The notes beneath the pieces are model-generated. The model was not told the origin of the DNA. It saw only the letters and a program-made list of their open reading frames with translations, and ran no database searches. A stretch of DNA of 64,000 nucleotides, from assembly GCF_030846775.1 (NCBI RefSeq), contig NZ_CP132910.1:1832001-1896000 (forward strand), written 5' to 3'. The translations under genes were made by a program, and so were the position numbers. Below are positions 1 through 64,000 of this stretch, one piece after another. The number at the start of each line of letters is the position of its first letter. Position 1 is the stretch's first letter. Origin of the DNA: Geothrix sp. 21YS21S-2. Its GTDB lineage: Bacteria; Acidobacteriota; Holophagae; Holophagales; Holophagaceae.

Positions 1-1
1 G

Positions 2-181
2 GCCCTCCGGAAGGTGGCCCACGACCTGCGGAACCCGCTCAACAGCATCCTCCTCATGGCCCAGCTCCTGGAGGAGACGGGCGGCTCGCCCGAAGCCGCC
101 AGGATCGCCAGGCGCATCCAGAAGCAGTGTTCGGAAATGAACGAACTGGTGGACAAAGCCCTGGAAAGAGTCCCTGATTAG
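2..181 (+). CDS. C-terminal end of a signalling protein finishing in a HisKA domain (5' partial)
   Basis: The window opens inside this gene, and the last 59 codons end at TAG 179-181. They form a histidine-kinase dimerisation/phosphoacceptor helix pair: the H-box reads KVAHDLRNPLNSILLMAQLL, with the acceptor His at codon 7, followed by a second helix rich in Ala, Arg and Glu. The protein stops there. A normal sensor kinase would continue with a HATPase_c domain of about 110 residues, and none follows. The next gene begins after a short gap on the same strand. It may be a phosphotransfer or regulatory protein that relies on another kinase, or a natural truncation. The upstream domains lie outside the window. 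Confidence 0.6.
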   Translation, partial: ALRKVAHDLRNPLNSILLMAQLLEETGGSPEAARIARRIQKQCSEMNELVDKALERVPD

Positions 182-256
182 TCATCCAATTAGAGGGTGC
201 CCGGCCTCGGGCATCATGGTATTCATGAGTATCCGCCTGGCATAGGAGTTTGGACC

Positions 257-1123
257 GTGAGTCATCCCTACACCCACTACGTTGAGGAATACGTCAAGCT
301 GCAGGAGGAGGCCCGCACCATGCCCCTGGGCGACCTGGCTCCCGCCCATGCGCCCAGGCTCATGGACAACGCTCCCCGGGTGCTGGTCTTCGCTCCCCAT
401 CCCGACGACGAGTCCATCACCGGAGCCCTGACCCTGCGCCTTCGCCGCGAGCTCAACTACCGCGTCTGCGTGGTGGCCGTGACCCAGGGCAGCCGGGTGG
501 ACCGGCAGGAAGCCCGTCTCCAGGAGATGTACGGAGCCTGCCACTTCCTGGGCTTCGAGCTCATCACCACCCGGCAGAACGGCCTCGCCAGCGTCAACCC
601 CAAGACCCGGGGCGGCAACCCCGACGGCTGGGCCACCTCGGTGGAGACCATCGCCCAGATCATCTCCTACCACCGCCCCTCCTTCATCGTGATCCCCCAC
701 GACCAGGACTGGAACAGCACCCACCTGGGCACCCACCACCTGGTGGTGGACGCCCTCAAGACCCTCGGACCGGCCTTCAAGTGCCGCATCGTCGAGACCG
801 AGTACTGGCATCCCATGGCGGATCCCAACCTCATGATCCAGTCCACCCCCGGGGAAGTGGCGGACCTGGTGGCGGCCACGTCCTTCCACAAGGGCGAAGT
901 TGTCCGCAACCCCTACCACCTCACCCTGCCCTCCTGGATGTCCGACAACGTCCGCCGGGGCGGCGAGATCGTGGGCGGCCAGGGCGAGGCCACGCCGGTC
1001 TGGAACTTCGCCTCCCTCTACCGCGTGCGGGACTGGGTGCGGGGCGGCTTCGAGACCTGCCTCAAGGCCGGGCGCATCATCCCCACCGGCGGCGACCTCG
1101 CGGCCGTGTTCAAGATCCAGTAG
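257..1123 (+). CDS. PIG-L family deacetylase (LmbE-like)
   Basis: Predicted zinc-dependent N-acetylglucosaminyl deacetylase-like enzyme of 288 residues. The family signature AHPDDE appears as FAPHPDDESITGAL near residue 40, and a second metal-ligand segment, HLGTHHLV, lies near residue 160. Family members deacetylate GlcNAc-type sugars on lipids, thiols or antibiotics; the substrate here is unknown. I place the start at GTG 257 because AGGAG at 244-248 sits 8 bases upstream. An in-frame GTG at 197 would add 20 residues but has no ribosome site. A terminator-like hairpin follows at 1144-1176. No neighbouring glycosyltransferase gives the substrate away. Confidence 0.82.
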   Translation: MSHPYTHYVEEYVKLQEEARTMPLGDLAPAHAPRLMDNAPRVLVFAPHPDDESITGALTLRLRRELNYRVCVVAVTQGSRVDRQEARLQEMYGACHFLGFELITTRQNGLASVNPKTRGGNPDGWATSVETIAQIISYHRPSFIVIPHDQDWNSTHLGTHHLVVDALKTLGPAFKCRIVETEYWHPMADPNLMIQSTPGEVADLVAATSFHKGEVVRNPYHLTLPSWMSDNVRRGGEIVGGQGEATPVWNFASLYRVRDWVRGGFETCLKAGRIIPTGGDLAAVFKIQ

Positions 1124-1143
1124 CAAGATTCGGATTGTGACCT

Positions 1144-1182
1144 CCCTCCGGAAGCCCGAAGCTGGGGTCCGGAGGGGGTTTT
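1144..1182 (+). terminator. Terminator-like hairpin that also carries the next gene's ribosome site
   Basis: CCCTCCGGA (1144-1152) pairs perfectly with TCCGGAGGG (1168-1176), and a TTTT run follows at 1179-1182, giving an intrinsic-terminator shape after the PIG-L gene. The 3' arm contains GGAGG (1171-1175), which sits 8 bases before ATG 1184 of the ada-like gene, so the hairpin would hide that ribosome site in read-through RNA. Confidence 0.6.
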
Positions 1183-1183
1183 C

Positions 1184-2017
1184 ATGTCCGAGAGCGATTT
1201 CGCGCGGTGCGCCAGGGCCATCCGGTTCCTCTGCGAGAGCGTCCAGGAGCAGCCCCGCCTGGCCGAGGTGGCCGCCCGGGCCGGGGTGAGCGAGTTCCAC
1301 TTCCAGCGGATGTTCCAGCAGTGGGCGGGCATCAGCCCCAAGCGGTTCCTCCAGTACCTGACCCTCCAGGAGGCCAAGGGGCTCCTCATGGAATCCCGCT
1401 CCCTGCTGGAGGCCAGCCTGGAGCTGGGGCTGTCCAGCCCCAGCCGCCTCCACGACCTGTTCCTGTCGCTGGAGTGCATGACGCCTGGGCAGTTCAAGGA
1501 GCGGGCCCGGGGCGTCCAGGTGGGCTGGACGGTCGTGCCCACGCCTTTCGGACCGGCCCTCCTGGCGGCCCTGGACGGACGCCTCTGCGGCCTTTCCTTC
1601 CTGGAGGGGGAGGACCCCGGCCCCGCGCTGGAGGAGCTGCGGGCCCGGTGGCCCCTGGCGGAATTCCGGCGCGAGGAGCTCGCTCCCCTGGCGGAGGCCC
1701 TGGGCGCGCGCTTCCGGGGCGAGCCGGGTCGGCCCCTCTCCCTGATGCTCCAGGGCTCTCCCTTCCAGCTCCGGGTGTGGGAGGCCCTGCTGGCCATTCC
1801 GGAGGGCCGGGTGCTTTCCTACGGCGACCTGGCCCGCACCCTGGGCGAGCCCGGCGCAAGCCGGGCGGTGGGGGCTGCCGTGGGCAGGAACCCCATCGCC
1901 TGGCTCATTCCGTGCCACCGCATCATCCAGGGCTCGGGGGCCCTCGGGGGCTACCACTGGGGCGCCGGGAGGAAGCGGGTGATCCTCGCGCTGGAAAGGG
2001 CGCGGATCAGCGCGTGA
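1184..2017 (+). CDS. AraC-type regulator fused to O6-methylguanine-DNA methyltransferase (Ada-like)
   Basis: A 277-residue fusion for repairing alkylated DNA. Residues 5-105 form an AraC helix-turn-helix domain (LAEVAARAGVSEFHFQRMFQ). Residues 115-275 form the suicide methyltransferase, with active-site Cys244 in IPCHRII and the preceding GRNPIAW stretch. The N-terminal zinc-binding Ada domain, whose Cys senses methylphosphotriesters in E. coli Ada, is absent, so it cannot be switched on by that route. It may regulate constitutively or respond through the second domain. ATG 1184 uses the GGAGG at 1171-1175. The end overlaps the convergent M4 protease gene by 11 bases. Confidence 0.85.
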   Translation: MSESDFARCARAIRFLCESVQEQPRLAEVAARAGVSEFHFQRMFQQWAGISPKRFLQYLTLQEAKGLLMESRSLLEASLELGLSSPSRLHDLFLSLECMTPGQFKERARGVQVGWTVVPTPFGPALLAALDGRLCGLSFLEGEDPGPALEELRARWPLAEFRREELAPLAEALGARFRGEPGRPLSLMLQGSPFQLRVWEALLAIPEGRVLSYGDLARTLGEPGASRAVGAAVGRNPIAWLIPCHRIIQGSGALGGYHWGAGRKRVILALERARISA

Positions 2018-4244
2018 GGGTGAGGGTGTAGCCGGCCGTGGTGGAGTAGGCCCGCTTGTAGCCGTTCACGAGGATGTAGTAGTTGACCGCGCTGGCGCCG
2101 GTGTTCTTGTAGGTGACGGACTCCGTGGACGAGCTGCCCGTGCTGCTGGCCAGCTTCGTGCCGGAGGCGTTGTACAGGTAGAGGTCGTAGTCCTTGGCGG
2201 GGCCGGTCATGTTGACGGTGAGCGTGGCGCCGGGGTTGACCGCGACCTTGAAGTAGTCGGCGTCGGTGGTCGTGCCCACGAAGCCCGTGATCTTCGTGAC
2301 GGCGTTGCCCACGGCGTTGGCGGTGGCGATGGTGCCGTTGCTCTCCACCTCGGCGTAGGTGGCCGAGCCGGAGGCGACGGTCACGGTTGCGGAGGCGGAC
2401 TTGCTGGTGTCGGCGGTGGAGGTGGCCGTCACGGTGTAGGTGCCGACGGTGGCGGGGGCCGTGTAGAGGCCGGCCGTCGTCACCGTTCCGCCCGTGCAGG
2501 TCCAGGTCACGGTGGTGGTGCTGCTGCCGCTCACGGCCGCGGTGAACTGCTGGGTCGCGCCGGGGGCCAGGGTGGCCGACCCGGGCGTCAGGACGACCGA
2601 GACGCCCGTGGAGGCCAGGGCGCCCACGTTGATGGCGCCGAAGGCGTTCTGCACGGCGGCATACTCGGCGCCGGCGGCGCCGTAGAGGTCCGAGGCCGCA
2701 TTGAGCGCGGCGGTGCGGGCCGCCGCATAGTTGGTGCTGGAGGTCATGTAGGATGTGAGGGCCTTGTACCAGATGCGGATGGCCTTCTCGGGGCCGATGC
2801 CGCTGAAGCCCGAGGGGGCGTAGGAGCTGTAGTAGTTGCTCGTGCTGGTGGCGCTGGCGCCCTGGCTCAGGAAGAAGAACATGCGGTTCGCGGGGCCCGA
2901 GCTGTAGTGCACGTCGAGGTTCTTGACCGTGGAGGACCAGGCGTTGGGGCTGGCGCCGTCCAGGCTGGGCTTGTACATGTAGCGCAGGGGGGTGGAGGAG
3001 AGCTGCTCGCCCACGGTCCAGCAGCCGTCGGTGTTGGCCACCGTGGCGGGCATGGAGAAGCCGTTGCGGGCGTAGAGCTCGACCATGTTGCCGAACATGT
3101 CGGAGTTGGCCTCGTTCAGGCCGCCGGACTCGCCGGAGTAGGTGAGGTTCGCTGTTGCGGCGCACACGCCGTGGCTCATCTCGTGGCCGGCCACGTCGGG
3201 GGCCTCGAGGCTCTTGAAGGAGCTGCCGTCGCCGTACGTCATGCAGAAGCACGTGTCGTCCCAGAAGGCGTTGTCGTAGCTCTTGCTGTAGTGCACGCGG
3301 CTGTAGGTGGCCTTGCCGGCCCCGTCGATGCCGTTGCGGCCCAGCAGGTTCTTGTAGAAGTCGTAGGTGATCCCCACGCCGTAGTGGGCGTCCACCGCCG
3401 CGGTCTGGCCCGTGGCGCCGGTGGTGGAGGTGGTCGAGCCGGTGTAGTTCGTGCCGTCGCCCCAGGCGTTGTCGGCGTCGGTGTAGAGGGTGCCGGTGCC
3501 GCTGGTGGCGTGGTTCAGGTTGTAGGTGGCGATGTTCATGCCGCGGACGGTGTCCTTGAGTTCGTAGGAGGCGCCGTTGAGGTTCGTGTTCAGGGACACG
3601 GTGCCGCTGAACTGGGACTGGCCCGAACCGACGGCGGCGGTGGTGTGAAGGTCGTCCCAGGCGTCCAGGATCGCGCCGGTGTGGGCGTCCACGAGGTAGT
3701 CGGTGTCCTTCGTCTCGCCCTCGTTGCGAAGCGAGGTGTGCACGTGGTAGGCCAGGACGTGGCGGAGGACCTGCTCCTCGAAGTCCTCGGCGTTGGCGGC
3801 CCGGGCGCGGCCCGCCTTGGCGGCGAGCGCCTTGACGGGGTAGACCACCAGCCTGGCGGTGGGGGCCTCGGCGTAGGCGCCGGCAGGGGCGAGATGCCCG
3901 TGGGCCACGGCCACGGCCTCGGCCGGAGCGAGGTTGGGCTGGACGTTGATGGCGATGTGGCGCACCAGATGGTCGGTGATGGGGCGCTGGAGCCCGGAGG
4001 CCTCGGTGTGGGTGATCGCCATGCCGCCGAACACCGGGATGCCCTGGTAGTGCTGCTGGAAGCGCGCATGGGTCCGGCCCGCCTCGTCCTTGATGGCGTT
4101 GCGCTGGGAGAAGGTGTGCTGTCCGTCGAGTCCCAGGGCGCCGCGCAGGTCCGTCAGGTGGCTGAGCGGGGTCACCTGGCCGAAAGCCGGGGCGACGACC
4201 AGGGCGAGGGTGAGGAGGGTGAAGGTACGACGGCTCGAGGCCAT
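2007..4244 (-). CDS. Secreted thermolysin-like M4 metalloprotease with Ig-like and PPC domains
   Basis: A 745-residue exported neutral protease. In order: Sec signal peptide (1-22), FTP and PepSY inhibitory propeptide (about 35-195), and an M4 catalytic domain (about 200-540). The zinc site is HEMSH near residue 354, followed by the third ligand in GLNEANSDM. Next comes a bacterial Ig-like domain (about 545-635), then a pre-peptidase C-terminal PPC domain (about 640-745) with the typical AEVESNGTIATANAV and DYDLYLYNASGTKL segments. PPC and propeptide are normally removed during secretion and maturation. An AGGGAG ribosome site precedes ATG 4244. Probably a nutritional protease that supplies amino acids. 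Confidence 0.93.
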   Translation of the reverse strand: MASSRRTFTLLTLALVVAPAFGQVTPLSHLTDLRGALGLDGQHTFSQRNAIKDEAGRTHARFQQHYQGIPVFGGMAITHTEASGLQRPITDHLVRHIAINVQPNLAPAEAVAVAHGHLAPAGAYAEAPTARLVVYPVKALAAKAGRARAANAEDFEEQVLRHVLAYHVHTSLRNEGETKDTDYLVDAHTGAILDAWDDLHTTAAVGSGQSQFSGTVSLNTNLNGASYELKDTVRGMNIATYNLNHATSGTGTLYTDADNAWGDGTNYTGSTTSTTGATGQTAAVDAHYGVGITYDFYKNLLGRNGIDGAGKATYSRVHYSKSYDNAFWDDTCFCMTYGDGSSFKSLEAPDVAGHEMSHGVCAATANLTYSGESGGLNEANSDMFGNMVELYARNGFSMPATVANTDGCWTVGEQLSSTPLRYMYKPSLDGASPNAWSSTVKNLDVHYSSGPANRMFFFLSQGASATSTSNYYSSYAPSGFSGIGPEKAIRIWYKALTSYMTSSTNYAAARTAALNAASDLYGAAGAEYAAVQNAFGAINVGALASTGVSVVLTPGSATLAPGATQQFTAAVSGSSTTTVTWTCTGGTVTTAGLYTAPATVGTYTVTATSTADTSKSASATVTVASGSATYAEVESNGTIATANAVGNAVTKITGFVGTTTDADYFKVAVNPGATLTVNMTGPAKDYDLYLYNASGTKLASSTGSSSTESVTYKNTGASAVNYYILVNGYKRAYSTTAGYTLTLTR

Positions 4245-4532
4245 ACGGTGCTCCCTTGCGGATGGGTTGGAAGGATCCAGAAGCTACGGGTCATGCGGCC
4301 GAAGGCGTGGAGGGCCTGCGGCGCATGGGTTCTGGACGGTGGGGGTGTGACCTGAAAGGATCATCAGGGAATCCCCTGCGCACGGGGTGTTAATTAATGT
4401 GAAATCCCGATTGGCGACCTACACATATTTAATTGTAAATGAACGAGATAGAACGCTGGATGAGTACCTCGCGTTGTGTGATACTGCCTCGGAACCCGAT
4501 GCATTCGACTCTTCCTTTTCCCGGGAAACCCA
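4245..4532. promoter_or_regulatory. Divergent promoter region between the M4 protease and the DUF1573-like gene
   Basis: 288 bases serving two divergent genes. A conspicuously AT-rich patch (about 4388-4440) stands out against the GC-rich background and contains TTAATTAA at 4390-4397. It most likely holds the promoters. I could not pick convincing -35 boxes, and I see no RNA gene here. Confidence 0.35.
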
Positions 4533-5543
4533 ATGTTCATGCGCCTCCTCTCCCTCATCGCCCTCGCCGCCCCGCTGCCGGCGCAGGCCCCGGCCCGCCT
4601 CGACGTGAAGCCCGCGGGCCGCGTGCTGCTGGGCAGCACCGGTCCACGCGAGACCCGGACCGTCGCCTACACCTTCACCAACGTCAGCGCCCGGCCCATC
4701 GCGCTCCGCCTCGGGGACCTCTCCCCCGGCGTCACGGTGCGCGGACCGGCCCTGGAGGGTCCCTTCGCGCCCGGCCAGAGCCTCGGGCTGACCCTGACGG
4801 TGGACCCCACGGGATTCGTGGGACCCCAGGCCCGCAACGTGCGGCTCCTCACCGACGATCCCCTGCAGGGCGAATACCGTCTCCCGGTGGCCCTGGACGT
4901 GCGCGCGGACCTGACCGTCGACGCGCAGCGCAGGAGCCTGGGCATCGTCGCCCCGCACGAGAGCCCCCAGGCCGTCTTCGCCTTCACCCGCGAGACGGGC
5001 CAGCCCACCGCCCTGCGCCTCGCGGGCGGGATCGCGCCCTACCTGGATGCGGAAGTTGTGCCCGGATCACCGACGTCGCGGCTTCTGGTGACCCTGCGGC
5101 CCGCGCGGGTCCCGCCCGGGGCCACCCTGGGCCTGGAGACCCTGCAGGTGGAGACGAGCGCACCCATGCAGCCCGCCTTCACCCTCTACCTGGACTGGAA
5201 GCTCCACCACCCCGTCGAGGCGGTCCCCAGCCGCGTGGTCTTCCTCGACCCCGCGGCGCCCGCCCAGGAGCTCCTCCTGAAGGCGCGGGACGGCAAGGCC
5301 TTCCTCGTCGAGGACGCGAAGGTGGAAGGGGGCGGCTTCACCCTGGGCCCCCTCCCCGGCGCCGCTCCGGAGCAGTCCCTCGCCATCCGCCGCACGGCCA
5401 CGTCCGTCGCCAGGGCCCTCCTGGTGCTCCGGTTCAAGGGCCAGGACGCGCCCCTGCGGGTGCCCCTCTCCTACCTCCCTAGCTCGACGCCGCAAGCTCC
5501 CCCTGCAGCATCCCCTTCAGCAGGTCCACCACCGCGCCCGTGA
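4533..5543 (+). CDS. Exported DUF1573-like Ig-fold protein
   Basis: A 336-residue protein with a short signal peptide (cleavage probably after LPAQA near residue 18). It is followed by two to three Ig-like beta domains of the DUF1573/ASH type: TRTVAYTFTNVSARPIALR near residue 42 resembles the conserved opening strand pair. These domains are common in outer-envelope proteins of Bacteroidota and Acidobacteriota and have no known enzymatic role. It starts at ATG 4533, with ATG 4539 as an alternative and no clear ribosome site. The last 65 bases, encoding a Pro/Ser/Ala-rich tail, overlap the convergent TetR gene, so this low-complexity tail may be a by-product of a lost stop codon. Confidence 0.6.
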   Translation: MFMRLLSLIALAAPLPAQAPARLDVKPAGRVLLGSTGPRETRTVAYTFTNVSARPIALRLGDLSPGVTVRGPALEGPFAPGQSLGLTLTVDPTGFVGPQARNVRLLTDDPLQGEYRLPVALDVRADLTVDAQRRSLGIVAPHESPQAVFAFTRETGQPTALRLAGGIAPYLDAEVVPGSPTSRLLVTLRPARVPPGATLGLETLQVETSAPMQPAFTLYLDWKLHHPVEAVPSRVVFLDPAAPAQELLLKARDGKAFLVEDAKVEGGGFTLGPLPGAAPEQSLAIRRTATSVARALLVLRFKGQDAPLRVPLSYLPSSTPQAPPAASPSAGPPPRP

Positions 5544-6138
5544 AGATGCCCTCGAAGGTGAAGTCGAACACGTGGAGTCCTGGGTCCTCCAGGGCCTCGG
5601 CCACCGACGGGGGCCGCCCTGACATGAGCTGGGAACCTACCACCAGGCCGTAGAAGCGCAGCAGGAACTGGGCTCCCCTGCCCGGAGCCAGGTCCGGGAT
5701 GGCCCGCTCGAGGCTGGCGCCCACGCGGGTCACGCCGTCCTGGAGGAACCTCGCGAAGGCCAGGGCCTCCTCCCGGGGCACGTTCTGCTCGAGGACGCCG
5801 TGGACCAGGGCCTGGAGGCTGGGCAGCAGGGGCCGGTCCAGGAGCTCGCGCACGAGGCCCGCGGCGACCCGCTCGGGATCCTCGCCGCGGGGCGTGGCCT
5901 CCAGGCGCAGCGCCGCGCCCTGGAACCACCCGCCCATCTCCGCCTTGAGCACCGCCAGGAAGAGCGACTCCTTGGTGGGGAAGTAGAGGTAGAGCGTGCC
6001 CTTGCCCATGCCCAGGCGCCGGGCCAGATCGGCCATGCGCAGGTCCTGGTAGCGGCAGACGCTGAACAGCTGGGCCGCGGCGGCAAGGATGGCCTTGCGC
6101 CGGAGCTCCTTCTCTTCAGGTCGGTAGGCACGCCGCAT
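5479..6138 (-). CDS. TetR/AcrR family regulator, probable fadL regulator
   Basis: A 219-residue repressor-type protein. The N-terminal helix-turn-helix spans residues 12-60, with the classic RMADLARRLGMGKGTLYLYF signature. The ligand-binding C-terminal half is variable and not diagnostic. It is divergent from the FadL-type porin gene. A near-perfect palindrome (6162-6174) lies 24 bases upstream of its ATG, in the shared promoter region, so autoregulation and control of the porin by an acyl-CoA or other hydrophobic ligand is a reasonable inference. The 3' end overlaps the DUF1573-like gene by 65 bases. Confidence 0.88.
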   Translation of the reverse strand: MRRAYRPEEKELRRKAILAAAAQLFSVCRYQDLRMADLARRLGMGKGTLYLYFPTKESLFLAVLKAEMGGWFQGAALRLEATPRGEDPERVAAGLVRELLDRPLLPSLQALVHGVLEQNVPREEALAFARFLQDGVTRVGASLERAIPDLAPGRGAQFLLRFYGLVVGSQLMSGRPPSVAEALEDPGLHVFDFTFEGIFTGAVVDLLKGMLQGELAASS

Positions 6139-6161
6139 CGGAACCTCGCCTTTGATGATAC

Positions 6162-6174
6162 TGACCCGGGGTCA
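6162..6174. promoter_or_regulatory. Palindromic operator candidate for the TetR regulator
   Basis: TGACCCGGGGTCA is a perfect 6-base inverted repeat around one central G. It lies between the divergent tetR (ATG 6138) and fadL (ATG 6302) genes, the usual place for a TetR-family operator. Assignment is by position and symmetry only. Confidence 0.5.
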
Positions 6175-6301
6175 TTTAAGTTGCGTTCCAAATGGATTAA
6201 AAAGGCGCCCCGCTCCTTCCGGTTTGATAAGGTTGACGACTCTGCATGCCAGTTCGGCAAAAAGCGTGAAACCGCGCAGCAATGACCAAGGAGCATCAAG
6301 C

Positions 6302-7786
6302 ATGTCCAACAATTCCCGCGTTTCTCTGTCCGCTTCAGCGGTGGCCCTCCTGCTCGTGGCGGCCGCGCCCCACGCCATGGCCTCCGGATTCCAGCTGAGG
6401 GAACAGGGTGCCAGCGGCCAGGGCCTGTCCTACGCCGGCATCAGCGCCGGCAGCACCGACATCAGCGGCATGTTCTTCAATCCCGCCGTGCTCAACCGCT
6501 TCGAAGGCACCCAGATCCAGGTGGGCTTCACCAACATCCTGCCCTCCACCAAGTTCAGCAACGGCGCCGCCAGCAGGGCCGCGATCCCCGCCGCCTCGCC
6601 CTTCAGCGCGATCACCGGTTCCGCCTCCACGGGCAACGCCGCCCTGAGCGCGGTCACGCCCACGATCTACGCCATGTGGTCCCTGCGCCCCGACCTGAAG
6701 GTGGGCTTCTCGGTGAACGTGCCCTACGGGCTCACCACCCAGTACGACGACAACTGGATCGGGCGCTACCACGCCCTGCGCAGCCACCTGGAGACCATGG
6801 ACATCACCCCCACCGTGGCCTACCGCTTCAACGAGAAGTGGAGCGGCGGCGTCTCCTTCGTGGCCCGCAAGGCCAAGGCGGAGCTGAGCCAGGCCGTGGA
6901 CTTCGGCTACGAGGCCTACATGGGCGTCGCCCAGCTGGCCCCCGCAGGCATCACCAACACCAACCCGCTCACCGGCGGCCCCGTGGTCTACCCCGGCGCC
7001 GCGGACGGCAAGGTCTCGGTGACGGGCGATTCCTGGGGCTACGGCTTCAAGGCCGGCCTGCTCTTCGAGCCCACCAAGGCCCTGAGCGTGGGCATGGGCT
7101 ACCAGTCCGCCATCAAGGAGAACATCAAGGGCGACGCCACCTTCTCGATCCCGCCCACCGTCGCCCTGGGCCTGGCCGGGCTCTACCAGATCAACCCCGG
7201 CGCCGCCAGGAAGCCCTACCTGGACGGCCTGGCCGCGGCCTTCACCGCCGGCACCGCCAGCGGCCCCGTCACCGCCGAGCTGAACCTCCCGGCCGTGATC
7301 ACCTTCGGCCTGAACTACCAGGTGTCGCCCACCGTCACTTTGAGCGCCGAAGTGGAGCGCACCCAGTGGTCGAAGTTCCAGGAGCTGCGCCTGAAGTTCA
7401 GCAACCCCGCCACCCAGGCCGACAACATCACCGCCGAGAACTGGAAGGACAGCACCTTCGTCTCCGCGGGCGCCACCATCCGCCCCGGCAACGGCTGGGC
7501 CTTCCGGGTGGGCCTGGCCGTGGATTCGGCCCCCGTGGACGACACCTACCGCACCCCCCGAATCCCCGACGCCGACCGCACCTGGATCTCCGGCGGCGCG
7601 AGCTACCAGTTCAGCAAGGGCTTCGGGATGGACTTCGGCTACACCCACATCATCGCCAAGGACTCCACCGTCAACCTGAAGGGCGGCACCAACCCCCTGT
7701 CCTCGGACTACATCAAGGGGAACCTCTCCGGCACCTTCAAGAACGCCATCGACATCTGGGCGCTGCAGGCCCGCTGGTCGTTCTAG
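6302..7786 (+). CDS. fadL: FadL/OmpP1/TodX family outer-membrane transporter
   Basis: A 494-residue outer-membrane beta-barrel for uptake of long-chain fatty acids or other hydrophobic compounds. It has a clear signal peptide (to about residue 27, AAPHAMAS), then the mature start GFQLREQGASGQGLSYAG. This matches the FadL N-terminal hatch region, including the NPA-like stretch MFFNPAVL. The protein ends in Trp-Ser-Phe, the terminal aromatic expected for BAM recognition. ATG 6302 is preceded by AAGGAG (6288-6293) at 8 bases, so the longer frame upstream is not used. A strong hairpin ends the gene. The divergent TetR gene suggests substrate-responsive expression. Confidence 0.92.
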   Translation: MSNNSRVSLSASAVALLLVAAAPHAMASGFQLREQGASGQGLSYAGISAGSTDISGMFFNPAVLNRFEGTQIQVGFTNILPSTKFSNGAASRAAIPAASPFSAITGSASTGNAALSAVTPTIYAMWSLRPDLKVGFSVNVPYGLTTQYDDNWIGRYHALRSHLETMDITPTVAYRFNEKWSGGVSFVARKAKAELSQAVDFGYEAYMGVAQLAPAGITNTNPLTGGPVVYPGAADGKVSVTGDSWGYGFKAGLLFEPTKALSVGMGYQSAIKENIKGDATFSIPPTVALGLAGLYQINPGAARKPYLDGLAAAFTAGTASGPVTAELNLPAVITFGLNYQVSPTVTLSAEVERTQWSKFQELRLKFSNPATQADNITAENWKDSTFVSAGATIRPGNGWAFRVGLAVDSAPVDDTYRTPRIPDADRTWISGGASYQFSKGFGMDFGYTHIIAKDSTVNLKGGTNPLSSDYIKGNLSGTFKNAIDIWALQARWSF

Positions 7787-7800
7787 ACCGCCTCCAGCAA

Positions 7801-7840
7801 CCTTCCCCGCCTTCCGGCTCCCGCCGGAGGGCGGGGAAGG
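7801..7840 (+). terminator. Long hairpin after fadL
   Basis: CCTTCCCCGCCTTCCGGC (7801-7818) pairs with 7823-7840 around a TCCC loop: an 18-base stem with a single G-U pair. No T-tract follows immediately, so it may act as an mRNA 3'-end stabiliser or with Rho as well as a terminator. It lies just 5' of the aconitase promoter. Confidence 0.7.
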
Positions 7841-7843
7841 CGC

Positions 7844-7881
7844 TATAAAATGACCTTTAGATCTTCAATGCTGCCAGCATT
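7844..7881 (+). promoter_or_regulatory. acnB promoter with a 15-base palindrome
   Basis: TATAAA (7844-7849) looks like a -10 box. AATGCTG-C-CAGCATT (7867-7881) is a perfect 7-base inverted repeat around one base, placed where the transcript would begin, with TTTTTT shortly after (7887-7892). It is either an operator covering the start of acnB transcription or a small terminator hairpin serving fadL. Confidence 0.45.
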
Positions 7882-7925
7882 AGATGTTTTTTCACTTGGG
7901 CGCTATCTTTGAAGCCGGAGGTCCC

Positions 7926-10511
7926 ATGCTCGCCGCCTACCGTACCCACGTCGCCGAACGCGCCACCCTCGGCATTCCGCCCCTGCCCCTGACCCCGGAA
8001 CAGACCCTGGAGCTGGTGGGCCTCCTAAAGCGGCCCCCGCAGGGCGAGGAAGCCACCCTGCTTGAGTTGCTCATCCACCGGGTCCCCGCGGGCGTGGACG
8101 ACGCCGCGCAGGTCAAGGCGGACTTCCTGGCCAAGGTCGCCTGGGGCGAGGAGACGAGCCCCCTGGTGAGCCGGGAGAAGGCCACGGAGCTGCTGGGGAC
8201 CATGCTGGGCGGCTTCAACATCTCCCCCCTCATCGCTCTTCTGGACGAGCCCGCGGTGGGCGCCATCGCCGCCGAGGGGCTCAAGAAGACCCTGCTCATC
8301 TTCGACTACTTCGACCAGGTGAAGGCCAAGGCCGACGCGGGCAGCGCCAACGCCAAGGCGGTGCTGGCCTCCTGGGCCGGGGCCGAATGGTTCACGTGCC
8401 GGCCGGAAGTGCCCCGGAGCCTCACGGTGACGGTCTTCAAGGTCACCGGCGAGACCAACACCGACGACCTCTCCCCGGCCCCGGACGCCTGGAGCCGCCC
8501 CGACATCCCGCTCCACGCGCTGGCCATGCTCAAGAACCCGCGCCCCGGCATCGTCCCCGACGAGCCCGGCAGGCTGGGCCCCATGAAGCTCCTGCAGGAG
8601 CTCATCGCCAAGGGCCACCCGGTGGCCTACGTGGGCGACGTGGTGGGCACGGGCTCCAGCCGCAAGTCGGCCACCAACTCCGTGCTGTGGTGGACGGGGG
8701 CCGACGTGCCCTTCGTGCCCAACAAGCGCTTCGGCGGCGTGTGCCTGGGCTCGAAGATCGCGCCCATCTTCTACAACACCATGGAGGACTCCGGCGCCCT
8801 GCCCATCGAGCTGGACGTCTCCGGCCTGGACACCGGCGACGTGGTCGAGCTGCGCCCCTACGAGGGCAAGGTCCTCAAGGGCGGCCAGGTGGTGGCCGAG
8901 TTCCAGGTGAAGTCCGAGGTGCTCTTCGACGAAGTGCGCGCCGGCGGCCGCATCCCGCTGATCATCGGCCGGGGCCTCACGGCCAAGGCCCGCAGGGCCC
9001 TGGGCCTCCCCGCGTCCGCGCTCTTCCGTCCCAACACCGTGCCCCCCGCGTCCACCAAGGGCTTCACCCTGGCCCAGAAGATGGTGGGGCGCGCCTGCGG
9101 CCTGCCCGAGGGCGAGGGCGTGCGGCCCGGCGCCTACTGCGAGCCGCACATGACCACCGTCGGCAGCCAGGACACCACGGGCCCCATGACCCGCGACGAG
9201 CTGAAGGACCTGGCCTGCCTGAGCTTCTCGGCGGACATGGTCATGCAGTCCTTCTGCCACACCGCCGCCTACCCCAAGCCCGTCGACATCCAGGTGCACC
9301 ACACGCTCCCGCCCTTCATCACCAACCGCGGCGGCCTGTCGCTGCGGCCCGGGGACGGCGTCATCCACACCTGGCTGAACCGCCTCCTGATGCCCGACAC
9401 CGTGGGCACCGGCGGCGACTCCCACACCCGCTTCCCCATCGGCATCTCCTTTCCCGCCGGTTCGGGCCTGGTGGCCTTCGCCGCCGCCACGGGCGTCATG
9501 CCCCTGGACATGCCGGAATCGGTGCTGGTGCGCTTCAAGGGCGAGATGCAGCCCGGCATCACCCTGCGGGACATGGTCAACGCCATCCCGTACGAGGCCA
9601 TCAAGCTGGGCCTGCTCACCGTGGAGAAGAAGGGCAAGAAGAACGTGTTCTCGGGCCGGATCCTGGAGATCGAGGGGCTGCCCAAGCTCAAGATCGAACA
9701 GGCTTTCGAACTGACGGACGCTTCGGCCGAGCGGTCCGCGGCCGGCTGCACCGTGAAGCTGGACAAGGAACCGATCCTCGAATACATGAACTCCAACGTC
9801 ACCCTCATGAAGTGGATGATCGCCAACGGCTACGAGGACCGCAACGCCCTGGAGCGCCGCATCAAGGCCATGGAGGCCTGGATCGCGAAGCCCGAGCTGC
9901 TCGAGGCCGACAAGGACGCGGACTACGCCGCCGTCATCGAGATCGACATGAGCGCCATCACGGAGCCCCTGCTGGCCTGCCCCAACGACCCCGACGACGT
10001 GAAGCCGCTGTCCGCGGTGGCCGGCACGAAGATCGACGAGGTCTTCATCGGCTCCTGCATGACCAACATCGGCCACTTCCGGGCGGCCGGCCGGGTGCTG
10101 GAAGGCCAGACGGACATCCCCACCCGCCTGTGGATCGCCCCGCCCACCAAGATGGACGAGTTCGTCCTCATGGAGGAGGGCTACTACAGCATCCTGGGCC
10201 GCACCGGCGCCCGCATGGAGACTCCCGGCTGCTCCCTGTGCATGGGCAACCAGGCCCAGGTCAGGAAGGGCGCCACCGCCATCTCCACGTCCACGCGCAA
10301 CTTCCCCAACCGCCTGGGCATCGACACCCAGGTGTTCCTGGGTTCGGCCGAGCTCTCCGCCGTGTGCGCCCTGCTGGGCCGGATCCCCACCCTGGACGAG
10401 TACCTGGCCCAGGTGGCGACCGTCAACACCAAGGCGAAGGACATCTACCGGTACATGAACTTCGACCAGATCGCGTCCTTCCGGGACGTGGCGGACACCG
10501 TGACGGTCTGA
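7926..10511 (+). CDS. acnB: Aconitate hydratase B (bifunctional aconitase/2-methylisocitrate dehydratase)
   Basis: Catalyses citrate to isocitrate via cis-aconitate in the TCA cycle; AcnB enzymes also act on 2-methylisocitrate. At 861 residues it matches AcnB (about 865) rather than AcnA. The N-terminal helical HEAT-like domain ([20 protein letters not shown]) unique to AcnB is present, then the swivel domain, then the catalytic core. The 4Fe-4S cysteines lie in [10 protein letters not shown] and in CSLCMGNQ near the C-terminus. ATG 7926 follows GGAGG (7917-7921); an upstream in-frame ATG at 7884 is less likely. Citrate synthase lies about 28 kb downstream. Confidence 0.96.
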
Positions 10512-10524
10512 TCCGTCCCCTCCT

Positions 10525-11091
10525 TCACCAGCCCCCCTTCTTGAGATCCAGGGCCTCGATGCGCCGGGCGCAGGCCTCGACGCTCCGCTCGTAGTCCCGG
10601 AGGACGGTGACGATCTCCTCGAGCACCTGGACGCCCAGCAGGAACCGCTGCTGGCCGGCGGGGGTGTACCGGTCCTTCTCCTTTTCGAAATAGTCCTTCA
10701 GGTGGTCCACCCGGTTCTGGATCATCGTGGCCTGGTACCGCCACCAGATCCCGAACCGGCGAACCTCCTTGGCGGCCTTGCCGATGAAGTAGCCGTCACG
10801 CTCCTCCCTGCCCAGCTTCTGCAGGATCTGGTCGAGCATCAGGTCCAGGCTCTCCTTGAAGTGAAGGCCCAGGGGGGTGCCCGGGTCCAGGGATTCGGTT
10901 CCGAAGGCGCGGTTGATTTCAGGATATTCCTGGAGGGTCGTGAAGCGGTCGAAAGCGTCGCGGTTGATCCCGTGCAGGGTGGTGCGCAGGGCCCGGACCT
11001 GCTCCAGGGCCTGGGCGTTCCGTTCGGCCACGCCGTGGCCGCACTGGATCGCGGGCAGGGCGAGAAGCAGGATGGACAGGCGGCGCCTCAT
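10525..11091 (-). CDS. Exported helical protein of unknown function
   Basis: 188 residues with a signal peptide (RRRLSILLLALPAIQCGHG). A Cys follows the hydrophobic core, but the residue before it is Gln, so a lipobox is doubtful. The rest is predicted alpha-helical and charged, with no motif I recognise. Its ATG overlaps the stop of the DUF2225 gene (ATGA, 11088-11091), so the two are translationally coupled and probably work together. It converges on acnB with a 13-base gap. Confidence 0.7.
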   Translation of the reverse strand: MRRRLSILLLALPAIQCGHGVAERNAQALEQVRALRTTLHGINRDAFDRFTTLQEYPEINRAFGTESLDPGTPLGLHFKESLDLMLDQILQKLGREERDGYFIGKAAKEVRRFGIWWRYQATMIQNRVDHLKDYFEKEKDRYTPAGQQRFLLGVQVLEEIVTVLRDYERSVEACARRIEALDLKKGGW

Positions 11092-12452
11092 GGCTTGTTC
11101 AACAGGTTCTTGAACCAGCCCGGGTTGTCCTTGGCCTTGTCGGCCAGTTCCTTGCCGAGCAGGGCCACCACGCCTTGGTGGATGCCCAGGTCCAGGAGAG
11201 CCTTCACCCGCTCCGTCGTAGGCTTGGCCGCCGTAGCGGCCAGGGAGGCGTCGATCGCCTCCCGGTCCCGCAGCAGCATCAGCTCCAGGACATCCCGCCT
11301 ACGTTCGCCCGCTTTCTGCCGCGTCAGGCCCATGGCGGCGATCTTCCGGTTGATCACGGTCTCGTCGAAGGCGGTCATGTTCTTGGTGCCCCGGCCCTTG
11401 GCGATGCGGTTCTGGAGCTCCTCGACGTTGTCGGTGGCGTACTTGGAGATCTGGGAGGTCCAGTCCAGGGCCCGCTCCAGGAAGCCCAGGCGGATCAGCA
11501 GGTCGAGGATGAGGTTCACCTGGGCCAGGCCCTCGTCCTCGCTCTCGCTGCCGCGCTCGTGCTGGTAGCTGTATTCCAGGGCCTCCAGGGCCAGGAGCAT
11601 GCACTGCCGCTCGTTCCTGGGAAGGGTGGGCCAGAGGGGGAGGATGCCCTGGAGGGAGGCGGCCAGGGTGCCGCCGGGGTCCGCCTCGGGCGGGGGGGGC
11701 GGCGCCAGGCGCCCCTGCTGGTCCTGGAGGACGGCCATCTGGAGGGTGGACACCTCGGCCTGGACCGTGCGGAGCCGCACCTCGATGAGCTCGCCGTGGG
11801 CGAGGTAGGGGTTCGCATCGGAGGGCAGGCGCAGTTCCGCGCCCCGGAGGCGGCCCTTGCCCTGGATGGCCTCCAGCGCGGCGGCGGCCTCCTTGAGGAG
11901 CCGGTCCAGCCGTTCGGTGGCCTCGGCCAGATCCAGGGCGGTGCGGCTTTCGGGCTCGGGCGGGGGCGCGGCGGGGCCGTCCATCTCGCGGTAAAGCCAG
12001 CCGAGCCGGATGGCGAGGCGGGCCAGCTTGCCGTGGTCCATGCGCTTGCCCGGCAACAGGGCGATGAGGAGGGCGGCCAGGTGGATGGCCACCGCCCCCC
12101 GGGCGTCCAGGTCCCCCTGGGGGACCAGCTTGCGCAGGGAATCCAGCACCACGCGCTTCTCGATGGAGATGTCGATGAAGAGGGACCGGGCCTCGTCGTG
12201 GCTGCCGTCCGGCTGATCCTTGTCCACCCGCTCGGCCAGGTCCGCGAAGAGGCATCTCGGGCACTGCCAGACCCGGTGGTGATGGGGCACCACGTCGGTG
12301 ACGAGGCCCCGGAGCCAGCGGTAGGCGGTGACGTGGCGGTCCGACTCGCGGCTGGCCACGGTGTACAGCCTGGGATTGGCCAGGCGCAGGGGCACCTTCT
12401 GCTCGCAGGCGGGGCACTGGATCGTCTTGGTGAGAAGCGGTTCCTCGGCCAT
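11088..12452 (-). CDS. DUF2225 domain protein
   Basis: A 454-residue protein whose first 120 residues match DUF2225. A CPAC pair near residue 14 and a second CPRC pair in HRVWQCPRCLFADLAERV suggest a four-cysteine zinc knuckle. The remainder is helical and TPR-like in character. Family members are cytoplasmic and of unknown function. I chose ATG 12452; an in-frame GTG at 12491 would add 13 residues, and neither has a strong ribosome site. The downstream exported protein overlaps by four bases. Confidence 0.75.
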   Translation of the reverse strand: MAEEPLLTKTIQCPACEQKVPLRLANPRLYTVASRESDRHVTAYRWLRGLVTDVVPHHHRVWQCPRCLFADLAERVDKDQPDGSHDEARSLFIDISIEKRVVLDSLRKLVPQGDLDARGAVAIHLAALLIALLPGKRMDHGKLARLAIRLGWLYREMDGPAAPPPEPESRTALDLAEATERLDRLLKEAAAALEAIQGKGRLRGAELRLPSDANPYLAHGELIEVRLRTVQAEVSTLQMAVLQDQQGRLAPPPPPEADPGGTLAASLQGILPLWPTLPRNERQCMLLALEALEYSYQHERGSESEDEGLAQVNLILDLLIRLGFLERALDWTSQISKYATDNVEELQNRIAKGRGTKNMTAFDETVINRKIAAMGLTRQKAGERRRDVLELMLLRDREAIDASLAATAAKPTTERVKALLDLGIHQGVVALLGKELADKAKDNPGWFKNLLNKP

Positions 12453-12657
12453 GGGGGATCCCAGGGAAAGGCCACCGTAGGGCTCAGCCACGTCGGCCCG
12501 GACGGACTCCGGGCCCCGCGGGGGAAAAGCTTAACCGATATGGGGTTTGGTGGCGATCCGAGCGCTCCGCCCAACGTTATCGGAGGACCAGATGGGAGGA
12601 TTATAGTGCCAAATGCCAGAATTTTCAAGCCATAAGGGCACGTCTGGCTTCCCGCGC

Positions 12658-14170
12658 AACGGGGCGGGCCCGGGTGATCGCTCACCCGAGCCCGCTCGTT
12701 CGATAGTTGGCTTAAGGCAGGGGCGTCCCGTTGGGATACAGCCCCGAGAGGTACAGCTCCAGGTTCGTGTAGCCCCTGGCATTGGGCCTCTTGACATTGC
12801 GGTCGGAGGCGTCGTTCTTGTCCAGGCCGTGGGCGTCCTCCCAGACGTCGGGCATGCCGTCGCCATCGGTGTCCACCGGGGAGGTCCCGGCGGCCAGGGA
12901 CGGATAGGGACCTGCGGTGGTGACCAGGGAGGTGGGACTGGAGGCCGGGTTCAGGAAGTAGTTGATGATCCGCTCATCGGCCAGATCGCGGTTGTCGACC
13001 CAGGAGCCGTCGGGGGCCAGCCGGCGGTTCGCGCCGACCTTGGGGGCGAGGAGGGCCTTCAGGTCCTCCTTGCGGGTCAGCGGCGTGATGGTGATGGGCC
13101 AGGCGTTGAGGGCGGAGGGGATGACCGGCGATGAGGCCTTGTACTTCGTGTCCACCTGGGCGTCGTTGAGCTGGCCGTTCTCGTTGCTGGCGAGCCTGAG
13201 CATGGTGGAGAAGTTGTCGTAGGACCCCAGGGGGTTCTTGGGGCCGAAGTTGTTGCTCATGTAGATCTGGGCGGTGCCGGAGGAGACGATCTGGTTCTCG
13301 TTGTGGGCGGAGGTATCGGCCCAGCGGACCTCGTTCTTGGCGGCGTTGGCGGGGAGCCCCGTGTTGATGCCGTCCCAGACGTTGCCGATGATGTCGAACT
13401 GGGTGCCGCCCCGGATCAGCATGGCGTAGCCGTAGCCGGATACGTAGTTGTTGATCCAGCGGCCGTACTTGAGCCAGGTCTGGGGCAGGCGGTGGTCGAT
13501 GGTGGCCAGGACGTTGTGGTGCCCGTCCCAGCTTGCCTCATCCATGTTGGCCTGGCCCATGGTATCGCCGCCCACCAGGAGGCCCGTGCTGTGCGGCGCC
13601 ATGCACTCGGCCACGAGGTTCCAGGAGAAGGTGCTGCGGAACACGCCCTGCGCCGACCAGTAGGACGCGGCCTTGTTGCCGTCCCATTCGAAGGAGTTGT
13701 GGTCGAGCACCACGTCGGCGCTGCGGTCGTCGTTGGTGGCCAGACCGGTGAGGCCCTGCTGGGAGGCGTTCAAGGGCGCGTTGCCCGGACGGATCCGGAG
13801 GTAGCGGATGATGGTGTTGCCGCTGTACCAGAGCAGGGCGCCGCCGGTGCCGAAGGTGCCGTCGCCGCGGACCTGGATGCCGCCGCCGGGGGCCGTCTGG
13901 CCCGCGATGGTGAGCCCGGGAGGCACGGGCCACATGGTGGAGTGCAGGGTGATCGTCCCACCCACGGAGAAGACGATGGTCCGCGGTCCCGTCTTCGTCA
14001 TGGCGTCGCGCAGGGAGCACACCGCTCCCTTGGGGCCGTTCTGGGCCGGGACATTGGCGTGGACGGTGTCTTCGAGGGTGTTGACGGTGTAGACCGCGCC
14101 GCCGCGCCCGCCGGTGGCGCCGCCGCCCATGCCTTCGCAACCCGGGAAGGCCGCCAGGGGCCCCGGGTCG
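12658..14170. repeat. 1.5-kb direct repeat, copy 1
   Basis: Gap-free near-identical match to 15416-16928 at a constant offset of 2758 bases. It covers the terminator hairpin and the coding sequence for the whole catalytic and C-terminal part of the pectate-lyase-like protein. Identity breaks off near the Ig-domain/catalytic-domain junction. Confidence 0.9.
12664..12695 (-). terminator. Hairpin downstream of lyase copy 1
   Basis: GCGGGCCCGGGTGA (664-677), loop TCGC, and TCACCCGAGCCCGC (682-695) form a 14-base stem with one C-A mismatch, 17 bases after the stop of the lyase gene. The same hairpin, perfectly paired, occurs after copy 2, so it is part of the duplicated unit. No T-run is evident on the transcript side. 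Confidence 0.6.
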
Positions 14171-14937
14171 ACGGTGCCGGCGGTCGGGGGGGGCGGGGTC
14201 GGGGAGGAAGCCGTGACGGTGACGCTGCTGGAGCCGGTCACCTGGTTACCGCCTGCGTCGGTGCCCACGGCCTTGACGATGTGGGTGCCGGAGGCCGCTG
14301 GGGCGGCGTAGTTGACCTTCAGGGTGCTGCCGTTGAGCACGAGCGTGCCAAGGGTGGCGTTGCCCATTTCGACACCGTCCACGAACCAGGTGATGGGCTG
14401 GCTCATACTGCTATTCACGGTGGCGGTATAGGCGAGGGAGCTTCCGGCCGCGACCGTGGCGGCGGCGGGGTTGAGGCTGAGGACCCCGGGCACCGGAGCA
14501 GGCGCCGCCACGACGGCCTGGACGGTAACGTAATTGGACCGGCTCACACGGTTGCCTGCGCGATCCGTTGCAAGCATCTTGACGACGTGCTTGCCAGCGG
14601 CCGCGGGGGCCTTGTACAGGACCTTCAGGTGGCTGCCGTTGAGGGCGAGGGTGCCCACGGAGGTGTTACCCATGGTGATGCCGTCCACGTACCAGGTGAT
14701 CCTCTGTTTCACGCTGCTGGAGACGGTGCCGGAATAGGCGATGGTGCCGGAGCTGGCGACGGTGGCGTCGACCGGACTGAGGGTGAGGACGGCGGGCGTG
14801 ACGGTGGCCGCGGCGAGGGTGCAGGGTGCGAACCCGCCTGCCACAAGGGTCAGGCCGAGGGTCGCACTGAGGATGGAGGCGGAACGGAACCGGGTGATGC
14901 CCCGGTACAGGCCTCCGGCGAAAAGGGTTGCAGGCAT
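12712..14937 (-). CDS. Secreted pectate-lyase-like protein (PL1 type) with two Ig-like repeats, copy 1
   Basis: 741 residues. A signal peptide (to about residue 45, VAGGFAPCTLAAA) ends without a proper lipobox, so it is probably released by signal peptidase I. Two homologous Ig-like repeats follow (about 45-140 and 150-245), each with ITW(F/Y)VDG. The right-handed beta-helix domain starts at AFPGCEGMGGGATGGRGG and contains LRDAMTKTGPRTIVFSVGGT, VVLDHNSFEW and DHRLPQT, matching the layout of family PL1 pectate lyases. The C-terminal DTDGDGMPDVWED segment is a calcium-binding TSP3/dockerin-like motif. ATG 14937 follows AGGAG at 6 bases. Lyase activity on pectate is inferred; the exact polysaccharide is unknown. 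Confidence 0.82.
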   Translation of the reverse strand: MPATLFAGGLYRGITRFRSASILSATLGLTLVAGGFAPCTLAAATVTPAVLTLSPVDATVASSGTIAYSGTVSSSVKQRITWYVDGITMGNTSVGTLALNGSHLKVLYKAPAAAGKHVVKMLATDRAGNRVSRSNYVTVQAVVAAPAPVPGVLSLNPAAATVAAGSSLAYTATVNSSMSQPITWFVDGVEMGNATLGTLVLNGSTLKVNYAAPAASGTHIVKAVGTDAGGNQVTGSSSVTVTASSPTPPPPTAGTVDPGPLAAFPGCEGMGGGATGGRGGAVYTVNTLEDTVHANVPAQNGPKGAVCSLRDAMTKTGPRTIVFSVGGTITLHSTMWPVPPGLTIAGQTAPGGGIQVRGDGTFGTGGALLWYSGNTIIRYLRIRPGNAPLNASQQGLTGLATNDDRSADVVLDHNSFEWDGNKAASYWSAQGVFRSTFSWNLVAECMAPHSTGLLVGGDTMGQANMDEASWDGHHNVLATIDHRLPQTWLKYGRWINNYVSGYGYAMLIRGGTQFDIIGNVWDGINTGLPANAAKNEVRWADTSAHNENQIVSSGTAQIYMSNNFGPKNPLGSYDNFSTMLRLASNENGQLNDAQVDTKYKASSPVIPSALNAWPITITPLTRKEDLKALLAPKVGANRRLAPDGSWVDNRDLADERIINYFLNPASSPTSLVTTAGPYPSLAAGTSPVDTDGDGMPDVWEDAHGLDKNDASDRNVKRPNARGYTNLELYLSGLYPNGTPLP

Positions 14938-15469
14938 GGATGCTCCTGTCCCCCGATCCCGCCGGTGAATGCCGGTGGACCCAGGGGTCATGGCTGGTGG
15001 ATGCGCCGATCGGAAAGATCAAGCCGCCGACTTGCGCATCCTGGAGGTGGTGAACGACCCGATTGCTCTGCTGAAAAATGATCAGAGAACCAGATGCGGG
15101 AAGTATAGGTCCCAGGATGGAGCCAGGGGAGTGTTTTCGATCACAGGAGCCCGGAAACCCCTTGCAGGTGTTGAGAAAATGACCGTTAAGGCCTTTCATC
15201 AGGCCACTTGGAATGCATCCCCTGGTGCATCTGCCCGCGGCGGAAACGCCGGAAAACGAGGAAAACCCGGCAGGAACCAGGACCCGCATCCTACTTTTCA
15301 ACACGGTTATTCACCAGCCCGGAGGGTCACGATCCGAGGCCGCCCGCCTGAAGGGGCGGGGCATCCCGTCCCTCCAGGCGGGCGGTGGGTATCACCAGGA
15401 TTTCACGTCCTGCAGAACGGGGCGGGCCCGGGTGATCGCTCACCCGGGCCCGCTCGTTCGATAGTTGGC
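14938..15469. other. 532-base spacer: lyase copy 1 promoter and copy 2 terminator
   Basis: No gene seen. On the minus strand a block upstream of copy 1 (about 15040-15160) is recognisably similar to the block upstream of copy 2 (about 17715-17825). Shared elements include a segment reading CTTCCCGCATCTGGTTC, and TATACT in the same register, a plausible -10. The distal part (15300-15415) is GC-rich with no evident function. The copy 2 hairpin lies at 15422-15453. Confidence 0.45.
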
Positions 15470-16928
15470 TTAAGGCAGGGGCGTCCCGTTGGGATACAGC
15501 CCCGAGAGGTACAGCTCCAGGTTCGTGTAGCCCCTGGCATTGGGCCTCTTGACGTTGCGGTCGGAGGCGTCGTTCTTGTCCAGGCCGTGGGCGTCCTCCC
15601 AGACGTCGGGCATGCCGTCGCCATCGGTGTCCACCGGGGGGGTCCCGGCGGCCAGGGACGGATAGGGACCTGCGGTGGTGACCAGGGAGGTGGGGCTGGA
15701 GGCCGGGTTCAGGAAGTAGTTGATGATCCGCGAATCGACCGGATCCCGGTTGTCGACCCAGGAGCCGTCGGGGGCCAGCCGGCGGTTCGCGCCGACCTTG
15801 GGGGCGAGGAGGGCCTTCAGGTCCTCCTTGCGGGTCAGCGGCGTGATGGTGATGGGCCAGGCATTGAGGGCGGAGGGGATGACCGGCGATGAGGCCTTGT
15901 ACTTCGTGTCCACCTGGGCGTCGTTGAGCTGGCCGTTCTCGTTGCTGGCGAGCCTGAGCATGGTGGAGAAGTTGTCGTAGGACCCCAGGGGGTTCTTGGG
16001 GCCGAAGTTGTTGCTCATGTAGATCTGGGCGGTGCCGGAGGAGACGATCTGGTTCTCGTTGTGGGCGGGGGTGTCGGCCCAGCGGACCTCGTTCTTGGCG
16101 GCGTTGGCGGGGAGCCCCGTGTTGATGCCGTCCCAGACGTTGCCGATGATGTCGAACTGGGTGCCGCCCCGGATCAGCATGGCGTAGCCGTAGCCGGACA
16201 CGTAGTTGTTGATCCAGCGGCCGTACTTGAGCCAGGTCTGGGGCAGGCGGTGGTCGATGGTGGCGAGGACGTTGTGGTGCCCGTCCCAGCTTGCCTCATT
16301 CATGTTGGCCTGGCCCATGGTATCGCCGCCCACCAGGAGGCCCGTGCTGTGCGGCGCCATGCACTCCGCCACGAGGTTCCAGGAGAAGGTGCTGCGGAAC
16401 ACGCCCTGGGCCGACCAGAACGCCGCGGCCTTGTTGCCGTCCCATTCGAAGGAGTTGTGGTCGAGCACCACGTCGGCGCTGCGGTCGTCGTTGGTGGCCA
16501 GACCCGTGAGGCCCTGCTGGGAGGCGTTTGCGGGCGCGTTGCCCGGACGGATCCGGAGGTAGCGGATGATGGTGTTGCCGCTGTACCAGAGCAGGGCGCC
16601 GCCGGTGCCGAAGGTGCCGTCGCCGCGGACCTGGATGCCGCCGCCGGGGGCCGTCTGGCCCGCGATGGTGAGCCCGGGAGGCACGGGCCACATGGTGGAG
16701 TGCAGGGTGATCGTCCCGCCCACGGAGAAGACGATGGTCCGCGGTCCCGTCTTCGTCATGGCGTCGCGCAGGGAGCACACCGCCCCCTTGGGGCCGTTCT
16801 GGGCCGGGACATTGGCGTGGACGGTGTCTTCGAGGGTGTTGACGGTGTAGACCGCGCCGCCGCGCCCGCCGGTGGCGCCGCCGCCCATGCCTTCGCAACC
16901 CGGGAAGGCCGCCAGGGGCCCCGGATCG
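15416..16928. repeat. 1.5-kb direct repeat, copy 2
   Basis: Partner of 12658-14170 with no insertions or deletions. Comparing the two encoded proteins, I count nine amino-acid differences in about 485 residues. Confidence 0.9.
15422..15453 (-). terminator. Hairpin downstream of lyase copy 2
   Basis: GCGGGCCCGGGTGA, loop TCGC, TCACCCGGGCCCGC: a perfect 14-base stem 17 bases beyond the stop of copy 2. It is identical in position and nearly in sequence to the one after copy 1. Confidence 0.65.
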
Positions 16929-17623
16929 ACGGTGCTGCCAGTCGGGGGAGGATCCGTCGGGGTAGGCGTTGTCGGAGGAGGCGTCGTCGGGGGCGGCGTC
17001 GTCGGTGGAGGCGTCGTCGGGGGAGGCGTCGTCGGGGGAGGCGTCGTCGGAGGAGGCGTCGTCGGGGGCGGCGTCGTCGGGGGCGGCGTCGTCGGGGGAG
17101 GCGTCGTCGGGGGAGGCGTCGTCGGGGGAGGCGTCGTCGGGGGAGGCGTCGTCGGGGGAGGCGTCGTCGGGGGAGGCGTCGTCGGGGGCGGGGTTGTGGC
17201 GGAACCCGTGACGGTGACCTTATTGGAACGGGTCACGGGGTTGCCGAGGGCGTCGACGCCCACGACCTTGACGGTGTGAGTGCCCGCGGCCGCCGGGGCT
17301 GCATAGGTGACCTTCAGGGCGCTGCCTTTGAGTTCAAGCGTGCCCAGGGTGGCGTTGCCCATTTCGACCCCGTCCACGAACCAGGTGATCGCCTGGCCCA
17401 TGCCATCCGCGGTGGCAGTGAAGTCGAGGGTGCCGCCGGCTGTGACGGTGGCGTCGGCCGGGCTGAGGGTGAGGGAAGCCGTTTTTTGGGCGGCCGGGGT
17501 GGAGGTGCACGATACGAGTCCGCCCGCCACAAGGGTCAGGCTGAGGGCCGCGCTGAGGATGGAGGCGGAGCGGAGCCGGGTGATGCCCCGGTACAGGCCT
17601 CCGGCCAAGAAGGTTGCATGCAT
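15470..17623 (-). CDS. Pectate-lyase-like lipoprotein (PL1 type) with Thr/Pro linker, copy 2
   Basis: 717 residues. The signal peptide ends in a plausible lipobox, LVSC, so unlike copy 1 this one is probably lipid-anchored. One Ig-like repeat follows (ITWFVDGVEMGNATLGTL, 18 residues identical to the second repeat of copy 1). A long TTPPP linker then leads to the beta-helix catalytic domain and C-terminal DTDGDGMPD calcium motif, nearly identical to copy 1. ATG 17623 follows GGGAG. The linker probably holds the enzyme away from the cell surface. Substrate inferred as pectate-like polyuronide. Confidence 0.82.
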   Translation of the reverse strand: MHATFLAGGLYRGITRLRSASILSAALSLTLVAGGLVSCTSTPAAQKTASLTLSPADATVTAGGTLDFTATADGMGQAITWFVDGVEMGNATLGTLELKGSALKVTYAAPAAAGTHTVKVVGVDALGNPVTRSNKVTVTGSATTPPPTTPPPTTPPPTTPPPTTPPPTTPPPTTPPPTTPPPTTPPPTTPPPTTPPPTTPPPTTPPPTTPPPTTPPPTTPTPTDPPPTGSTVDPGPLAAFPGCEGMGGGATGGRGGAVYTVNTLEDTVHANVPAQNGPKGAVCSLRDAMTKTGPRTIVFSVGGTITLHSTMWPVPPGLTIAGQTAPGGGIQVRGDGTFGTGGALLWYSGNTIIRYLRIRPGNAPANASQQGLTGLATNDDRSADVVLDHNSFEWDGNKAAAFWSAQGVFRSTFSWNLVAECMAPHSTGLLVGGDTMGQANMNEASWDGHHNVLATIDHRLPQTWLKYGRWINNYVSGYGYAMLIRGGTQFDIIGNVWDGINTGLPANAAKNEVRWADTPAHNENQIVSSGTAQIYMSNNFGPKNPLGSYDNFSTMLRLASNENGQLNDAQVDTKYKASSPVIPSALNAWPITITPLTRKEDLKALLAPKVGANRRLAPDGSWVDNRDPVDSRIINYFLNPASSPTSLVTTAGPYPSLAAGTPPVDTDGDGMPDVWEDAHGLDKNDASDRNVKRPNARGYTNLELYLSGLYPNGTPLP
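16966..17190. repeat. Fifteen 15-bp tandem repeats encoding TTPPP
   Basis: The plus-strand unit is GCGTCGTCGGGGGAG, repeated fifteen times with only one-base variants, in frame inside lyase copy 2. Each unit encodes five residues. Such an array can gain or lose units without shifting the frame. Confidence 0.92.
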
Positions 17624-17989
17624 GATTACTCCCACTCCCCGTCCCGCCGGCAAAGGCCGGCTAACGGGGGGTCATGGTTCGTGGATGCGTCGGTTTGCGC
17701 ATCAATGTTTTGGTGAATGATCCGATTGCCCTGCGGGACCTGATCAGGGAACCAGATGCGGGAAGTATCAGTCCTTCAATCGTGACCTGGGAGTGTTCTT
17801 GGTCACAAGAGCCATGAAAGCCCTTGCGCCGGGCGGCAATGTTGCCGTTAAAACCTCGTGAGGCATGCGGTTATCTCACAGCCTCAGGAGGCTCCTGCCG
17901 CCGCGAAAATGCCGGAAAACAGGCAAAAACAGGCCCATGCAGGGACCGGTCTATCCCTTTTCAACCATGACTTGAACAAACCAGGTCAA
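17624..17989. other. 366-base spacer upstream of lyase copy 2
   Basis: Contains the minus-strand promoter block of copy 2 (about 17715-17825), which parallels that of copy 1. TGATACT occupies the likely -10 position, and a TTGTGAcc..AACAC element lies further upstream. The rest up to the AlaX-like gene shows no gene or RNA that I can support. Confidence 0.4.
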
Positions 17990-19162
17990 TCAGCCCAGAA
18001 GGCCGGCGCCTGCGGCCCGGGCCTTCAGGCTGGGAGCCTTGCCCTGGAAGAGGCGGCCGGAACCGCCGCCCCGCCCTTCCAGGAGGGCCGCCAGCTCCCG
18101 GCCGCGGGCGGGGACATCCAGGGGGGAGGCTTCGCCCGCGGTGAGCAGGAAGTAGTGCTGGCCCTCCAGGGTGGACGTGAAGAACACGGCCTTGTGCGGG
18201 GCTGCGGCAGCAAGCAGGCGACCGGTTTTCTGGAGGAATGCGGCGTCCCGTCCCTCGAAATGATGGTCGGCCAGGGAACCCGGGCGGGCGGCCAGGGCCT
18301 CGACCAGCAGGTCGGCCAGTTCCTCCTCCAGGGCCCGGACTTTTCGATCCAGGTTCCGGGTCTGCTCCAGTCTGCCTTCCAGGGCCGGAACGAGCCCCGG
18401 GTCCGGCGCGCCCAGGAGGGACCTCAGGGTGCCGTTGCGGCGTTCATGGGCCTCGAAGCGGCGGCGGGCGCGGCCCCCGGCAACGTAGAACAGGCGGGTC
18501 CCCCCGCGCAGGCTCTCGGTGCCCAGGAGCTTGACCACCTCCAGCTCGGCGGTGGAGCGCACGTGGGTGCCCCCGCAGGTGTTGGTGTCCACTCCCTCGA
18601 TGGTGACCAGGCGAACGTCGCCCGTGAAGCCTTCGGGCAGGCCCCTGGAGCGCACGCCGAGCCCCGGCAGGTCCTCCGGTTTCACGCGCATGGCGGTTAC
18701 GGGGCGCGCCGCGCGGATGCTTTCGGCCACGGCCTCCTCCAGGGCGCGCAACTCCGCGGCGCCGATGGCGGCCACGCCCAGCTCGATGTCAGAGACCTCC
18801 TCCCCCAGGTGGAACGCCTTGGTCTCCCAGCCGAAGCGGTCCTGGGCCACGGCGGTGAGCAGGTGCTGGCCGGTGTGCTGCTGCATGTGGTCGAAGCGGC
18901 GCCCCCAGTCCAGGCGCACCTTCACGGGGCCCGGGGCCACCGGTGCCGAGAGGTAGTGGCGGACCTCCCCGTCGCGCTTCTGCACGTCCAGGACTTCGGC
19001 CGCGCCCAGGGTCCCGTGGTCCGGGGGCTGGCCGCCGCTCTCGGGATAGAGGACGGTGTCCGCCAGCACCGCGAAGGGGCGCCCGTCCTCGCCCGCGCGC
19101 AGCACGGCGGTGTCCAGTTCAGTGAGGTAGGGGTCCCGTTCGTAGGCAGCCAGGTCGCTCAT
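17990..19162 (-). CDS. Alanyl-tRNA editing protein (AlaX, long form)
   Basis: 390 residues, related to the editing half of alanyl-tRNA synthetase. It should hydrolyse Ser-tRNA(Ala) or Gly-tRNA(Ala) in trans. The zinc-binding motifs HTGQH (about residue 95) and CGGTH (about residue 190) are both intact. The N-terminal ESGGQPPDHG segment and a C-terminal DHHA1-like region (about 280-390) make it the long AlaX type. It is divergent from the LysO gene, with only 34 bases between the two starts. Confidence 0.9.
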   Translation of the reverse strand: MSDLAAYERDPYLTELDTAVLRAGEDGRPFAVLADTVLYPESGGQPPDHGTLGAAEVLDVQKRDGEVRHYLSAPVAPGPVKVRLDWGRRFDHMQQHTGQHLLTAVAQDRFGWETKAFHLGEEVSDIELGVAAIGAAELRALEEAVAESIRAARPVTAMRVKPEDLPGLGVRSRGLPEGFTGDVRLVTIEGVDTNTCGGTHVRSTAELEVVKLLGTESLRGGTRLFYVAGGRARRRFEAHERRNGTLRSLLGAPDPGLVPALEGRLEQTRNLDRKVRALEEELADLLVEALAARPGSLADHHFEGRDAAFLQKTGRLLAAAAPHKAVFFTSTLEGQHYFLLTAGEASPLDVPARGRELAALLEGRGGGSGRLFQGKAPSLKARAAGAGLLG

Positions 19163-19196
19163 GGGGAAAGCGTACCATGGGTGATAGGATGGCCGG

Positions 19197-20111
19197 ATGA
19201 ACGTGCTCGCCCTGCTGTTGCTTCTGTTCGCGGGCGCGCTGGCCGGCTATGCCTCACGCCTCAATGAGAAGGCCATTCTTCTCAACCGGGCGGCCACGCG
19301 CTACGCCATCGGATCCCTCCTCTTCATCATGGGGACCCGCCTCGCCCGCTCCCGGGAGCTCTTCGCCCGGGACCTGGGCGTGCTGGCGGCCGCCGTGGGG
19401 AGCAGCCTCCTGCTGGTGGCGGTCTTCTTCCTGGTGTTCTGGGCGGCATCCAAGGTGAGGCGCGGGCCCGCGAGCGCCCCCGAGGGACCCTCCTCCGGGA
19501 GCGGCCACGAGCTGGCCGCGGTGCTCTGGAACGTGGCCTGGATCGCCCTGGGGGCCGCGGCCTTCCTGCTCCTGCCGGACCGGGCCGCCGCGGCCCTGCC
19601 CCTGGATGCCGTCGCGGACTGGCTCCTGCGCATCCTGGCCGTGGTCATCGGCTTCGACCTGGGCGCCGACCTCCACCGGCTGAAGCTGAGGGACCTGCCT
19701 TGGCCCATCCTGCTCATGCCCTTCCTCAACATCGTCCTGTCCCTGGGCTGCGGCTCGCTCTTCAGCCTCCTGCGCGGAATGCCGCTGCGCCAGGGGCTGC
19801 TGCTCTACTCCGGCCTGGGGTGGTACTCCCTCTCCTCGGTCCTGATCGCCCAGAAGGGCCTGGTGGTGATGTCGCTCCTGGCCTTCATCCACAACGTCAC
19901 CCGCGAGCTCTTCGCGATCCTCTCGGCGCCGCTGGCGGCGCGCATCTCGCCCTACCTGCCCATCCACATCGGGGGCGCCACCTCCATGGACGTCATGCTG
20001 CCCTTCGTGCAGCGCTACTCCGGGCGGACCTACACCCTCGTCTCCTTCTATTCCGGGATCGTCTGCAGCCTCGCGGTGATCCCCCTCGTACGCATCCTGT
20101 TGGGGTCCTGA
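19197..20111 (+). CDS. lysO: LysO-family lysine exporter
   Basis: 304 residues and about eight hydrophobic membrane segments. Recognisable LysO (YbjE) signatures are YSGLGWYSLSSVLIAQKG near residue 205 and GGATSMDVMLPFV near residue 260. E. coli LysO exports lysine and the toxic analogue thialysine; the substrate here is inferred from the family. Its TGA overlaps the ATG of the next gene (TGATG, 20109-20113), indicating one operon. Confidence 0.82.
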   Translation: MNVLALLLLLFAGALAGYASRLNEKAILLNRAATRYAIGSLLFIMGTRLARSRELFARDLGVLAAAVGSSLLLVAVFFLVFWAASKVRRGPASAPEGPSSGSGHELAAVLWNVAWIALGAAAFLLLPDRAAAALPLDAVADWLLRILAVVIGFDLGADLHRLKLRDLPWPILLMPFLNIVLSLGCGSLFSLLRGMPLRQGLLLYSGLGWYSLSSVLIAQKGLVVMSLLAFIHNVTRELFAILSAPLAARISPYLPIHIGGATSMDVMLPFVQRYSGRTYTLVSFYSGIVCSLAVIPLVRILLGS

Positions 20112-20557
20112 TGGCCAAGCGCATCGAACGCGTGAACAAGTCCGTGAAGGAGGTCCTGGAGGACCTCGTGGAAGGCCACCGGGAGGCCTCGATCACCGGG
20201 CCCGCGGGCGCCGCGAAGTACCTCGCGCGCACCCTGGAGGGCCAGCAGTCCCTGCCCAACGCCGTCAAGGCCGTGGCCTACGATCTCCTGGCGGAGGCGC
20301 GGGCCATGCTGCAGGACTGGGAGGGCGTGGAGGAGGCCCTGCAGGGTTTCCTGAAGAACCTCCCCGAGATGGAGCCGGCCCTGGGCCACGGCTACCGCCG
20401 GGCCCTGGAGGCCACCACGGCCCTGGAGCGGGGCGTGCAGGCCCGCACGGAACGGGCCGATTTCCATGGGGCCCTGGAGCTGTGCGAGATGGCGATCGCC
20501 CTGGACCTGGGCGCGCACTGGCGCGCCAAGCGCGACAGCCTGGAGTGGGCGAAGTAG
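20111..20557 (+). CDS. Small TPR-like helical protein
   Basis: 148 residues, soluble, mostly alpha-helical and rich in Ala, Glu and Leu. The C-terminal half (ADFHGALELCEMAIALDLGA) resembles one TPR-like helix pair. No catalytic motif is visible. Its start overlaps the lysO stop by one base. Its TAG abuts the stop of the convergent repeat protein with no gap. Function unknown. Confidence 0.7.
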   Translation: MAKRIERVNKSVKEVLEDLVEGHREASITGPAGAAKYLARTLEGQQSLPNAVKAVAYDLLAEARAMLQDWEGVEEALQGFLKNLPEMEPALGHGYRRALEATTALERGVQARTERADFHGALELCEMAIALDLGAHWRAKRDSLEWAK

Positions 20558-21283
20558 CTACCCCAATGCCGAGGCGTTGCTGGTGTAGGCCGCAGCGGCC
20601 ATGGACTCCAGGCTCTTCGCATAGGACGCGGCGGTGCTGCCCTGCTCGGCCTGGAGCCTAACCAGCAGGGCCTCCCAGGCGCTGCTGGACGCGGAGCTGT
20701 CCGAGGCGTCCAGGGCGGTGGTGAGGGAGCTCGCGGCCGACGTGGTGGAATCGTCGGTGCCCAGGCCCTTCGCCTTGGCGAGGATGGAGGCGAGGAGCGT
20801 CTTCGCGGAGCTGAGGTCCCCGGACTGGATCAGGGTGCCCAGGGTCGTCATGTCCTCCTCGAGCGGGTTGGAGCCCTGCGGGGGCGGGCCGCCCTGGGGG
20901 CCCTTGGCGGCCTTGGCCTGGACTCCCTCCAGGGCGGTGGAGGCGGCGGTGAGGTCGCCGGACTCCAGGGCCTTGCCGATGGCCGCGAAGTCGCCGGGGA
21001 TCTCGCCGTTCCTCTGCATCTTCTCCACCATGGACTGGTAGGCCTTCCTGGCGGAGGCCAGGTCCCCGGACGTGATGCTCGACTCCAGCGAGGTCAGGTC
21101 GGCCTGGAAGGGATCCGTGCCCTTGGAGGCCGCGGCCTGCTGGCCGGCGGCGGAGAGGGTCAGGAGGTCCGTGGCGGTGGTGCCGGTGTCGGAGGAGTCG
21201 TCCGGGGACGACCCCGTCAGACCCAGCAGCTGCTGGAGGTACAGGGCCGACAGGCTCGACGTCCCGGTTGCGGAGATGTTCAT
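20558..21283 (-). CDS. Repeat protein with SGDL units, family not recognised
   Basis: 241 residues without signal peptide or membrane segment; low in aromatics and rich in Ser, Ala, Thr and Gly. I see three related stretches: ESSITSGDLASARKAYQSM, GKALESGDLTAASTALEGV and GTLIQSGDLSSAKTLLASIL. Each is a helix, then SGDL, then a helix, so it may be a short helical-repeat scaffold. The N-terminus (SSLSALYLQQLLGL) is amphipathic. ATG 21283 follows AGGAGG at 6 bases, so the longer upstream frame is not used. A perfect 7-base inverted repeat lies in the leader (21304-21323). Confidence 0.65.
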   Translation of the reverse strand: MNISATGTSSLSALYLQQLLGLTGSSPDDSSDTGTTATDLLTLSAAGQQAAASKGTDPFQADLTSLESSITSGDLASARKAYQSMVEKMQRNGEIPGDFAAIGKALESGDLTAASTALEGVQAKAAKGPQGGPPPQGSNPLEEDMTTLGTLIQSGDLSSAKTLLASILAKAKGLGTDDSTTSAASSLTTALDASDSSASSSAWEALLVRLQAEQGSTAASYAKSLESMAAAAYTSNASALG

Positions 21284-21695
21284 GGTTCCCTCCTGGTGGA
21301 TGCGGACACAGTCCGTTGTGTCCCGATGCAATCCTCCCGCCAGTACGTTTCGGCCGGAAATGAGCCAGGGGAAAGGGTTTCCGGCCAATCGCTGGTTCGC
21401 GCCGCCGGATCGCGCCCAGGGAGGGGCGAACGAAGCGGGTCTTCGGCGGGCCGTGGCGGGGAGGGGGGGATTGAAAAGGTAAAATCTTATAAATATACAC
21501 TTACGCACACAGGGCACTTTCCGCAGGGGTGTTCCCGGCGGCCGGGTCGCCGGGGGTCCCCCGTGCCGGAACGCCCATCGGGACCCGGGTGACATCCGGC
21601 GGGGCGGATCGGCCGTTGGGCGGCCGTGCCGAGCGGTTTGCCCGATACGCTGTTTTCATGGATGCTGTGCCATCGCCCCGAATCCAGGGAAACCC
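21284..21695. promoter_or_regulatory. 412-base divergent promoter region
   Basis: Lies between the SGDL repeat protein and the LytS-type kinase. GGACACA (21304-21310) and TGTGTCC (21317-21323) form an inverted repeat around six bases. An AT-rich island at about 21474-21502, containing TAAAATCTTATAAATATAC, is the obvious promoter candidate. The rest is GC-rich with no gene seen. Confidence 0.4.
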
Positions 21696-22790
21696 ATGCG
21701 GCAGGAACTGATCACCCCGACCATCCTCAAGCGCGTCTCCAGCCGCGCCAACCTGGCCATCATCCTCCTGGTCGGGGGAATGTTCTGCCTGTTCCGCTTC
21801 ACCCTCGGCCCGCCGGGGGTCTCGGTGTCCGAGATCGTCTTCCCCTTCGTCCTGCTCCTGGGGCACCTGGCCTTGGCCCCCTTGCCCTGGCAGTGGACCG
21901 GCGACGACGCGCCCATGACCGGGCTGGGGCGGGGCATCGTGCAGTCCCTCCTCTTCAACGTCCTCTGGGTGACCCTCATCCTGAGCGTCCCCCAGGTGGC
22001 GGGCCCGCGGCGGCCCCGGGACTTCCGCGAGCCTCCCCCCATGACCGGCCCGGAGGGGCCGCCCCCGGAACACGGCGGGCCCGGCAGGGAGCGCAGGACC
22101 TCGCCCATCGTCGGCCTGGCCCTGGTGAACGTCTCCTTCGCCCTGGTCTTCGGCTGGGTCTTCGCCGACAAGGAGGCCACCGAGGCCCGGGAACGCAGCA
22201 TGGCCGGCCTGCTGCGCCAGTCGAGGTCCCGGGCCCTCCAGAACCAGCTCGAGCCCCACGTCCTCTACAACGCCCTCAACGGCCTTTCCGAACTGGTGCA
22301 CGAGGACCCCCTGGCGGCGGAGGAGATGATCGCGCGCCTCGCGGACCTGTACCGCATGCTCACCCATCACTCCGAGGCCGACTTCGTGCCGCTCATGAAG
22401 GAGCGCCTCCTGGTGGAGGCCTACCTGGCCATGGAGGAGATGCGCCTGGGCGAGCGCCTCAGGGTCGAATGGGAGTGGCCGGCCTGGGCCGACGTGGTGA
22501 TCCTGCCGCCCCTCCTCCTCCAGCCCCTGGTGGAGAACGCCATCAAGCACGGCATCAGCCCCTGCGAGGCGGGCGGGGACCTGCGGATCTCCTGCGCCCG
22601 GGAGGGCGGGTCCGTGGCGCTGAGCGTGGCCAACACCGGCATGGCCCTGGGCGCGGAGCCCCGCAAGGGCGTGGGCCTGGCCAACCTGGAGGCCCGGCTC
22701 GAACTGTGGATGGAGGGCGCCGGCGCCTTCACCCTTGCCCAGGACGAACAATGGACCGTGGCGGAAGTCCGGTGGAGGGAGAAGGCATGA
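21696..22790 (+). CDS. LytS/YehU-type sensor histidine kinase
   Basis: 364 residues. Four hydrophobic segments in the first 160 residues are interrupted by a Pro/Gly/Arg-rich loop (about 105-135). Then comes a His_kinase (PF06580) domain whose H-box reads LEPHVLYNALNGL, slightly off the usual NPHFLFNALN. A HATPase domain follows with PLVENAIKHG and a GVGLANLEARL lid. This family phosphorylates LytTR response regulators, and one is encoded directly downstream with a four-base ATGA overlap. The loop is too short for a known sensor domain, so the signal is unknown. Confidence 0.88.
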   Translation: MRQELITPTILKRVSSRANLAIILLVGGMFCLFRFTLGPPGVSVSEIVFPFVLLLGHLALAPLPWQWTGDDAPMTGLGRGIVQSLLFNVLWVTLILSVPQVAGPRRPRDFREPPPMTGPEGPPPEHGGPGRERRTSPIVGLALVNVSFALVFGWVFADKEATEARERSMAGLLRQSRSRALQNQLEPHVLYNALNGLSELVHEDPLAAEEMIARLADLYRMLTHHSEADFVPLMKERLLVEAYLAMEEMRLGERLRVEWEWPAWADVVILPPLLLQPLVENAIKHGISPCEAGGDLRISCAREGGSVALSVANTGMALGAEPRKGVGLANLEARLELWMEGAGAFTLAQDEQWTVAEVRWREKA

Positions 22791-23515
22791 GCAGACTGCG
22801 TGTGGTCGTGGCGGAGGACGAGGCGCTGAGCAGCAAGCGCCTGGTGCGGCTCCTCCAGGAGGCGGGCTGCGAAGTGGTGGCCACGTTCGCGGAGGGCGGG
22901 GGCCTCGCCCAGTGGCTGAAGCGCCCCCAGGACGTGGACGCCCTGTTCCTGGACATCCACATGCCCAACCTGGACGGCCTGGCCATCCTCAGGTCCGTGG
23001 AGGGTCGCATCCCCGCGGTGCTCACCACCGCCTTCCCGGAGCACGCCGTGGAGGCCTTCGATTCCGAGGCCACCGACTACCTCCTGAAGCCCATCACCGC
23101 CTCGCGCCTGGAGCGGGCCCTGAAGCGCATCGAGGCCCGCAAGGGCTCCGAAGTGCACGCCCTGGCCTCCCCCGTCCCGCACCACGGCCCCCTGCGCTAC
23201 CCGGTGCAGGCCGGGGAGGGCATCGTGCTGGTGGACCTGGGCAAGACCACCCACTTCGAGGTGGACAACGAGGTGGTCTACGCCCATGCCGGCGCCCGCA
23301 TGCGCACCCAGTGGACGAGCCTGGGGGAGGTGGAGGCGGCCTTCCCGTCGGCGGGCATGCTGCGCATCCACCGCCACCTGCTGGTGCGCCCCGAGGCCGT
23401 CATCGGCCTGCGCCCCTCCTCGGGAGGGCGGGCCATCATCCGCCTGGCGGGGGGCGGGGAGCTCGAGGCGAGCCGGGGCGGCGCGCCGCGGCTGCGCGAA
23501 AGGCTGGGGCTCTGA
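22787..23515 (+). CDS. LytTR family response regulator
   Basis: 242 residues. The receiver domain (1-120) has the acidic pair AEDE, the phospho-acceptor Asp in ALFLDIHMPNLDG and a conserved Lys in DYLLKPI. A LytTR DNA-binding domain (about 140-240) contains the HRHLLVRPEAV segment. It is translationally coupled to the kinase gene and is its presumed partner. LytTR regulators bind imperfect direct repeats and usually control envelope, adhesion or secretion genes; the exported Spy-like gene just downstream is a possible target. Confidence 0.92.
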   Translation: MSRLRVVVAEDEALSSKRLVRLLQEAGCEVVATFAEGGGLAQWLKRPQDVDALFLDIHMPNLDGLAILRSVEGRIPAVLTTAFPEHAVEAFDSEATDYLLKPITASRLERALKRIEARKGSEVHALASPVPHHGPLRYPVQAGEGIVLVDLGKTTHFEVDNEVVYAHAGARMRTQWTSLGEVEAAFPSAGMLRIHRHLLVRPEAVIGLRPSSGGRAIIRLAGGGELEASRGGAPRLRERLGL

Positions 23516-23621
23516 CCCGTCCGGCGGCGCACCGGGGACGCAGGGCGGCAGACCCGCGCCATTGGCCGCGAACGCGTGACCTGGCGGCTCCAGGGACGCA
23601 CCTTGAATGGGAGGAGGCACC

Positions 23622-24113
23622 ATGATCCGCACCACCCTTCTGACCCTCGCCCTCGCGGGCGGACTCTGCGCCCAGCAGCCCCCGCCGCAGGGCCCCATGG
23701 AGGACTTCCACGGCGGCGAAGGCATGGGGCGCCCCGGCCCCGGGATGATGTTCAGGAACCTGGGTCTCACCCCCGGCCAGGAGAAGGCGGTCAAGGCCGT
23801 CCTGGACAGGCGTCAGAAGCCCCCCAGGGCCGGGCGCGACGCCGAGGAGGCCCTGCGCGCCGCCGCCGAGGACCCCGCCGCCACCGAGGCGCAGCTGCGC
23901 GCCCTGCACGCGGCCGCCGGCGAGGCCCGGCTCCGGGAGCTCCTGGACCGCCACGCCCTGGCCGTGGAGCTCGACGCCATCCTGACCCCGGAACAGCGGG
24001 CCAAGGCCCGCCGCATCCGCGAGAACATGCGCAAGGAGATGGAAGCACGGAGGTCCCTGATGGAGGACCTGGGCGGCCCCCCGCCGCCCCGCCGCGGAGA
24101 GCCTGGGAAGTAG
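23622..24113 (+). CDS. Periplasmic Spy/CpxP-like (LTXXQ) protein
   Basis: 163 residues with a signal peptide (TLALAGGLCAQQ). Two LTxxQ-type segments, LTPGQEKAV near residue 50 and LTPEQRAKARRI near residue 125, sit in a long helical body, as in Spy/CpxP periplasmic chaperones and heavy-metal sensors. Both ends are Pro/Gly-rich. ATG 23622 is preceded by AGGAGG (23612-23617). It follows the two-component operon on the same strand after 106 bases and may report on or buffer envelope stress. Confidence 0.72.
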   Translation: MIRTTLLTLALAGGLCAQQPPPQGPMEDFHGGEGMGRPGPGMMFRNLGLTPGQEKAVKAVLDRRQKPPRAGRDAEEALRAAAEDPAATEAQLRALHAAAGEARLRELLDRHALAVELDAILTPEQRAKARRIRENMRKEMEARRSLMEDLGGPPPPRRGEPGK

Positions 24114-24116
24114 GGC

Positions 24117-25223
24117 TCAGAGCACTCCGCGGCGCCGCTGGTCCAGCTCGATGGAATCGTACAGGGCCTGGAAGTTCCCTTCCCCGAAGCCCATGTTCCC
24201 CCTGCGCTGGATGATCTCGAAGAACAGCGGCCCGATCTGGTCCTCGCTGAAGATCTGCAGCAGGTAGCCGGAGGCGTCGCCGTCGATCTGGATGCCCAGG
24301 GCCTCGATGGCCCCGAGGTCCTCGGTGACCTTGTAGCCGCCCTTCTCGATGCGCCCGGGCAGGAGCTCGTAGTAGGTGCGCGGAACGGCGAGGAACTGGA
24401 AGCCCTGGGCCCTGAGCACGGCCAGGGTCTCCTGGATGTTGTTGGTGGACATGGCGATGTGCTGGACGCCCTGGCCATGGTGGCGGTTGACGAACTCCTG
24501 GATCTGGCTCTTCCCGTCGGTGGGCTCGTTGATGGGGATGATGACCCGGCCGTTGGCGCTCTGGACGACCTTCGAGTTGAGCCCGGTGCCCAGGTGCCCG
24601 CGGATGTTGAATGTGCGCGTCACGGCGAACCCGAAGACCCGCTCGTAGAAGTCCACCAGCGGCTCCAGCTCGCCCGGGCCGACGTTGTTGGTGAGGTGGT
24701 CCACGCGCACCAGGCCGGGTTCACAGAGGGGCAGGCCCGGATCGGGGTGGAGGAAGGGCCAGAAGGGCTCCACGTCCCCGGAGCGCTCCACCAGGTAGTT
24801 CAGCACGTCGCCCACGCCCTTGATGGCCGCGAAGCGCAGGGTGCCGCCGCCGTGGTGGTGGGTCTCGGGCTCGAGCATGACCTTGGCGCCGTTGTGGCGG
24901 GCCGTGGCCAGGGCGCGGTCCAGGTCGGCCACCTGGAAGTTCAGGGCGCAGACGCCCTCGCCGTGGGTGTGGAAATAGCGTCCGGCCCAGTGGGTGTCGT
25001 CGGCCTCCAGGATGAGCACGTCCATGCGGTTCTGGCGCAGGTGCACGAGCCGGCCCCAGGGGGCCTTGCCGGAGGCCACCCGTGAAAAGCCCAGGCGCCG
25101 GTAGAGGGGTTCGAGCCGGTCCAGGACCCCGGTCATCTGGAAGTGGTCGATGCGCTCGATCCCCAGGGGGTTCGTGGCGGCCCGGCCCGTGGGGGTGGAA
25201 AGGGCGAAACTGGTCTTGGGCAT
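24117..25223 (-). CDS. hpd: 4-Hydroxyphenylpyruvate dioxygenase
   Basis: Converts 4-hydroxyphenylpyruvate to homogentisate with O2 in tyrosine catabolism. 368 residues in two vicinal-oxygen-chelate halves. The iron ligands are visible as His in RVDHLTNN, His in GVQHIAMST and Glu in LFFEIIQRRGN. The C-terminal GFGEGNFQALY segment matches the gating helix region. It is divergent from hmgA across 124 bases that must hold both promoters. Confidence 0.96.
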   Translation of the reverse strand: MPKTSFALSTPTGRAATNPLGIERIDHFQMTGVLDRLEPLYRRLGFSRVASGKAPWGRLVHLRQNRMDVLILEADDTHWAGRYFHTHGEGVCALNFQVADLDRALATARHNGAKVMLEPETHHHGGGTLRFAAIKGVGDVLNYLVERSGDVEPFWPFLHPDPGLPLCEPGLVRVDHLTNNVGPGELEPLVDFYERVFGFAVTRTFNIRGHLGTGLNSKVVQSANGRVIIPINEPTDGKSQIQEFVNRHHGQGVQHIAMSTNNIQETLAVLRAQGFQFLAVPRTYYELLPGRIEKGGYKVTEDLGAIEALGIQIDGDASGYLLQIFSEDQIGPLFFEIIQRRGNMGFGEGNFQALYDSIELDQRRRGVL

Positions 25224-25347
25224 TCATGACTCCGTTCGGAGGAACCCAGGATCATAGCAGCCCGCGCAGAGATTGAGACAGGTTCGCCGCGGAGTTTTTT
25301 CGGCGCTACACTTCTGGGGTCCGATTCCCCCCCACCCAGGTGAAACC

Positions 25348-26451
25348 ATGAAATTGACCAATGAATCCAGCCTCTTTCCCCTGCGCAAGGGCCGGATCAC
25401 CCGCCAGGCGCACGTGGACCTGCCCGAGGGCACCTTCGAGGAGGAGTTCGCCCGGCAGGGCTTCTTCGGGCGCACGAGTCATTTATACAGGACCCACCCC
25501 ACCACCGCCTGGACCCGCATCGAGGGGCCCCTGCGGCCCCGCAGCTACGACCTGAACAGGCTCCCTCCCGCGGGCCCCTTCGAGCCGGTGTGCTTCCTGC
25601 GCAACGAGGACGTGGCCCTGCACTGGGTGGCCGCCGGGACCATGGATTTCTTCTACCGCAACGCCGACGGGGACGACGTCTACTACATCCACGCGGGCGG
25701 CGGACGCCTGGAGACCACCTTCGGGGTGCTGGACTACGCCCGGGGCGACTACCTGGTGCTGCCCCGGGGCACGACCTACCGGTTCCTGCCTTCGGCCGGG
25801 CCCCAGGCCTACCTGCTCATCGAGAGCGCCGGGGAGATCACCATCCCGGACCGCAACCAGCTGGGTCCCAACGCCATCTTCGATCCCGCCATGATCGACA
25901 CGCCGGAGCTGGAGCCCCCCGCCGAACCCGAAAGGGAGTGGGCCGTGCACATCAAGCGCCGCAACGTCATCACCCGCGTCTACTACCCTTTCAATCCCAA
26001 CGACGTGGTGGGCTGGAAGGGCGACCTCACGGTGTGGCGGATCAACGTCAAGGACATCCGCCCGGTGGTGAGCCCCCGCTACCACCTCCCCCCCAGCGCC
26101 CACAGCACCTTCCTGGGGCGGAACTTCGTCATCTGCACCTTCCTGCCCCGCCCCTTCGAGGAGGAGCCCGGGGCCATGCGGGTGCCCTTCTACCACTCGA
26201 ACATCGACTACGACGAGGTCCTGTTCTACTCCGACGGCAACTTCTTCAGCCGGGAGGGGATCGGTCCCGGGATGGTCACCTGGCATCCCCAGGGCATCCA
26301 CCACGGCCCCCACCCCAAGGCCATCCCCGCCTCCCGCCTGAAAGACCGGACGGACGAAGTGGCCGTCATGGTGGACGCCTACCACCCCCTGGAAGCCACG
26401 CCCGCGGCGGCCGCCGTGGAGAACGAGGCCTACTGGTCCAGCTGGAAATAG
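25348..26451 (+). CDS. hmgA: Homogentisate 1,2-dioxygenase
   Basis: Opens the homogentisate ring to maleylacetoacetate. 367 residues, the shorter bacterial form. The iron-site region reads PFYHSNIDYDEVLFYSDG (about residues 280-297), with a second His-rich stretch, WHPQGIHHGPHP, near residue 312. ATG 25348 was chosen because the conserved family start begins there. It is divergent from hpd and is followed by an exported TPR gene. No maleylacetoacetate isomerase is visible nearby. Confidence 0.93.
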   Translation: MKLTNESSLFPLRKGRITRQAHVDLPEGTFEEEFARQGFFGRTSHLYRTHPTTAWTRIEGPLRPRSYDLNRLPPAGPFEPVCFLRNEDVALHWVAAGTMDFFYRNADGDDVYYIHAGGGRLETTFGVLDYARGDYLVLPRGTTYRFLPSAGPQAYLLIESAGEITIPDRNQLGPNAIFDPAMIDTPELEPPAEPEREWAVHIKRRNVITRVYYPFNPNDVVGWKGDLTVWRINVKDIRPVVSPRYHLPPSAHSTFLGRNFVICTFLPRPFEEEPGAMRVPFYHSNIDYDEVLFYSDGNFFSREGIGPGMVTWHPQGIHHGPHPKAIPASRLKDRTDEVAVMVDAYHPLEATPAAAAVENEAYWSSWK

Positions 26452-26522
26452 GACCCGCTCGCAGGTTCCACCGCTTCATGAGAGAATTCCGATCCGTTCA
26501 TTTCTGTCGGGTTGGAGGCATC

Positions 26523-27113
26523 GTGGAGAACCGTAACATCCTGATCGGTCTTGGGACCGGGCTCGTGGCAGGCTTCCTGCTGGGCTACGGGACGGGCGTC
26601 TATTTCACCACCACCAGCGGCCACAACCACCCCCCGGCTCCGCCCGCCGCGGCCGCCCCCCCCGCCGGCATGCCCCCCATGGGCATGGGCCAGGTGGACG
26701 CCTTCGCCCGCATCGCCGCCACCAAGTCCGCCCTGGAAAAGAACCCCAAGGACTTCGACGCCCTGGTGCTGCTGGGCAACGACTATTTCGACACCCACCA
26801 GCCCCAGCTCAGCGTGGACGCCTACGCCAAGGCCCTGGCGCTCGACCCCAAGAACCCCAAGGCCCCCGACATCCTCACGGACCAGGGCGTCATGTACCGC
26901 GAGCTGAAGGCCTACGACAAGGCCCTGGCCAACTTCAAGCAGGCCGGGAAGCTCGATCCCAACCACCTGCCCAGCATGCTGAACATGGGCATCGTGTACG
27001 CCACGAACCTCAACGACAAGGCCGCCGCGAGGAAGATCTGGGCGAAGATCGTCGAGATCGCTCCGGAGAGCCCCCAGGGGCAGCAGGCCAAGCAGTTCCT
27101 GACGGGAATCTAA
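26523..27113 (+). CDS. Membrane-anchored TPR protein
   Basis: 196 residues. An N-terminal transmembrane helix (ILIGLGTGLVAGFLLGYG) is followed by a Pro/Ala linker, then at least three TPR units (about 60-190). The hydrophilic part probably faces the periplasm. GTG 26523 is preceded by GGAGG (26514-26518) at four bases; an in-frame ATG at 26478 has no ribosome site. It lies 71 bases after hmgA and may be cotranscribed. It shares its last bases with the convergent flavin-reductase gene (CTAA, 27110-27113). Confidence 0.78.
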   Translation: MENRNILIGLGTGLVAGFLLGYGTGVYFTTTSGHNHPPAPPAAAAPPAGMPPMGMGQVDAFARIAATKSALEKNPKDFDALVLLGNDYFDTHQPQLSVDAYAKALALDPKNPKAPDILTDQGVMYRELKAYDKALANFKQAGKLDPNHLPSMLNMGIVYATNLNDKAAARKIWAKIVEIAPESPQGQQAKQFLTGI

Positions 27114-27952
27114 AGCATCGACCGCCGCCCGGCGAGCCGCCAGGCCTCGGCGAGGTCCTCGCGCTGCAGCGCCACGTGGATCGCCCGCTCCAACCCCTCC
27201 GCATCCCCGGGGTCGTCCCGGACGGCAGGGGCCTGGGCGGGGTCGGGCAGCTCCGCGGAGTTGGCCAGGCGCCCCAGGTCGTTGCCGGTGAGGATCCGGC
27301 TGCGCTTCAGGGCCTCCGGCAGGGCGTCGTAGCCGATGGGGCGGCCCGTGGGCTTGGCCACCTGGAGGATCGCGTGGCCTGAGGCCCGGGTGTAGAAGGC
27401 CCCGCCATTGCGTCCTACGAGGTCCAGGCGGTCCGGATGCAGGTCCAGGCAGTCCTCCCGCACGTGGAAGGCCAGGACCTCGCCGATGAGCATCAGGCCC
27501 GACCCGGGGCCCGAGCCCAGTTCCACCTCCCGGTGCAGGCGGCATTCCATCTGGAAGGGCGACTCGCCCACCAGCGCCGGCGCCACGAACCGCGCCGGAA
27601 GGGGCGTGAGGCCGGACTTCACGAACTCGTCCACGTCCCCGGGGTACTCGGCGCTGGCCACGTTCACCTGCTGGAGCATGGCGAAGCTCACGGCCGCGAT
27701 GACGAATTCGCGGGTGGAAGTGGCGTTGAGGTAGGTGTCCTTGACCGTCCCGTCCCGGGCCCTGCGGTTGGGGGCAAAGGCCACCATGGGCGGGTTGCTC
27801 CCGAAGGCGTTGAAGAAGCTGAAGGGCGCAAGGTTCCTCTCCCCCCTCGCCGAGACGGTGCTGGCCAGGGCGATGGGACGGGGGCCCACGCCGCCCGTGA
27901 GCAGGGCGTTGGTGGCGGCGGGGTCCAGGTCCGCCGGCAGGATCGTCTTCAC
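27110..27952 (-). CDS. Flavin reductase-like domain protein
   Basis: 280 residues. The flavin reductase-like FMN-binding fold spans about 5-190, with GVGPRPIALASTVSARG and NLAPFSFFNAFGSNPPMVAF. The last ~80 residues are an extension of unknown role. Related proteins act as FMN reductases or as FMN-binding proteins of unknown activity, and are often found beside FAH-family genes. GTG 27952 overlaps the stop of the FAH gene (GTGA), so the two are coupled. A role in aromatic or tyrosine breakdown is inferred from position. Confidence 0.82.
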   Translation of the reverse strand: MKTILPADLDPAATNALLTGGVGPRPIALASTVSARGERNLAPFSFFNAFGSNPPMVAFAPNRRARDGTVKDTYLNATSTREFVIAAVSFAMLQQVNVASAEYPGDVDEFVKSGLTPLPARFVAPALVGESPFQMECRLHREVELGSGPGSGLMLIGEVLAFHVREDCLDLHPDRLDLVGRNGGAFYTRASGHAILQVAKPTGRPIGYDALPEALKRSRILTGNDLGRLANSAELPDPAQAPAVRDDPGDAEGLERAIHVALQREDLAEAWRLAGRRSML

Positions 27953-28935
27953 GGCAGCGGACTCCGGGGCCCCATGGCCACCAGTTCGGGCGGGAGGGCG
28001 ATGCCCTCGGCCCGGGCCACGCTGTTCTCCAGGCGGCCCAGGCCCTGGACCTCCAGCACCACGAAATCCCCGTCCTTCAGCCACAGGTCCTCGGTGACCT
28101 TGGAGCCGTTGAGCTCCAGGAGGCAGCCGGTGCCCACGGTGCCGCTGCCCACCACCTCGCCGGGGTTCACCTGCACGCCGTAGGAGGTGCGCTGGAGGAT
28201 CTGCGCGAAGGTCCAGTTCATGGAGGAGGCCTCGCCGTCGCTCAGGAGGCGGCCGTTCACCGAGGCGGTCATGCGCGCGCGGAGCACCCGTCCCTGGGGG
28301 CTGGGCTCCAGGGGAAGCTCGTCGCAGGTCACCAGCCAGGGCCCCAGGCTCGTGGCGAAGTCCTTGCCCTTGCAGGGGCCCAGGCTGAGCTTCATCTCCT
28401 CCATCTGGAGGTGGCGGGCGCTCCAGTCGTTCATGACCATGAAGCCGAAGATGGCCTCGTCGGCCTCGGCCAGGGTGGCGTTCTTCAGGGGGCGGCCGGT
28501 GACCACGGCCACCTCCAGCTCGTAGTCCAGGCGGTTGAGGTGGTGCTCCAGCACCTCCACGGGGCCGGGGCCCGTCACCGCCTGGTGGTTCGTGAAGTAG
28601 GTGACGGGGAAGTGGTCGAACTCGGGGATCATCTCCAGCCCGCGGTTGCGCCGGGCGGTGGCCACGTGCTGGCGGAAGGCGTAGCCGTCCCGCATGGACA
28701 CGGGCCTGGGCACGGGGGCCAGGAGCGTCACCTGCCCCGCGTCCAGGAAGGCGGCGCCAGGGGCCTTGGCCGCCAGGGCCCGGGCCAGGGGCATGAGGGT
28801 GTCCTGCCTCCGGATGAGGGTGAGCATGTCCACGGCCAGGCGCTTGTCGCCCGCATGGAAGTCGAGGATGCGCCCGCCGCCGGTGACGGCGCCGATGCGC
28901 TCCTGTCCGTTGTGCAGAAAGGTCACCAGCTTCAT
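27949..28935 (-). CDS. Fumarylacetoacetate hydrolase family protein
   Basis: 328 residues. The C-terminal FAH domain (about 80-328) shows the metal-binding DYELEVAVV, MNDWSARHLQ, and KDFATSLGPW motifs. In this setting the likely reaction is fumarylacetoacetate to fumarate plus acetoacetate, the last step after hpd and hmgA. The FAH superfamily also includes decarboxylases and acylpyruvases, so the substrate is an inference from context. ATG 28935 follows AGGAG at five bases. Confidence 0.87.
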   Translation of the reverse strand: MKLVTFLHNGQERIGAVTGGGRILDFHAGDKRLAVDMLTLIRRQDTLMPLARALAAKAPGAAFLDAGQVTLLAPVPRPVSMRDGYAFRQHVATARRNRGLEMIPEFDHFPVTYFTNHQAVTGPGPVEVLEHHLNRLDYELEVAVVTGRPLKNATLAEADEAIFGFMVMNDWSARHLQMEEMKLSLGPCKGKDFATSLGPWLVTCDELPLEPSPQGRVLRARMTASVNGRLLSDGEASSMNWTFAQILQRTSYGVQVNPGEVVGSGTVGTGCLLELNGSKVTEDLWLKDGDFVVLEVQGLGRLENSVARAEGIALPPELVAMGPRSPLP

Positions 28936-29039
28936 GGGCACTCCTGGGGCAAGTCTAGACCAGACTGAGACTCACCGGCAGTCGAATTCGCAACTCTCCG
29001 GCGTGGTACAGTTCCCTACCCCCTTGTCCGGAGATGCCC

Positions 29040-30404
29040 GTGGCCACGCCCCCTGTGGAACAGTCCCCCCTGAACCAGATCGTCCAGCCTTTCATCGACC
29101 TGGTGCACGCGCCCAGGGCCCTGTGGGCCGTGAACCTGCTGAGCTTCCTCGAGGGGTTCGTCTACTTCGGGATGGTCATCTACCTCCACATGTACTTCAA
29201 CCAGTACGGCGGCCTGTCGGATCCCAAGGCGGGGCTCATGGTGGGCTTCCTCACCTGGGGCATCACCATCTCCATGCTCTTCTTCGGGGGCCGCGCCGAC
29301 GCCTGGGGCCTGCGCAGGACCTTCATCATCTCGCTCTGCATCATGTTCGCCGGACGCGCGCTGCTGGCCCTGGCGCCCTACCTGGGCCTGCGGGGCGGCG
29401 GCTTCCTGACGCCCTTCGCCCTGACGGGAGCCCTGGCCATCACGTTCGTCATGACGGGCTACGGCATGTGCTACCCCGCGGGCTACGCGGCCATCCGCAA
29501 GTTCACCACCCCGGCCACCGCGGGCATGGGCTACGCCATGCTCTATGCGGTGATGAACCTGGGCGGGTGGCTGCCCACCTTCATGACGCCCGTGCGCACC
29601 CACTGGGGCATCCGGGGCGCCTTCGTCTTCTACTCGGCCGTCACCCTCGTGAGCCTGGCGGCCCTGATGCTCCTCCTGAGCCGGAAGACCGAGAGGGAGG
29701 CCCTGGCCGCGGGCCTCGCGGCCCAGGAGGCGCCCCCGGCCCCCGCGGACGCCGCGCCCTCGGGCGGGCTCATGCACTGGCTGCGCAACCACCCCCTGGC
29801 CGATCCGAAATTCTCCTTCTTCATCTTCTGCCTGATCCCCGTGCAGACGCTGTTCGCCTACAACTGGCTGCTCTTCGCACCGTACGTGAGCCGGGCCTTC
29901 GCGGGCACCTGGGTGGGCACCCACTTCGAGGCCGCCAGCAGCCTGAACACCCTCCTGGTCTTCGTGCTCTGCCCCGTGGTGGCCGCGCTCACCACCCGCG
30001 TGAAGGTCTACACCATGATGATCCTGGGCACCGCCGTCATGGCCAGCCCCACCTTCATCCTGGCCCTGGGGCCCACCGCCCTGGGCCTTTTGGCCTACAT
30101 CGTCCTGATGAGCGTGGGCGAGGCCATGTGGCAGCCCCGGTTCCTGCAGTACGCCGCGGAGATCGCCCCCGAGGGCCGCACCGGCGCCTACATGGGGGTG
30201 GCGCAGTTCCCCTGGTTCCTCACCAAGATGCTGGTGAGCTTCTACGCCGGCACGGCCCTCGCCACCTGGTGCCCCGAGGGCGGCCCCGGGCGCACCGGGA
30301 CCATGTGGCTGATCTTCGGGATGGTTTCCATGCTGACGACCGTCATGCTGATCCTGGCCCGGGGATGGCTGGGAAAGGATTTCAAGACCAGCCGGAACCC
30401 CTAG
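29040..30404 (+). CDS. MFS transporter
   Basis: About 454 residues with 12 predicted membrane helices and a longer hydrophilic loop in the middle (about 215-250). The A-motif-like segment GGRADAWGLRRTF is between helices 2 and 3. Its general shape, with YGMCYPAGYAAIRKFTTP, recalls the POT/peptide-type branch, but I cannot assign a substrate. GTG 29040 has GGAG six bases upstream. ATG 29034 is in frame but touches the ribosome site, so it is less likely. It lies beside the tyrosine-breakdown genes and might import peptides or aromatic compounds. Confidence 0.82.
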   Translation: MATPPVEQSPLNQIVQPFIDLVHAPRALWAVNLLSFLEGFVYFGMVIYLHMYFNQYGGLSDPKAGLMVGFLTWGITISMLFFGGRADAWGLRRTFIISLCIMFAGRALLALAPYLGLRGGGFLTPFALTGALAITFVMTGYGMCYPAGYAAIRKFTTPATAGMGYAMLYAVMNLGGWLPTFMTPVRTHWGIRGAFVFYSAVTLVSLAALMLLLSRKTEREALAAGLAAQEAPPAPADAAPSGGLMHWLRNHPLADPKFSFFIFCLIPVQTLFAYNWLLFAPYVSRAFAGTWVGTHFEAASSLNTLLVFVLCPVVAALTTRVKVYTMMILGTAVMASPTFILALGPTALGLLAYIVLMSVGEAMWQPRFLQYAAEIAPEGRTGAYMGVAQFPWFLTKMLVSFYAGTALATWCPEGGPGRTGTMWLIFGMVSMLTTVMLILARGWLGKDFKTSRNP

Positions 30405-30741
30405 GGGAGACCCAAGGAAAGGACCGGTGAGACCTTTTCCTGCCCTTTCCCCTGGATCCGGTTCATCCCTGTATCAGCAGGGCAGGTGCAGGAATGAGAA
30501 GGCGCGCAGGCTACCTGCTTTCGCCGGCCCAGTCCTGCATTTCCCCGGCCGCAATATACAATGAATCGGATCCAGGGGATGGATGGGGATCTTCATGTCG
30601 TGAACCGCCCCCCTCATCTGTTCAGGAAGTCCCGCGGTTTCCAGGGGAACCCAATTCAAATGAACGACACATATCCTTGCTGGACCCCACGGACCGCAGC
30701 CCGCAGGGCGCGGCCTTGCCCTGTCCCGAGGACTTCAAAAC
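30405..30741. other. 337-base spacer with a nested inverted-repeat element
   Basis: No protein gene is convincing here. The first half holds the 132-base element described separately (30448-30579). The second half leads into the propeller gene and contains GAGGA (30728-30732), nine bases before its ATG, plus AATATACAAT near 30553, which could be a -10 region. Confidence 0.5.
30448..30579. ncRNA. 132-base nested stem-loop element, candidate structured RNA or palindromic mobile repeat
   Basis: The outer arms 30448-30466 and 30561-30579 are complementary over 19 bases with one mismatch. Inside are CCCTG/CAGGG (30467-30471 with 30478-30482), TGCAGGA/TCCTGCA (30487-30493 with 30533-30539), GGCG/CGCC (501-504 with 522-525) and GCAGG/CCTGC (506-510 with 514-518, three-base loop). 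All nest without crossing. No target-site duplication is visible at the ends. It could be transcribed as the leader of the next gene or be a REP/MITE-like element. Strand is unknown because the fold is symmetric. Confidence 0.5.
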
Positions 30742-32904
30742 ATGCACACTTGCCATTCGACCCTCCGGGGAAACGCTCACCGGTGGCGCCGGGCGGCGCT
30801 GGCGACGGTCCTGCTGGCGCCCCTTTCCGCCATGGATCCGGTCCCGCCCGGCCGGACAGCTCCCGTCCCGGCGACCGGTGGCGGGGGCGAAACCGAAGCG
30901 CTCATGCGCTCCCTGCTGGCCGAGCTGAAGGGCTTCGGCCTTCCTGACGACAGGAAGGAGAAGGAGGCTCCGGCCGTGGGCGGGATCCTCCACGACCTGA
31001 CCCTGCGCGGTCTGCACCTGCGGGCCGGCGCCGGTCTCCGGGGCGCCGACCTCCGCGGCGCGGATCTCCGGCGCCTCGACCTTGCCGGCGCGGATCTGCG
31101 CGGCGCGGACCTCACCCGGGCCAGGCTGGAGGGCGCCAACCTCACCGGCGCCAGGCTGGAAGGCGCCCGCCTTTTCTGCGCCGACATCGGCGGCGCCATC
31201 GGCCTCGATCTGTCCGATACGCGGCTCCATCCCTTCTTCGAGATCCTCGAGGACGAGGACGTCGGCCACGTCAAGACGCTCAACCTGGGCAGGCCCGGGA
31301 ACGAGGAGCGGGGTCCGGTGCGCAACCTCGCGGCCGGTCCCGATGGCCGCCTGTTCTGGACCCAAGGCGACCATCCGGCCATCGAGAACATGACCGTCAC
31401 CGGGGTTCGCCACGCCATGCCGCCCGTGGTGGATACCCGCATTCACGCCCTGGTGGCCGACAGCCGCGGCCGGCTGTGGAGCGTGGGCGACCGCATGATC
31501 GGCATTTGCAGCTTGGCGAGCGTGAGCCGGGCGATCAGCGGCGAACCCATTCGATTCAGTACCTGGAAGATGGAAATTCCCGCCCGGCCGAATCAGGTGG
31601 TTGCAGGGTCGAACGGCGACCTTTGGGTCTCGCTGGCGGAACGGGTCTGCCGCATCAGCCACGATCCTGCCAGCAACACGTTCGGGTTCCGGGACCTGGC
31701 CTTCCGTTGCGCGGGGCCGGCGGCCGGCACCCTTGGGATGTCCGGCTCGAACGAAGCGGGCATCGCCTTCGCCGTACCCGAACAGGAAAGGGTGTTCTTC
31801 CACCGGGGACAGGGTCAACCGCCGTCCACGTTCGCCCTGCCCCCCGGAAGCCGGCCGCGGCGCCTGGTGCCGGGGCAGGACGGCCGGCTCTGGTTCATAC
31901 AGGCCGGGCCGCCGGGGATCGGCGAGATCGGCGTGAATGGCAGCGGGTGCAAGGTCCACCTCCTGGACGGCCCGGCCACCCAGCCGCACGGGATCGCCCC
32001 CGGGCCCGACGGCTCCATGTGGTTCACCGACACGGCCGGGGAGCGCATCGGACGGATCGCTTCCGGCGGCCGGATCACCTGGTTCCCCCTGCCCCGGGGC
32101 AGCCGGCCCCAGGAGATCGTCCCGGCACCGGACGGCCGCATGCTCTTCACCCTGCAGGGCCGGAGCGCCATCGGCTCGATCCGTGCGGCGCTCCGGCCGG
32201 CGACGCGGCTGGCGCCTGGCCCCGTCGATCGCCTGGCATGGGAAGCGGCCGAGTCCAAGCAGGGCCCTCGCAAGGCCGCCGCCCTTCCAGCAGGCGGCGA
32301 CTCCAGCACGTCCTCCACCACCACGTCCTCCTGGGAGGTTCCGGTCTACCACCCCAGGCCGGTTCCTGTCGCGAAGACCCCGAGCCGGGAGGAACGCCAC
32401 GCCCTGCACCAGCGCAGGCTGGAGGCCGCCGAGAAGGCCCTGCTGGCGCGCCAGGCCCTCGAGCCCAAGGAGGCGCCGGCACCGCCCCCCGGTCCGCCCA
32501 CGCCCGCCCCCGAAGTCCCCTCGATCGAGCTGGACGCCCTGCTGGACCAGTTGGAAACACAGGCGGTGCTGCTGGCCCCCGGAGCGGTCCGGCACAGCCA
32601 GGCCCGCCATTGCGGCGCCTCGGAGGCCAATGGCCGATGGGCCGCGCCCTTCGCGAACCCGCAGGCGCTGGCCGCCCTCATCGCCCGGGGCATGCTGGCT
32701 TCGGGGGCCATCGCCAAGGTGACCGCGCCCGACGGAGGCTTTGAAACCGCCTGCGAAAGTCAGGAGATCGTGGGCACCTACCGCGACTGCCAGGGCGTCC
32801 ACCCCACCCGGTGGTTCCGGGTGATCACGGAGCGGCACATCGTGGAGGACCAGGAGGTTCAGATCGTCATGACCGCCTACCCCATCGCCGAACACTGGCG
32901 CTAG
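30742..32904 (+). CDS. Exported pentapeptide-repeat/beta-propeller protein with a nuclease-toxin-like C-terminal domain
   Basis: 720 residues. A probable signal segment (about 15-32, WRRAALATVLLAPLSAM) is followed by pentapeptide repeats (about 85-155, e.g. LRGADLRGADLRRLDLAGAD). Then comes a beta-propeller of at least six blades (about 190-490) of the Vgb/streptogramin-lyase type, each with a DGRLWF-like core. A low-complexity Ser/Thr and Pro linker (about 510-600) precedes a compact C-terminal domain (about 612-718), with ARHC near its start, EIVGTYRDC in the middle and EVQIVMTAYPI at its end. That order resembles EndoU/BECR-fold bacterial toxin nucleases. The match is by eye and tentative. 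No obvious immunity gene is seen. Confidence 0.65.
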   Translation: MHTCHSTLRGNAHRWRRAALATVLLAPLSAMDPVPPGRTAPVPATGGGGETEALMRSLLAELKGFGLPDDRKEKEAPAVGGILHDLTLRGLHLRAGAGLRGADLRGADLRRLDLAGADLRGADLTRARLEGANLTGARLEGARLFCADIGGAIGLDLSDTRLHPFFEILEDEDVGHVKTLNLGRPGNEERGPVRNLAAGPDGRLFWTQGDHPAIENMTVTGVRHAMPPVVDTRIHALVADSRGRLWSVGDRMIGICSLASVSRAISGEPIRFSTWKMEIPARPNQVVAGSNGDLWVSLAERVCRISHDPASNTFGFRDLAFRCAGPAAGTLGMSGSNEAGIAFAVPEQERVFFHRGQGQPPSTFALPPGSRPRRLVPGQDGRLWFIQAGPPGIGEIGVNGSGCKVHLLDGPATQPHGIAPGPDGSMWFTDTAGERIGRIASGGRITWFPLPRGSRPQEIVPAPDGRMLFTLQGRSAIGSIRAALRPATRLAPGPVDRLAWEAAESKQGPRKAAALPAGGDSSTSSTTTSSWEVPVYHPRPVPVAKTPSREERHALHQRRLEAAEKALLARQALEPKEAPAPPPGPPTPAPEVPSIELDALLDQLETQAVLLAPGAVRHSQARHCGASEANGRWAAPFANPQALAALIARGMLASGAIAKVTAPDGGFETACESQEIVGTYRDCQGVHPTRWFRVITERHIVEDQEVQIVMTAYPIAEHWR

Positions 32905-32910
32905 GGGATT

Positions 32911-32924
32911 TTTATCCGGATAAA
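32911..32924. promoter_or_regulatory. Palindromic operator candidate 1 (DUF2239 promoter)
   Basis: TTTATCCGGATAAA is a perfect 14-base palindrome just after the stop of the propeller gene. A second copy follows exactly 30 bases on, about three helical turns, so a dimeric regulator could bind both on one face of the DNA. Confidence 0.6.
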
Positions 32925-32940
32925 TAACTAGCCTCAAATT

Positions 32941-32954
32941 TTTACCCGGATAAA
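32941..32954. promoter_or_regulatory. Palindromic operator candidate 2 overlapping a -10-like box
   Basis: TTTACCCGGATAAA differs from copy 1 at one base. It runs into TAAAAT (32951-32956), a likely -10 hexamer, 26 bases before the DUF2239 start. Binding here would block transcription. Confidence 0.58.
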
Positions 32955-32981
32955 ATAGTCTCTGGTCAACGGAGACACCCC

Positions 32982-33602
32982 ATGGAAACCCCCTTCCCCC
33001 TTTCATGCACCGCCTTCCTGGGCTCGCGGCGGCTCGCCGCGGGGTCCCTGGCCTCGGTGGCCGTGGCGGTGAAGCGCGCCCTGGAGGCCGATCCCCAAGG
33101 GTCGGCGCTGGTGTTCGACGACGCCGGCGGCCGGGTCATCGACCTGGACCTCCGGGGCACCGAAGCGGACCTGCTGGCCCGGCTCGCGCCGCCGCCGGAG
33201 GCCCCGCGGGGCCGGGGCCGGCCCAGACTCGGGGTGGTGCCCCGGGAGGTGACGCTGCTGCCCCGGCACTGGGAGTGGCTGAACACGCAGCCCGGTGGCG
33301 CTTCCGTGGCCCTGCGCCGGCTGGTGGAGGAGGCCCGGCGCGCCCGCAAGGACGTGGACCGGTTGCGATCCGCCCAGGAGGCTGCCTACCGGTTCATGTC
33401 GGCCCTGGCTGGCGACCAACCGGGCTTCGAGGAGGCCTCCCGGGCCCTGTTCGCCGGGGACGCCGAACGGTTCGGGGAGCACAGCGCCCCCTGGCCCGCC
33501 GATGTGCGCCGGCACGTGCTGTTCCTGGCCGGACCGGCCCTCGGCCGGGATGGGCGCCCCGGACCCGATTCCCAAGGAGGCGAGGATGGATCCGGCATTT
33601 GA
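32982..33602 (+). CDS. DUF2239 family protein
   Basis: 206 residues. The centre matches DUF2239: RGRPRLGVVPREVTLLPRHW near residue 78, then LNTQPGGASVALRRLVEEAR. This family has no known function. The basic, helix-rich core with an R/K-rich loop could bind nucleic acid, but that is inference. The first ~70 residues are more variable. Expression is probably controlled by the twin palindromes upstream. The next gene, a GIY-YIG protein, starts 17 bases before this one ends, so the two are made together. Confidence 0.8.
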   Translation: METPFPLSCTAFLGSRRLAAGSLASVAVAVKRALEADPQGSALVFDDAGGRVIDLDLRGTEADLLARLAPPPEAPRGRGRPRLGVVPREVTLLPRHWEWLNTQPGGASVALRRLVEEARRARKDVDRLRSAQEAAYRFMSALAGDQPGFEEASRALFAGDAERFGEHSAPWPADVRRHVLFLAGPALGRDGRPGPDSQGGEDGSGI

Positions 33603-33933
33603 CCGCAAGGCGGCCCTGCGCGCCTACAAGGAGCGCAAGCCCAGGCCCGGCATCTACGCGGTCCGGCACATCGCCTCGGGCCGGGCCTGGGCCGGCGCCG
33701 CCAAGGACCTGGACACCACCCGCAACGGCCTTTGGCACGTGCTGGAGGACCGCCGGCACCTGGACCGCAGCCTGCAGGCCGCGTGGGACCACCATGGGGC
33801 GGAGGCCTTCGAGTACGTGATCCTGGAGGTGCTTGCCGGGGACCTGGCCCCCTTCGTCCTGAAGGAGACCCTCAAGGAACGCCTGGCGGAGTGGGCGCGC
33901 CGCCTGGCGGGTGGGAGTTTCGGCAGCCGGTGA
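33586..33933 (+). CDS. Small GIY-YIG nuclease-fold protein
   Basis: 115 residues. The GIY half is PGIYAVRHIASGRAWAGAAK (about residues 24-43), where the second YIG-like element has decayed to WAG. An Arg in the following helix and a conserved Glu in AFEYVILE complete the fold. Family members cut DNA; single-domain versions like this one are poorly characterised, and the altered YIG leaves activity uncertain. ATG 33586 has AAGGAGG (33574-33580) five bases upstream. It overlaps the DUF2239 gene by 17 bases. Confidence 0.78.
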   Translation: MDPAFDRKAALRAYKERKPRPGIYAVRHIASGRAWAGAAKDLDTTRNGLWHVLEDRRHLDRSLQAAWDHHGAEAFEYVILEVLAGDLAPFVLKETLKERLAEWARRLAGGSFGSR

Positions 33934-34067
33934 GAAAACGCCCCTGAAGCCGGCCAAAACAGCCATCAGAGGTGAAAACGAGAACCAGGAGCGTGCGGAA
34001 AACCACCCTTGAAACCCCTGGCGCAATTCCTGGCGTTTGCGGATTGGGAGGGTTCGAGTCGCAGCGG

Positions 34068-34093
34068 CGTGACGCGAGCGTTCTTGCGTTACG
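34068..34093 (+). terminator. Hairpin in the spacer after the GIY-YIG gene
   Basis: CGTGACGC (34068-34075) pairs with GCGTTACG (34086-34093), eight pairs with one G-U, in the 291-base spacer 33934-34224. No T-run follows, so terminator status is weak. Nothing else gene-like is seen in this spacer apart from the tetR promoter. Confidence 0.3.
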
Positions 34094-34171
34094 AGCCGAT
34101 GGCTTGGCTCACCCGATCTCTCGGGGGGCCAGCGTTTGGCACCATGCAGTCCGGGCCGGCGGAACCCGGAT

Positions 34172-34189
34172 TGACTGACTAGCCAATCA
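34172..34189. promoter_or_regulatory. TetR operator candidate 1 (autoregulation)
   Basis: TGACTGACTAGCCAATCA is an imperfect 18-base palindrome centred on CTAG (14 of 18 positions symmetric). It overlaps a TTGACT hexamer that could be a -35 box, with TATAAC (34192-34197) downstream. The same half-site recurs downstream of tetR. Confidence 0.5.
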
Positions 34190-34224
34190 GGTATAACGTG
34201 TTAACCAGACACAGTGTGGGGGCC

Positions 34225-34791
34225 ATGGCCAGACCGAAAAGCGAGGACAAGCGCAGCGCCATCCTGGCGGCGGCCACCCGGGTCATTGCCGCCCAGGGGC
34301 TGGGGGCGCCGACGGCCGCCATCGCCAAGGCGGCCGGGATCTCCAACGGGTCGCTGTTCACCTATTTCGAGACGAAGCACGAACTGCTCGACCAGCTCTA
34401 CCTGGACCTCAAAGTCGAAATGGCTTCCGCGGCGATGGCGGATCTTCCCTCCGGCAGCGAACCCCGGACCCAGGTGCTGCATCTGTGGACCCACTGGCTG
34501 GAGTGGGCGGAAGCCTGCCCCGAGAAGCGCCGGGCGCTCGCGCACCTGTGCGTGTCGGACGCGATCACGCCCGCGAGCCGCCAGATCGTCGGGGCGTCGT
34601 TCGCAAAGGTCCTGGACCTGCTGGAGGGGATCCGCGCGGCCGGTCCCATGCGCGAGGTTCCGCTGGCGTTCGTCCTATCCCTGATGAACGCGCTGGCGGA
34701 CGCGACCATCGACTTTGCGATCCAGGACCCGGATCATGCCGACGCGCATGGCAGGGCGGCCTTCGAGGCCTTCTGGCGGATGCTCGCCTGA
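34225..34791 (+). CDS. TetR family regulator
   Basis: 188 residues. The helix-turn-helix domain (about 8-55) contains PTAAIAKAAGISNGSLFTYF. The C-terminal ligand domain is not diagnostic. It begins at ATG 34225 (MARPKSEDKR); an upstream GTG at 34198 is in frame but lacks a ribosome site. Copies of one half-site, TGACTGACTAG, stand upstream of this gene and again between it and the acyltransferase gene, so it probably represses itself and the two genes behind it. Confidence 0.88.
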   Translation: MARPKSEDKRSAILAAATRVIAAQGLGAPTAAIAKAAGISNGSLFTYFETKHELLDQLYLDLKVEMASAAMADLPSGSEPRTQVLHLWTHWLEWAEACPEKRRALAHLCVSDAITPASRQIVGASFAKVLDLLEGIRAAGPMREVPLAFVLSLMNALADATIDFAIQDPDHADAHGRAAFEAFWRMLA

Positions 34792-34810
34792 TTTTTTTTT
34801 GCGCAGTTTA

Positions 34811-34828
34811 TGACTGACTAGACACCCA
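34811..34828. promoter_or_regulatory. TetR operator candidate 2 (before the acyltransferase gene)
   Basis: TGACTGACTAG recurs exactly, followed by a weaker right half (ACACCCA). It lies 37 bases upstream of the acyltransferase start, suggesting that gene has its own regulated promoter. Confidence 0.42.
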
Positions 34829-34864
34829 CTCATTCCTGATGCCGCAAAGAAGGGAACCTTTCCC

Positions 34865-36127
34865 ATGCCCAACCTCCCATCCCCTCCGACCGCTCCAAAG
34901 GCATGCCTGTTCCGGCAGGGTTGCCTCAGCGGGTCCACCCTGGCATTCCGCGTCCTGGACTCCATCGACGCCCCCGCGGGATCCGCCTGGGACGCCCTGG
35001 TGGCGTCGGCGAGCCCGTTCCTTCAGCGCCCCTATCTGCGGGCCGTGGAGGGAGGGCTGCCGCCGGGGGAGGCCATGCGCTACGCCACCTTCCACGAGGG
35101 CGAACGGCTGGTGGGGGTGGCCTGCTTCCAGCGGACCCGCTTCCAGGGGAGGCCGCTGGGGGAGCGGTTCCAGGGGGGCCCCGTACTGTCCTTCCTGGCC
35201 CGCAACCTGCGCCTTGCCAAGCGTCCCCTGGACTTCCAGGTGCTCGTCTGCGGCAGCCCGATGGCGGCCGGGGAACACGGCTTCCGGTTCGACCCGGCCA
35301 TCGAGCCCCGCCGGGCGATGGAAGCCCTCCTGGCCGCACTGGCCGTGGTGCAGCGCGAACTGGACGGAACCGGAACCCTCGACGGCGTCCTCATCAAGGA
35401 TCTGGACGCGGCGTCCAATCCCTTCGGCGAGAGCCTGGGCCGGCACGCGTTCGCGGGGCTGCGCCCGGAGCCCGCCATGGTTCTGCGCCTGGATCCGTCC
35501 TGGGATTGCTTCGAGGCCTACCTGGGCTGCCTGGCCTCGAAGTACCGGGTGAAGGCCCGGCGCGCCTATGCCAAGTCCCAGGCCCTGCAGGTGCGGGATC
35601 TCGCCGCCGAGGACCTGCCCCGTTTCCAGGATCGCTGGATGGAGCTGTTCGACGCTGTCCACCAGCGGGCTGAAAACCGCCTCGGCAGGCCCACCTTCGC
35701 CACCTTCCTGAACCTGCGCCGGACCCTGGGGCCGGAATTCATCCTGCGCGGCTACTTCCATGAAGGCGTGCTGGTGGGCTTCCTCACGGGTTTCGTGTGG
35801 GGGGGCATCCTGGAAGCCCATCTGGTGGGTCTGGACTACGCCCTCAACCCCGAACTGTCCATCTACCCGCGCCTGCTCTGCGACTACCTGCACATCGCCA
35901 TCGCCCGAGGCTGCCGCCAGCTCCACTACGGCCGCACCGCCAGCGAGATCAAGAGCACCCTCGGCGCCGAGCCGTTGGAGCAGGTCTGCTACCTGCGCCA
36001 CCGCGACTGCGTTCCGAACCAGGCGGCCCGGCTCATCGCGCCCCGCCTGCGGGCGGAATCCACCCCTTTGCGAAGACCCTTCACCCAGGAGTGGTACGGC
36101 CTGCACGCGCAGCCCGCCCTCGGCTGA
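34865..36127 (+). CDS. GNAT/FemAB-like acyltransferase (Acetyltransf_6 or DUF482-like)
   Basis: 420 residues, soluble, with two GNAT-like halves. The C-terminal half has GCRQLHYGRTASEIKSTLG near residue 355, close to the FYGRT-type motif of peptidogalycan and FemAB-like acyltransferases. Related enzymes attach amino acids or acyl groups to cell-wall or lipid precursors; the substrate here is unknown. A metallophosphoesterase gene follows after 32 bases, and both sit behind the second TetR operator, so an envelope-modifying pair is plausible. Confidence 0.72.
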   Translation: MPNLPSPPTAPKACLFRQGCLSGSTLAFRVLDSIDAPAGSAWDALVASASPFLQRPYLRAVEGGLPPGEAMRYATFHEGERLVGVACFQRTRFQGRPLGERFQGGPVLSFLARNLRLAKRPLDFQVLVCGSPMAAGEHGFRFDPAIEPRRAMEALLAALAVVQRELDGTGTLDGVLIKDLDAASNPFGESLGRHAFAGLRPEPAMVLRLDPSWDCFEAYLGCLASKYRVKARRAYAKSQALQVRDLAAEDLPRFQDRWMELFDAVHQRAENRLGRPTFATFLNLRRTLGPEFILRGYFHEGVLVGFLTGFVWGGILEAHLVGLDYALNPELSIYPRLLCDYLHIAIARGCRQLHYGRTASEIKSTLGAEPLEQVCYLRHRDCVPNQAARLIAPRLRAESTPLRRPFTQEWYGLHAQPALG

Positions 36128-36159
36128 ATCCGTTCCCAAACCTTCAGATTGGAATTGAA

Positions 36160-37326
36160 ATGCTCAAACGGTTCGCGATCTTCCTTTCCGTGCTGCTCCT
36201 GGTGCTGGGCGGCGCCGGAACATACTTGTCTGAACGTTCCATCGCCCTGTGGCCGGCCCTGACGGCCCATGCGGGCCTGGTGCGCCTCACCGTCGCGTCC
36301 ATGCTGGCGGGCATGTTGCTGATCACGCTCCTTCAGCGGGTCCCGGTCCTGGGCCACCGCCTGGGGGCCCTGCTCTGGCTGAGCCACGGCTGCTTTGGCC
36401 TGGTCTCCACGTTCCTGGTCTACCTTGGGGCGGCGGACCTGGTCCAGGCCCTGGTACGCCTGGCCACGGGCATCCACGTGGGCCCCTGGGCCCTGGGCGT
36501 GGCCTCGGCGGCGGCCCTGGGCACCTCCCTGCTGGGCCTGGCCACGGCCCTGCGGCCGGCGCGCACCCGCAAGGTGGAGATCCCCATCCCGCACTTGCCG
36601 GCGGCCCTGGATGGCTTCCGCATCGTCCAGATCTCGGACCTGCACCTCAGTCCGACGACGCCCTGGTACCAGGTGGAGCACCTGGTGAACGCCGCCAACG
36701 CCCTCCGGCCCGACCTCCTGGCGGTCACCGGCGACCTGGTGGACGCCGAGGCCGATGGGGTGCGGCCCAAGGCGGAACGTCTGGGGGCCATCCGGGCGCG
36801 CCACGGCGCAGCATTCGTCACCGGCAACCATGAATACTATTCCGGGCTCGGGCGATGGCTGCAGGTGATCCGGGGCATGGGTTGGCGGATCCTGGACAAC
36901 GGCCATGCGGTGCTGGAGCATGACGGCGCCCGGCTCGCCGTGGCCGGAATGCCCGATCCCACCGCCGCCCAGACCGGGCAGGGCCCGGACTTGGCCCGGG
37001 CCTTGGCCGGCATCCCGCCGGAGGCGGTCCCCATTCTGCTGTTCCATCCGCCCACCGGCACCCGTGCCGCGGCGGCGGCCGGGGTGCGCCTGCAGCTTTC
37101 GGGACACACCCACGGCGGGCAGTACTTCCCCTGGAGCCTCCTGGTGCCATCCCTCTACAGGCACGGCAAGGGGCTGTCCAGGGAGGGCGGCCTGTGGGTC
37201 TACACCAGTGTGGGCACGGGCGTATGGGGCCCGCCCAACCGGTTCCTGGTGCCGCAGGAACTGACCCTGCTGGTGCTGAGGTCGGCTTCCGGTTCCCTCG
37301 ACAAGCCCGGATTTGCACAAGGCTGA
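36160..37326 (+). CDS. Membrane-bound metallophosphoesterase (YaeI/YkuE-like)
   Basis: 388 residues. Four hydrophobic helices (about 5-135) precede a calcineurin-like phosphoesterase domain (about 145-375). Metal ligands are visible in order: SDLHLS, TGDLVDAE, TGNHEYYSG, and SGHTHGGQYF. The usual LAHxP step reads LFHPPTG, keeping the His. Members of this layout cut phosphodiesters of lipids such as UDP-diacylglucosamine or cyclic nucleotides; the substrate is not shown by sequence. It is the third gene of the TetR cluster. Confidence 0.85.
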   Translation: MLKRFAIFLSVLLLVLGGAGTYLSERSIALWPALTAHAGLVRLTVASMLAGMLLITLLQRVPVLGHRLGALLWLSHGCFGLVSTFLVYLGAADLVQALVRLATGIHVGPWALGVASAAALGTSLLGLATALRPARTRKVEIPIPHLPAALDGFRIVQISDLHLSPTTPWYQVEHLVNAANALRPDLLAVTGDLVDAEADGVRPKAERLGAIRARHGAAFVTGNHEYYSGLGRWLQVIRGMGWRILDNGHAVLEHDGARLAVAGMPDPTAAQTGQGPDLARALAGIPPEAVPILLFHPPTGTRAAAAAGVRLQLSGHTHGGQYFPWSLLVPSLYRHGKGLSREGGLWVYTSVGTGVWGPPNRFLVPQELTLLVLRSASGSLDKPGFAQG

Positions 37327-37413
37327 CCCATTTCCCGGTCAGGCCGGGCCAGGAGGCGCCGCAACTGACAGGAATTTTTCCAATCGAGGGGTGAAGCTCC
37401 AGGCGGGGCCCGG

Positions 37414-38475
37414 CTAGAACGAGAACGGCCGCACGAAATGGCAGGTGTAGCCGCCGGGGTGCTTCTTCAGGTAGTCCTGGTGGTAGTCCTCGGCGGGCCA
37501 GAAGGTCGCGGCGGCGGCGATCTGGGTGGTGATGGGGCGCTTCCACTTCCCGGAGGCCTCCACCTCGGCCTTGACCTTTTCGGCGGTCTTCCGCTGGGCC
37601 TCGTCGTGGTAGAAGATGGCCGACCGGTACTGGGTGCCGATGTCATTGCCCTGGCGGTTGGCGGTGGTGGGGTCGTGGATGGTGAAGAAGAATTTGAGGA
37701 GGGCCTCGTAGGTCGTCTTCGAGGGGTCGAAGGTCACCTCGATGGCCTCGGCGTGGCCGGTGGTTCCGGTATGGACGTCCTCGTACACCGGGTGCTGCGT
37801 GGTGCCGCCGGTGTAGCCCACGATGGTCTTGATGACCCCGGGGCGCTCCCTGACCAGGTCCTCCATGCCCCAGAAGCAGCCCCCGGCGAGGGTGGCCACC
37901 TCCTTGGGGGATGGCTTCATGCCGAACAGGGCCAGATACTTGCCATAGCCCCGGGCCTCCAGGTCCGCCACGGGCACGAAGCGCAGGGAGGCGCTGTTGA
38001 TGCAGTACCGCTGGCCCGTGGGCGCCGGACCGTCGTCGAAGACGTGGCCCAGGTGGGAATCGGCGTTCCTCGAGCGCACCTCGGTGCGCACCATGCCGTG
38101 GCTGACGTCCCTGTGCTCCACCACCTCGCCGGGTTCCAGGGGCTTGGTGAAGCTGGGCCAACCGCAGCCGGAGTCGAACTTGTCCTTGGAGGAGAAGAGG
38201 GGCTCCCCGGACACCACGTCGACGTAGATGCCGTCCCCCTTGGAGTTCCAATACTCCCCGGTGAAAGGCGCCTCCGTCCCGGCCTCCTGGGTGACCCGGT
38301 ACTGCTCCGGGGTCAGGGTCTTCTTGAGCTCGGCCTTGGTCTTCTTCCCGCCACTTTCCACACGTGCCTCCATTCCCTTGGTTTCCACCTGACGGCCGCC
38401 GGTCAGGCCCATGGCCCCCAGGGCGCCCAGGCCCAGAAGGATGACCCCCAGCAGTACCGCGTTCCTCGTTCCCAT
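37414..38475 (-). CDS. msrBA: Exported MsrB-MsrA fusion, peptide methionine sulfoxide reductase
   Basis: 353 residues that repair both R- and S-methionine sulfoxide in proteins. An N-terminal hydrophobic segment ([19 protein letters not shown]) acts as signal or anchor, so it should work outside the cytoplasm. The MsrB domain comes first (about 45-170), with GCGWPSF and the catalytic Cys in [11 protein letters not shown]. The MsrA domain is second (about 190-350), with the catalytic Cys in GGCFWG. This B-then-A order is opposite to the A-then-B order of neisserial PilB. ATG 38475 follows GAGGAG at 8 bases. Confidence 0.93.
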
Positions 38476-38666
38476 GGTCAGCTCCTCGACATTGGGGTGC
38501 CCGCCAGGGCTCCATTGTGACGGGATCTCAAAGTCATTGAGCATTTCTTGCGAGAGAGGCGCAACTTCAGCTAGTTTGGAGGTAGCCAACCCGGCCCCGT
38601 GCCCTCGCGGGGCCTTGCCTTATCCGGCCCGCCCAATATTCGGGAGCGTGCAATCCCAATCTCCCG

Positions 38667-38674
38667 TATAAAAT
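38667..38674 (+). promoter_or_regulatory. Citrate synthase -10 region
   Basis: TATAAAAT, 30 bases before ATG 38704. The same octamer stands before acnB (7844-7851), suggesting a shared housekeeping-type promoter. No clear -35 box is visible. Confidence 0.4.
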
Positions 38675-38703
38675 GCTCCACTACAGCCACCTGCGAGGAA
38701 TTC

Positions 38704-39990
<1,287 letters not shown>

Positions 39991-40046
39991 CCGGAGGATT
40001 TTGAGACGGGATTGCAATCCGCACTGGAACCTTCCCGGCCAGTCGG

Positions 40047-40074
40047 TATAGTGTCTGTACCTTCCCCAAGGTAC
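40047..40074 (+). promoter_or_regulatory. Promoter and inverted repeat before the acyl-CoA operon
   Basis: TATAGT (40047-40052) is a -10 candidate. It is followed at once by GTACCTT-CCCC-AAGGTAC (40057-40074), a perfect 7-base inverted repeat placed over the expected transcription start. It may be an operator or a 5' hairpin. No regulator gene lies in the operon. Confidence 0.45.
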
Positions 40075-40130
40075 CGGGATCGGCCATGCCCGGTTTTCCC
40101 AACACCGACCGATTGCCAGCGAGGGATGCC

Positions 40131-41276
40131 GTGGATTTCACCCTGCCCGAGCACGTGGAGGCCCTCCGGGAGGAGGTGCGCAGGTTCGCCCAGAACGAGA
40201 TCCGTCCCCACGTCATGACCTGGGACGAGGACAGGATCTTCCCGGCGGAGGTCCTGGCCAGGCTGGGGGAGATGGGGATGCTGGGGGTGTTCTTCCCGGA
40301 GGAGTTCGACGGGGCGGGCATGGGCTACCTGGAATACGCCGTGGTGGTGGAGGAACTGTCCCGGGTGGACGGCTCCGTGGGGCTCAGCGTGGCCGCCCAC
40401 AACAGCCTGTGCTCGAACCACATCTACACCCAGGGCAGCCCGGACCAGCTGGAGAGGTACCTGAAGCCCCTGGCGGCGGGCAAGGTGCTGGGGGCCTGGG
40501 CCCTCACCGAGGCGGAGGCCGGCAGCGACGCGGGGGCGCTGCGCACCACGGCCCGGCTGGAGGGGGACCACTGGGTCCTCAACGGCTCCAAGAACTTCGC
40601 CACCCACGGCACGGTGGGCGGCATCTGCGTGGTCATGGCCCGCACCCGGGGCGGGACCGGCGCCGACGGCATCAGCGCCTTCATCGTGGAGAAGGACACG
40701 CCGGGATTCCGGGCCGGCAAGCAGGAAAACAAGCTGGGCATGCGCGCAAGCGACACCTCGGAACTCATCCTGGAGGAGGTGAAGGTCCCCGCGGCCAACC
40801 TCCTGGGGGAGGAGGGCGTGGGCTTCAAGCAGGCCATGAGGACCCTGGACGGCGGCCGCATCGGCATCGCCGCCCTGGCCCTGGGCATGGCCCAGGGGGC
40901 CTTCGAGGCCTCGGTGAAGTACGCCACCATCCGCAAGGCCTTCGGCAAGTTCCTGGCCGACCACCAGGCCATCCAGTTCAAGCTCGCCGACATGCAGGTG
41001 GGGATCGAGGCGGCGCGGCTGCTGGTGTACAAGGCGGCGACCCTCAAGGACCAGGGGCTTCCCTACGCCAAGGCCGCGGCCATGGCCAAGCTCCACGCCT
41101 CGGAGGTCGCCTGCAGGGTTGCCGAGGAGGCCGTGCAGATCCACGGCGGCTACGGCTTCATCAAGGACTACCCGGTCGAGAAGTTCTACCGGGACGTCAA
41201 GCTGTGCACCATCGGGGAAGGCACCAGCGAGATCCAGCGGATGGTCATCGCCCGCCACCTCGTCAAGGAGTATTGA
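40131..41276 (+). CDS. Acyl-CoA dehydrogenase (isovaleryl-CoA/citronellyl-CoA type by context)
   Basis: Introduces the 2,3 double bond into an acyl-CoA using FAD. About 381 residues with the conserved [19 protein letters not shown] and [20 protein letters not shown] segments. The C-terminal base appears as GEGTSEIQR, the short-chain/butyryl-type position, not the displaced Glu of true isovaleryl-CoA dehydrogenase. GTG 40131 gives the family-typical start (M)DFTL and has GAGGGA upstream; ATG 40086 would add 15 residues. It heads a five-gene operon with a biotin carboxylase. Confidence 0.9.
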
Positions 41277-41278
41277 GC

Positions 41279-42886
41279 GTGACGCTCATCCACAGCCGCC
41301 TCAAGACCGGCTCCGAGGCCTTCCGGCAGAACCACGCGCACAACCTGGCGCTTTGCGAGGCGTTGCTAGAGGAGAAGGAGCGGCTGCGCCGGGGAGGGGA
41401 CGACAAGGCCCGTGCCCGCCACGCCGCGCAGGGCAAGCTCTTCGTGCGGGACCGCATCGCGCTGCTCTGCGACGTGGCCTCGCCCTTCCTGGAGGTGGGC
41501 CTGTTCGCGGCCACGGGGGTCTACGACGACCCGGTGCCCGCGGCGGGGCTGGTGACGGGGGTGGGCATGGTCCACGGCCGGCCCTGCATGATCATCGCCA
41601 ACGACGCCACGGTGAAGGGCGGGACATACTACCCGCTTACCGTGAAAAAGCATCTGCGCGCCCAGGAGATCGCCCTGGAGAACCGCCTGCCCTGCCTCTA
41701 CCTGGTGGACAGCGGCGGGGCCTTCCTGCCCCTGCAGGCCGAGGTCTTCCCGGACCGGGACCATTTCGGGCGGATCTTCTACAACCAGGCGGTGCTCTCG
41801 GCCGCGGGCATCCCCCAGATCTCGGCGGTCATGGGCAGCTGCACCGCGGGCGGGGCCTACGTGCCCGCCATGAGCGACCAGACCATCATCGTCAACGGCA
41901 CCGGCACCATCTTCCTGGGCGGCCCGCCCCTGGTGAAGGCGGCCACGGGCGAGGACGTGACCGCGGAGTTCCTGGGCGGCGCCAAGGTCCACACCGAGCT
42001 CTCCGGGGTGGCCGACCACTTCGCCGAGAGCGACGAGCAGGCCATCCAGATCCTCCGCGAGCTGGTGAGCCACCTGGGCCCCTCTCCCGCGGCCTCCGTG
42101 GCCCTGCGGACCCCCGAGCCCCCCGCCTACGACCCGCTGGAGATCCTCGGCGCCTGGCCCCGGGACCTGCGCCGGCGCAGCGACGTGCGGGAGGTGATCG
42201 CGCGGGTGGTGGACGGCAGCCGGCTCTTCGAGTTCAAGGAGCGCTACGCCACGACGCTGGTGACGGGCTTCGCCCACGTGGAGGGCATGCCCTGCGGCCT
42301 GGTGGCCAACAACGGGGTGCTCTTCGGGGAGAGCGCCCTCAAGGCCGCCCACTTCATCGAACTGTGCACCTCCCAGAAGATCCCCCTGGTCTTCCTGCAG
42401 AACATCACGGGCTTCATGGTGGGCGCCCAGGTGGAGCGGGCCGGCATCGCCAAGGACGGGGCCAAGATGGTCCACGCCGTGGCCACCGCCCAGGTCCCCA
42501 AGATCACGCTCATCCTGGGCGGCAGCTTCGGGGCGGGGAACTACGGCATGTGCGGGCGCGCCTACGGTCCCCGCTTCCTCTGGACCTGGCCCACCTCGCG
42601 CATCTCCGTCATGGGCGGGGAGCAGGCCGCCCAGGTGCTCACCACCGTCAAGCGGGACCAGCTCTCCCGCGAGGGCCGCCCCTTCAGCGACGCCGACGCC
42701 GAGGCCATCGCCGGGCCCATCCGGGAGAAGTACGAGCGGGAGGGGCACCCCACCTACGCCTCCGCCCGCCTCTGGGACGACGGCGTCATGGACATGCGGG
42801 ACACCCGGGGCTGGCTCGCGGCGACCCTGGCCACCACCCTCTGCGCCCCGGTGCCCGACACGCGCCTGGGCGTGCTGCGAATGTGA
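41279..42886 (+). CDS. Acyl-CoA carboxylase carboxyltransferase (beta) subunit, methylcrotonyl/geranyl type
   Basis: 535 residues, the length of MccB/AtuC. It transfers CO2 from carboxybiotin to 3-methylcrotonyl-CoA or a related branched enoyl-CoA. Two crotonase-fold halves are clear: [17 protein letters not shown] and [16 protein letters not shown] in the first, and [17 protein letters not shown] and [16 protein letters not shown] in the second, all typical of the methylcrotonyl subgroup. GTG 41279 starts two bases after the dehydrogenase stop. Its partner alpha subunit is the last gene of the operon. Confidence 0.92.
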
Positions 42887-42893
42887 GGAAGCC

Positions 42894-44756
42894 ATGACCG
42901 ACCGGAAGATCATCCGCATCGCCAACGCCGGGGGCTACTGGGGGGACGACCCCTGGGCCCTGCGCCGGCAGGTGCGGGGCGGCCTCGACCTCCACTACAT
43001 CTCCATCGACTACCTGGCCGAAGTGACCATGAGCATCCTGCGCAAGCAGATGGCCAAGGACCCCTTCCTGGGCTACGCCCGGGACTTCGTCACCCAGATC
43101 GACCCGCTCCTGGAGGAGATCCTGGCCAAGGGCATCCGGGTCATCACCAACGCCGGAGGCGTCAACCCCTCCGCCTGCGCCCAGGCCCTGGCCGCCGCGG
43201 CCCGGGCCCGGGGGCTCAAGCTGCGCATCGCCGTGGTGGACGGGGACGACATCGCTCCCCGCATCGGGGAGCTCCTGGCCTCGGGGGTGGAGCTGCGGCA
43301 CATGGAGACCGGGCAGCCCCTGGCCCCGGTGGCGGACCGGATCCTGGCCGCCAACGCCTATTTCGGCGCCATGCCCGTGGCCGCGGCCCTGGCGAGGGAA
43401 CCCCACGTCGTCATCTGCGGCCGGGTCACCGACACCGGCATCACCCTGGCGCCCCTCATGCACGAATTCGGCTGGGGCCCGGGGGACTATGACCTCCTGG
43501 CCAGCGGCATCGTGGCCGGCCACATCATCGAGTGCGGCGCCCAGGCCACGGGCGGCAACTTCACCGACTGGAAGAAGGTCCCCTCCTTCGTCGACATCGG
43601 CTACCCCATCGTGGAGTGCCGCAGGGACGGCGCCTTCACCGTCACCAAGCACCCCGGCACCGGCGGCCTCGTCACCTGCCAGACCGTGCGGGAGCAGCTC
43701 CTCTACGAGATGGGCCACCCCCGCACCTACCTCACGCCGGACGTCGTCGCCGACTTCTCCACGGTGGACCTGCGCGAGGACGGGCCCGACCGGGTCCGCG
43801 TGGAGCGCGTGCAGGGCCGGCCCCCCACGGACCTCCTGAAGGTGAGCATCGCCTATGCCGACGGCTGGAAGTCCCAGGGCGCCCTCATCGTCTCCGGCCC
43901 CGACGCCCGCGCCAAGGCCGAACTGCTGGCCTCGGTCTTCTGGAAGCGGTGCGCCGCCGAGCTGGAGGCCCCCCTGGAGCACACCTGCACGGAGTTCGTG
44001 GGCGACGACTCCGCCCACCGTTCGCTCACGCCCCGCCACCGGGCCCAGGAGATCCTCCTGCGCCTCTCGGCCCGGTCCGCGAGCGCCGGGGACCTGCAGG
44101 CCTTCCGCAAGCTCCTGCCCGCCATGATCCTGTCCGGCCCGCCCGGGGTGGCGGTCACCGGCGGGGCCCCGGCCGTTTCCGAAGTCGTGAGCTACTGGCC
44201 GGCCCTGGTGCCCCGCGGGCTCGTTCTCCCGGAGGCGCGGATCCTGGAGGAGGGCCGGGCGTCCTGGTCCTCGGGGCCCCTGCCCTGGCCCGAGAGCGAA
44301 GGCGAGGGCACCACCCCCTTCGACGCCACCGACCCCTGGACCCTGGCCCCCGGCGCCGGCGCGCAGGTGCGCGTGCCGCTCATGCGCATCGCCCACGCCC
44401 GCAGCGGCGACAAGGGCGATACCGCCAACATCGGCCTCATCGGCCGCTCCGGCCCGTGCTACGCCTGGCTCCGGGACCACATCACGGCCGAGAAGGTGCA
44501 GGCCTGGTTCAAGGGCCACTGCCGCGGGCGGGTGGAGCGCCACCCGGTTCCGCGGCTCTGGGCCCTCAACTTCCTGCTGGAGGAGACCCTGGGCGGAGGC
44601 GGCACCGTCAGCCTCCACCTGGACGCCCAGGGCAAGACCCTCGCCCAGGCCCTGCTCCGGTGCGAAGTGGAGGTGCCCGCCGCGCTCCTGGCCACCATCG
44701 CCCCGGAGAACCGTCCCTGTCCCGGCGAGATCGTGCCCGAAGGGAGCCGGCCGTGA
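42894..44756 (+). CDS. AtuA-like DUF1446 protein
   Basis: 620 residues. The N-terminal DUF1446 domain (about 5-450) has IRIANAGGYWGDDPWA and TNAGGVNPSACAQAL; a small C-terminal AtuA-like domain (about 480-610) has IAHARSGDKGDTANIGL. The family is essential for acyclic terpene use in Pseudomonas (AtuA) but its reaction is unknown. Its presence beside a carboxylase fits either terpene/citronellol or leucine/isovalerate breakdown. It ends in a GTGA overlap with the hydratase gene. Confidence 0.88.
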   Translation: MTDRKIIRIANAGGYWGDDPWALRRQVRGGLDLHYISIDYLAEVTMSILRKQMAKDPFLGYARDFVTQIDPLLEEILAKGIRVITNAGGVNPSACAQALAAAARARGLKLRIAVVDGDDIAPRIGELLASGVELRHMETGQPLAPVADRILAANAYFGAMPVAAALAREPHVVICGRVTDTGITLAPLMHEFGWGPGDYDLLASGIVAGHIIECGAQATGGNFTDWKKVPSFVDIGYPIVECRRDGAFTVTKHPGTGGLVTCQTVREQLLYEMGHPRTYLTPDVVADFSTVDLREDGPDRVRVERVQGRPPTDLLKVSIAYADGWKSQGALIVSGPDARAKAELLASVFWKRCAAELEAPLEHTCTEFVGDDSAHRSLTPRHRAQEILLRLSARSASAGDLQAFRKLLPAMILSGPPGVAVTGGAPAVSEVVSYWPALVPRGLVLPEARILEEGRASWSSGPLPWPESEGEGTTPFDATDPWTLAPGAGAQVRVPLMRIAHARSGDKGDTANIGLIGRSGPCYAWLRDHITAEKVQAWFKGHCRGRVERHPVPRLWALNFLLEETLGGGGTVSLHLDAQGKTLAQALLRCEVEVPAALLATIAPENRPCPGEIVPEGSRP

Positions 44757-45589
44757 TCCCCCTCTCCGCCTTCCCCAGGGAGGGCGACGCCTTCCAGGGC
44801 CGGACCCTGCGGGTGGAGGCCCTGGCCCACGGGGTCATGCGGCTGGTGCTGACGCGGCCCGAAGTGTGCAACGCCTTCGACGCGGCCATGATCCGGGAGC
44901 TGTCCCTGGCCATGGCCGAGCTGGCCTCGATCCAGGACCCGGCGCGCATGCGTCTCCTCCTGCTGGAAGGGGAGGGCTCGGTGTTCTGCTCCGGGGCCGA
45001 TCTGGCCTACATGAAGGAGCAGGGCGCGGCCGCCCAGGAGCTTAACCTGGAGAACGCCAGGGAGCTGGGGCGGATGTTCACGCGCCTGGCCTCCTTTCCC
45101 GCGCCCGTGGCGTGCTGCGTGCGCGGGGCGGCCATCGGCGGGGGCCTGGGCCTGGCCGCGTGCAGCGATTTCGTCCTGGCCGAGCCCGCGGCCGTCTTCG
45201 CCACGTCCGAGGTGATGCTGGGGCTGGTGCCGTCGGTGATCGGGCCCTTCGTCGTGCGCAAGCTGGGCATCGCCGCCGCCGCCCCCCTGATGCTCACGGG
45301 GCGCCGCATCCGCGGCGCCGAGGCCCTGGAGGCGGGCCTGGCGCAGCGCCTCATCGACCCCTCCGAGTCCCACGAAGAGGCCCTGACGCGCGTCCTCCGG
45401 GAGTTCCTGGCCGCCGGGCCCCGGGCGGCCCGGGCCACGAAGGAGCTGCTGCGCCGCATCGCGCCGCTGCCGGACCCCGAGCTGTTCGAATTCACCGCGC
45501 ACACCATCGCCGCGGCGCGCATGTCCGCCGAGGGCCAGGAGGGCCTGCAGGCCTACTTCCGCAAGGCCCCTCCACCGTGGAGGCCCTGA
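44753..45589 (+). CDS. Enoyl-CoA hydratase/isomerase family (methylglutaconyl-CoA hydratase type)
   Basis: 278 residues, crotonase fold. The oxyanion-hole segments FCSGADLAYMKEQ (about residue 80) and GAAIGGGLGLAACSDF (about residue 125) are intact. The catalytic Glu position reads ATSEVMLGLVPS, as in LiuC/AtuE-like hydratases. In the operon it would hydrate the carboxylated product (3-methylglutaconyl-CoA or isohexenylglutaconyl-CoA). GTG 44753 overlaps the previous stop and its own TGA overlaps the next ATG (TGATG), so the operon is tightly coupled. Confidence 0.9.
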   Translation: MIPLSAFPREGDAFQGRTLRVEALAHGVMRLVLTRPEVCNAFDAAMIRELSLAMAELASIQDPARMRLLLLEGEGSVFCSGADLAYMKEQGAAAQELNLENARELGRMFTRLASFPAPVACCVRGAAIGGGLGLAACSDFVLAEPAAVFATSEVMLGLVPSVIGPFVVRKLGIAAAAPLMLTGRRIRGAEALEAGLAQRLIDPSESHEEALTRVLREFLAAGPRAARATKELLRRIAPLPDPELFEFTAHTIAAARMSAEGQEGLQAYFRKAPPPWRP

Positions 45590-47589
45590 TGCGCCTCGTC
45601 ATCGCCAACCGGGGGGAGATCGCCCGCCGCATCCTGCGCGCGGGCCGCGCCCGGGGCTTCGAGGTGGCCGTGGTGTCCACCCCCGGCGACGCCGGCAGTC
45701 CCGTGCGCCGGGAGGCGGACGCGGTACTGGAGGTGGACAGCTTCCTCGACGGGGCCGCCATCGTCGAGGCCGCCCTGCGCTGGAGGGCCCGGCTCCTGCA
45801 TCCCGGCTACGGCTACCTGTCCGAGAACGCCGGTTTCGCGCGGGCCGTGGAGGAGGCCGGCATCGGCTTCGTGGGGCCCACTCCCGAGAACATGCTCGCC
45901 CTGGGCGGCAAGGAGTCCGCCAAGGCCGTCGCCAGGGCCTGCTCCGTGCCGGTGCTGGAGGCCCTCCTCTCCGGGGAGCTGGCCGCCCTCCCCCCCGCGG
46001 CCTGGCAGGACGCCCTCGCCGGGCGCGGCATCCTGGCGCCGTACCTGGTCAAGGCCAGCGGCGGCGGCGGCGGGCGCGGCATGCGTGTGGTGGAGGAGCC
46101 CGCGGGCCTTCCCGACGCGGTGCTCCGGGCCTCCAGGGAGGCCCTGGCGAGCTTCGGGGACGGCACCGTCTTCGTTGAGCGCCTGCTCCGGTCCCCCCGG
46201 CACCTGGAGATCCAGGTGTTCGGCGACGGCCGGGGCGGCGGGGTCTTCCTGGGGGAGCGGGAGTGCTCCCTGCAGCGGCGCCACCAGAAGGTGCTCGAGG
46301 AGGCCCCCAGCTCCGTGGCGGATCCCGCCCTCCGGGAGGCCATGGGCCGGGCCGCCCTGGCCCTGGTGCGGCATACCGCCTACCGCGGCGCGGGCACCGT
46401 GGAATTCCTCCTGGACGAGGCGGGCGCCTTCCACTTCCTCGAGATGAACACGCGCCTCCAGGTGGAGCACCCGGTCACCGAACTGGCCTACGGCGTGGAC
46501 CTGGTGCTCGCCCAGCTGGACCTGGCCATGGGCGGCTGGCCCGCGACCCTGGGCGATCCCGCCGTGTTCGCGGTGCCCGCGCCCACCGGCGTGGCCCTGG
46601 AGGCGCGGGTGCTCGCCGAGGACCCGCGCAACGGGTTCCTGCCCACCCCCGGCCCCCTCAGGGTCTACGTGGAGCCCTCGGGCCCGGGCGTCCGCGTGGA
46701 TTCGGGCGTGACCCAGGGCGGGCGCGTGGACGCGGGGTTCGACTCCATGATCGCCAAGCTCGTGGCGTGGGGGCCGGACCGGGCCTCGGCCGTGGCGCGC
46801 CTCGCCGCGGCCCTGGAGGACTTCACCGTCCTGGGGTGCACCACCAACCTCCCCTTCCTGCAGGCCGTGGCCCGTTCCGGGGACTTCCTGGCGGGGCGGG
46901 AATCCACGGGCTGGATCCAGGAGCACCTGGCGGACCTCAACGCGCCCCTCCTGCCCGCGGCGTGTCTCGCGTTCTTCCGCTCCACGGCGTTCCGGGAGGC
47001 CCTGTCCATGGCCTTCCGCGGCGCGGGCGCGGCCGCCCCGGGCCCCGCCGCGCGGTTCAAGGCCCAGGCCGGCTGCCCCGAGCTGCGCACCGGCGGCGCC
47101 CAGGAGAAGGAGGTCTTCCATCTGGAGGGCGGCCCCGTCCTCTTCACCCTGCGCGGGCCCGCCCTGCGCCGGATGCTGGACGGCCCCGTGGCCCCCGGGG
47201 AGCGGGGCCCCGGGCTGGCCCGGGCCCTGGCCGCCGCGGGCGAGACCGATCCCGCCCTGCCCTTCCGCGCCTGCCGCCTGGAGGGCGCCGGCATGGCCGT
47301 GGCCGTCTTCGGGGAGACCCTGGTGCTGGAGGACCCCTCCGCGGATCTGGCCCGGCCCCGCGTCCAGGCCGCGGCGGGAGGCGGCGTGAACGCCCCCATG
47401 GCCGGGAGGATCCTGGAGTGCCTCGTGGCCCGGGGGGACGAGGTGGAGCAGGGCCAGCTGATGTTCGTCCTGGAGTCCATGAAGATGCAGTTCGAGATCA
47501 CCGCGCCCCGGGCGGGCACGGTGGCCGAGGTTTGCGTGGAGGTGGGCCAGGCCCTGCAGGGTCCGGAGACGGTGGCCGTGCTGGCGTGA
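45589..47589 (+). CDS. Biotin carboxylase/biotin carrier (alpha) subunit of the acyl-CoA carboxylase
   Basis: 666 residues. The biotin carboxylase domain (1-445) starts RLVIANRGEIARRI, has the ATP-grasp glycine loop KASGGGGGRGMRVV and the EMNTRLQVEHPVTE signature. A linker domain follows, then the C-terminal biotinyl domain with Lys in ESMKMQFEI near residue 632. It makes carboxybiotin for the beta subunit four genes back. No HMG-CoA lyase, needed to finish leucine breakdown, lies in the window. Its stop abuts the convergent YdcF gene with no spare base. Confidence 0.93.
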   Translation: MRLVIANRGEIARRILRAGRARGFEVAVVSTPGDAGSPVRREADAVLEVDSFLDGAAIVEAALRWRARLLHPGYGYLSENAGFARAVEEAGIGFVGPTPENMLALGGKESAKAVARACSVPVLEALLSGELAALPPAAWQDALAGRGILAPYLVKASGGGGGRGMRVVEEPAGLPDAVLRASREALASFGDGTVFVERLLRSPRHLEIQVFGDGRGGGVFLGERECSLQRRHQKVLEEAPSSVADPALREAMGRAALALVRHTAYRGAGTVEFLLDEAGAFHFLEMNTRLQVEHPVTELAYGVDLVLAQLDLAMGGWPATLGDPAVFAVPAPTGVALEARVLAEDPRNGFLPTPGPLRVYVEPSGPGVRVDSGVTQGGRVDAGFDSMIAKLVAWGPDRASAVARLAAALEDFTVLGCTTNLPFLQAVARSGDFLAGRESTGWIQEHLADLNAPLLPAACLAFFRSTAFREALSMAFRGAGAAAPGPAARFKAQAGCPELRTGGAQEKEVFHLEGGPVLFTLRGPALRRMLDGPVAPGERGPGLARALAAAGETDPALPFRACRLEGAGMAVAVFGETLVLEDPSADLARPRVQAAAGGGVNAPMAGRILECLVARGDEVEQGQLMFVLESMKMQFEITAPRAGTVAEVCVEVGQALQGPETVAVLA

Positions 47590-48348
47590 CTATTTGCCCA
47601 GCCGCCGGCCCAGGTACTCCCAGGTCGCGCGCGAGACCAGATGGAACCCCTCCCCCGTGGGCACCAGCCGCTGGGGCTGGAAGGGGTGGCGCCTGCCGTG
47701 CCAGTCGGCCCCCACGGGGGTGAAGGCGAGCCCGGCCTTCTCCGCCAGGCGCAGGGCCCTGGGCAGATGGCTGGCGGAGCTGACGAGGGCCAGGCGCTTC
47801 CAGTGTCTGGCGTCCTGGAGCCTCCGGTAGGCGGCGATCTCCTCGCGCGTGTTCAGGCAGGGCTCCGGCACCGTCACGATGGCCCCGTCGGGAACGCCCA
47901 GGTCCAGCCAGATGGCGCGGGTCTCCTGCCCCAGGTCGCGGGCTCCGGTCATCACGTCCAGGCCGGCGCCGCTGGCCACGAGGAGATGGGCCTTCCCTGC
48001 GTGCCACAGGCGCGCGGCGGTGACGATCCGGTCCCCCGCCTCGCCCAGGATGGGCCGGCCCGCGGGATCCAGTTCCGTGCCGCCGCCCAGCACGCACACG
48101 GCGTCGAAGGGGTCGAGGCGGCCGGTCTCCAGGAGGGGGACGGTGCGCTCCAGGCCCGCCATGAGGGCCGTCCCCACGTAGAAATTGCCCGCGACGGCGT
48201 ACAGGATCCACACGAACAGGACCAGGATCCCCGCGAGCCACTGCCTCCGGCGCAGGAGGAGGTACGCGACGCCAAGGGTGAAAACCCAGAGGAGCCCCGC
48301 GGGCATGACCAGCGCCCCCACGGCCTTGGCCAGATCGAAGAACGTCAT
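47590..48348 (-). CDS. YdcF-like membrane protein (DUF218)
   Basis: 252 residues. Two N-terminal membrane helices (about 8-60) are followed by a DUF218 domain (about 80-235), with VLGGGTE, GDRIVTAARLW, VASGAG, EPCLNTREE and VSSASHLPRA. This is the SanA/YdcF/ElyC group, linked to envelope integrity and lipid carrier cycling in E. coli. The exact reaction is unproven. Its start abuts the stop of the DUF799 lipoprotein gene, so it is probably the last gene of that operon. Confidence 0.88.
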   Translation of the reverse strand: MTFFDLAKAVGALVMPAGLLWVFTLGVAYLLLRRRQWLAGILVLFVWILYAVAGNFYVGTALMAGLERTVPLLETGRLDPFDAVCVLGGGTELDPAGRPILGEAGDRIVTAARLWHAGKAHLLVASGAGLDVMTGARDLGQETRAIWLDLGVPDGAIVTVPEPCLNTREEIAAYRRLQDARHWKRLALVSSASHLPRALRLAEKAGLAFTPVGADWHGRRHPFQPQRLVPTGEGFHLVSRATWEYLGRRLGK

Positions 48349-49011
48349 CTAGTATTCCCCCTTGTCGTTGCCGTGCCGCGGGGAATGGGGCCCCGCGGGC
48401 AGGCCCTGGTGCAGCGTCCGGAAGGCCTTCTGGTTCGCGGTGCGGGCCAGGGGCATGAAGTCGGGGGCGGCCTTGGTGAGCGAGGCGGTGACGGCCATGG
48501 CGACCAGGTCCGCAACGGCATTGCCGCTGGAGTTGTGGCTGGGGACGTAGGTCCAGGCCTGGTGGGTCTTCCAGAGCTCCTCGCCGGTTCTTCCGCTCCG
48601 GAGGACATAGTCGAAGTCCACTTCGACGCTGGTGGCGAGCACGGCGTACTTCGCATCCCACTTGTTGATGGTCACGTAGAGGACGGCATCGGCCCCGAAG
48701 AGCTCGCCCAGCCTCCGGGGATCCGCCCGGTGGACCATGCCCGCGTCGCCGAGGCCGTCGTCCTCCATGAGCCGCTTGACCAGGTAGACCGGAAAGACGT
48801 AGTAGCCGCGGCTGGCCAGGGGCACGGTGAGCGTCGAAAGGAAGAGGTCGGCGGCCGTGACGTCCACGCTGCGGTTGACCACCGGCACCACGAGGATGGA
48901 CGCGGGGTCCTCCCCGCGCAGCCTTGTGTAGTCCTTGACGGGGGCGGCGGCGGGCGGCACGCATCCCGCGAGGAGGGCCAGGAGGGGAAGGAGGGTGGCG
49001 AGCCGCTTCAT
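48349..49011 (-). CDS. DUF799 (GNA1162-type) lipoprotein
   Basis: 220 residues with a signal peptide and lipobox (LALLAGC, Cys near residue 17). The body matches DUF799/GNA1162: ILVVPVVNRSVDVTAADLFLSTL, then a DADAVLYVTI-like strand (GADAVLYVTINKWD). Neisserial GNA1162 is an outer-membrane lipoprotein with a TolB-like N-terminal fold. Proteins of this type are usually encoded with DUF4810 and CsgG-like lipoproteins, as here. It overlaps the DUF4810 gene by four bases. Confidence 0.85.
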   Translation of the reverse strand: MKRLATLLPLLALLAGCVPPAAAPVKDYTRLRGEDPASILVVPVVNRSVDVTAADLFLSTLTVPLASRGYYVFPVYLVKRLMEDDGLGDAGMVHRADPRRLGELFGADAVLYVTINKWDAKYAVLATSVEVDFDYVLRSGRTGEELWKTHQAWTYVPSHNSSGNAVADLVAMAVTASLTKAAPDFMPLARTANQKAFRTLHQGLPAGPHSPRHGNDKGEY

Positions 49012-49373
49012 GACGGATCCTTCGTGGGTTCCGCCGGAGGCGGGGCGCAGGCGCGGATCATGCGGTCCATGAGCAGGGTCGCTTCCGGCCACCGGGTCTT
49101 CTCCTTCGTGAAGTACTCCGCGGCCTCCGCCTTCCTGCCGGACAGGAGGAGGATGTAGCCGTACTCGGCGTAGATGCCCGGGGGCACCCGGGTCCCGTCG
49201 GGATTCCGTTCGATCGTCCTGCGCAGGGAGGCCCCGTACGCCTCCAGGCCGCCGGGATTCCCCATGAGCCGGTGGAGATGGTCCTCGTACCCGCCCCAAT
49301 CGAAGCCGGGGCGGGTGGCGGGGACGGCGCAGCCCAGCGCGAGCGCCAGGGCCAGGGGCGGCCATTTCCTCAT
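49008..49373 (-). CDS. DUF4810 lipoprotein
   Basis: 121 residues with a lipobox (ALALGC, Cys near residue 15). The short helical body begins FDWGGYEDHLHRLMGNPG and includes PPGIYAEYGYILLLSGRKAEAAEYF, a TPR-like pair. Function unknown. It overlaps both neighbours by four bases (ATGA), placing it inside the CsgG operon. Confidence 0.83.
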   Translation of the reverse strand: MRKWPPLALALALGCAVPATRPGFDWGGYEDHLHRLMGNPGGLEAYGASLRRTIERNPDGTRVPPGIYAEYGYILLLSGRKAEAAEYFTKEKTRWPEATLLMDRMIRACAPPPAEPTKDPS

Positions 49374-49666
49374 CTGACGACCAGGGTCCTCTGCTCCCCG
49401 CCGCCCAGGAACACCTTCTCGGACATCAGCAGATCGTCACCGAGCCTGACTTCGATCACGTGCGTGCCGGGTTCCACCCGGAGCACGCCGGGGTCGCCGG
49501 CATAGGCTTCGGCGCTGCCCATGGGCCTGCCGTCCAGGAACAGGACCGCCCCCTTGGGCGCGCCCTGGAGGAGGATCCTGGGGCGGTCGTCCACGGCGCG
49601 GGTGACGGTGACCGGGTCGGCGCAGCAGAGCAGGAGCAGGGGCAGGGCCAGGGCGGCGGTTCTCAT
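49370..49666 (-). CDS. Small PEGA-like lipoprotein
   Basis: 98 residues with a lipobox (LLLLC, Cys near residue 14 or 15). The mature part (about 28-98) looks like a single PEGA-type beta domain: a strand ending in GAVLFLDGRPMGSA, then LRVEPGTHVIEVR. PEGA domains are surface or carbohydrate-associated and of unclear role. This gene is inserted between the CsgG and DUF4810 genes, which are more usually adjacent, with four-base overlaps on both sides. Confidence 0.68.
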   Translation of the reverse strand: MRTAALALPLLLLCCADPVTVTRAVDDRPRILLQGAPKGAVLFLDGRPMGSAEAYAGDPGVLRVEPGTHVIEVRLGDDLLMSEKVFLGGGEQRTLVVR

Positions 49667-50607
49667 TTGCGGGTCTCCTTGGCGTCGGTGACGTACAGGG
49701 TGCCGGCAGCCGGGATGGAGCCGTCCACCACTTCGCAGACGGCGCCTTCGCTGGCCTCGGAGTCCCCGAACAGGGAGACCACCTTGAGGCCCGCCACGCG
49801 GGTGCCGGGGAGGGTGATCTCGAAGCCGGTCTGCTGGCTCTTGACCTTGGGTCCCTGGAGCATCACGGCGAGCGAGTCGCCCACCTTGAGGCCCTGGCGC
49901 TCGCCCCCTGATACGTAGGCCCGGGAGCCTTCCACCTTCAGGATGTCGCTGGTCCAGGGACGGTCCCCGAGGCTCCTGACGATGGTGTTCATCAGGTCGG
50001 ACACCGCGGCGCCTATGGCGCGGTCGTTGAGCGTCGCGTCGTAGTCCGCCCTGCTGCCGTAGCCGGCGATGCTGCCGGTCTCGGTGTTGGCCTCCCCCGT
50101 GCCCGTGGCGGTGAAGAAGGCCTGGCCGGTGCGCACGTCCAGGAGCCGGACTTCCACCTTGGCCCGGGCCACCTGGTTCCGGGTCGCGCTCAGGAAACCC
50201 ACCTTGCCCGAGTCGCTCCGCCCGAATTCCGTGACGGCCCCCACCAGGAGGGTGTCCACGCCCACCAGGTTCTCCTGGCCGGAGAGGTGCTGCTCCTTGC
50301 GGACCTTCTGCAGGTCGGGCCGCTCGAAGACCAGGAACTGGCCGGAGGCGATGAGGCGGTTGGAGACCATGTCCGAAGCCTGCTTGCCCAGGGGATCATC
50401 GTTCTGGTCGACCAGGAGCGATTTCCCGTACCGGGTCTCGTTGGTGAAACGCGCCACGGCGATCTTCCGGCGCAGCACCTTCCCGGCCTGGGGCGGCACG
50501 GCCTGGGGCACCGGGGCGGGAGCCTGCACCGGCTCGTACCTCGGCGTGGAGACGGTGGCGCAGCCCGCGAGGAGCAGGAGCGCGGCCAGGGTCGTGGGAG
50601 TCTTCAT
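49663..50607 (-). CDS. CsgG/HfaB family lipoprotein
   Basis: 314 residues with lipobox LLLLAGC. The CsgG domain (about 45-230) includes KIAVARFTNETRYGKSLL, the DMVSNRLIASGQFLVFERPD segment and DTLLVGAVTEFG. CsgG proteins form outer-membrane secretion pores for curli, or with HfaB anchor holdfast; no curli-like subunit gene is visible here. ATG 50607 uses GAGGTGA as ribosome site; an in-frame GTG at 50616 overlaps that site and is unlikely. First gene of a four-lipoprotein operon. Confidence 0.87.
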   Translation of the reverse strand: MKTPTTLAALLLLAGCATVSTPRYEPVQAPAPVPQAVPPQAGKVLRRKIAVARFTNETRYGKSLLVDQNDDPLGKQASDMVSNRLIASGQFLVFERPDLQKVRKEQHLSGQENLVGVDTLLVGAVTEFGRSDSGKVGFLSATRNQVARAKVEVRLLDVRTGQAFFTATGTGEANTETGSIAGYGSRADYDATLNDRAIGAAVSDLMNTIVRSLGDRPWTSDILKVEGSRAYVSGGERQGLKVGDSLAVMLQGPKVKSQQTGFEITLPGTRVAGLKVVSLFGDSEASEGAVCEVVDGSIPAAGTLYVTDAKETRK

Positions 50608-50619
50608 GTTCTTCACCTC

Positions 50620-51912
50620 TCAATGTTCCCTGTGGACGGGCGTGCCGGTCGCCAGGAGGCGGTCGAGGTACCTGGACTTCATCTGCCGGCTGGCCATGAC
50701 CTGCCTGATGGGCGGCAGCCTCAGGATCACCCCCAGGATGGCAGCCATGGCGCGATGGTTCCAATGGGCCTGGTTGTCGAAGATGAGATTCTGAAGTTTG
50801 CCCCGTTCGATGGCCATGAGCACGGCGCGGTGGGCCGTGGTGACCGGCGTGATCACCCGGGCCGCGCGGGGCTCGAGCACCAGGGAGCCCTTGGCGCAGG
50901 TGCGCACGCAGACCCCGCACCCCAGGCACAGGTCCGCGTCCAGGCGCGCCTTCATGCGCCGGGGCCTCGCGGGGTCGCCCGCGGACACCAGGCCCATGGC
51001 CTCCACCGGGCACGCCGCCACGCACTTGCCGCACCCGTCGCAGGCCTCCTGGGCCACCCGGGGCAGGAAGTTGGTGGTGGCCACCGGGTTGAGGTTGGCG
51101 AACCGCTTGGCCGCGAGCATCGCCTCGCAGCAGCAGCCGCAGCAGTTGCAGATGAAGGCCACCCGCTCCCGGACGTTCTCGCCGAACTGAACCAGGTTGT
51201 GGTCCCGGGCCTGGTCCAGGAGGTCCAGGCCCTCGCTCGCGTCCACCCTGCGCGCGATGCCGTGCTTGATGAGGCTCTGGGCCGTGGTGCTGAAGGTCAT
51301 GCAGATGTCCATGGGCGCCTTGCACGCCCTGCCGAGGTGCTCCATCTTGTGCCGGCAGTAGCAGGTGCCCACGCCCATGTGGGTGGCGGTGCGGATCACC
51401 TCGCCGGCCCTCTCGTAGTCGAGAACCTGCAGCTGGCGGTCCGGCAGGGCCCTCTCGTTCACGAAGACCCGCCCCAGCTGGGTCTCCCCGCCCGCGAAGA
51501 GGGCCTTGACGAAGTCCTCCTCCACGTTCAGGTACTGGTGGAAGAGCTCCGCCAGGAGCTTCTGGTCGTAGCCGTTGCCCACCCGCATCATGGAGAACTC
51601 GAAAAAGCCCGCCATGGGCGGAGGCAGCACGAACAGCTGCTCCCCCCGGATCTCCATGTCCAGGAGCATGCCCCGCGAGGCCAGCGCCTCCAGGGTCTTC
51701 CTCGCTTCCAGGACCGGCTTCTTCCACACCTTCCCCGCGGCCTCGGCCGTGAAGGGCCTGATGGGCAGGAGCGCCACCAGTCCGGCCTCCTCCGGCGTGA
51801 AGAGCACCTCCAGGATCCGGAAGAGCAGGTCCCCCGGGGGAGCGCCCTGGGGGAACCGGTTGAGACGTTCCGAGAGGGTCGTGTAGCTTTCCTTGAGGGT
51901 CAGGTGGGACAT
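50620..51912 (-). CDS. 4Fe-4S dicluster ferredoxin-domain protein
   Basis: 430 residues. An N-terminal winged-helix-like region (about 20-110) is followed by a middle Cys-rich part (GTCYCRHKMEHLGRACKA; CNCCGCCCEAML) and a bacterial ferredoxin pair (about 285-345), CDGCGKCVAACPVEAM and CLGCGVCVRTCAKGS. Probably a cytoplasmic electron-transfer or redox-sensing protein. Similar proteins are common in anaerobes and usually annotated only as ferredoxin-domain proteins. It lies 12 bases upstream of the CsgG gene and may be cotranscribed. Partner unknown. Confidence 0.85.
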   Translation of the reverse strand: MSHLTLKESYTTLSERLNRFPQGAPPGDLLFRILEVLFTPEEAGLVALLPIRPFTAEAAGKVWKKPVLEARKTLEALASRGMLLDMEIRGEQLFVLPPPMAGFFEFSMMRVGNGYDQKLLAELFHQYLNVEEDFVKALFAGGETQLGRVFVNERALPDRQLQVLDYERAGEVIRTATHMGVGTCYCRHKMEHLGRACKAPMDICMTFSTTAQSLIKHGIARRVDASEGLDLLDQARDHNLVQFGENVRERVAFICNCCGCCCEAMLAAKRFANLNPVATTNFLPRVAQEACDGCGKCVAACPVEAMGLVSAGDPARPRRMKARLDADLCLGCGVCVRTCAKGSLVLEPRAARVITPVTTAHRAVLMAIERGKLQNLIFDNQAHWNHRAMAAILGVILRLPPIRQVMASRQMKSRYLDRLLATGTPVHREH

Positions 51913-51986
51913 GGCGGGCCTGCGGGTGGGATGATCAGAGCATGGGGCAGGTTCGCCCCGGGGTCAATGCAGCCAAGGGGAACCAC

Positions 51987-52781
51987 ATGAAAATAGAATC
52001 ATTTACATTTCCTGGCGTGGATTTTCGACTGACGGCCGCGCTCACCCGCGCAGCGGCCCCGGGCCACGTGGTGGTCCTCGCGCACGGCTTCAAGGGGTTC
52101 ATGGACTGGGGCTGCTGGCCCTGGGTGGCGGAACGTTTCGCCAAGGCAGGCGTCTCGTGCCTCCGGTTCAATTTCAGCCACAACGGCATCGGCGGGGATC
52201 CCCAGGCCTTCACCGAGCTGGAGCGCTTCCAGGCCAACACCTTCACCCGGGAGGTGGGGGAGCTGCGCGCGGCGGTCCGCGCCGCCGGGGACCTCCCCGG
52301 CACGGAGCGCGTCTCCCTCCTGGGCCACAGCCGCGGCGGCGCCATCGCGCTGCTCGCCTCGGAGGGGGTGTCCAGCGTCGTGACCTGGGCGTCCCTGGCG
52401 GGGCTGGAGGACCTCCACGGGTTCCGCGGCCAGGAGGAGGCCTGGCGCCGGGACGGCTTCGTGGAGGCGCGCAACGCCCGCACCGGCCAGGTCATGCGCC
52501 TGGGGGCGGCCCTCCTGGAGGACTGGGAGGCCCACCGGAAGGAGCTGGACGTGGAGGCCGCCCTGGCGCGCTTCGTGGCCGGAGGCGGCAGGGCCACGGC
52601 CATCCACGGCAGCGCAGACCCCGCCGTGCCCCTGGCCCATGCCCGCCGCCTCGAGAAGGCCGGGGCGCGCCTGGTGGTCGTGGAGGGCGCCGACCATACC
52701 TTCGGCTCCACGCACCCGTTCCAGGCCGAACCCCCCGCGGCCCTGCGGAGGGCCATGGAGGCGACGCTGGCTAGCTTGTGA
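51987..52781 (+). CDS. Alpha/beta hydrolase
   Basis: 264 residues. The catalytic triad is readable: nucleophile Ser in LGHSRGGAIALL, Asp in HGSADPAVPL and His in GADHTFGSTHP. HGFKGFMDW near the start supplies the oxyanion region. It resembles serine-aminopeptidase-like (S33) or dienelactone-type hydrolases; the substrate cannot be told. ATG 51987 follows AAGGGGA. The last 11 bases overlap the convergent hybrid kinase gene. Confidence 0.85.
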   Translation: MKIESFTFPGVDFRLTAALTRAAAPGHVVVLAHGFKGFMDWGCWPWVAERFAKAGVSCLRFNFSHNGIGGDPQAFTELERFQANTFTREVGELRAAVRAAGDLPGTERVSLLGHSRGGAIALLASEGVSSVVTWASLAGLEDLHGFRGQEEAWRRDGFVEARNARTGQVMRLGAALLEDWEAHRKELDVEAALARFVAGGGRATAIHGSADPAVPLAHARRLEKAGARLVVVEGADHTFGSTHPFQAEPPAALRRAMEATLASL

Positions 52782-54735
52782 CCTTCACCAGGAGCTCCTG
52801 CAGCTCCCGCTTGCCGAAGGGCTTGGGCAGCATGGCGACCCCGGCGTGCGCCTTGGCCAGGTCCAGGGAGGCCTGATCGGCCCGCCCCGTGGCCAGCAGC
52901 ACCGGCAGGCCGGGGCACAGGGCGCGCAGGGCCGGGAGGGTGCCCTTCCCGCCCAGGCCGGGCATGTTCACGTCCAGGATCACCGCATCCGGCCTGAACC
53001 CGGCTTCCAGCATCGCCAGGGCCTCCTCCCCCCGGAAGGCCAGGGTCGGGCTGTGCCCCAGCGCTTCCAGGACCGCCTGCAGCGTCTCCCGGATCAGCTC
53101 GTCGTCGTCCACCACGAGCACGCTCAGGGCCCGGCCGGGGGCCTTGGGGAGCGAAGCCGGAACGTCCTGGGTCCGCGCCTCGCCGCTGCGCACGGGGAAC
53201 CACAGGCCCACCCACGTGCCGCGGCCCGGCTCGCTCCGGATCTCCATGCGCCCCTGGTGGGCCTTTATGGTGCTGTAGACCATGGAGAGCCCGAGCCCGG
53301 TGCCCTTGCCCAGGGCCTTGGTGGTGAAGAAGGGATCCATGGCCCGTTCCAGAACGTCCGGGGGCATGCCGCAGCCCGAATCCTCCACCGAGGCCTGGAC
53401 CCAGCCCGCCCCCTCCCGCCGGGTGCGGAGGGTGAGGGTGCCCCCCTCCGGCATGGCGTCCACCGCGTTCACGCAGAGGTTCATGAAGACGTGGGTCAGG
53501 GCGCCGGGGTCGCCCATGATCGCAGGCAGGCCCGCCTCCAGTTCCAGTTCAAGCCGCACCCGGGCCAGGGTGGTGCGCTCGAGGAGATGGACCTCCTCCC
53601 GCAGGAGGGCGTTCAGGTCCAGTTCGCGCTCCTCGGCGGGATTCTGGCGCGCGAAGTTGAGGAGGCTCTTGAGGGTCTTCCCCCCCCGCTGGGCGGCCTT
53701 GGTGATGGTCGCGAAGGCCCGGTGGGCCGGGGAGTCCGGGGGCTGCAGCTCCAGGTGGGCCGTGGCCATGCCCAGGATGGCGCCCAGCACGTTGTTGAGA
53801 TCGTGGGCCACGCCGCCCGCCAGGCTGCCCAGGCTCTCCATCTTCTGGGCGTGCTGCAGCTGGGCGTTCAGGGTCCGCCGTTCTTCCTCGGCGCGCCGGG
53901 CCTCGGTGATGTCGCGGACCATGCCGATCACCCCGATGATCCTTCCCTGGGCGTTCCGGAGGGCGCTGCTGCTGTCCGAGGCCCACCCGGATCCCGCGGC
54001 CGTGCGGTAGGGGAACTCCACCGCGTCCACGGATTCGCCCCGCAGGGCCGCCTCCAGCCTCGGGAGCACCCCCGCTTCCTCCAGCCAGGGGAACACCTCC
54101 CAGGGGTGCCTGCCGATGACCTCGGCCGCGGGCACGCCGGAGATCCGTTCCATGAACGGGTTGAAGACCTGGTAGGCCAGGTCGAGGCCGTAGACGATGA
54201 TCCCCTCCTGCGTGCTGCGGATGATCTGCTCGTTGAACTCGTGAGCCTCGGCCAGCGCCTCCTCGGCGAGCCTGCGTTCCGTGACGTCCTGGATGGTCCC
54301 GATCATCGTGAGGGGCGTGCCGTCCGCGGCGAAGGTCACCTCGCCCAGGCCGTTGAGCCAGCGCACCTCCCCGTCGCTCTTCCGGATCACCCGGTACTCC
54401 CTGGAGAAGGGCTGTCGCTGGCCGATCACGTCCTCCGCCAGGTGGCGGTTCATAATCTCCTTGTCGGCGGGGTGCACGATTTCCAGCCAACCCTCGACGG
54501 TCCGGGGGTAGTCCGGGCCGATCCCGAAGATCGAATCCAGCACTTCCGAGGACAGCCATGTGCCCTTCTGGATGTCCATCTTGTAGGACCCGATCTTGGC
54601 GGCCCGCTGGGACTCCCTGAAGAAGAACTCGCTCTCGCGGAGGGAATCCAGGAGTGCGTCCCGGGGCAGCTCCGGCCCGGCGCCGGAAGGCGGCGGAACC
54701 TGGGATGGGACGTCTGGCGGCTGGAGGGGGTCCAT
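52771..54735 (-). CDS. Soluble PAS-PAS hybrid histidine kinase with receiver domain
   Basis: 654 residues without membrane segments. Domains: PAS/PAC 1 (about 35-155), PAS 2 (about 160-285), HisKA (about 295-365, acceptor His in AGGVAHDLNNVLGAIL), HATPase (about 395-510, with NAVDAMPEGG and GTGLGLSMVYSTIK), and receiver (about 530-650, Asp in VILDVNMPGLGG). It senses a cytoplasmic signal, and the attached receiver suggests a phosphorelay through a separate Hpt or output protein. No partner is adjacent. The start at ATG 54735 has only a weak ribosome site. Confidence 0.93.
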   Translation of the reverse strand: MDPLQPPDVPSQVPPPSGAGPELPRDALLDSLRESEFFFRESQRAAKIGSYKMDIQKGTWLSSEVLDSIFGIGPDYPRTVEGWLEIVHPADKEIMNRHLAEDVIGQRQPFSREYRVIRKSDGEVRWLNGLGEVTFAADGTPLTMIGTIQDVTERRLAEEALAEAHEFNEQIIRSTQEGIIVYGLDLAYQVFNPFMERISGVPAAEVIGRHPWEVFPWLEEAGVLPRLEAALRGESVDAVEFPYRTAAGSGWASDSSSALRNAQGRIIGVIGMVRDITEARRAEEERRTLNAQLQHAQKMESLGSLAGGVAHDLNNVLGAILGMATAHLELQPPDSPAHRAFATITKAAQRGGKTLKSLLNFARQNPAEERELDLNALLREEVHLLERTTLARVRLELELEAGLPAIMGDPGALTHVFMNLCVNAVDAMPEGGTLTLRTRREGAGWVQASVEDSGCGMPPDVLERAMDPFFTTKALGKGTGLGLSMVYSTIKAHQGRMEIRSEPGRGTWVGLWFPVRSGEARTQDVPASLPKAPGRALSVLVVDDDELIRETLQAVLEALGHSPTLAFRGEEALAMLEAGFRPDAVILDVNMPGLGGKGTLPALRALCPGLPVLLATGRADQASLDLAKAHAGVAMLPKPFGKRELQELLVKVTS

Positions 54736-54845
54736 GGTCCACGGGTCTCGGGAATTGCTGGGGCGGGGGGGGAAGTGAAGTGATCATATCCGCCTTTGGC
54801 TCCGCCGGCGGTCAGGATGGGCCGGAAGAAATTCCGGCAAAGCGG

Positions 54846-55982
54846 TCAATCGTTCACATACGCTACGGCCGGATAGCTTACGAAGTGGTAGAGGTTCGCC
54901 GGCGCCGTCGCTCCCATGCCCAGGGCCTTCACGGGCAGCTCGGGCGCGTCCACCGAGGCGCCGAAGGCGACGGGCATCCCCGCGGGGACCCCGAGGCCCA
55001 GCCCGCAGGACGCGGCCTCCAGGGCCATCAGCCCGAACGGCACCGAGAACCGCCCGCACCAGGGCATCCGGTAGGTGTCGGGACGGGCCGGGTCCACCAT
55101 CGCCTCGAAGAAATCCCGGGCCTTGGCGGCGCTGACGGGCCCCGCCAGGGGGCCCCGCAGGAGCTGCCGGTCGCGGTCCATGGCCTTCTGGAAGGGGCCG
55201 GCGCCGCCCTCGCCGTAGGGGGTGTAGCGGAAGTCGGCGCCGTAGTGGATGCCGTCCGAGGAGATGACGACGGCCACATCCCTGCCCAGGATCCAGCCGC
55301 GCTTTTTCATGCCCGCGGCCAGGGCCCGCCCGAATTCGCCGGCCATGGCCTCCAGCCGCCCGAAGGAGGCCGAGGGAAGGATCACGGGAAGGATCTCCAC
55401 GGCGGGGTCCTGGTGCCTGAGCCAGTAGGCGATGGCTTCCAGGGAGTGCTCGCTGTCGGACCAGGCGGCGTCCCGCGCGACGTCGCCGGGGGGGAGGGCC
55501 GCCACCACCTCGTCCCGCAGGGGGGACACGCGGATCTCCCCGTCGGGGGAACGCCAGGCCCGGTAGGGGTCGATGGCCATGACGTCCGTAGCGCCGTAGC
55601 GCCGGTACTTGTGGAACACGCCGACCAGCACCACGGTGCGGGCCTTCACCAGCGGCAGGACTTCCCGGTAGACCCGGCCCGCGTACAGGTAGTCGTCGTG
55701 AGGGCAGATGACCCCCGCCACGCCGGGGGCGGGCCTGGGGCCCAGGAGCTCGGGCGCCGGAGGGGTGGCCGAAAGCTCCCACACCTTGGCCATCTGGTCG
55801 GCCCGGGAGGCGAAGCCCACGGCATCCTGCTGGCCGCGCAGGTCTCCGGAGGAGGGGATGCCCATGGCCCTGCGGGTCTCCGCCAGGGTGGGCGGGGCCG
55901 CGGGAGCCGCCGGGGTCGGTGCCGCCTGGGCCGAAAGGACCGCGGCGGCGAAGGCCGCGCAGAGCGTCTGGGAGGTTCGCAT
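54846..55982 (-). CDS. Exported MEMO1-family (AmmeMemoRadiSam protein B-like) protein
   Basis: 378 residues. A Sec signal peptide (AAFAAAVLSAQAA) and Ala/Pro stretch are followed by a MEMO domain (about 75-340). It shows the expected elements PHDDYLYAGRVY, VGVFHKYRRYGATDV, the SDSEHSLEAIAYWL His and SSDGIHYGADF. Cytoplasmic MEMO proteins usually occur with AMMECR1 and a radical SAM gene; neither is here, and export is unusual. It lies 15 bases downstream of the molybdenum hydroxylase genes on the same strand, so it may be part of that operon. Confidence 0.8.
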   Translation of the reverse strand: MRTSQTLCAAFAAAVLSAQAAPTPAAPAAPPTLAETRRAMGIPSSGDLRGQQDAVGFASRADQMAKVWELSATPPAPELLGPRPAPGVAGVICPHDDYLYAGRVYREVLPLVKARTVVLVGVFHKYRRYGATDVMAIDPYRAWRSPDGEIRVSPLRDEVVAALPPGDVARDAAWSDSEHSLEAIAYWLRHQDPAVEILPVILPSASFGRLEAMAGEFGRALAAGMKKRGWILGRDVAVVISSDGIHYGADFRYTPYGEGGAGPFQKAMDRDRQLLRGPLAGPVSAAKARDFFEAMVDPARPDTYRMPWCGRFSVPFGLMALEAASCGLGLGVPAGMPVAFGASVDAPELPVKALGMGATAPANLYHFVSYPAVAYVND

Positions 55983-55997
55983 GGGGTTTCTCCGGAC

Positions 55998-58088
55998 CTA
56001 TCCTAGCGCCTTCCTCACCCGCTCCGGGGTCATGGGCAGCTGCCGGAGGCGAACGCCGGTGGCGTCGTGGACGGCGTTGGCGATGAGCGCGCCCATGACG
56101 ATGATGGCCGGCTCGCCCCCGCCCTGGGCGACCAGCCGCGGGTTGGGGATGAGCACCGTCTCCACGGGGGGCACGTCGGAGAAGCGGGGCACGTGGTAGG
56201 TGTCGAGGTTCACGTCCAGCACCTCCCCGTTGCGGAAACGCACCTCCTCGTGGAGGGCGTAGCCCAGGCCCATGGTCACGCAGCCCTCCACCTGCTGGCG
56301 CGCCCCGGTGGGGTTCACCACCACGCCCATGTCCTGGGCCACGGTCACCCGCCTGACGGTCACGGCCCCGGTCTTCCGGTCCACGGCCACCTCGGCCATG
56401 GCGGCCACCACGGTGTTGCGGTGGATGGCGCAGGCCACGCCGAAGCCCCGGCCGCTCGGGGCGGGGGCCGTCTTCCAGCCGAAGGCCTCCGCGGCCGCCT
56501 TGAGGGCGGCGGCGATGCGCGGGTCCTTGATGTGCCTCAGCCGGAACTCCACCGGATCGGCCTTGGCCAGGGCGGCCAGGGCGTCCATGTGGGACTCCCG
56601 GGCGAAGACGTTGGTGTTGGAGGCGGGCGCGCGCCAGGCCCCGACGGCGAAGGGGTGGAGCCCCGCGGGGTTGCCCCCGTACCAGCTGCCCGCGGCGCGG
56701 ATCCGCTGGTGGGGGATGTCATAGAAGGTGGGGGATTCCCCGTCCCCGGCGCCGACGACGAGGTGGTCCCAGAAGGGGATGCGCCCGGCCTTGTCCAGGC
56801 CGGAACGCACCGTCACCACGGCGGCGGGGCGGAAGGTGTCCAGGAAGAACTCCTCCCTGCGGTCCCAGGCCACCTGCACGGGGCAGCCCGCGGCCCGGGC
56901 CAGGCGCGCGGCCTCCACGGCCTGGGGGCCCTCGGTCTTGCCGCCGAAGCCGCCGCCCACGAAGGGGGCGGCGATGTGCACGTCCCGGGCCGCCAGGCCC
57001 AGGGCCTGGGCCACCTGCGACTTCACGATGAAGGGGGCCTGGGTCGAGGCCCACACCGTCAGGCGGCCCCCCTCCCACTTCGCCACGGCGGCATGGGGCT
57101 CGATGGCCGCGTGGGCGCCGTAGGCGTGGCGGTAGACGGCCTCGAGCTTCCGGGTCGCGGCGGCCTCCCCGGCCTCCAGGGAGCCCTTGGCGCCCACGCC
57201 CTTGGGGGCCGGCGCGGCCTTGGACAGATGGTCGTAGATGTTGGCGTCGTCCAGGGTGGAGGGCGAGGGAAGGTACCTCGCCTTCACGAGGGCAAGGGCC
57301 TCCCGGGCCAGGTCGGGGTGGGCGTGGAGCACCGCCACCAGGTCCCCGTCCCGGATCACCCGGACTCCGGGCAGCCTTTCGGCCGCGGAGGTGTCCGCCG
57401 AGGCCAGCTTCGCTCCGTGCGCGGGAGGCCGGAGGACGCAGGCGTGGAGCATTCCCGGCAGCGCGAAGTCCGCGGCGTACTTGGCCGCGCCCGTCACCTT
57501 CCGGAGACCGTCGAGGCGCTTTGCGTCCTTGCCCACGACCTTGAACGCGGAGGCCGGCTTGACCGGGGCGCCCTGCACGTGGCGCTCGATCTTCCTGCCC
57601 TCCACCAGCTGGCCGTACGTGGCCTTCCGGGAGGGGTAGCCCGCCACCGACACCACGCCGTCCTCCACATGAAGCCGCTCCGCGGGTTCGCCCAGGCGCT
57701 CCGAGGCCAGCTGCACCAGCACGGCCCGGGCCTCGGCCGCCGCCGCGCGCAGCACGGGCCCGAACTGCCAGATGCTCAGCGATCCGAAGGTCCCGATGTC
57801 CCAGGGGCAGAGGTCCGTGTCGCCCATGGTCATGTCCACGCGGTCCACGGGAACGTCCAGCTCCTCCGCGGCCAGCTGGGCCAGGCTGGTCATGTTGCCC
57901 TGCCCCATCTCGACCTTGCCCACGAAGCAGCCCACGCGCCCGTCCGGGCCGATCCTGAGGTAGGCGTTGAAGTCGGCGGGATAGCCCGGGAGCTTGGCGG
58001 GGATCTTCTCCGGCTCCTGGCCGAAGACCGGGAACGACACGAAGATCCCGGCGGCCCCCGCCGTCCTGAGGAAGTCCCGGCGCTTCAT
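55998..58088 (-). CDS. Molybdopterin-binding large subunit of an Ior/aldehyde-oxidase type hydroxylase
   Basis: 696 residues. A twin-arginine leader (MKRRDFLRTAGAAG) predicts folded export. The molybdenum-binding architecture is clear: GKVEMGQGNMTSLAQL near residue 58, APFVGGGFGGKTEG near residue 370, and the catalytic Glu region QGGGEPAIIVMGA near residue 655. It resembles isoquinoline 1-oxidoreductase/aldehyde dehydrogenase beta subunits, which pair with a small Fe-S subunit and lack an FAD subunit, passing electrons to a cytochrome. No cytochrome gene is adjacent. The substrate is unknown. It overlaps the Fe-S subunit gene by four bases. Confidence 0.9.
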   Translation of the reverse strand: MKRRDFLRTAGAAGIFVSFPVFGQEPEKIPAKLPGYPADFNAYLRIGPDGRVGCFVGKVEMGQGNMTSLAQLAAEELDVPVDRVDMTMGDTDLCPWDIGTFGSLSIWQFGPVLRAAAAEARAVLVQLASERLGEPAERLHVEDGVVSVAGYPSRKATYGQLVEGRKIERHVQGAPVKPASAFKVVGKDAKRLDGLRKVTGAAKYAADFALPGMLHACVLRPPAHGAKLASADTSAAERLPGVRVIRDGDLVAVLHAHPDLAREALALVKARYLPSPSTLDDANIYDHLSKAAPAPKGVGAKGSLEAGEAAATRKLEAVYRHAYGAHAAIEPHAAVAKWEGGRLTVWASTQAPFIVKSQVAQALGLAARDVHIAAPFVGGGFGGKTEGPQAVEAARLARAAGCPVQVAWDRREEFFLDTFRPAAVVTVRSGLDKAGRIPFWDHLVVGAGDGESPTFYDIPHQRIRAAGSWYGGNPAGLHPFAVGAWRAPASNTNVFARESHMDALAALAKADPVEFRLRHIKDPRIAAALKAAAEAFGWKTAPAPSGRGFGVACAIHRNTVVAAMAEVAVDRKTGAVTVRRVTVAQDMGVVVNPTGARQQVEGCVTMGLGYALHEEVRFRNGEVLDVNLDTYHVPRFSDVPPVETVLIPNPRLVAQGGGEPAIIVMGALIANAVHDATGVRLRQLPMTPERVRKALG

Positions 58089-58549
58089 CGCGCACCTCCC
58101 TTCGCGGCGTCCTGGACGGCGTCCAGGATCCTCCCGTGGGTCCCGCAGCGGCACAGGTTGCCCTCCATGGCCTGGGCGATCTGTTCGCGGGTCGGCCTGG
58201 GGTTCTTCCGGAGCAGGGCGCAGGCGTTGAGGATCATGCCAGGGGTGCAGAACCCGCACTGGAAGGCGGTGTGGGCCAGGAAGGCCTCCTGCACGGCGTG
58301 GAGGGCGCCGGAGCGCTCCAGGCCCTCGATGGTGGTCACCTCCCTGCCCGCCACGGCCTCCAGGGGCGTGGAGCAGGACCGCGCCGCCTCGCCGTCCACC
58401 AGCACCGTGCACGCGCCGCAGATGCCCGCGCCGCAGCCCACCTTGGTCCCGGTGAGCCCCAGGTCGCCGCGCAGCACGTAGGCCAGCATCCGGGATCCGG
58501 CGGCGTCCACGGAGACCTTCTTTCCGTTGAGATTGAATGAGATCGGCAT
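58085..58549 (-). CDS. 2Fe-2S small subunit of the molybdenum hydroxylase
   Basis: 154 residues. The plant-type 2Fe-2S cluster uses CGAGICGACTVLVDG (about residues 39-53) plus a later Cys; the second, all-helical cluster uses CGFCTPGM and CRCGTHG. It matches the IorA/CoxS small subunits. It has no leader of its own and is presumably exported together with the Tat-bearing large subunit. First gene of this operon, divergent from the 58624 gene. Confidence 0.93.
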   Translation of the reverse strand: MPISFNLNGKKVSVDAAGSRMLAYVLRGDLGLTGTKVGCGAGICGACTVLVDGEAARSCSTPLEAVAGREVTTIEGLERSGALHAVQEAFLAHTAFQCGFCTPGMILNACALLRKNPRPTREQIAQAMEGNLCRCGTHGRILDAVQDAAKGGAR

Positions 58550-58623
58550 GGGACCTCCGCAACCCCATTATCCTCCCGGCGCAAGGCGTGTATGGTGGAA
58601 AGCTGACCACCGGAGGCCCACCC

Positions 58624-59106
58624 GTGAAAGCCCTGCCTTTCCTCCTCGCCCTCCCCCTCGCGGCCCAGGCCCCCCTGGGCCACTGGACCCTGGCCAGCGC
58701 CCCGGACGTCCCCGCCGTCATCGAGGCCGCCACCGCCCCCATGAACTTCGTGACCCGGCCCATCGCCAGGTCCCGCCTCAAGAAGACCAACCCCGTCTAC
58801 CAGGCCATCCGCCTCGAGCGCACCCCCGGGGAGTTCGTCATCACCTACGACGTGCGCGCCCCCCAGCGCATGCCCGCCAACGGCGCCGCGGTGCCCTGGA
58901 AGCGCGAGGACGGCGACGAGTTCCTCATTTCCGCCCGCGCCGACAAGGACGATCTGGTGCAGAGGTACAAGGCCGAGGACGGGGAGCGCACCAACGTCTT
59001 CCACCTGGACCCCGCCACCCACGCGATGACGGTGACGGTCACGGTGACCAGCGCCAAGCTGCCCAAGCCCGTGGTTTACGCCCTCACCTACAAGGCGGCG
59101 CCGTAG
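58624..59106 (+). CDS. Small exported protein, family unknown
   Basis: 160 residues with a signal peptide (ALPFLLALPLAAQAP). The mature part looks like a small beta-rich domain (LERTPGEFVITYDVRAPQ; HAMTVTVTVTSAKLPKP). I do not recognise the family. GTG 58624 has GGAGG seven bases upstream. It directly precedes the ABC transporter genes (one base between stop and start), so it is likely a periplasmic partner or cargo-related factor of that exporter. Confidence 0.68.
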   Translation: MKALPFLLALPLAAQAPLGHWTLASAPDVPAVIEAATAPMNFVTRPIARSRLKKTNPVYQAIRLERTPGEFVITYDVRAPQRMPANGAAVPWKREDGDEFLISARADKDDLVQRYKAEDGERTNVFHLDPATHAMTVTVTVTSAKLPKPVVYALTYKAAP

Positions 59107-59107
59107 G

Positions 59108-59776
59108 ATGCCGCTCCTGGAGGCCGTGGGGGTCGGCAAGCGGTACGACGCGCGCTGGGTGCTCAAGGACCTGGACCTGGCCGTGGAGAAGGGTGAGCGC
59201 GTGGCCCTGCTGGGCCCCTCCGGCTGCGGCAAGACCACCCTCCTGAACCTCCTGGGCGGCCTGGACCGCCCCGACGAGGGCCGCACCCTCTTCCGGGGCG
59301 AGGACCTCGCCGCTGCCGCCCCGGCGCGGCTGGCGCGGCTCCGCCGGGAGTGCCTGGGCACGGTCTTCCAGTTCTTCCACCTGGTGCCCACCCTCACGGC
59401 CCGGGAGAACGTCGAACTGCCCCTCCAGCTCCTGGGCTGGGCCCGGCCCGCCCTGGAGGCCCGCGTGGCCGAACTCATGGAGGCCGTGGGCCTGGGGGAC
59501 CGGGCCTCGGCCTGGCCCCGGGAGATGTCGGGCGGGGAGATGCAGCGGGTGGCCGTGGCCCGGGCCCTGGCCGCGAGGCCCGCGCTCCTGCTGGCCGACG
59601 AACCCACCGGAAACCTGGACAGCGCCAGCGGGGAACGGGTGCTGGACCTCCTGGCGGCGCTGACGGAGCGGGAGGGGGCGGCCCTGGTCATGGTGACCCA
59701 CTCCGACGCCGCGGCCTCCATGTGCCACCGCGTCGTCCGCATGAAGGACGGCCGCATCGTGGACCCCGCGACGTGA
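59108..59776 (+). CDS. ABC transporter ATP-binding protein (LolD/AttF-like)
   Basis: 222 residues. Walker A GPSGCGKTTLLN, the Q-loop in TVFQFFHLVPTLT, signature MSGGEMQRVAVARAL and Walker B LLLADEPTGNLDS are all intact, as in the MacB/LolD group that drives FtsX-like permeases. It overlaps the permease gene by four bases (GTGA). With the downstream lipocalin-like gene the set matches the AttEFGH layout known from gammaproteobacteria. Confidence 0.93.
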   Translation: MPLLEAVGVGKRYDARWVLKDLDLAVEKGERVALLGPSGCGKTTLLNLLGGLDRPDEGRTLFRGEDLAAAAPARLARLRRECLGTVFQFFHLVPTLTARENVELPLQLLGWARPALEARVAELMEAVGLGDRASAWPREMSGGEMQRVAVARALAARPALLLADEPTGNLDSASGERVLDLLAALTEREGAALVMVTHSDAAASMCHRVVRMKDGRIVDPAT

Positions 59777-62268
59777 ACGGCCTCCACGCCCGCCTCGTGT
59801 GGCGCCCCCTGCGCCTGGAGGCGGGCCGGGCCTTCCTGGCCGTGCTGGCCGTGTCGCTGGGGGTCTCGGTGTTCCTGGCCATCCGCCTCGCCAACCGCGC
59901 CGCGGTGGCCAGCTTCGAAGGCTTCGCCCAGGGCGTGGGCACCGGCGCCGAATGGACCGTGAAGGCCCCCTTCGGGCCCCTGGCCGAGAACGACCTGAGG
60001 CGCCTGGAGTCCCTGCGGAGCGACCTGTGGATCCGGCCGGTGCTGGAGGGGAGCTTCTGCCGCACCGGGCCAGGCGGCGTGGAGACCTTCCAGATACTTG
60101 CCACGGATCTGGTGGGCCTGGGCGGCGGAGGCGCGGGGGGCGACGGCGGCCTCCTGGATCCCGCGTCGGTGCTGGTGTCGGCGGCCCTGGGCCCGGAGAA
60201 GACGCTGGAGGGGTTCGTGGACGGGCGGGCCGTGACGCTGCGCGTGGCGGGGCGGATTCCCGAAGTGCCGGAGCGGCCCCCGGTGCAGCGCAACCTGCTG
60301 GTGATGGACCTGCCCGCCGCCCAGGCCCTCCTGCATAGGCCGGGCCAACTGGACCGCCTGGACCTGGGCCTCCTCCCGGGGCGGCGCGCCACCGCCGAAC
60401 GCATCGCCGCGGCCCTGCCCCCGGGCTGGGCCCTGGAGGCCGCGGAGCAGCGCGCCAGCAGTGCCCGGGCCATGAGCGGGGTCTTCCGCCTGAACCTCAC
60501 GGTGCTCTCCCTCATCGCCCTGGCGGTGGGGGCCTACCTGCTCTTCCAGGCTTTCGACGCCACGGTCAACCGCCGCCGGGAGACCTGGGCCCTCCTCCAG
60601 GCCCTGGGCTGCCCCCGGGGGCGCATCCTGGGGTTCGTACTGGCGGAGGCGGCCATCCTGGGCGGCCTGGGCAGCCTCCTGGGCATCGGCCTGGGCTGGG
60701 CCGGGGCCCAGGGGGCGGTGCGGTTCGTGGCGCGGACCATGGAGGCGCTGTACGGCGCCGCCTCGGCCCGCTCCGCGGCCCTGGGCGCGCCTGAAGCGGC
60801 GGCGGCCTTCGTGCTGGGGACGCTCACCTGCCTCCTGGCGGCGTGGGTCCCGGCGCGCCGCGCCGCGGCCACGCCGCCGGTGCAGCTCCTGGCGCGCGGG
60901 GCTGGCGCCCGTCCCATGCGCTGGAAGCCCCTCGCCCTGGCGGGCTTCTGCATCCTGGGCGCAGGCCTCGCCGTGGCCTTCCTGCCGAGGCTGGCCCAGG
61001 GCACCCTCTGGCACGCCTACCTGGGCTCGGCCCTGGTGCTCTTCGGCGGAAGCCTCGCGGCCGTGGCCCTGCTGCCCCTCATCGGCCTTCCGGGGCGCGC
61101 CACCCGCTCCTGGGGCCTGCGCCTTGCCCTGCGGCCCCTGGGCAACCCCACCGGCCGCCACGGGTTCGCCGCGGCGGCCCTCGCCGTGGCCGTGGGCATG
61201 ACCGTGGGCATGGGGGTGATGGTGCGCAGCTTCGAGGCCACCGTGGAGGGGTGGATCGGCGACAGCCTCCGGGCCGACATCTATGTGGCGCCCCTGGGCT
61301 CCGGCGGCGCCGGCTCGCGCCACCGCATCCCCCCGGAGGAGGCCGCCGCCCTCCAGGCCGATCCCGGCGTCGCGGCCGTCGACCGCTACCAGGCCGTGCC
61401 CTTCACGTTCCGGGGCCAGATCACCAGCCTGGCCACGGGCGACTTCCAGGTGCTGGGCACCCGGGGCCGCCTGCCCATGATCCAGGGCGGGACCAGCGCC
61501 GAGGTGCTCTCCCGCATCCACCGCGACGGCCTTGGCGACCCCGGGGCCGTGGTCAGCGAGACGTTCTCGCGCCGCTTCGGGGTGCGGGTGGGGGACGTGC
61601 TGCAGCTCGCCCCCGGGCGCGCCGCGACGCTGCGCGGCGTCTACGGCGACTACGGCAACGAGCGGGGCAGCCTCATCCTGGACCGCCCCGTCTTCCTGGC
61701 CTGGGTGGGCGACGACAGGGCCGCGAGCCTGGCGCTGTACCTGCGGCCGGGGGTGCCGGCGGAGGACGCCGCGCGGCGCCTGGCGGCGGCGCACCCGGGC
61801 CTCCTGATCCGCTCCAACCTCGCCCTGCGCACCCAGGTGGAGCGCATCTTCCACCAGACCTTCGCCATCACGTACGCCCTGGAGGTGATCGGACTCGCGG
61901 TGGCCCTGGCGGGCCTGATGCAGTCCCTGGCCGGCCTGGCCCTGGCGCGGAGGGGCGACATCTGGACCCTGCGGGCCCTGGGCGGCGGGGATGCCGCCAT
62001 CACCCTGGTGCTGCTGGGGGAGGGCTGCGGGGTGGCACTGGCGGGGTGCCTGGGCGGCCTGGGCCTGGGGCTCCTCCTGTCCCGGATCCTGGTGCAGGTG
62101 CTCAACCCCCAGGCCTTCGGCTGGACCCTGGCGTACCACCTGCCCTGGGGCTTCCTGGGCGGGCTCTCGGGCCTCTGCCTCCTCTTCGCGGGCGCCCTGC
62201 TGATGCCGGTGGCGCGCTGGGCCGCGAGGCTTCCCGCCGACCGCCAGGCCGAGGAGGGCGCCTCGTGA
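59773..62268 (+). CDS. FtsX-type ABC transporter permease (AttG-like)
   Basis: 831 residues. An N-terminal helix (AFLAVLAVSLGVSVFLAIRL) and periplasmic domain are followed by a first FtsX block of helices (about 240-375), then a second helix, periplasmic domain and FtsX block (about 395-825). The two halves are related, the double-FtsX arrangement of large MacB-type permeases. These work by extracting or moving lipids or lipoproteins rather than importing solutes. It is coupled by GTGA overlaps to both neighbours. Confidence 0.9.
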   Translation: MNGLHARLVWRPLRLEAGRAFLAVLAVSLGVSVFLAIRLANRAAVASFEGFAQGVGTGAEWTVKAPFGPLAENDLRRLESLRSDLWIRPVLEGSFCRTGPGGVETFQILATDLVGLGGGGAGGDGGLLDPASVLVSAALGPEKTLEGFVDGRAVTLRVAGRIPEVPERPPVQRNLLVMDLPAAQALLHRPGQLDRLDLGLLPGRRATAERIAAALPPGWALEAAEQRASSARAMSGVFRLNLTVLSLIALAVGAYLLFQAFDATVNRRRETWALLQALGCPRGRILGFVLAEAAILGGLGSLLGIGLGWAGAQGAVRFVARTMEALYGAASARSAALGAPEAAAAFVLGTLTCLLAAWVPARRAAATPPVQLLARGAGARPMRWKPLALAGFCILGAGLAVAFLPRLAQGTLWHAYLGSALVLFGGSLAAVALLPLIGLPGRATRSWGLRLALRPLGNPTGRHGFAAAALAVAVGMTVGMGVMVRSFEATVEGWIGDSLRADIYVAPLGSGGAGSRHRIPPEEAAALQADPGVAAVDRYQAVPFTFRGQITSLATGDFQVLGTRGRLPMIQGGTSAEVLSRIHRDGLGDPGAVVSETFSRRFGVRVGDVLQLAPGRAATLRGVYGDYGNERGSLILDRPVFLAWVGDDRAASLALYLRPGVPAEDAARRLAAAHPGLLIRSNLALRTQVERIFHQTFAITYALEVIGLAVALAGLMQSLAGLALARRGDIWTLRALGGGDAAITLVLLGEGCGVALAGCLGGLGLGLLLSRILVQVLNPQAFGWTLAYHLPWGFLGGLSGLCLLFAGALLMPVARWAARLPADRQAEEGAS

Positions 62269-63317
62269 AACTGGCAGCCCTGCTCCTCGCTTCCATTCTC
62301 GCCGCCCAGCCCTTCCAGCCGGCCCGCCCCGGCCGCGTCTTCCAGTTCCCCCGGGACCACGGCTCCCACCCGGCCTTCGCCACCGAGTGGTGGTACTTCA
62401 CGGGCCACCTTTGGAGCGCCGACGGCGCCAGGCGCTACGGCTACCAGCTCACCTTCTTCCGGGAGGCCCTGCCCGCGGGCTCCTGGCGGGGCAGCGCGGC
62501 CTGGCGCACGGACCAGATCCATCTGGCCCACGCCGCGCTCACCGACGTGGGCAGGGGCACCTTCCGCTTCGACGAGCGCCTGAACCGCGAGGGCATCCCC
62601 GCCTCCGCGGCCGCGGGCCGCCTGGACCTGCGCAACGCGTCGTGGACGGCGCGCATGGAGGGGACCGCCATCCGCCTCGCCTTCTCCGTGGGGGACGCGG
62701 ACCTGGAGCTGGACCTGGAGGCCCCGGAGGCCCCGGTGGTCTTCGGCGAGAACGGCATCGTGCGCAAGGGGGACGATCCCGCGGCGGCCAGCCACTACGT
62801 CACCTTCCCGCGCCTGGCGACCCGGGGCAGCCTCAAGGGCCCCGTGGCCGAGACCCTCCACGGGGTCTCCTGGATGGACCACGAGTTCAGCTCCAGCCAG
62901 CTCTCCCGCGGCCAGGTGGGCTGGGACTGGGCCGGGATCCAGCTGCGGGACGGCCGCAGCCTCATGATGTACCGCCTGCGCCGCGCCGACGGGTCCCAGG
63001 ATCCCTGGTCCCTGGTGTCGGAAGTGGACGCCGCGGGCCGGATCAGGCGCGCCACCCGGAGCTTCCGCCTCCAGGGCGGCGCCTGGAGGAGCCCCGGATC
63101 CGGCGCGGAGTATCCGCTCCCCCTGCGCCTGGAGGCCTTCGGCGAGACCTGGACCCTGGCGCCCCTGGTGCCCGCCCAGGAGCTCCGCACGCGCCAGGGC
63201 CCGCGGATCACCTACTGGGAAGGGGCCTGCCGGGTGCTGGACGCCCAGGGCCGGGAGGCCGGCGACGCCTACGTGGAACTTACCGGATACGCCCATTCCA
63301 TGGCGGGCCGATTCTAG
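62265..63317 (+). CDS. AttH/CrtC-like lipocalin-domain protein
   Basis: 350 residues with a signal peptide (AALLLASILAAQ). The body opens with FQFPRDHGSHPAFATEWWYF, the hallmark of the AttH/carotenoid 1,2-hydratase (CrtC) family, and has SWMDHEFSSSQL near residue 202. Two lipocalin-like barrels are expected. Despite the CrtC name, no carotenoid genes are nearby. Paired with the FtsX exporter it more likely binds a hydrophobic ligand outside the cell membrane. GTG 62265 overlaps the permease stop. Confidence 0.88.
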   Translation: MKLAALLLASILAAQPFQPARPGRVFQFPRDHGSHPAFATEWWYFTGHLWSADGARRYGYQLTFFREALPAGSWRGSAAWRTDQIHLAHAALTDVGRGTFRFDERLNREGIPASAAAGRLDLRNASWTARMEGTAIRLAFSVGDADLELDLEAPEAPVVFGENGIVRKGDDPAAASHYVTFPRLATRGSLKGPVAETLHGVSWMDHEFSSSQLSRGQVGWDWAGIQLRDGRSLMMYRLRRADGSQDPWSLVSEVDAAGRIRRATRSFRLQGGAWRSPGSGAEYPLPLRLEAFGETWTLAPLVPAQELRTRQGPRITYWEGACRVLDAQGREAGDAYVELTGYAHSMAGRF

Positions 63318-63348
63318 TCACAATCTCGGGTGTCCCCGGGAGGTTGCC

Positions 63349-63897
63349 GTGAAGATCGCGATCATGGGCGGAAGTCTCCGGAAGGGATCCCTCAACCTCA
63401 GGCTCCTGGGCCACATCGCCCGCAGCATCATGGCCCTGGGGCCCAAGGTGCGCATCGCCTCCGGCCACGAATTGCGCATCCCCCTCTATGACGCCGACGC
63501 CCCTCCCCCTCACGAGGCCGTGGCCCTGCACAACCTGCTGACGGATTCCCAGGCCCTGGTCATCGTCTCGCCCGAATACAACGCGGGCATCCCGGCCCAT
63601 CTCAAGAACGCCGTGGACTGGGTCTCCACCATGACCCCCACCCCGTTCCGCGGCCTTCCGGTGCTCCTGGCGTCGGCCTCCCCCGGCGCCTTCGGCGGAG
63701 CCCGGGCGCAGATGCAGTGGCGCGCCACCCTGGCCAACCTGGGCGCCATCGCCCTGCCGGGGGGGATCACGGTGCCGCTGGCCGACCGGAACCTGGACGC
63801 GGACGGCGTGCCGCTGGATCCCAGGACGGCGGCCGAGGTCCAGAAGGCCCTGGCGGCGTTCCTGGATCTTACCGGGAAGCTTGCTGCGAGGCCCTGA
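63349..63897 (+). CDS. NADPH-dependent FMN reductase (ChrR/YieF-like)
   Basis: 182 residues, flavodoxin fold. The FMN phosphate loop is GGSLRKGSLN near residue 7 and the SPEYNAGIPAHLKNAVDWVS motif (about 82-101) is the family signature. These enzymes reduce quinones, chromate or azo compounds with NAD(P)H. GTG 63349 follows GGGAGG. Its end overlaps the convergent SGNH hydrolase gene by 29 bases. Confidence 0.92.
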   Translation: MKIAIMGGSLRKGSLNLRLLGHIARSIMALGPKVRIASGHELRIPLYDADAPPPHEAVALHNLLTDSQALVIVSPEYNAGIPAHLKNAVDWVSTMTPTPFRGLPVLLASASPGAFGGARAQMQWRATLANLGAIALPGGITVPLADRNLDADGVPLDPRTAAEVQKALAAFLDLTGKLAARP

Positions 63898-64000
63898 GCA
63901 GCGGTTCGAGCACCTTCCACACGCTGTCGGCCACCTTCCGGGTCCCGGCTGGGTTGGGGTGGATGCCGTCCTCCTGGTTGAGCTCGGGACGCAGGGCCAC
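63869..64000 (-). CDS. C-terminus of an SGNH/GDSL hydrolase (partial)
   Basis: The last 43 codons, ending at TAA 63869-63871, read DGIHPNPAGTRKVADSVW after a short lead. This is the DxxH block carrying the catalytic Asp and His of TesA-like arylesterases/lysophospholipases. The Ser and Gly blocks lie beyond the window. It overlaps the FMN reductase gene by 29 bases. Confidence 0.8.
   Translation of the reverse strand: MALRPELNQEDGIHPNPAGTRKVADSVWKVLEPLLRASQQASR

Follow-up and report, generated by a model that had tools for sequence, protein, structure and literature searches.

Described systems and the Geothrix locus

Ribbon-helix-helix (RHH) proteins of the MetJ/Arc/CopG type are small autorepressors that act on their own operons from paired palindromes lying over the promoter, and type II toxin-antitoxin operons combine two overlapping genes, one of them a constant toxin partner, with paired autoregulatory sites. 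GIY-YIG proteins such as I-TevI can also bind DNA; the catalytic residues of I-TevI are the second Tyr, the Arg (Arg27) and the Glu. AT-hooks enter the minor groove with arms built around a GRP core. Our search of the literature for DUF2239, PF09998 and COG3644 found no paper.

The locus analysed here, in a 64,000-nucleotide stretch of the Geothrix sp. 21YS21S-2 genome (the window), resembles an RHH-controlled operon in its layout, with two palindromes over the promoter of a small protein, DUF2239, that would be the repressor (Table 1). The preliminary description had placed these palindromes, TTTATCCGGATAAA and TTTACCCGGATAAA, ahead of a DUF2239/GIY-YIG gene pair, with starts 30 bp apart and the second site running into a −10-like TAAAAT, and the coordinates, the distance and the overlap all proved correct. 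The identity of the first gene is equally clear (PF09998, E = 5.4e-78, 261 bits vs the curated cut-off of 25, residues 8–183), whereas the GIY-YIG assignment of the second one finds no match in Pfam and is recovered only with a profile of its orthologues (see below). The 17-nt overlap of the two genes makes their translational coupling likely.

Table 1. Features of the DUF2239 operon in the window and operators found away from DUF2239 in other genomes
Feature	Sequence or genome	Position	Strand	Remarks
Operator 1	TTTATCCGGATAAA	32911–32924	.	Perfect 14-mer palindrome; just 5' of the place of the −35 in relatives
Operator 2	TTTACCCGGATAAA	32941–32954	.	One broken pair; overlaps the spacer and the start of the −10
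−10-like hexamer	TAAAAT	32951–32956	+	From the sequence itself, with relatives as a guide
DUF2239 protein, proposed autorepressor		32982–33602	+	206 aa; PF09998; invariant core GRPRLGVVPREVTLLPRHWEWLNTQPGGASVALRRLVEEARR
GIY-YIG-like protein		33586–33933	+	115 aa; first 17 nt shared with the end of the DUF2239 gene; catalytic positions eroded
Trans operator	G107			Before DUF1330, then hydrolase
Trans operator	G475			Before DUF1330, then hydrolase
Trans operator	G800			Before hydrolase
Trans operators	G110			Before hydrolase; separately before GIY-YIG
Trans operator	G105			Before GIY-YIG

The operators occupy the gap between the DUF2239 start and an upstream Vgb-lyase/pentapeptide-repeat gene (30742–32904), which codes for a 720-aa protein with pentapeptide repeats and a virginiamycin-B-lyase-like propeller and ends just 5' of them. 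Dinucleotide shuffles of the window gave no matches to the palindromes, so that the pair is far above chance. The TTGAC −35 that is present in most relatives is degenerate here, and a scan of the window promoter revealed no sigma-70 pair at threshold; a search against Rfam found no RNA element. With at most one mismatch, the palindrome occurs in the 5.25-Mb genome only at this promoter and in one further copy inside a reverse-transcriptase ORF (L003, 4311951–4314962), and a degenerate 16-mer search again picked out the same two window sites. The genome scan proposed earlier thus shows a motif private to the DUF2239 promoter save for that copy, which was rejected as an operator and attributed to chance. 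The reverse-transcriptase ORF itself may belong to a retron or a diversity-generating type of element.

Distribution of the paired operator

Analysis of the regions upstream of DUF2239 in 80 contigs of a bacterial and archaeal collection and in 16 genomes of the class showed that a palindrome pair stands before almost every DUF2239 copy across many phyla. At least one palindrome with two or fewer mismatches was found within 300 bp upstream in all 94 distinct loci and at least two in 74 of them, as against 48 (2.3%) and 1, respectively, of 2124 further 300-bp windows taken from these loci. When no more than one mismatch was allowed, there were 103 palindromes upstream of DUF2239 vs 6 in 665,630 bp elsewhere. 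The paired consensus is TTTTAYCCGGGTAATATTGAC-N-ATTTTACCCGGGTATAAT. DUF2239 orthologues in different phyla keep the pair; its absence upstream of orthologous gene pairs would have counted against the preliminary description.

The collected loci come from Acidobacteria, Chlorobi, Proteobacteria, Planctomycetes, Actinomycetota and others. Caulobacter vibrioides is one of the species that have DUF2239. The pair is also present upstream of DUF2239 in loci of Paenibacillus, Deinococcus, Azospirillum, Rhizobium, Cupriavidus and Comamonas that lie outside the training set of the operator model described below; plasmid-borne DUF2239 genes with a pair are found in these same genera (two each in Deinococcus and Azospirillum) and in Eleftheria. 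The Novosphingobium locus has one clear site. In some Chlorobi (L026, L032, L036, L042, L054, L064 and L087), the pairs are ∼ 54 bp apart, not 28 bp. The IMG/VR contigs with DUF2239 that are labelled viral may be cellular; one recognizable site is present in most of them.

A loose paired pattern (CCGGRT-N-AYCCGGRT) returned mostly noise in GC-rich genomes, and a sequence-only covariance model of the paired operator (R1), trained on 44 promoters, was used instead. In the 93 genomes of the class, a sample from which some of the training promoters were drawn, R1 matched the DUF2239 promoter in 16 of the 16 DUF2239-encoding genomes and nothing else in those genomes; the 77 genomes lacking DUF2239 yielded weak matches only (best 5e-4), mostly in AT-rich genomes. 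Among 396 genomes of the phylum, 15 of the 16 with an R1 match (E ≤ 0.001) encode DUF2239 (Fisher p = 4e-24); the gene scores over the cut-off in 17, and the two that R1 missed show the palindromes on inspection. All 15 R1-positive genomes among 300 Burkholderiales have DUF2239 directly at a site. Most of the Burkholderiales matches, the plasmid matches and the phylum matches beyond Holophagaceae were outside the R1 training set. The operator is thus essentially absent from genomes without DUF2239 in the surveyed class, phylum and Burkholderiales sets. Beyond Holophagaceae, nearly all DUF2239 loci have the operator yet no GIY-YIG neighbour; since that partner is optional and the operator is kept without it, the operator follows DUF2239.

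This co-occurrence, the optional nature of all partner genes and the lack of a recurrent regulator beside DUF2239 in the annotated neighbourhoods point to DUF2239 itself as the binder. We infer that DUF2239 is probably a dedicated autorepressor that binds both palindromes, occludes the promoter and controls a tiny regulon. The preliminary description had raised binding by DUF2239 as something to check; it is now the best-supported reading of the sequence data, and of the gene pair named there it is DUF2239 and not the GIY-YIG gene that the operator tracks. A rather unlikely alternative is that the pair is bound by an unlinked conserved transcription factor (of the Rrf2, MarR or TetR type, for example), of whose targets DUF2239 is simply the most constant one. 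Such a factor would fit the lack of a recognized DNA-binding domain in DUF2239, the operators in trans before other genes and, in the window, a TetR-family regulator gene (34225–34791) located ∼ 290 bp 3' of the operon. It would, however, have to co-occur with DUF2239 in many phyla; the operator is essentially missing where DUF2239 is missing, and no regulator recurs next to it.

Promoter geometry and the GIY-YIG-like partner

Of the 75 loci with a pair, 61 have a TTG[AC][CA] element, which in 58 of these starts 7–8 bp past the centre of palindrome 1; in 55 loci, the best −10 (at 17–18 bp spacing) begins 3–4 bp beyond that of palindrome 2. Because of these fixed offsets, palindrome 2 covers the spacer and the −10 and palindrome 1 adjoins the −35. 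The earlier view of the sites as operators over a promoter is therefore strongly supported, by conservation of the pair across phyla as well as by its fixed placement with respect to the −35 and −10. The claim that three helical turns between the sites signal cooperativity is not supported: spacing in the family varies from 25 to 30 bp with a mode of 27–28 bp, so that the 30 bp of the window is not the rule, and a minority of loci have 34 bp (two loci) or 19 bp (a few, L075, L082, G361 and Acinetobacter). Exact 30-bp phasing was rejected for this reason; the −35/−10 geometry accounts for the 27–28-bp spacing and a helical-phase argument is unneeded.

We propose that DUF2239 binds each palindrome (TTTAYCCGGRTAAA) as a dimer, with operator 2 masking the promoter spacer and −10 and operator 1 abutting the −35, and that with both operators occupied RNA polymerase would be excluded from the DUF2239 promoter; in the window, the target would be the DUF2239/GIY-YIG operon. 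The position of operator 1 beside the −35 and the weak −35 of some promoters, the one in the window included, could also be read as a sign that DUF2239 binds as an activator or dual regulator, with activation through operator 1. We regard this as quite unlikely, given that operator 2 over the spacer and −10 favours steric repression and that the TTGAC −35 of most promoters is a good one.

The GIY-YIG-like protein has no Pfam GIY-YIG match, but a profile of nine orthologues matches the GIY-YIG domain of I-TevI (1ln0, E = 1.6e-4) over 70–76 residues. In contrast to I-TevI, these orthologues have WAG or WAD instead of YIG in the second motif, T, R or A at the position of the catalytic Arg27, which is not conserved, and E or D at that of the Glu. 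With its catalytic positions eroded, the protein is probably not an active nuclease. It is very improbable that this protein, or a toxin-antitoxin-style complex of it with DUF2239, is the binder and the gene pair an addiction or defence module: the overlapping, autoregulated two-gene layout with its paired putative sites does resemble type II operons, I-TevI does bind DNA and PADLOC gives the protein a weak homing-endonuclease match, but the partner of DUF2239 is inconstant and no known toxin, DUF2239 is alone in most genomes and has no PADLOC match, the catalytic positions are eroded, the GIY-YIG gene, where present, may be divergent or lie at another place in the genome behind its own operator, and the operator stays where GIY-YIG is missing, for which reason GIY-YIG as binder was rejected.

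The DUF2239 protein and its predicted regulon

If DUF2239 is the repressor, its DNA-binding unit is likely to be the invariant basic core GRPK-LGVVAREVTLLPRHWEWLNAQPGGASVALRKLVEEAR. The central 42 residues, which start with GRPK/R, are almost invariant (mean column identity 85% in the core vs 53% overall). In the AlphaFold2 model (pLDDT 88.8), an N-terminal beta-beta-alpha-beta domain, a possible sensor, is followed by a short helix (94–101), a Gly turn, a long helix (106–142) and three C-terminal helices. Two helices follow the REVTLL segment in this monomer model, and the order of the core (REVTLL segment, helix 94–101, Gly-rich turn, helix from 106) resembles the beta-alpha-alpha unit of RHH proteins; unlike these, DUF2239 has additional domains at both termini and a first helix that is ∼ 4 residues shorter, and it has no significant profile or fold match. 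Pfam searches with 45 members found no domain beyond DUF2239 and no RHH match, one member matching TacA1 at 0.09; a PDB sequence search gave no RHH assignment, and with the full model and the core Foldseek returned no match and VIA no RHH support. Against the RHH_1 alignment, hhalign gave a borderline score of 12.2, exceeded by 2 of 60 column shuffles. RHH_4, taken as a second reference, gave only one class match. A direct RHH assignment was rejected, as these searches were all negative or borderline, and an RHH identity of the core is only suggestive. The invariant GRPK/R directly before the core, together with the AT-rich flank around the CCGG palindrome of the operator, is reminiscent of AT-hook arms, but the motif is single and the Pfam AT_hook model reaches only E = 8.8, in one member.

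The DUF2239 of an Acinetobacter plasmid (L156), 34% identical, has an altered core (REITLQKKHW) and altered operators, TTACCCTGATAA and TTACCCCGATAA (at about 2360–2426), 19 bp apart; this altered core facing altered operators is a single case of co-variation.

Outside the DUF2239 promoters, R1 has six strong matches (L182, L184, L186, L188, L225/L250 and L254), in five genomes that also carry an operator-bearing DUF2239, and all six precede genes for EstT-like alpha/beta-hydrolases, DUF1330 and hydrolase, or GIY-YIG proteins (Table 1). The two genes of the window, earlier taken to be the target, are therefore too narrow a definition: GIY-YIG is optional, and in other genomes the site also precedes DUF1330 and alpha/beta-hydrolase genes. 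The earlier idea of repression is well supported and extends to a predicted regulon that spans several phyla. The predicted regulon would comprise DUF2239 and, in some genomes, GIY-YIG-like, DUF1330 and EstT-like alpha/beta-hydrolase genes, placed in the same operon, divergently or behind a paired operator of their own. DUF2239 and GIY-YIG share an operon in Holophagaceae and one other acidobacterium, and the two genes are divergent in Azospirillum brasilense, Phyllobacterium, Brucella endophytica and Microvirga; DUF2239-DUF1330 operons are found in Rhizobium and Eleftheria, and Paenibacillus has the order DUF2239-DUF1330-hydrolase. The latter cluster (with an EstT-like hydrolase) lies at 2480–4530 of plasmid pJ45TS6 (L153), a mobilizable Firmicutes plasmid, beside tet(L), a setting that suggests horizontal spread.

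The EstT/EstX family hydrolyses 16-membered macrolides (PMC12704417). The regulon hydrolase has its closest relatives among macrolide esterases of the EstT/EstX type and related enzymes. The Paenibacillus hydrolase matches the NCBIfam models for macrolide esterases (best E = 9e-58) and structures of EstT, but its 196 bits are far below the curated equivalog cut-off of 420, and the gene is absent from the window. A detoxification role of the regulon is thus only a lead. We tentatively consider it possible that DUF2239 is an unrecognized family of ligand-responsive repressors, distributed over many phyla, whose DNA-binding core, a GRP arm joined to a shortened RHH-like or new fold, would be peculiar to it, and that DUF2239, DUF1330, the EstT-like esterase and the GIY-YIG-like protein form a four-family xenobiotic-response regulon.

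Starting from one palindrome pair, an uncharacterized Pfam family thereby gains a candidate role, along with predicted target genes and a 54-position DNA target model that locates DUF2239 in any genome. Few operators are conserved over a range such as that from Acidobacteria to Firmicutes and Deinococcus; this one places DUF1330 in one predicted regulon with a GIY-YIG-like protein and an esterase whose relatives inactivate macrolides. The ligand of the sensor, if found, would tell what these widely distributed genes respond to.
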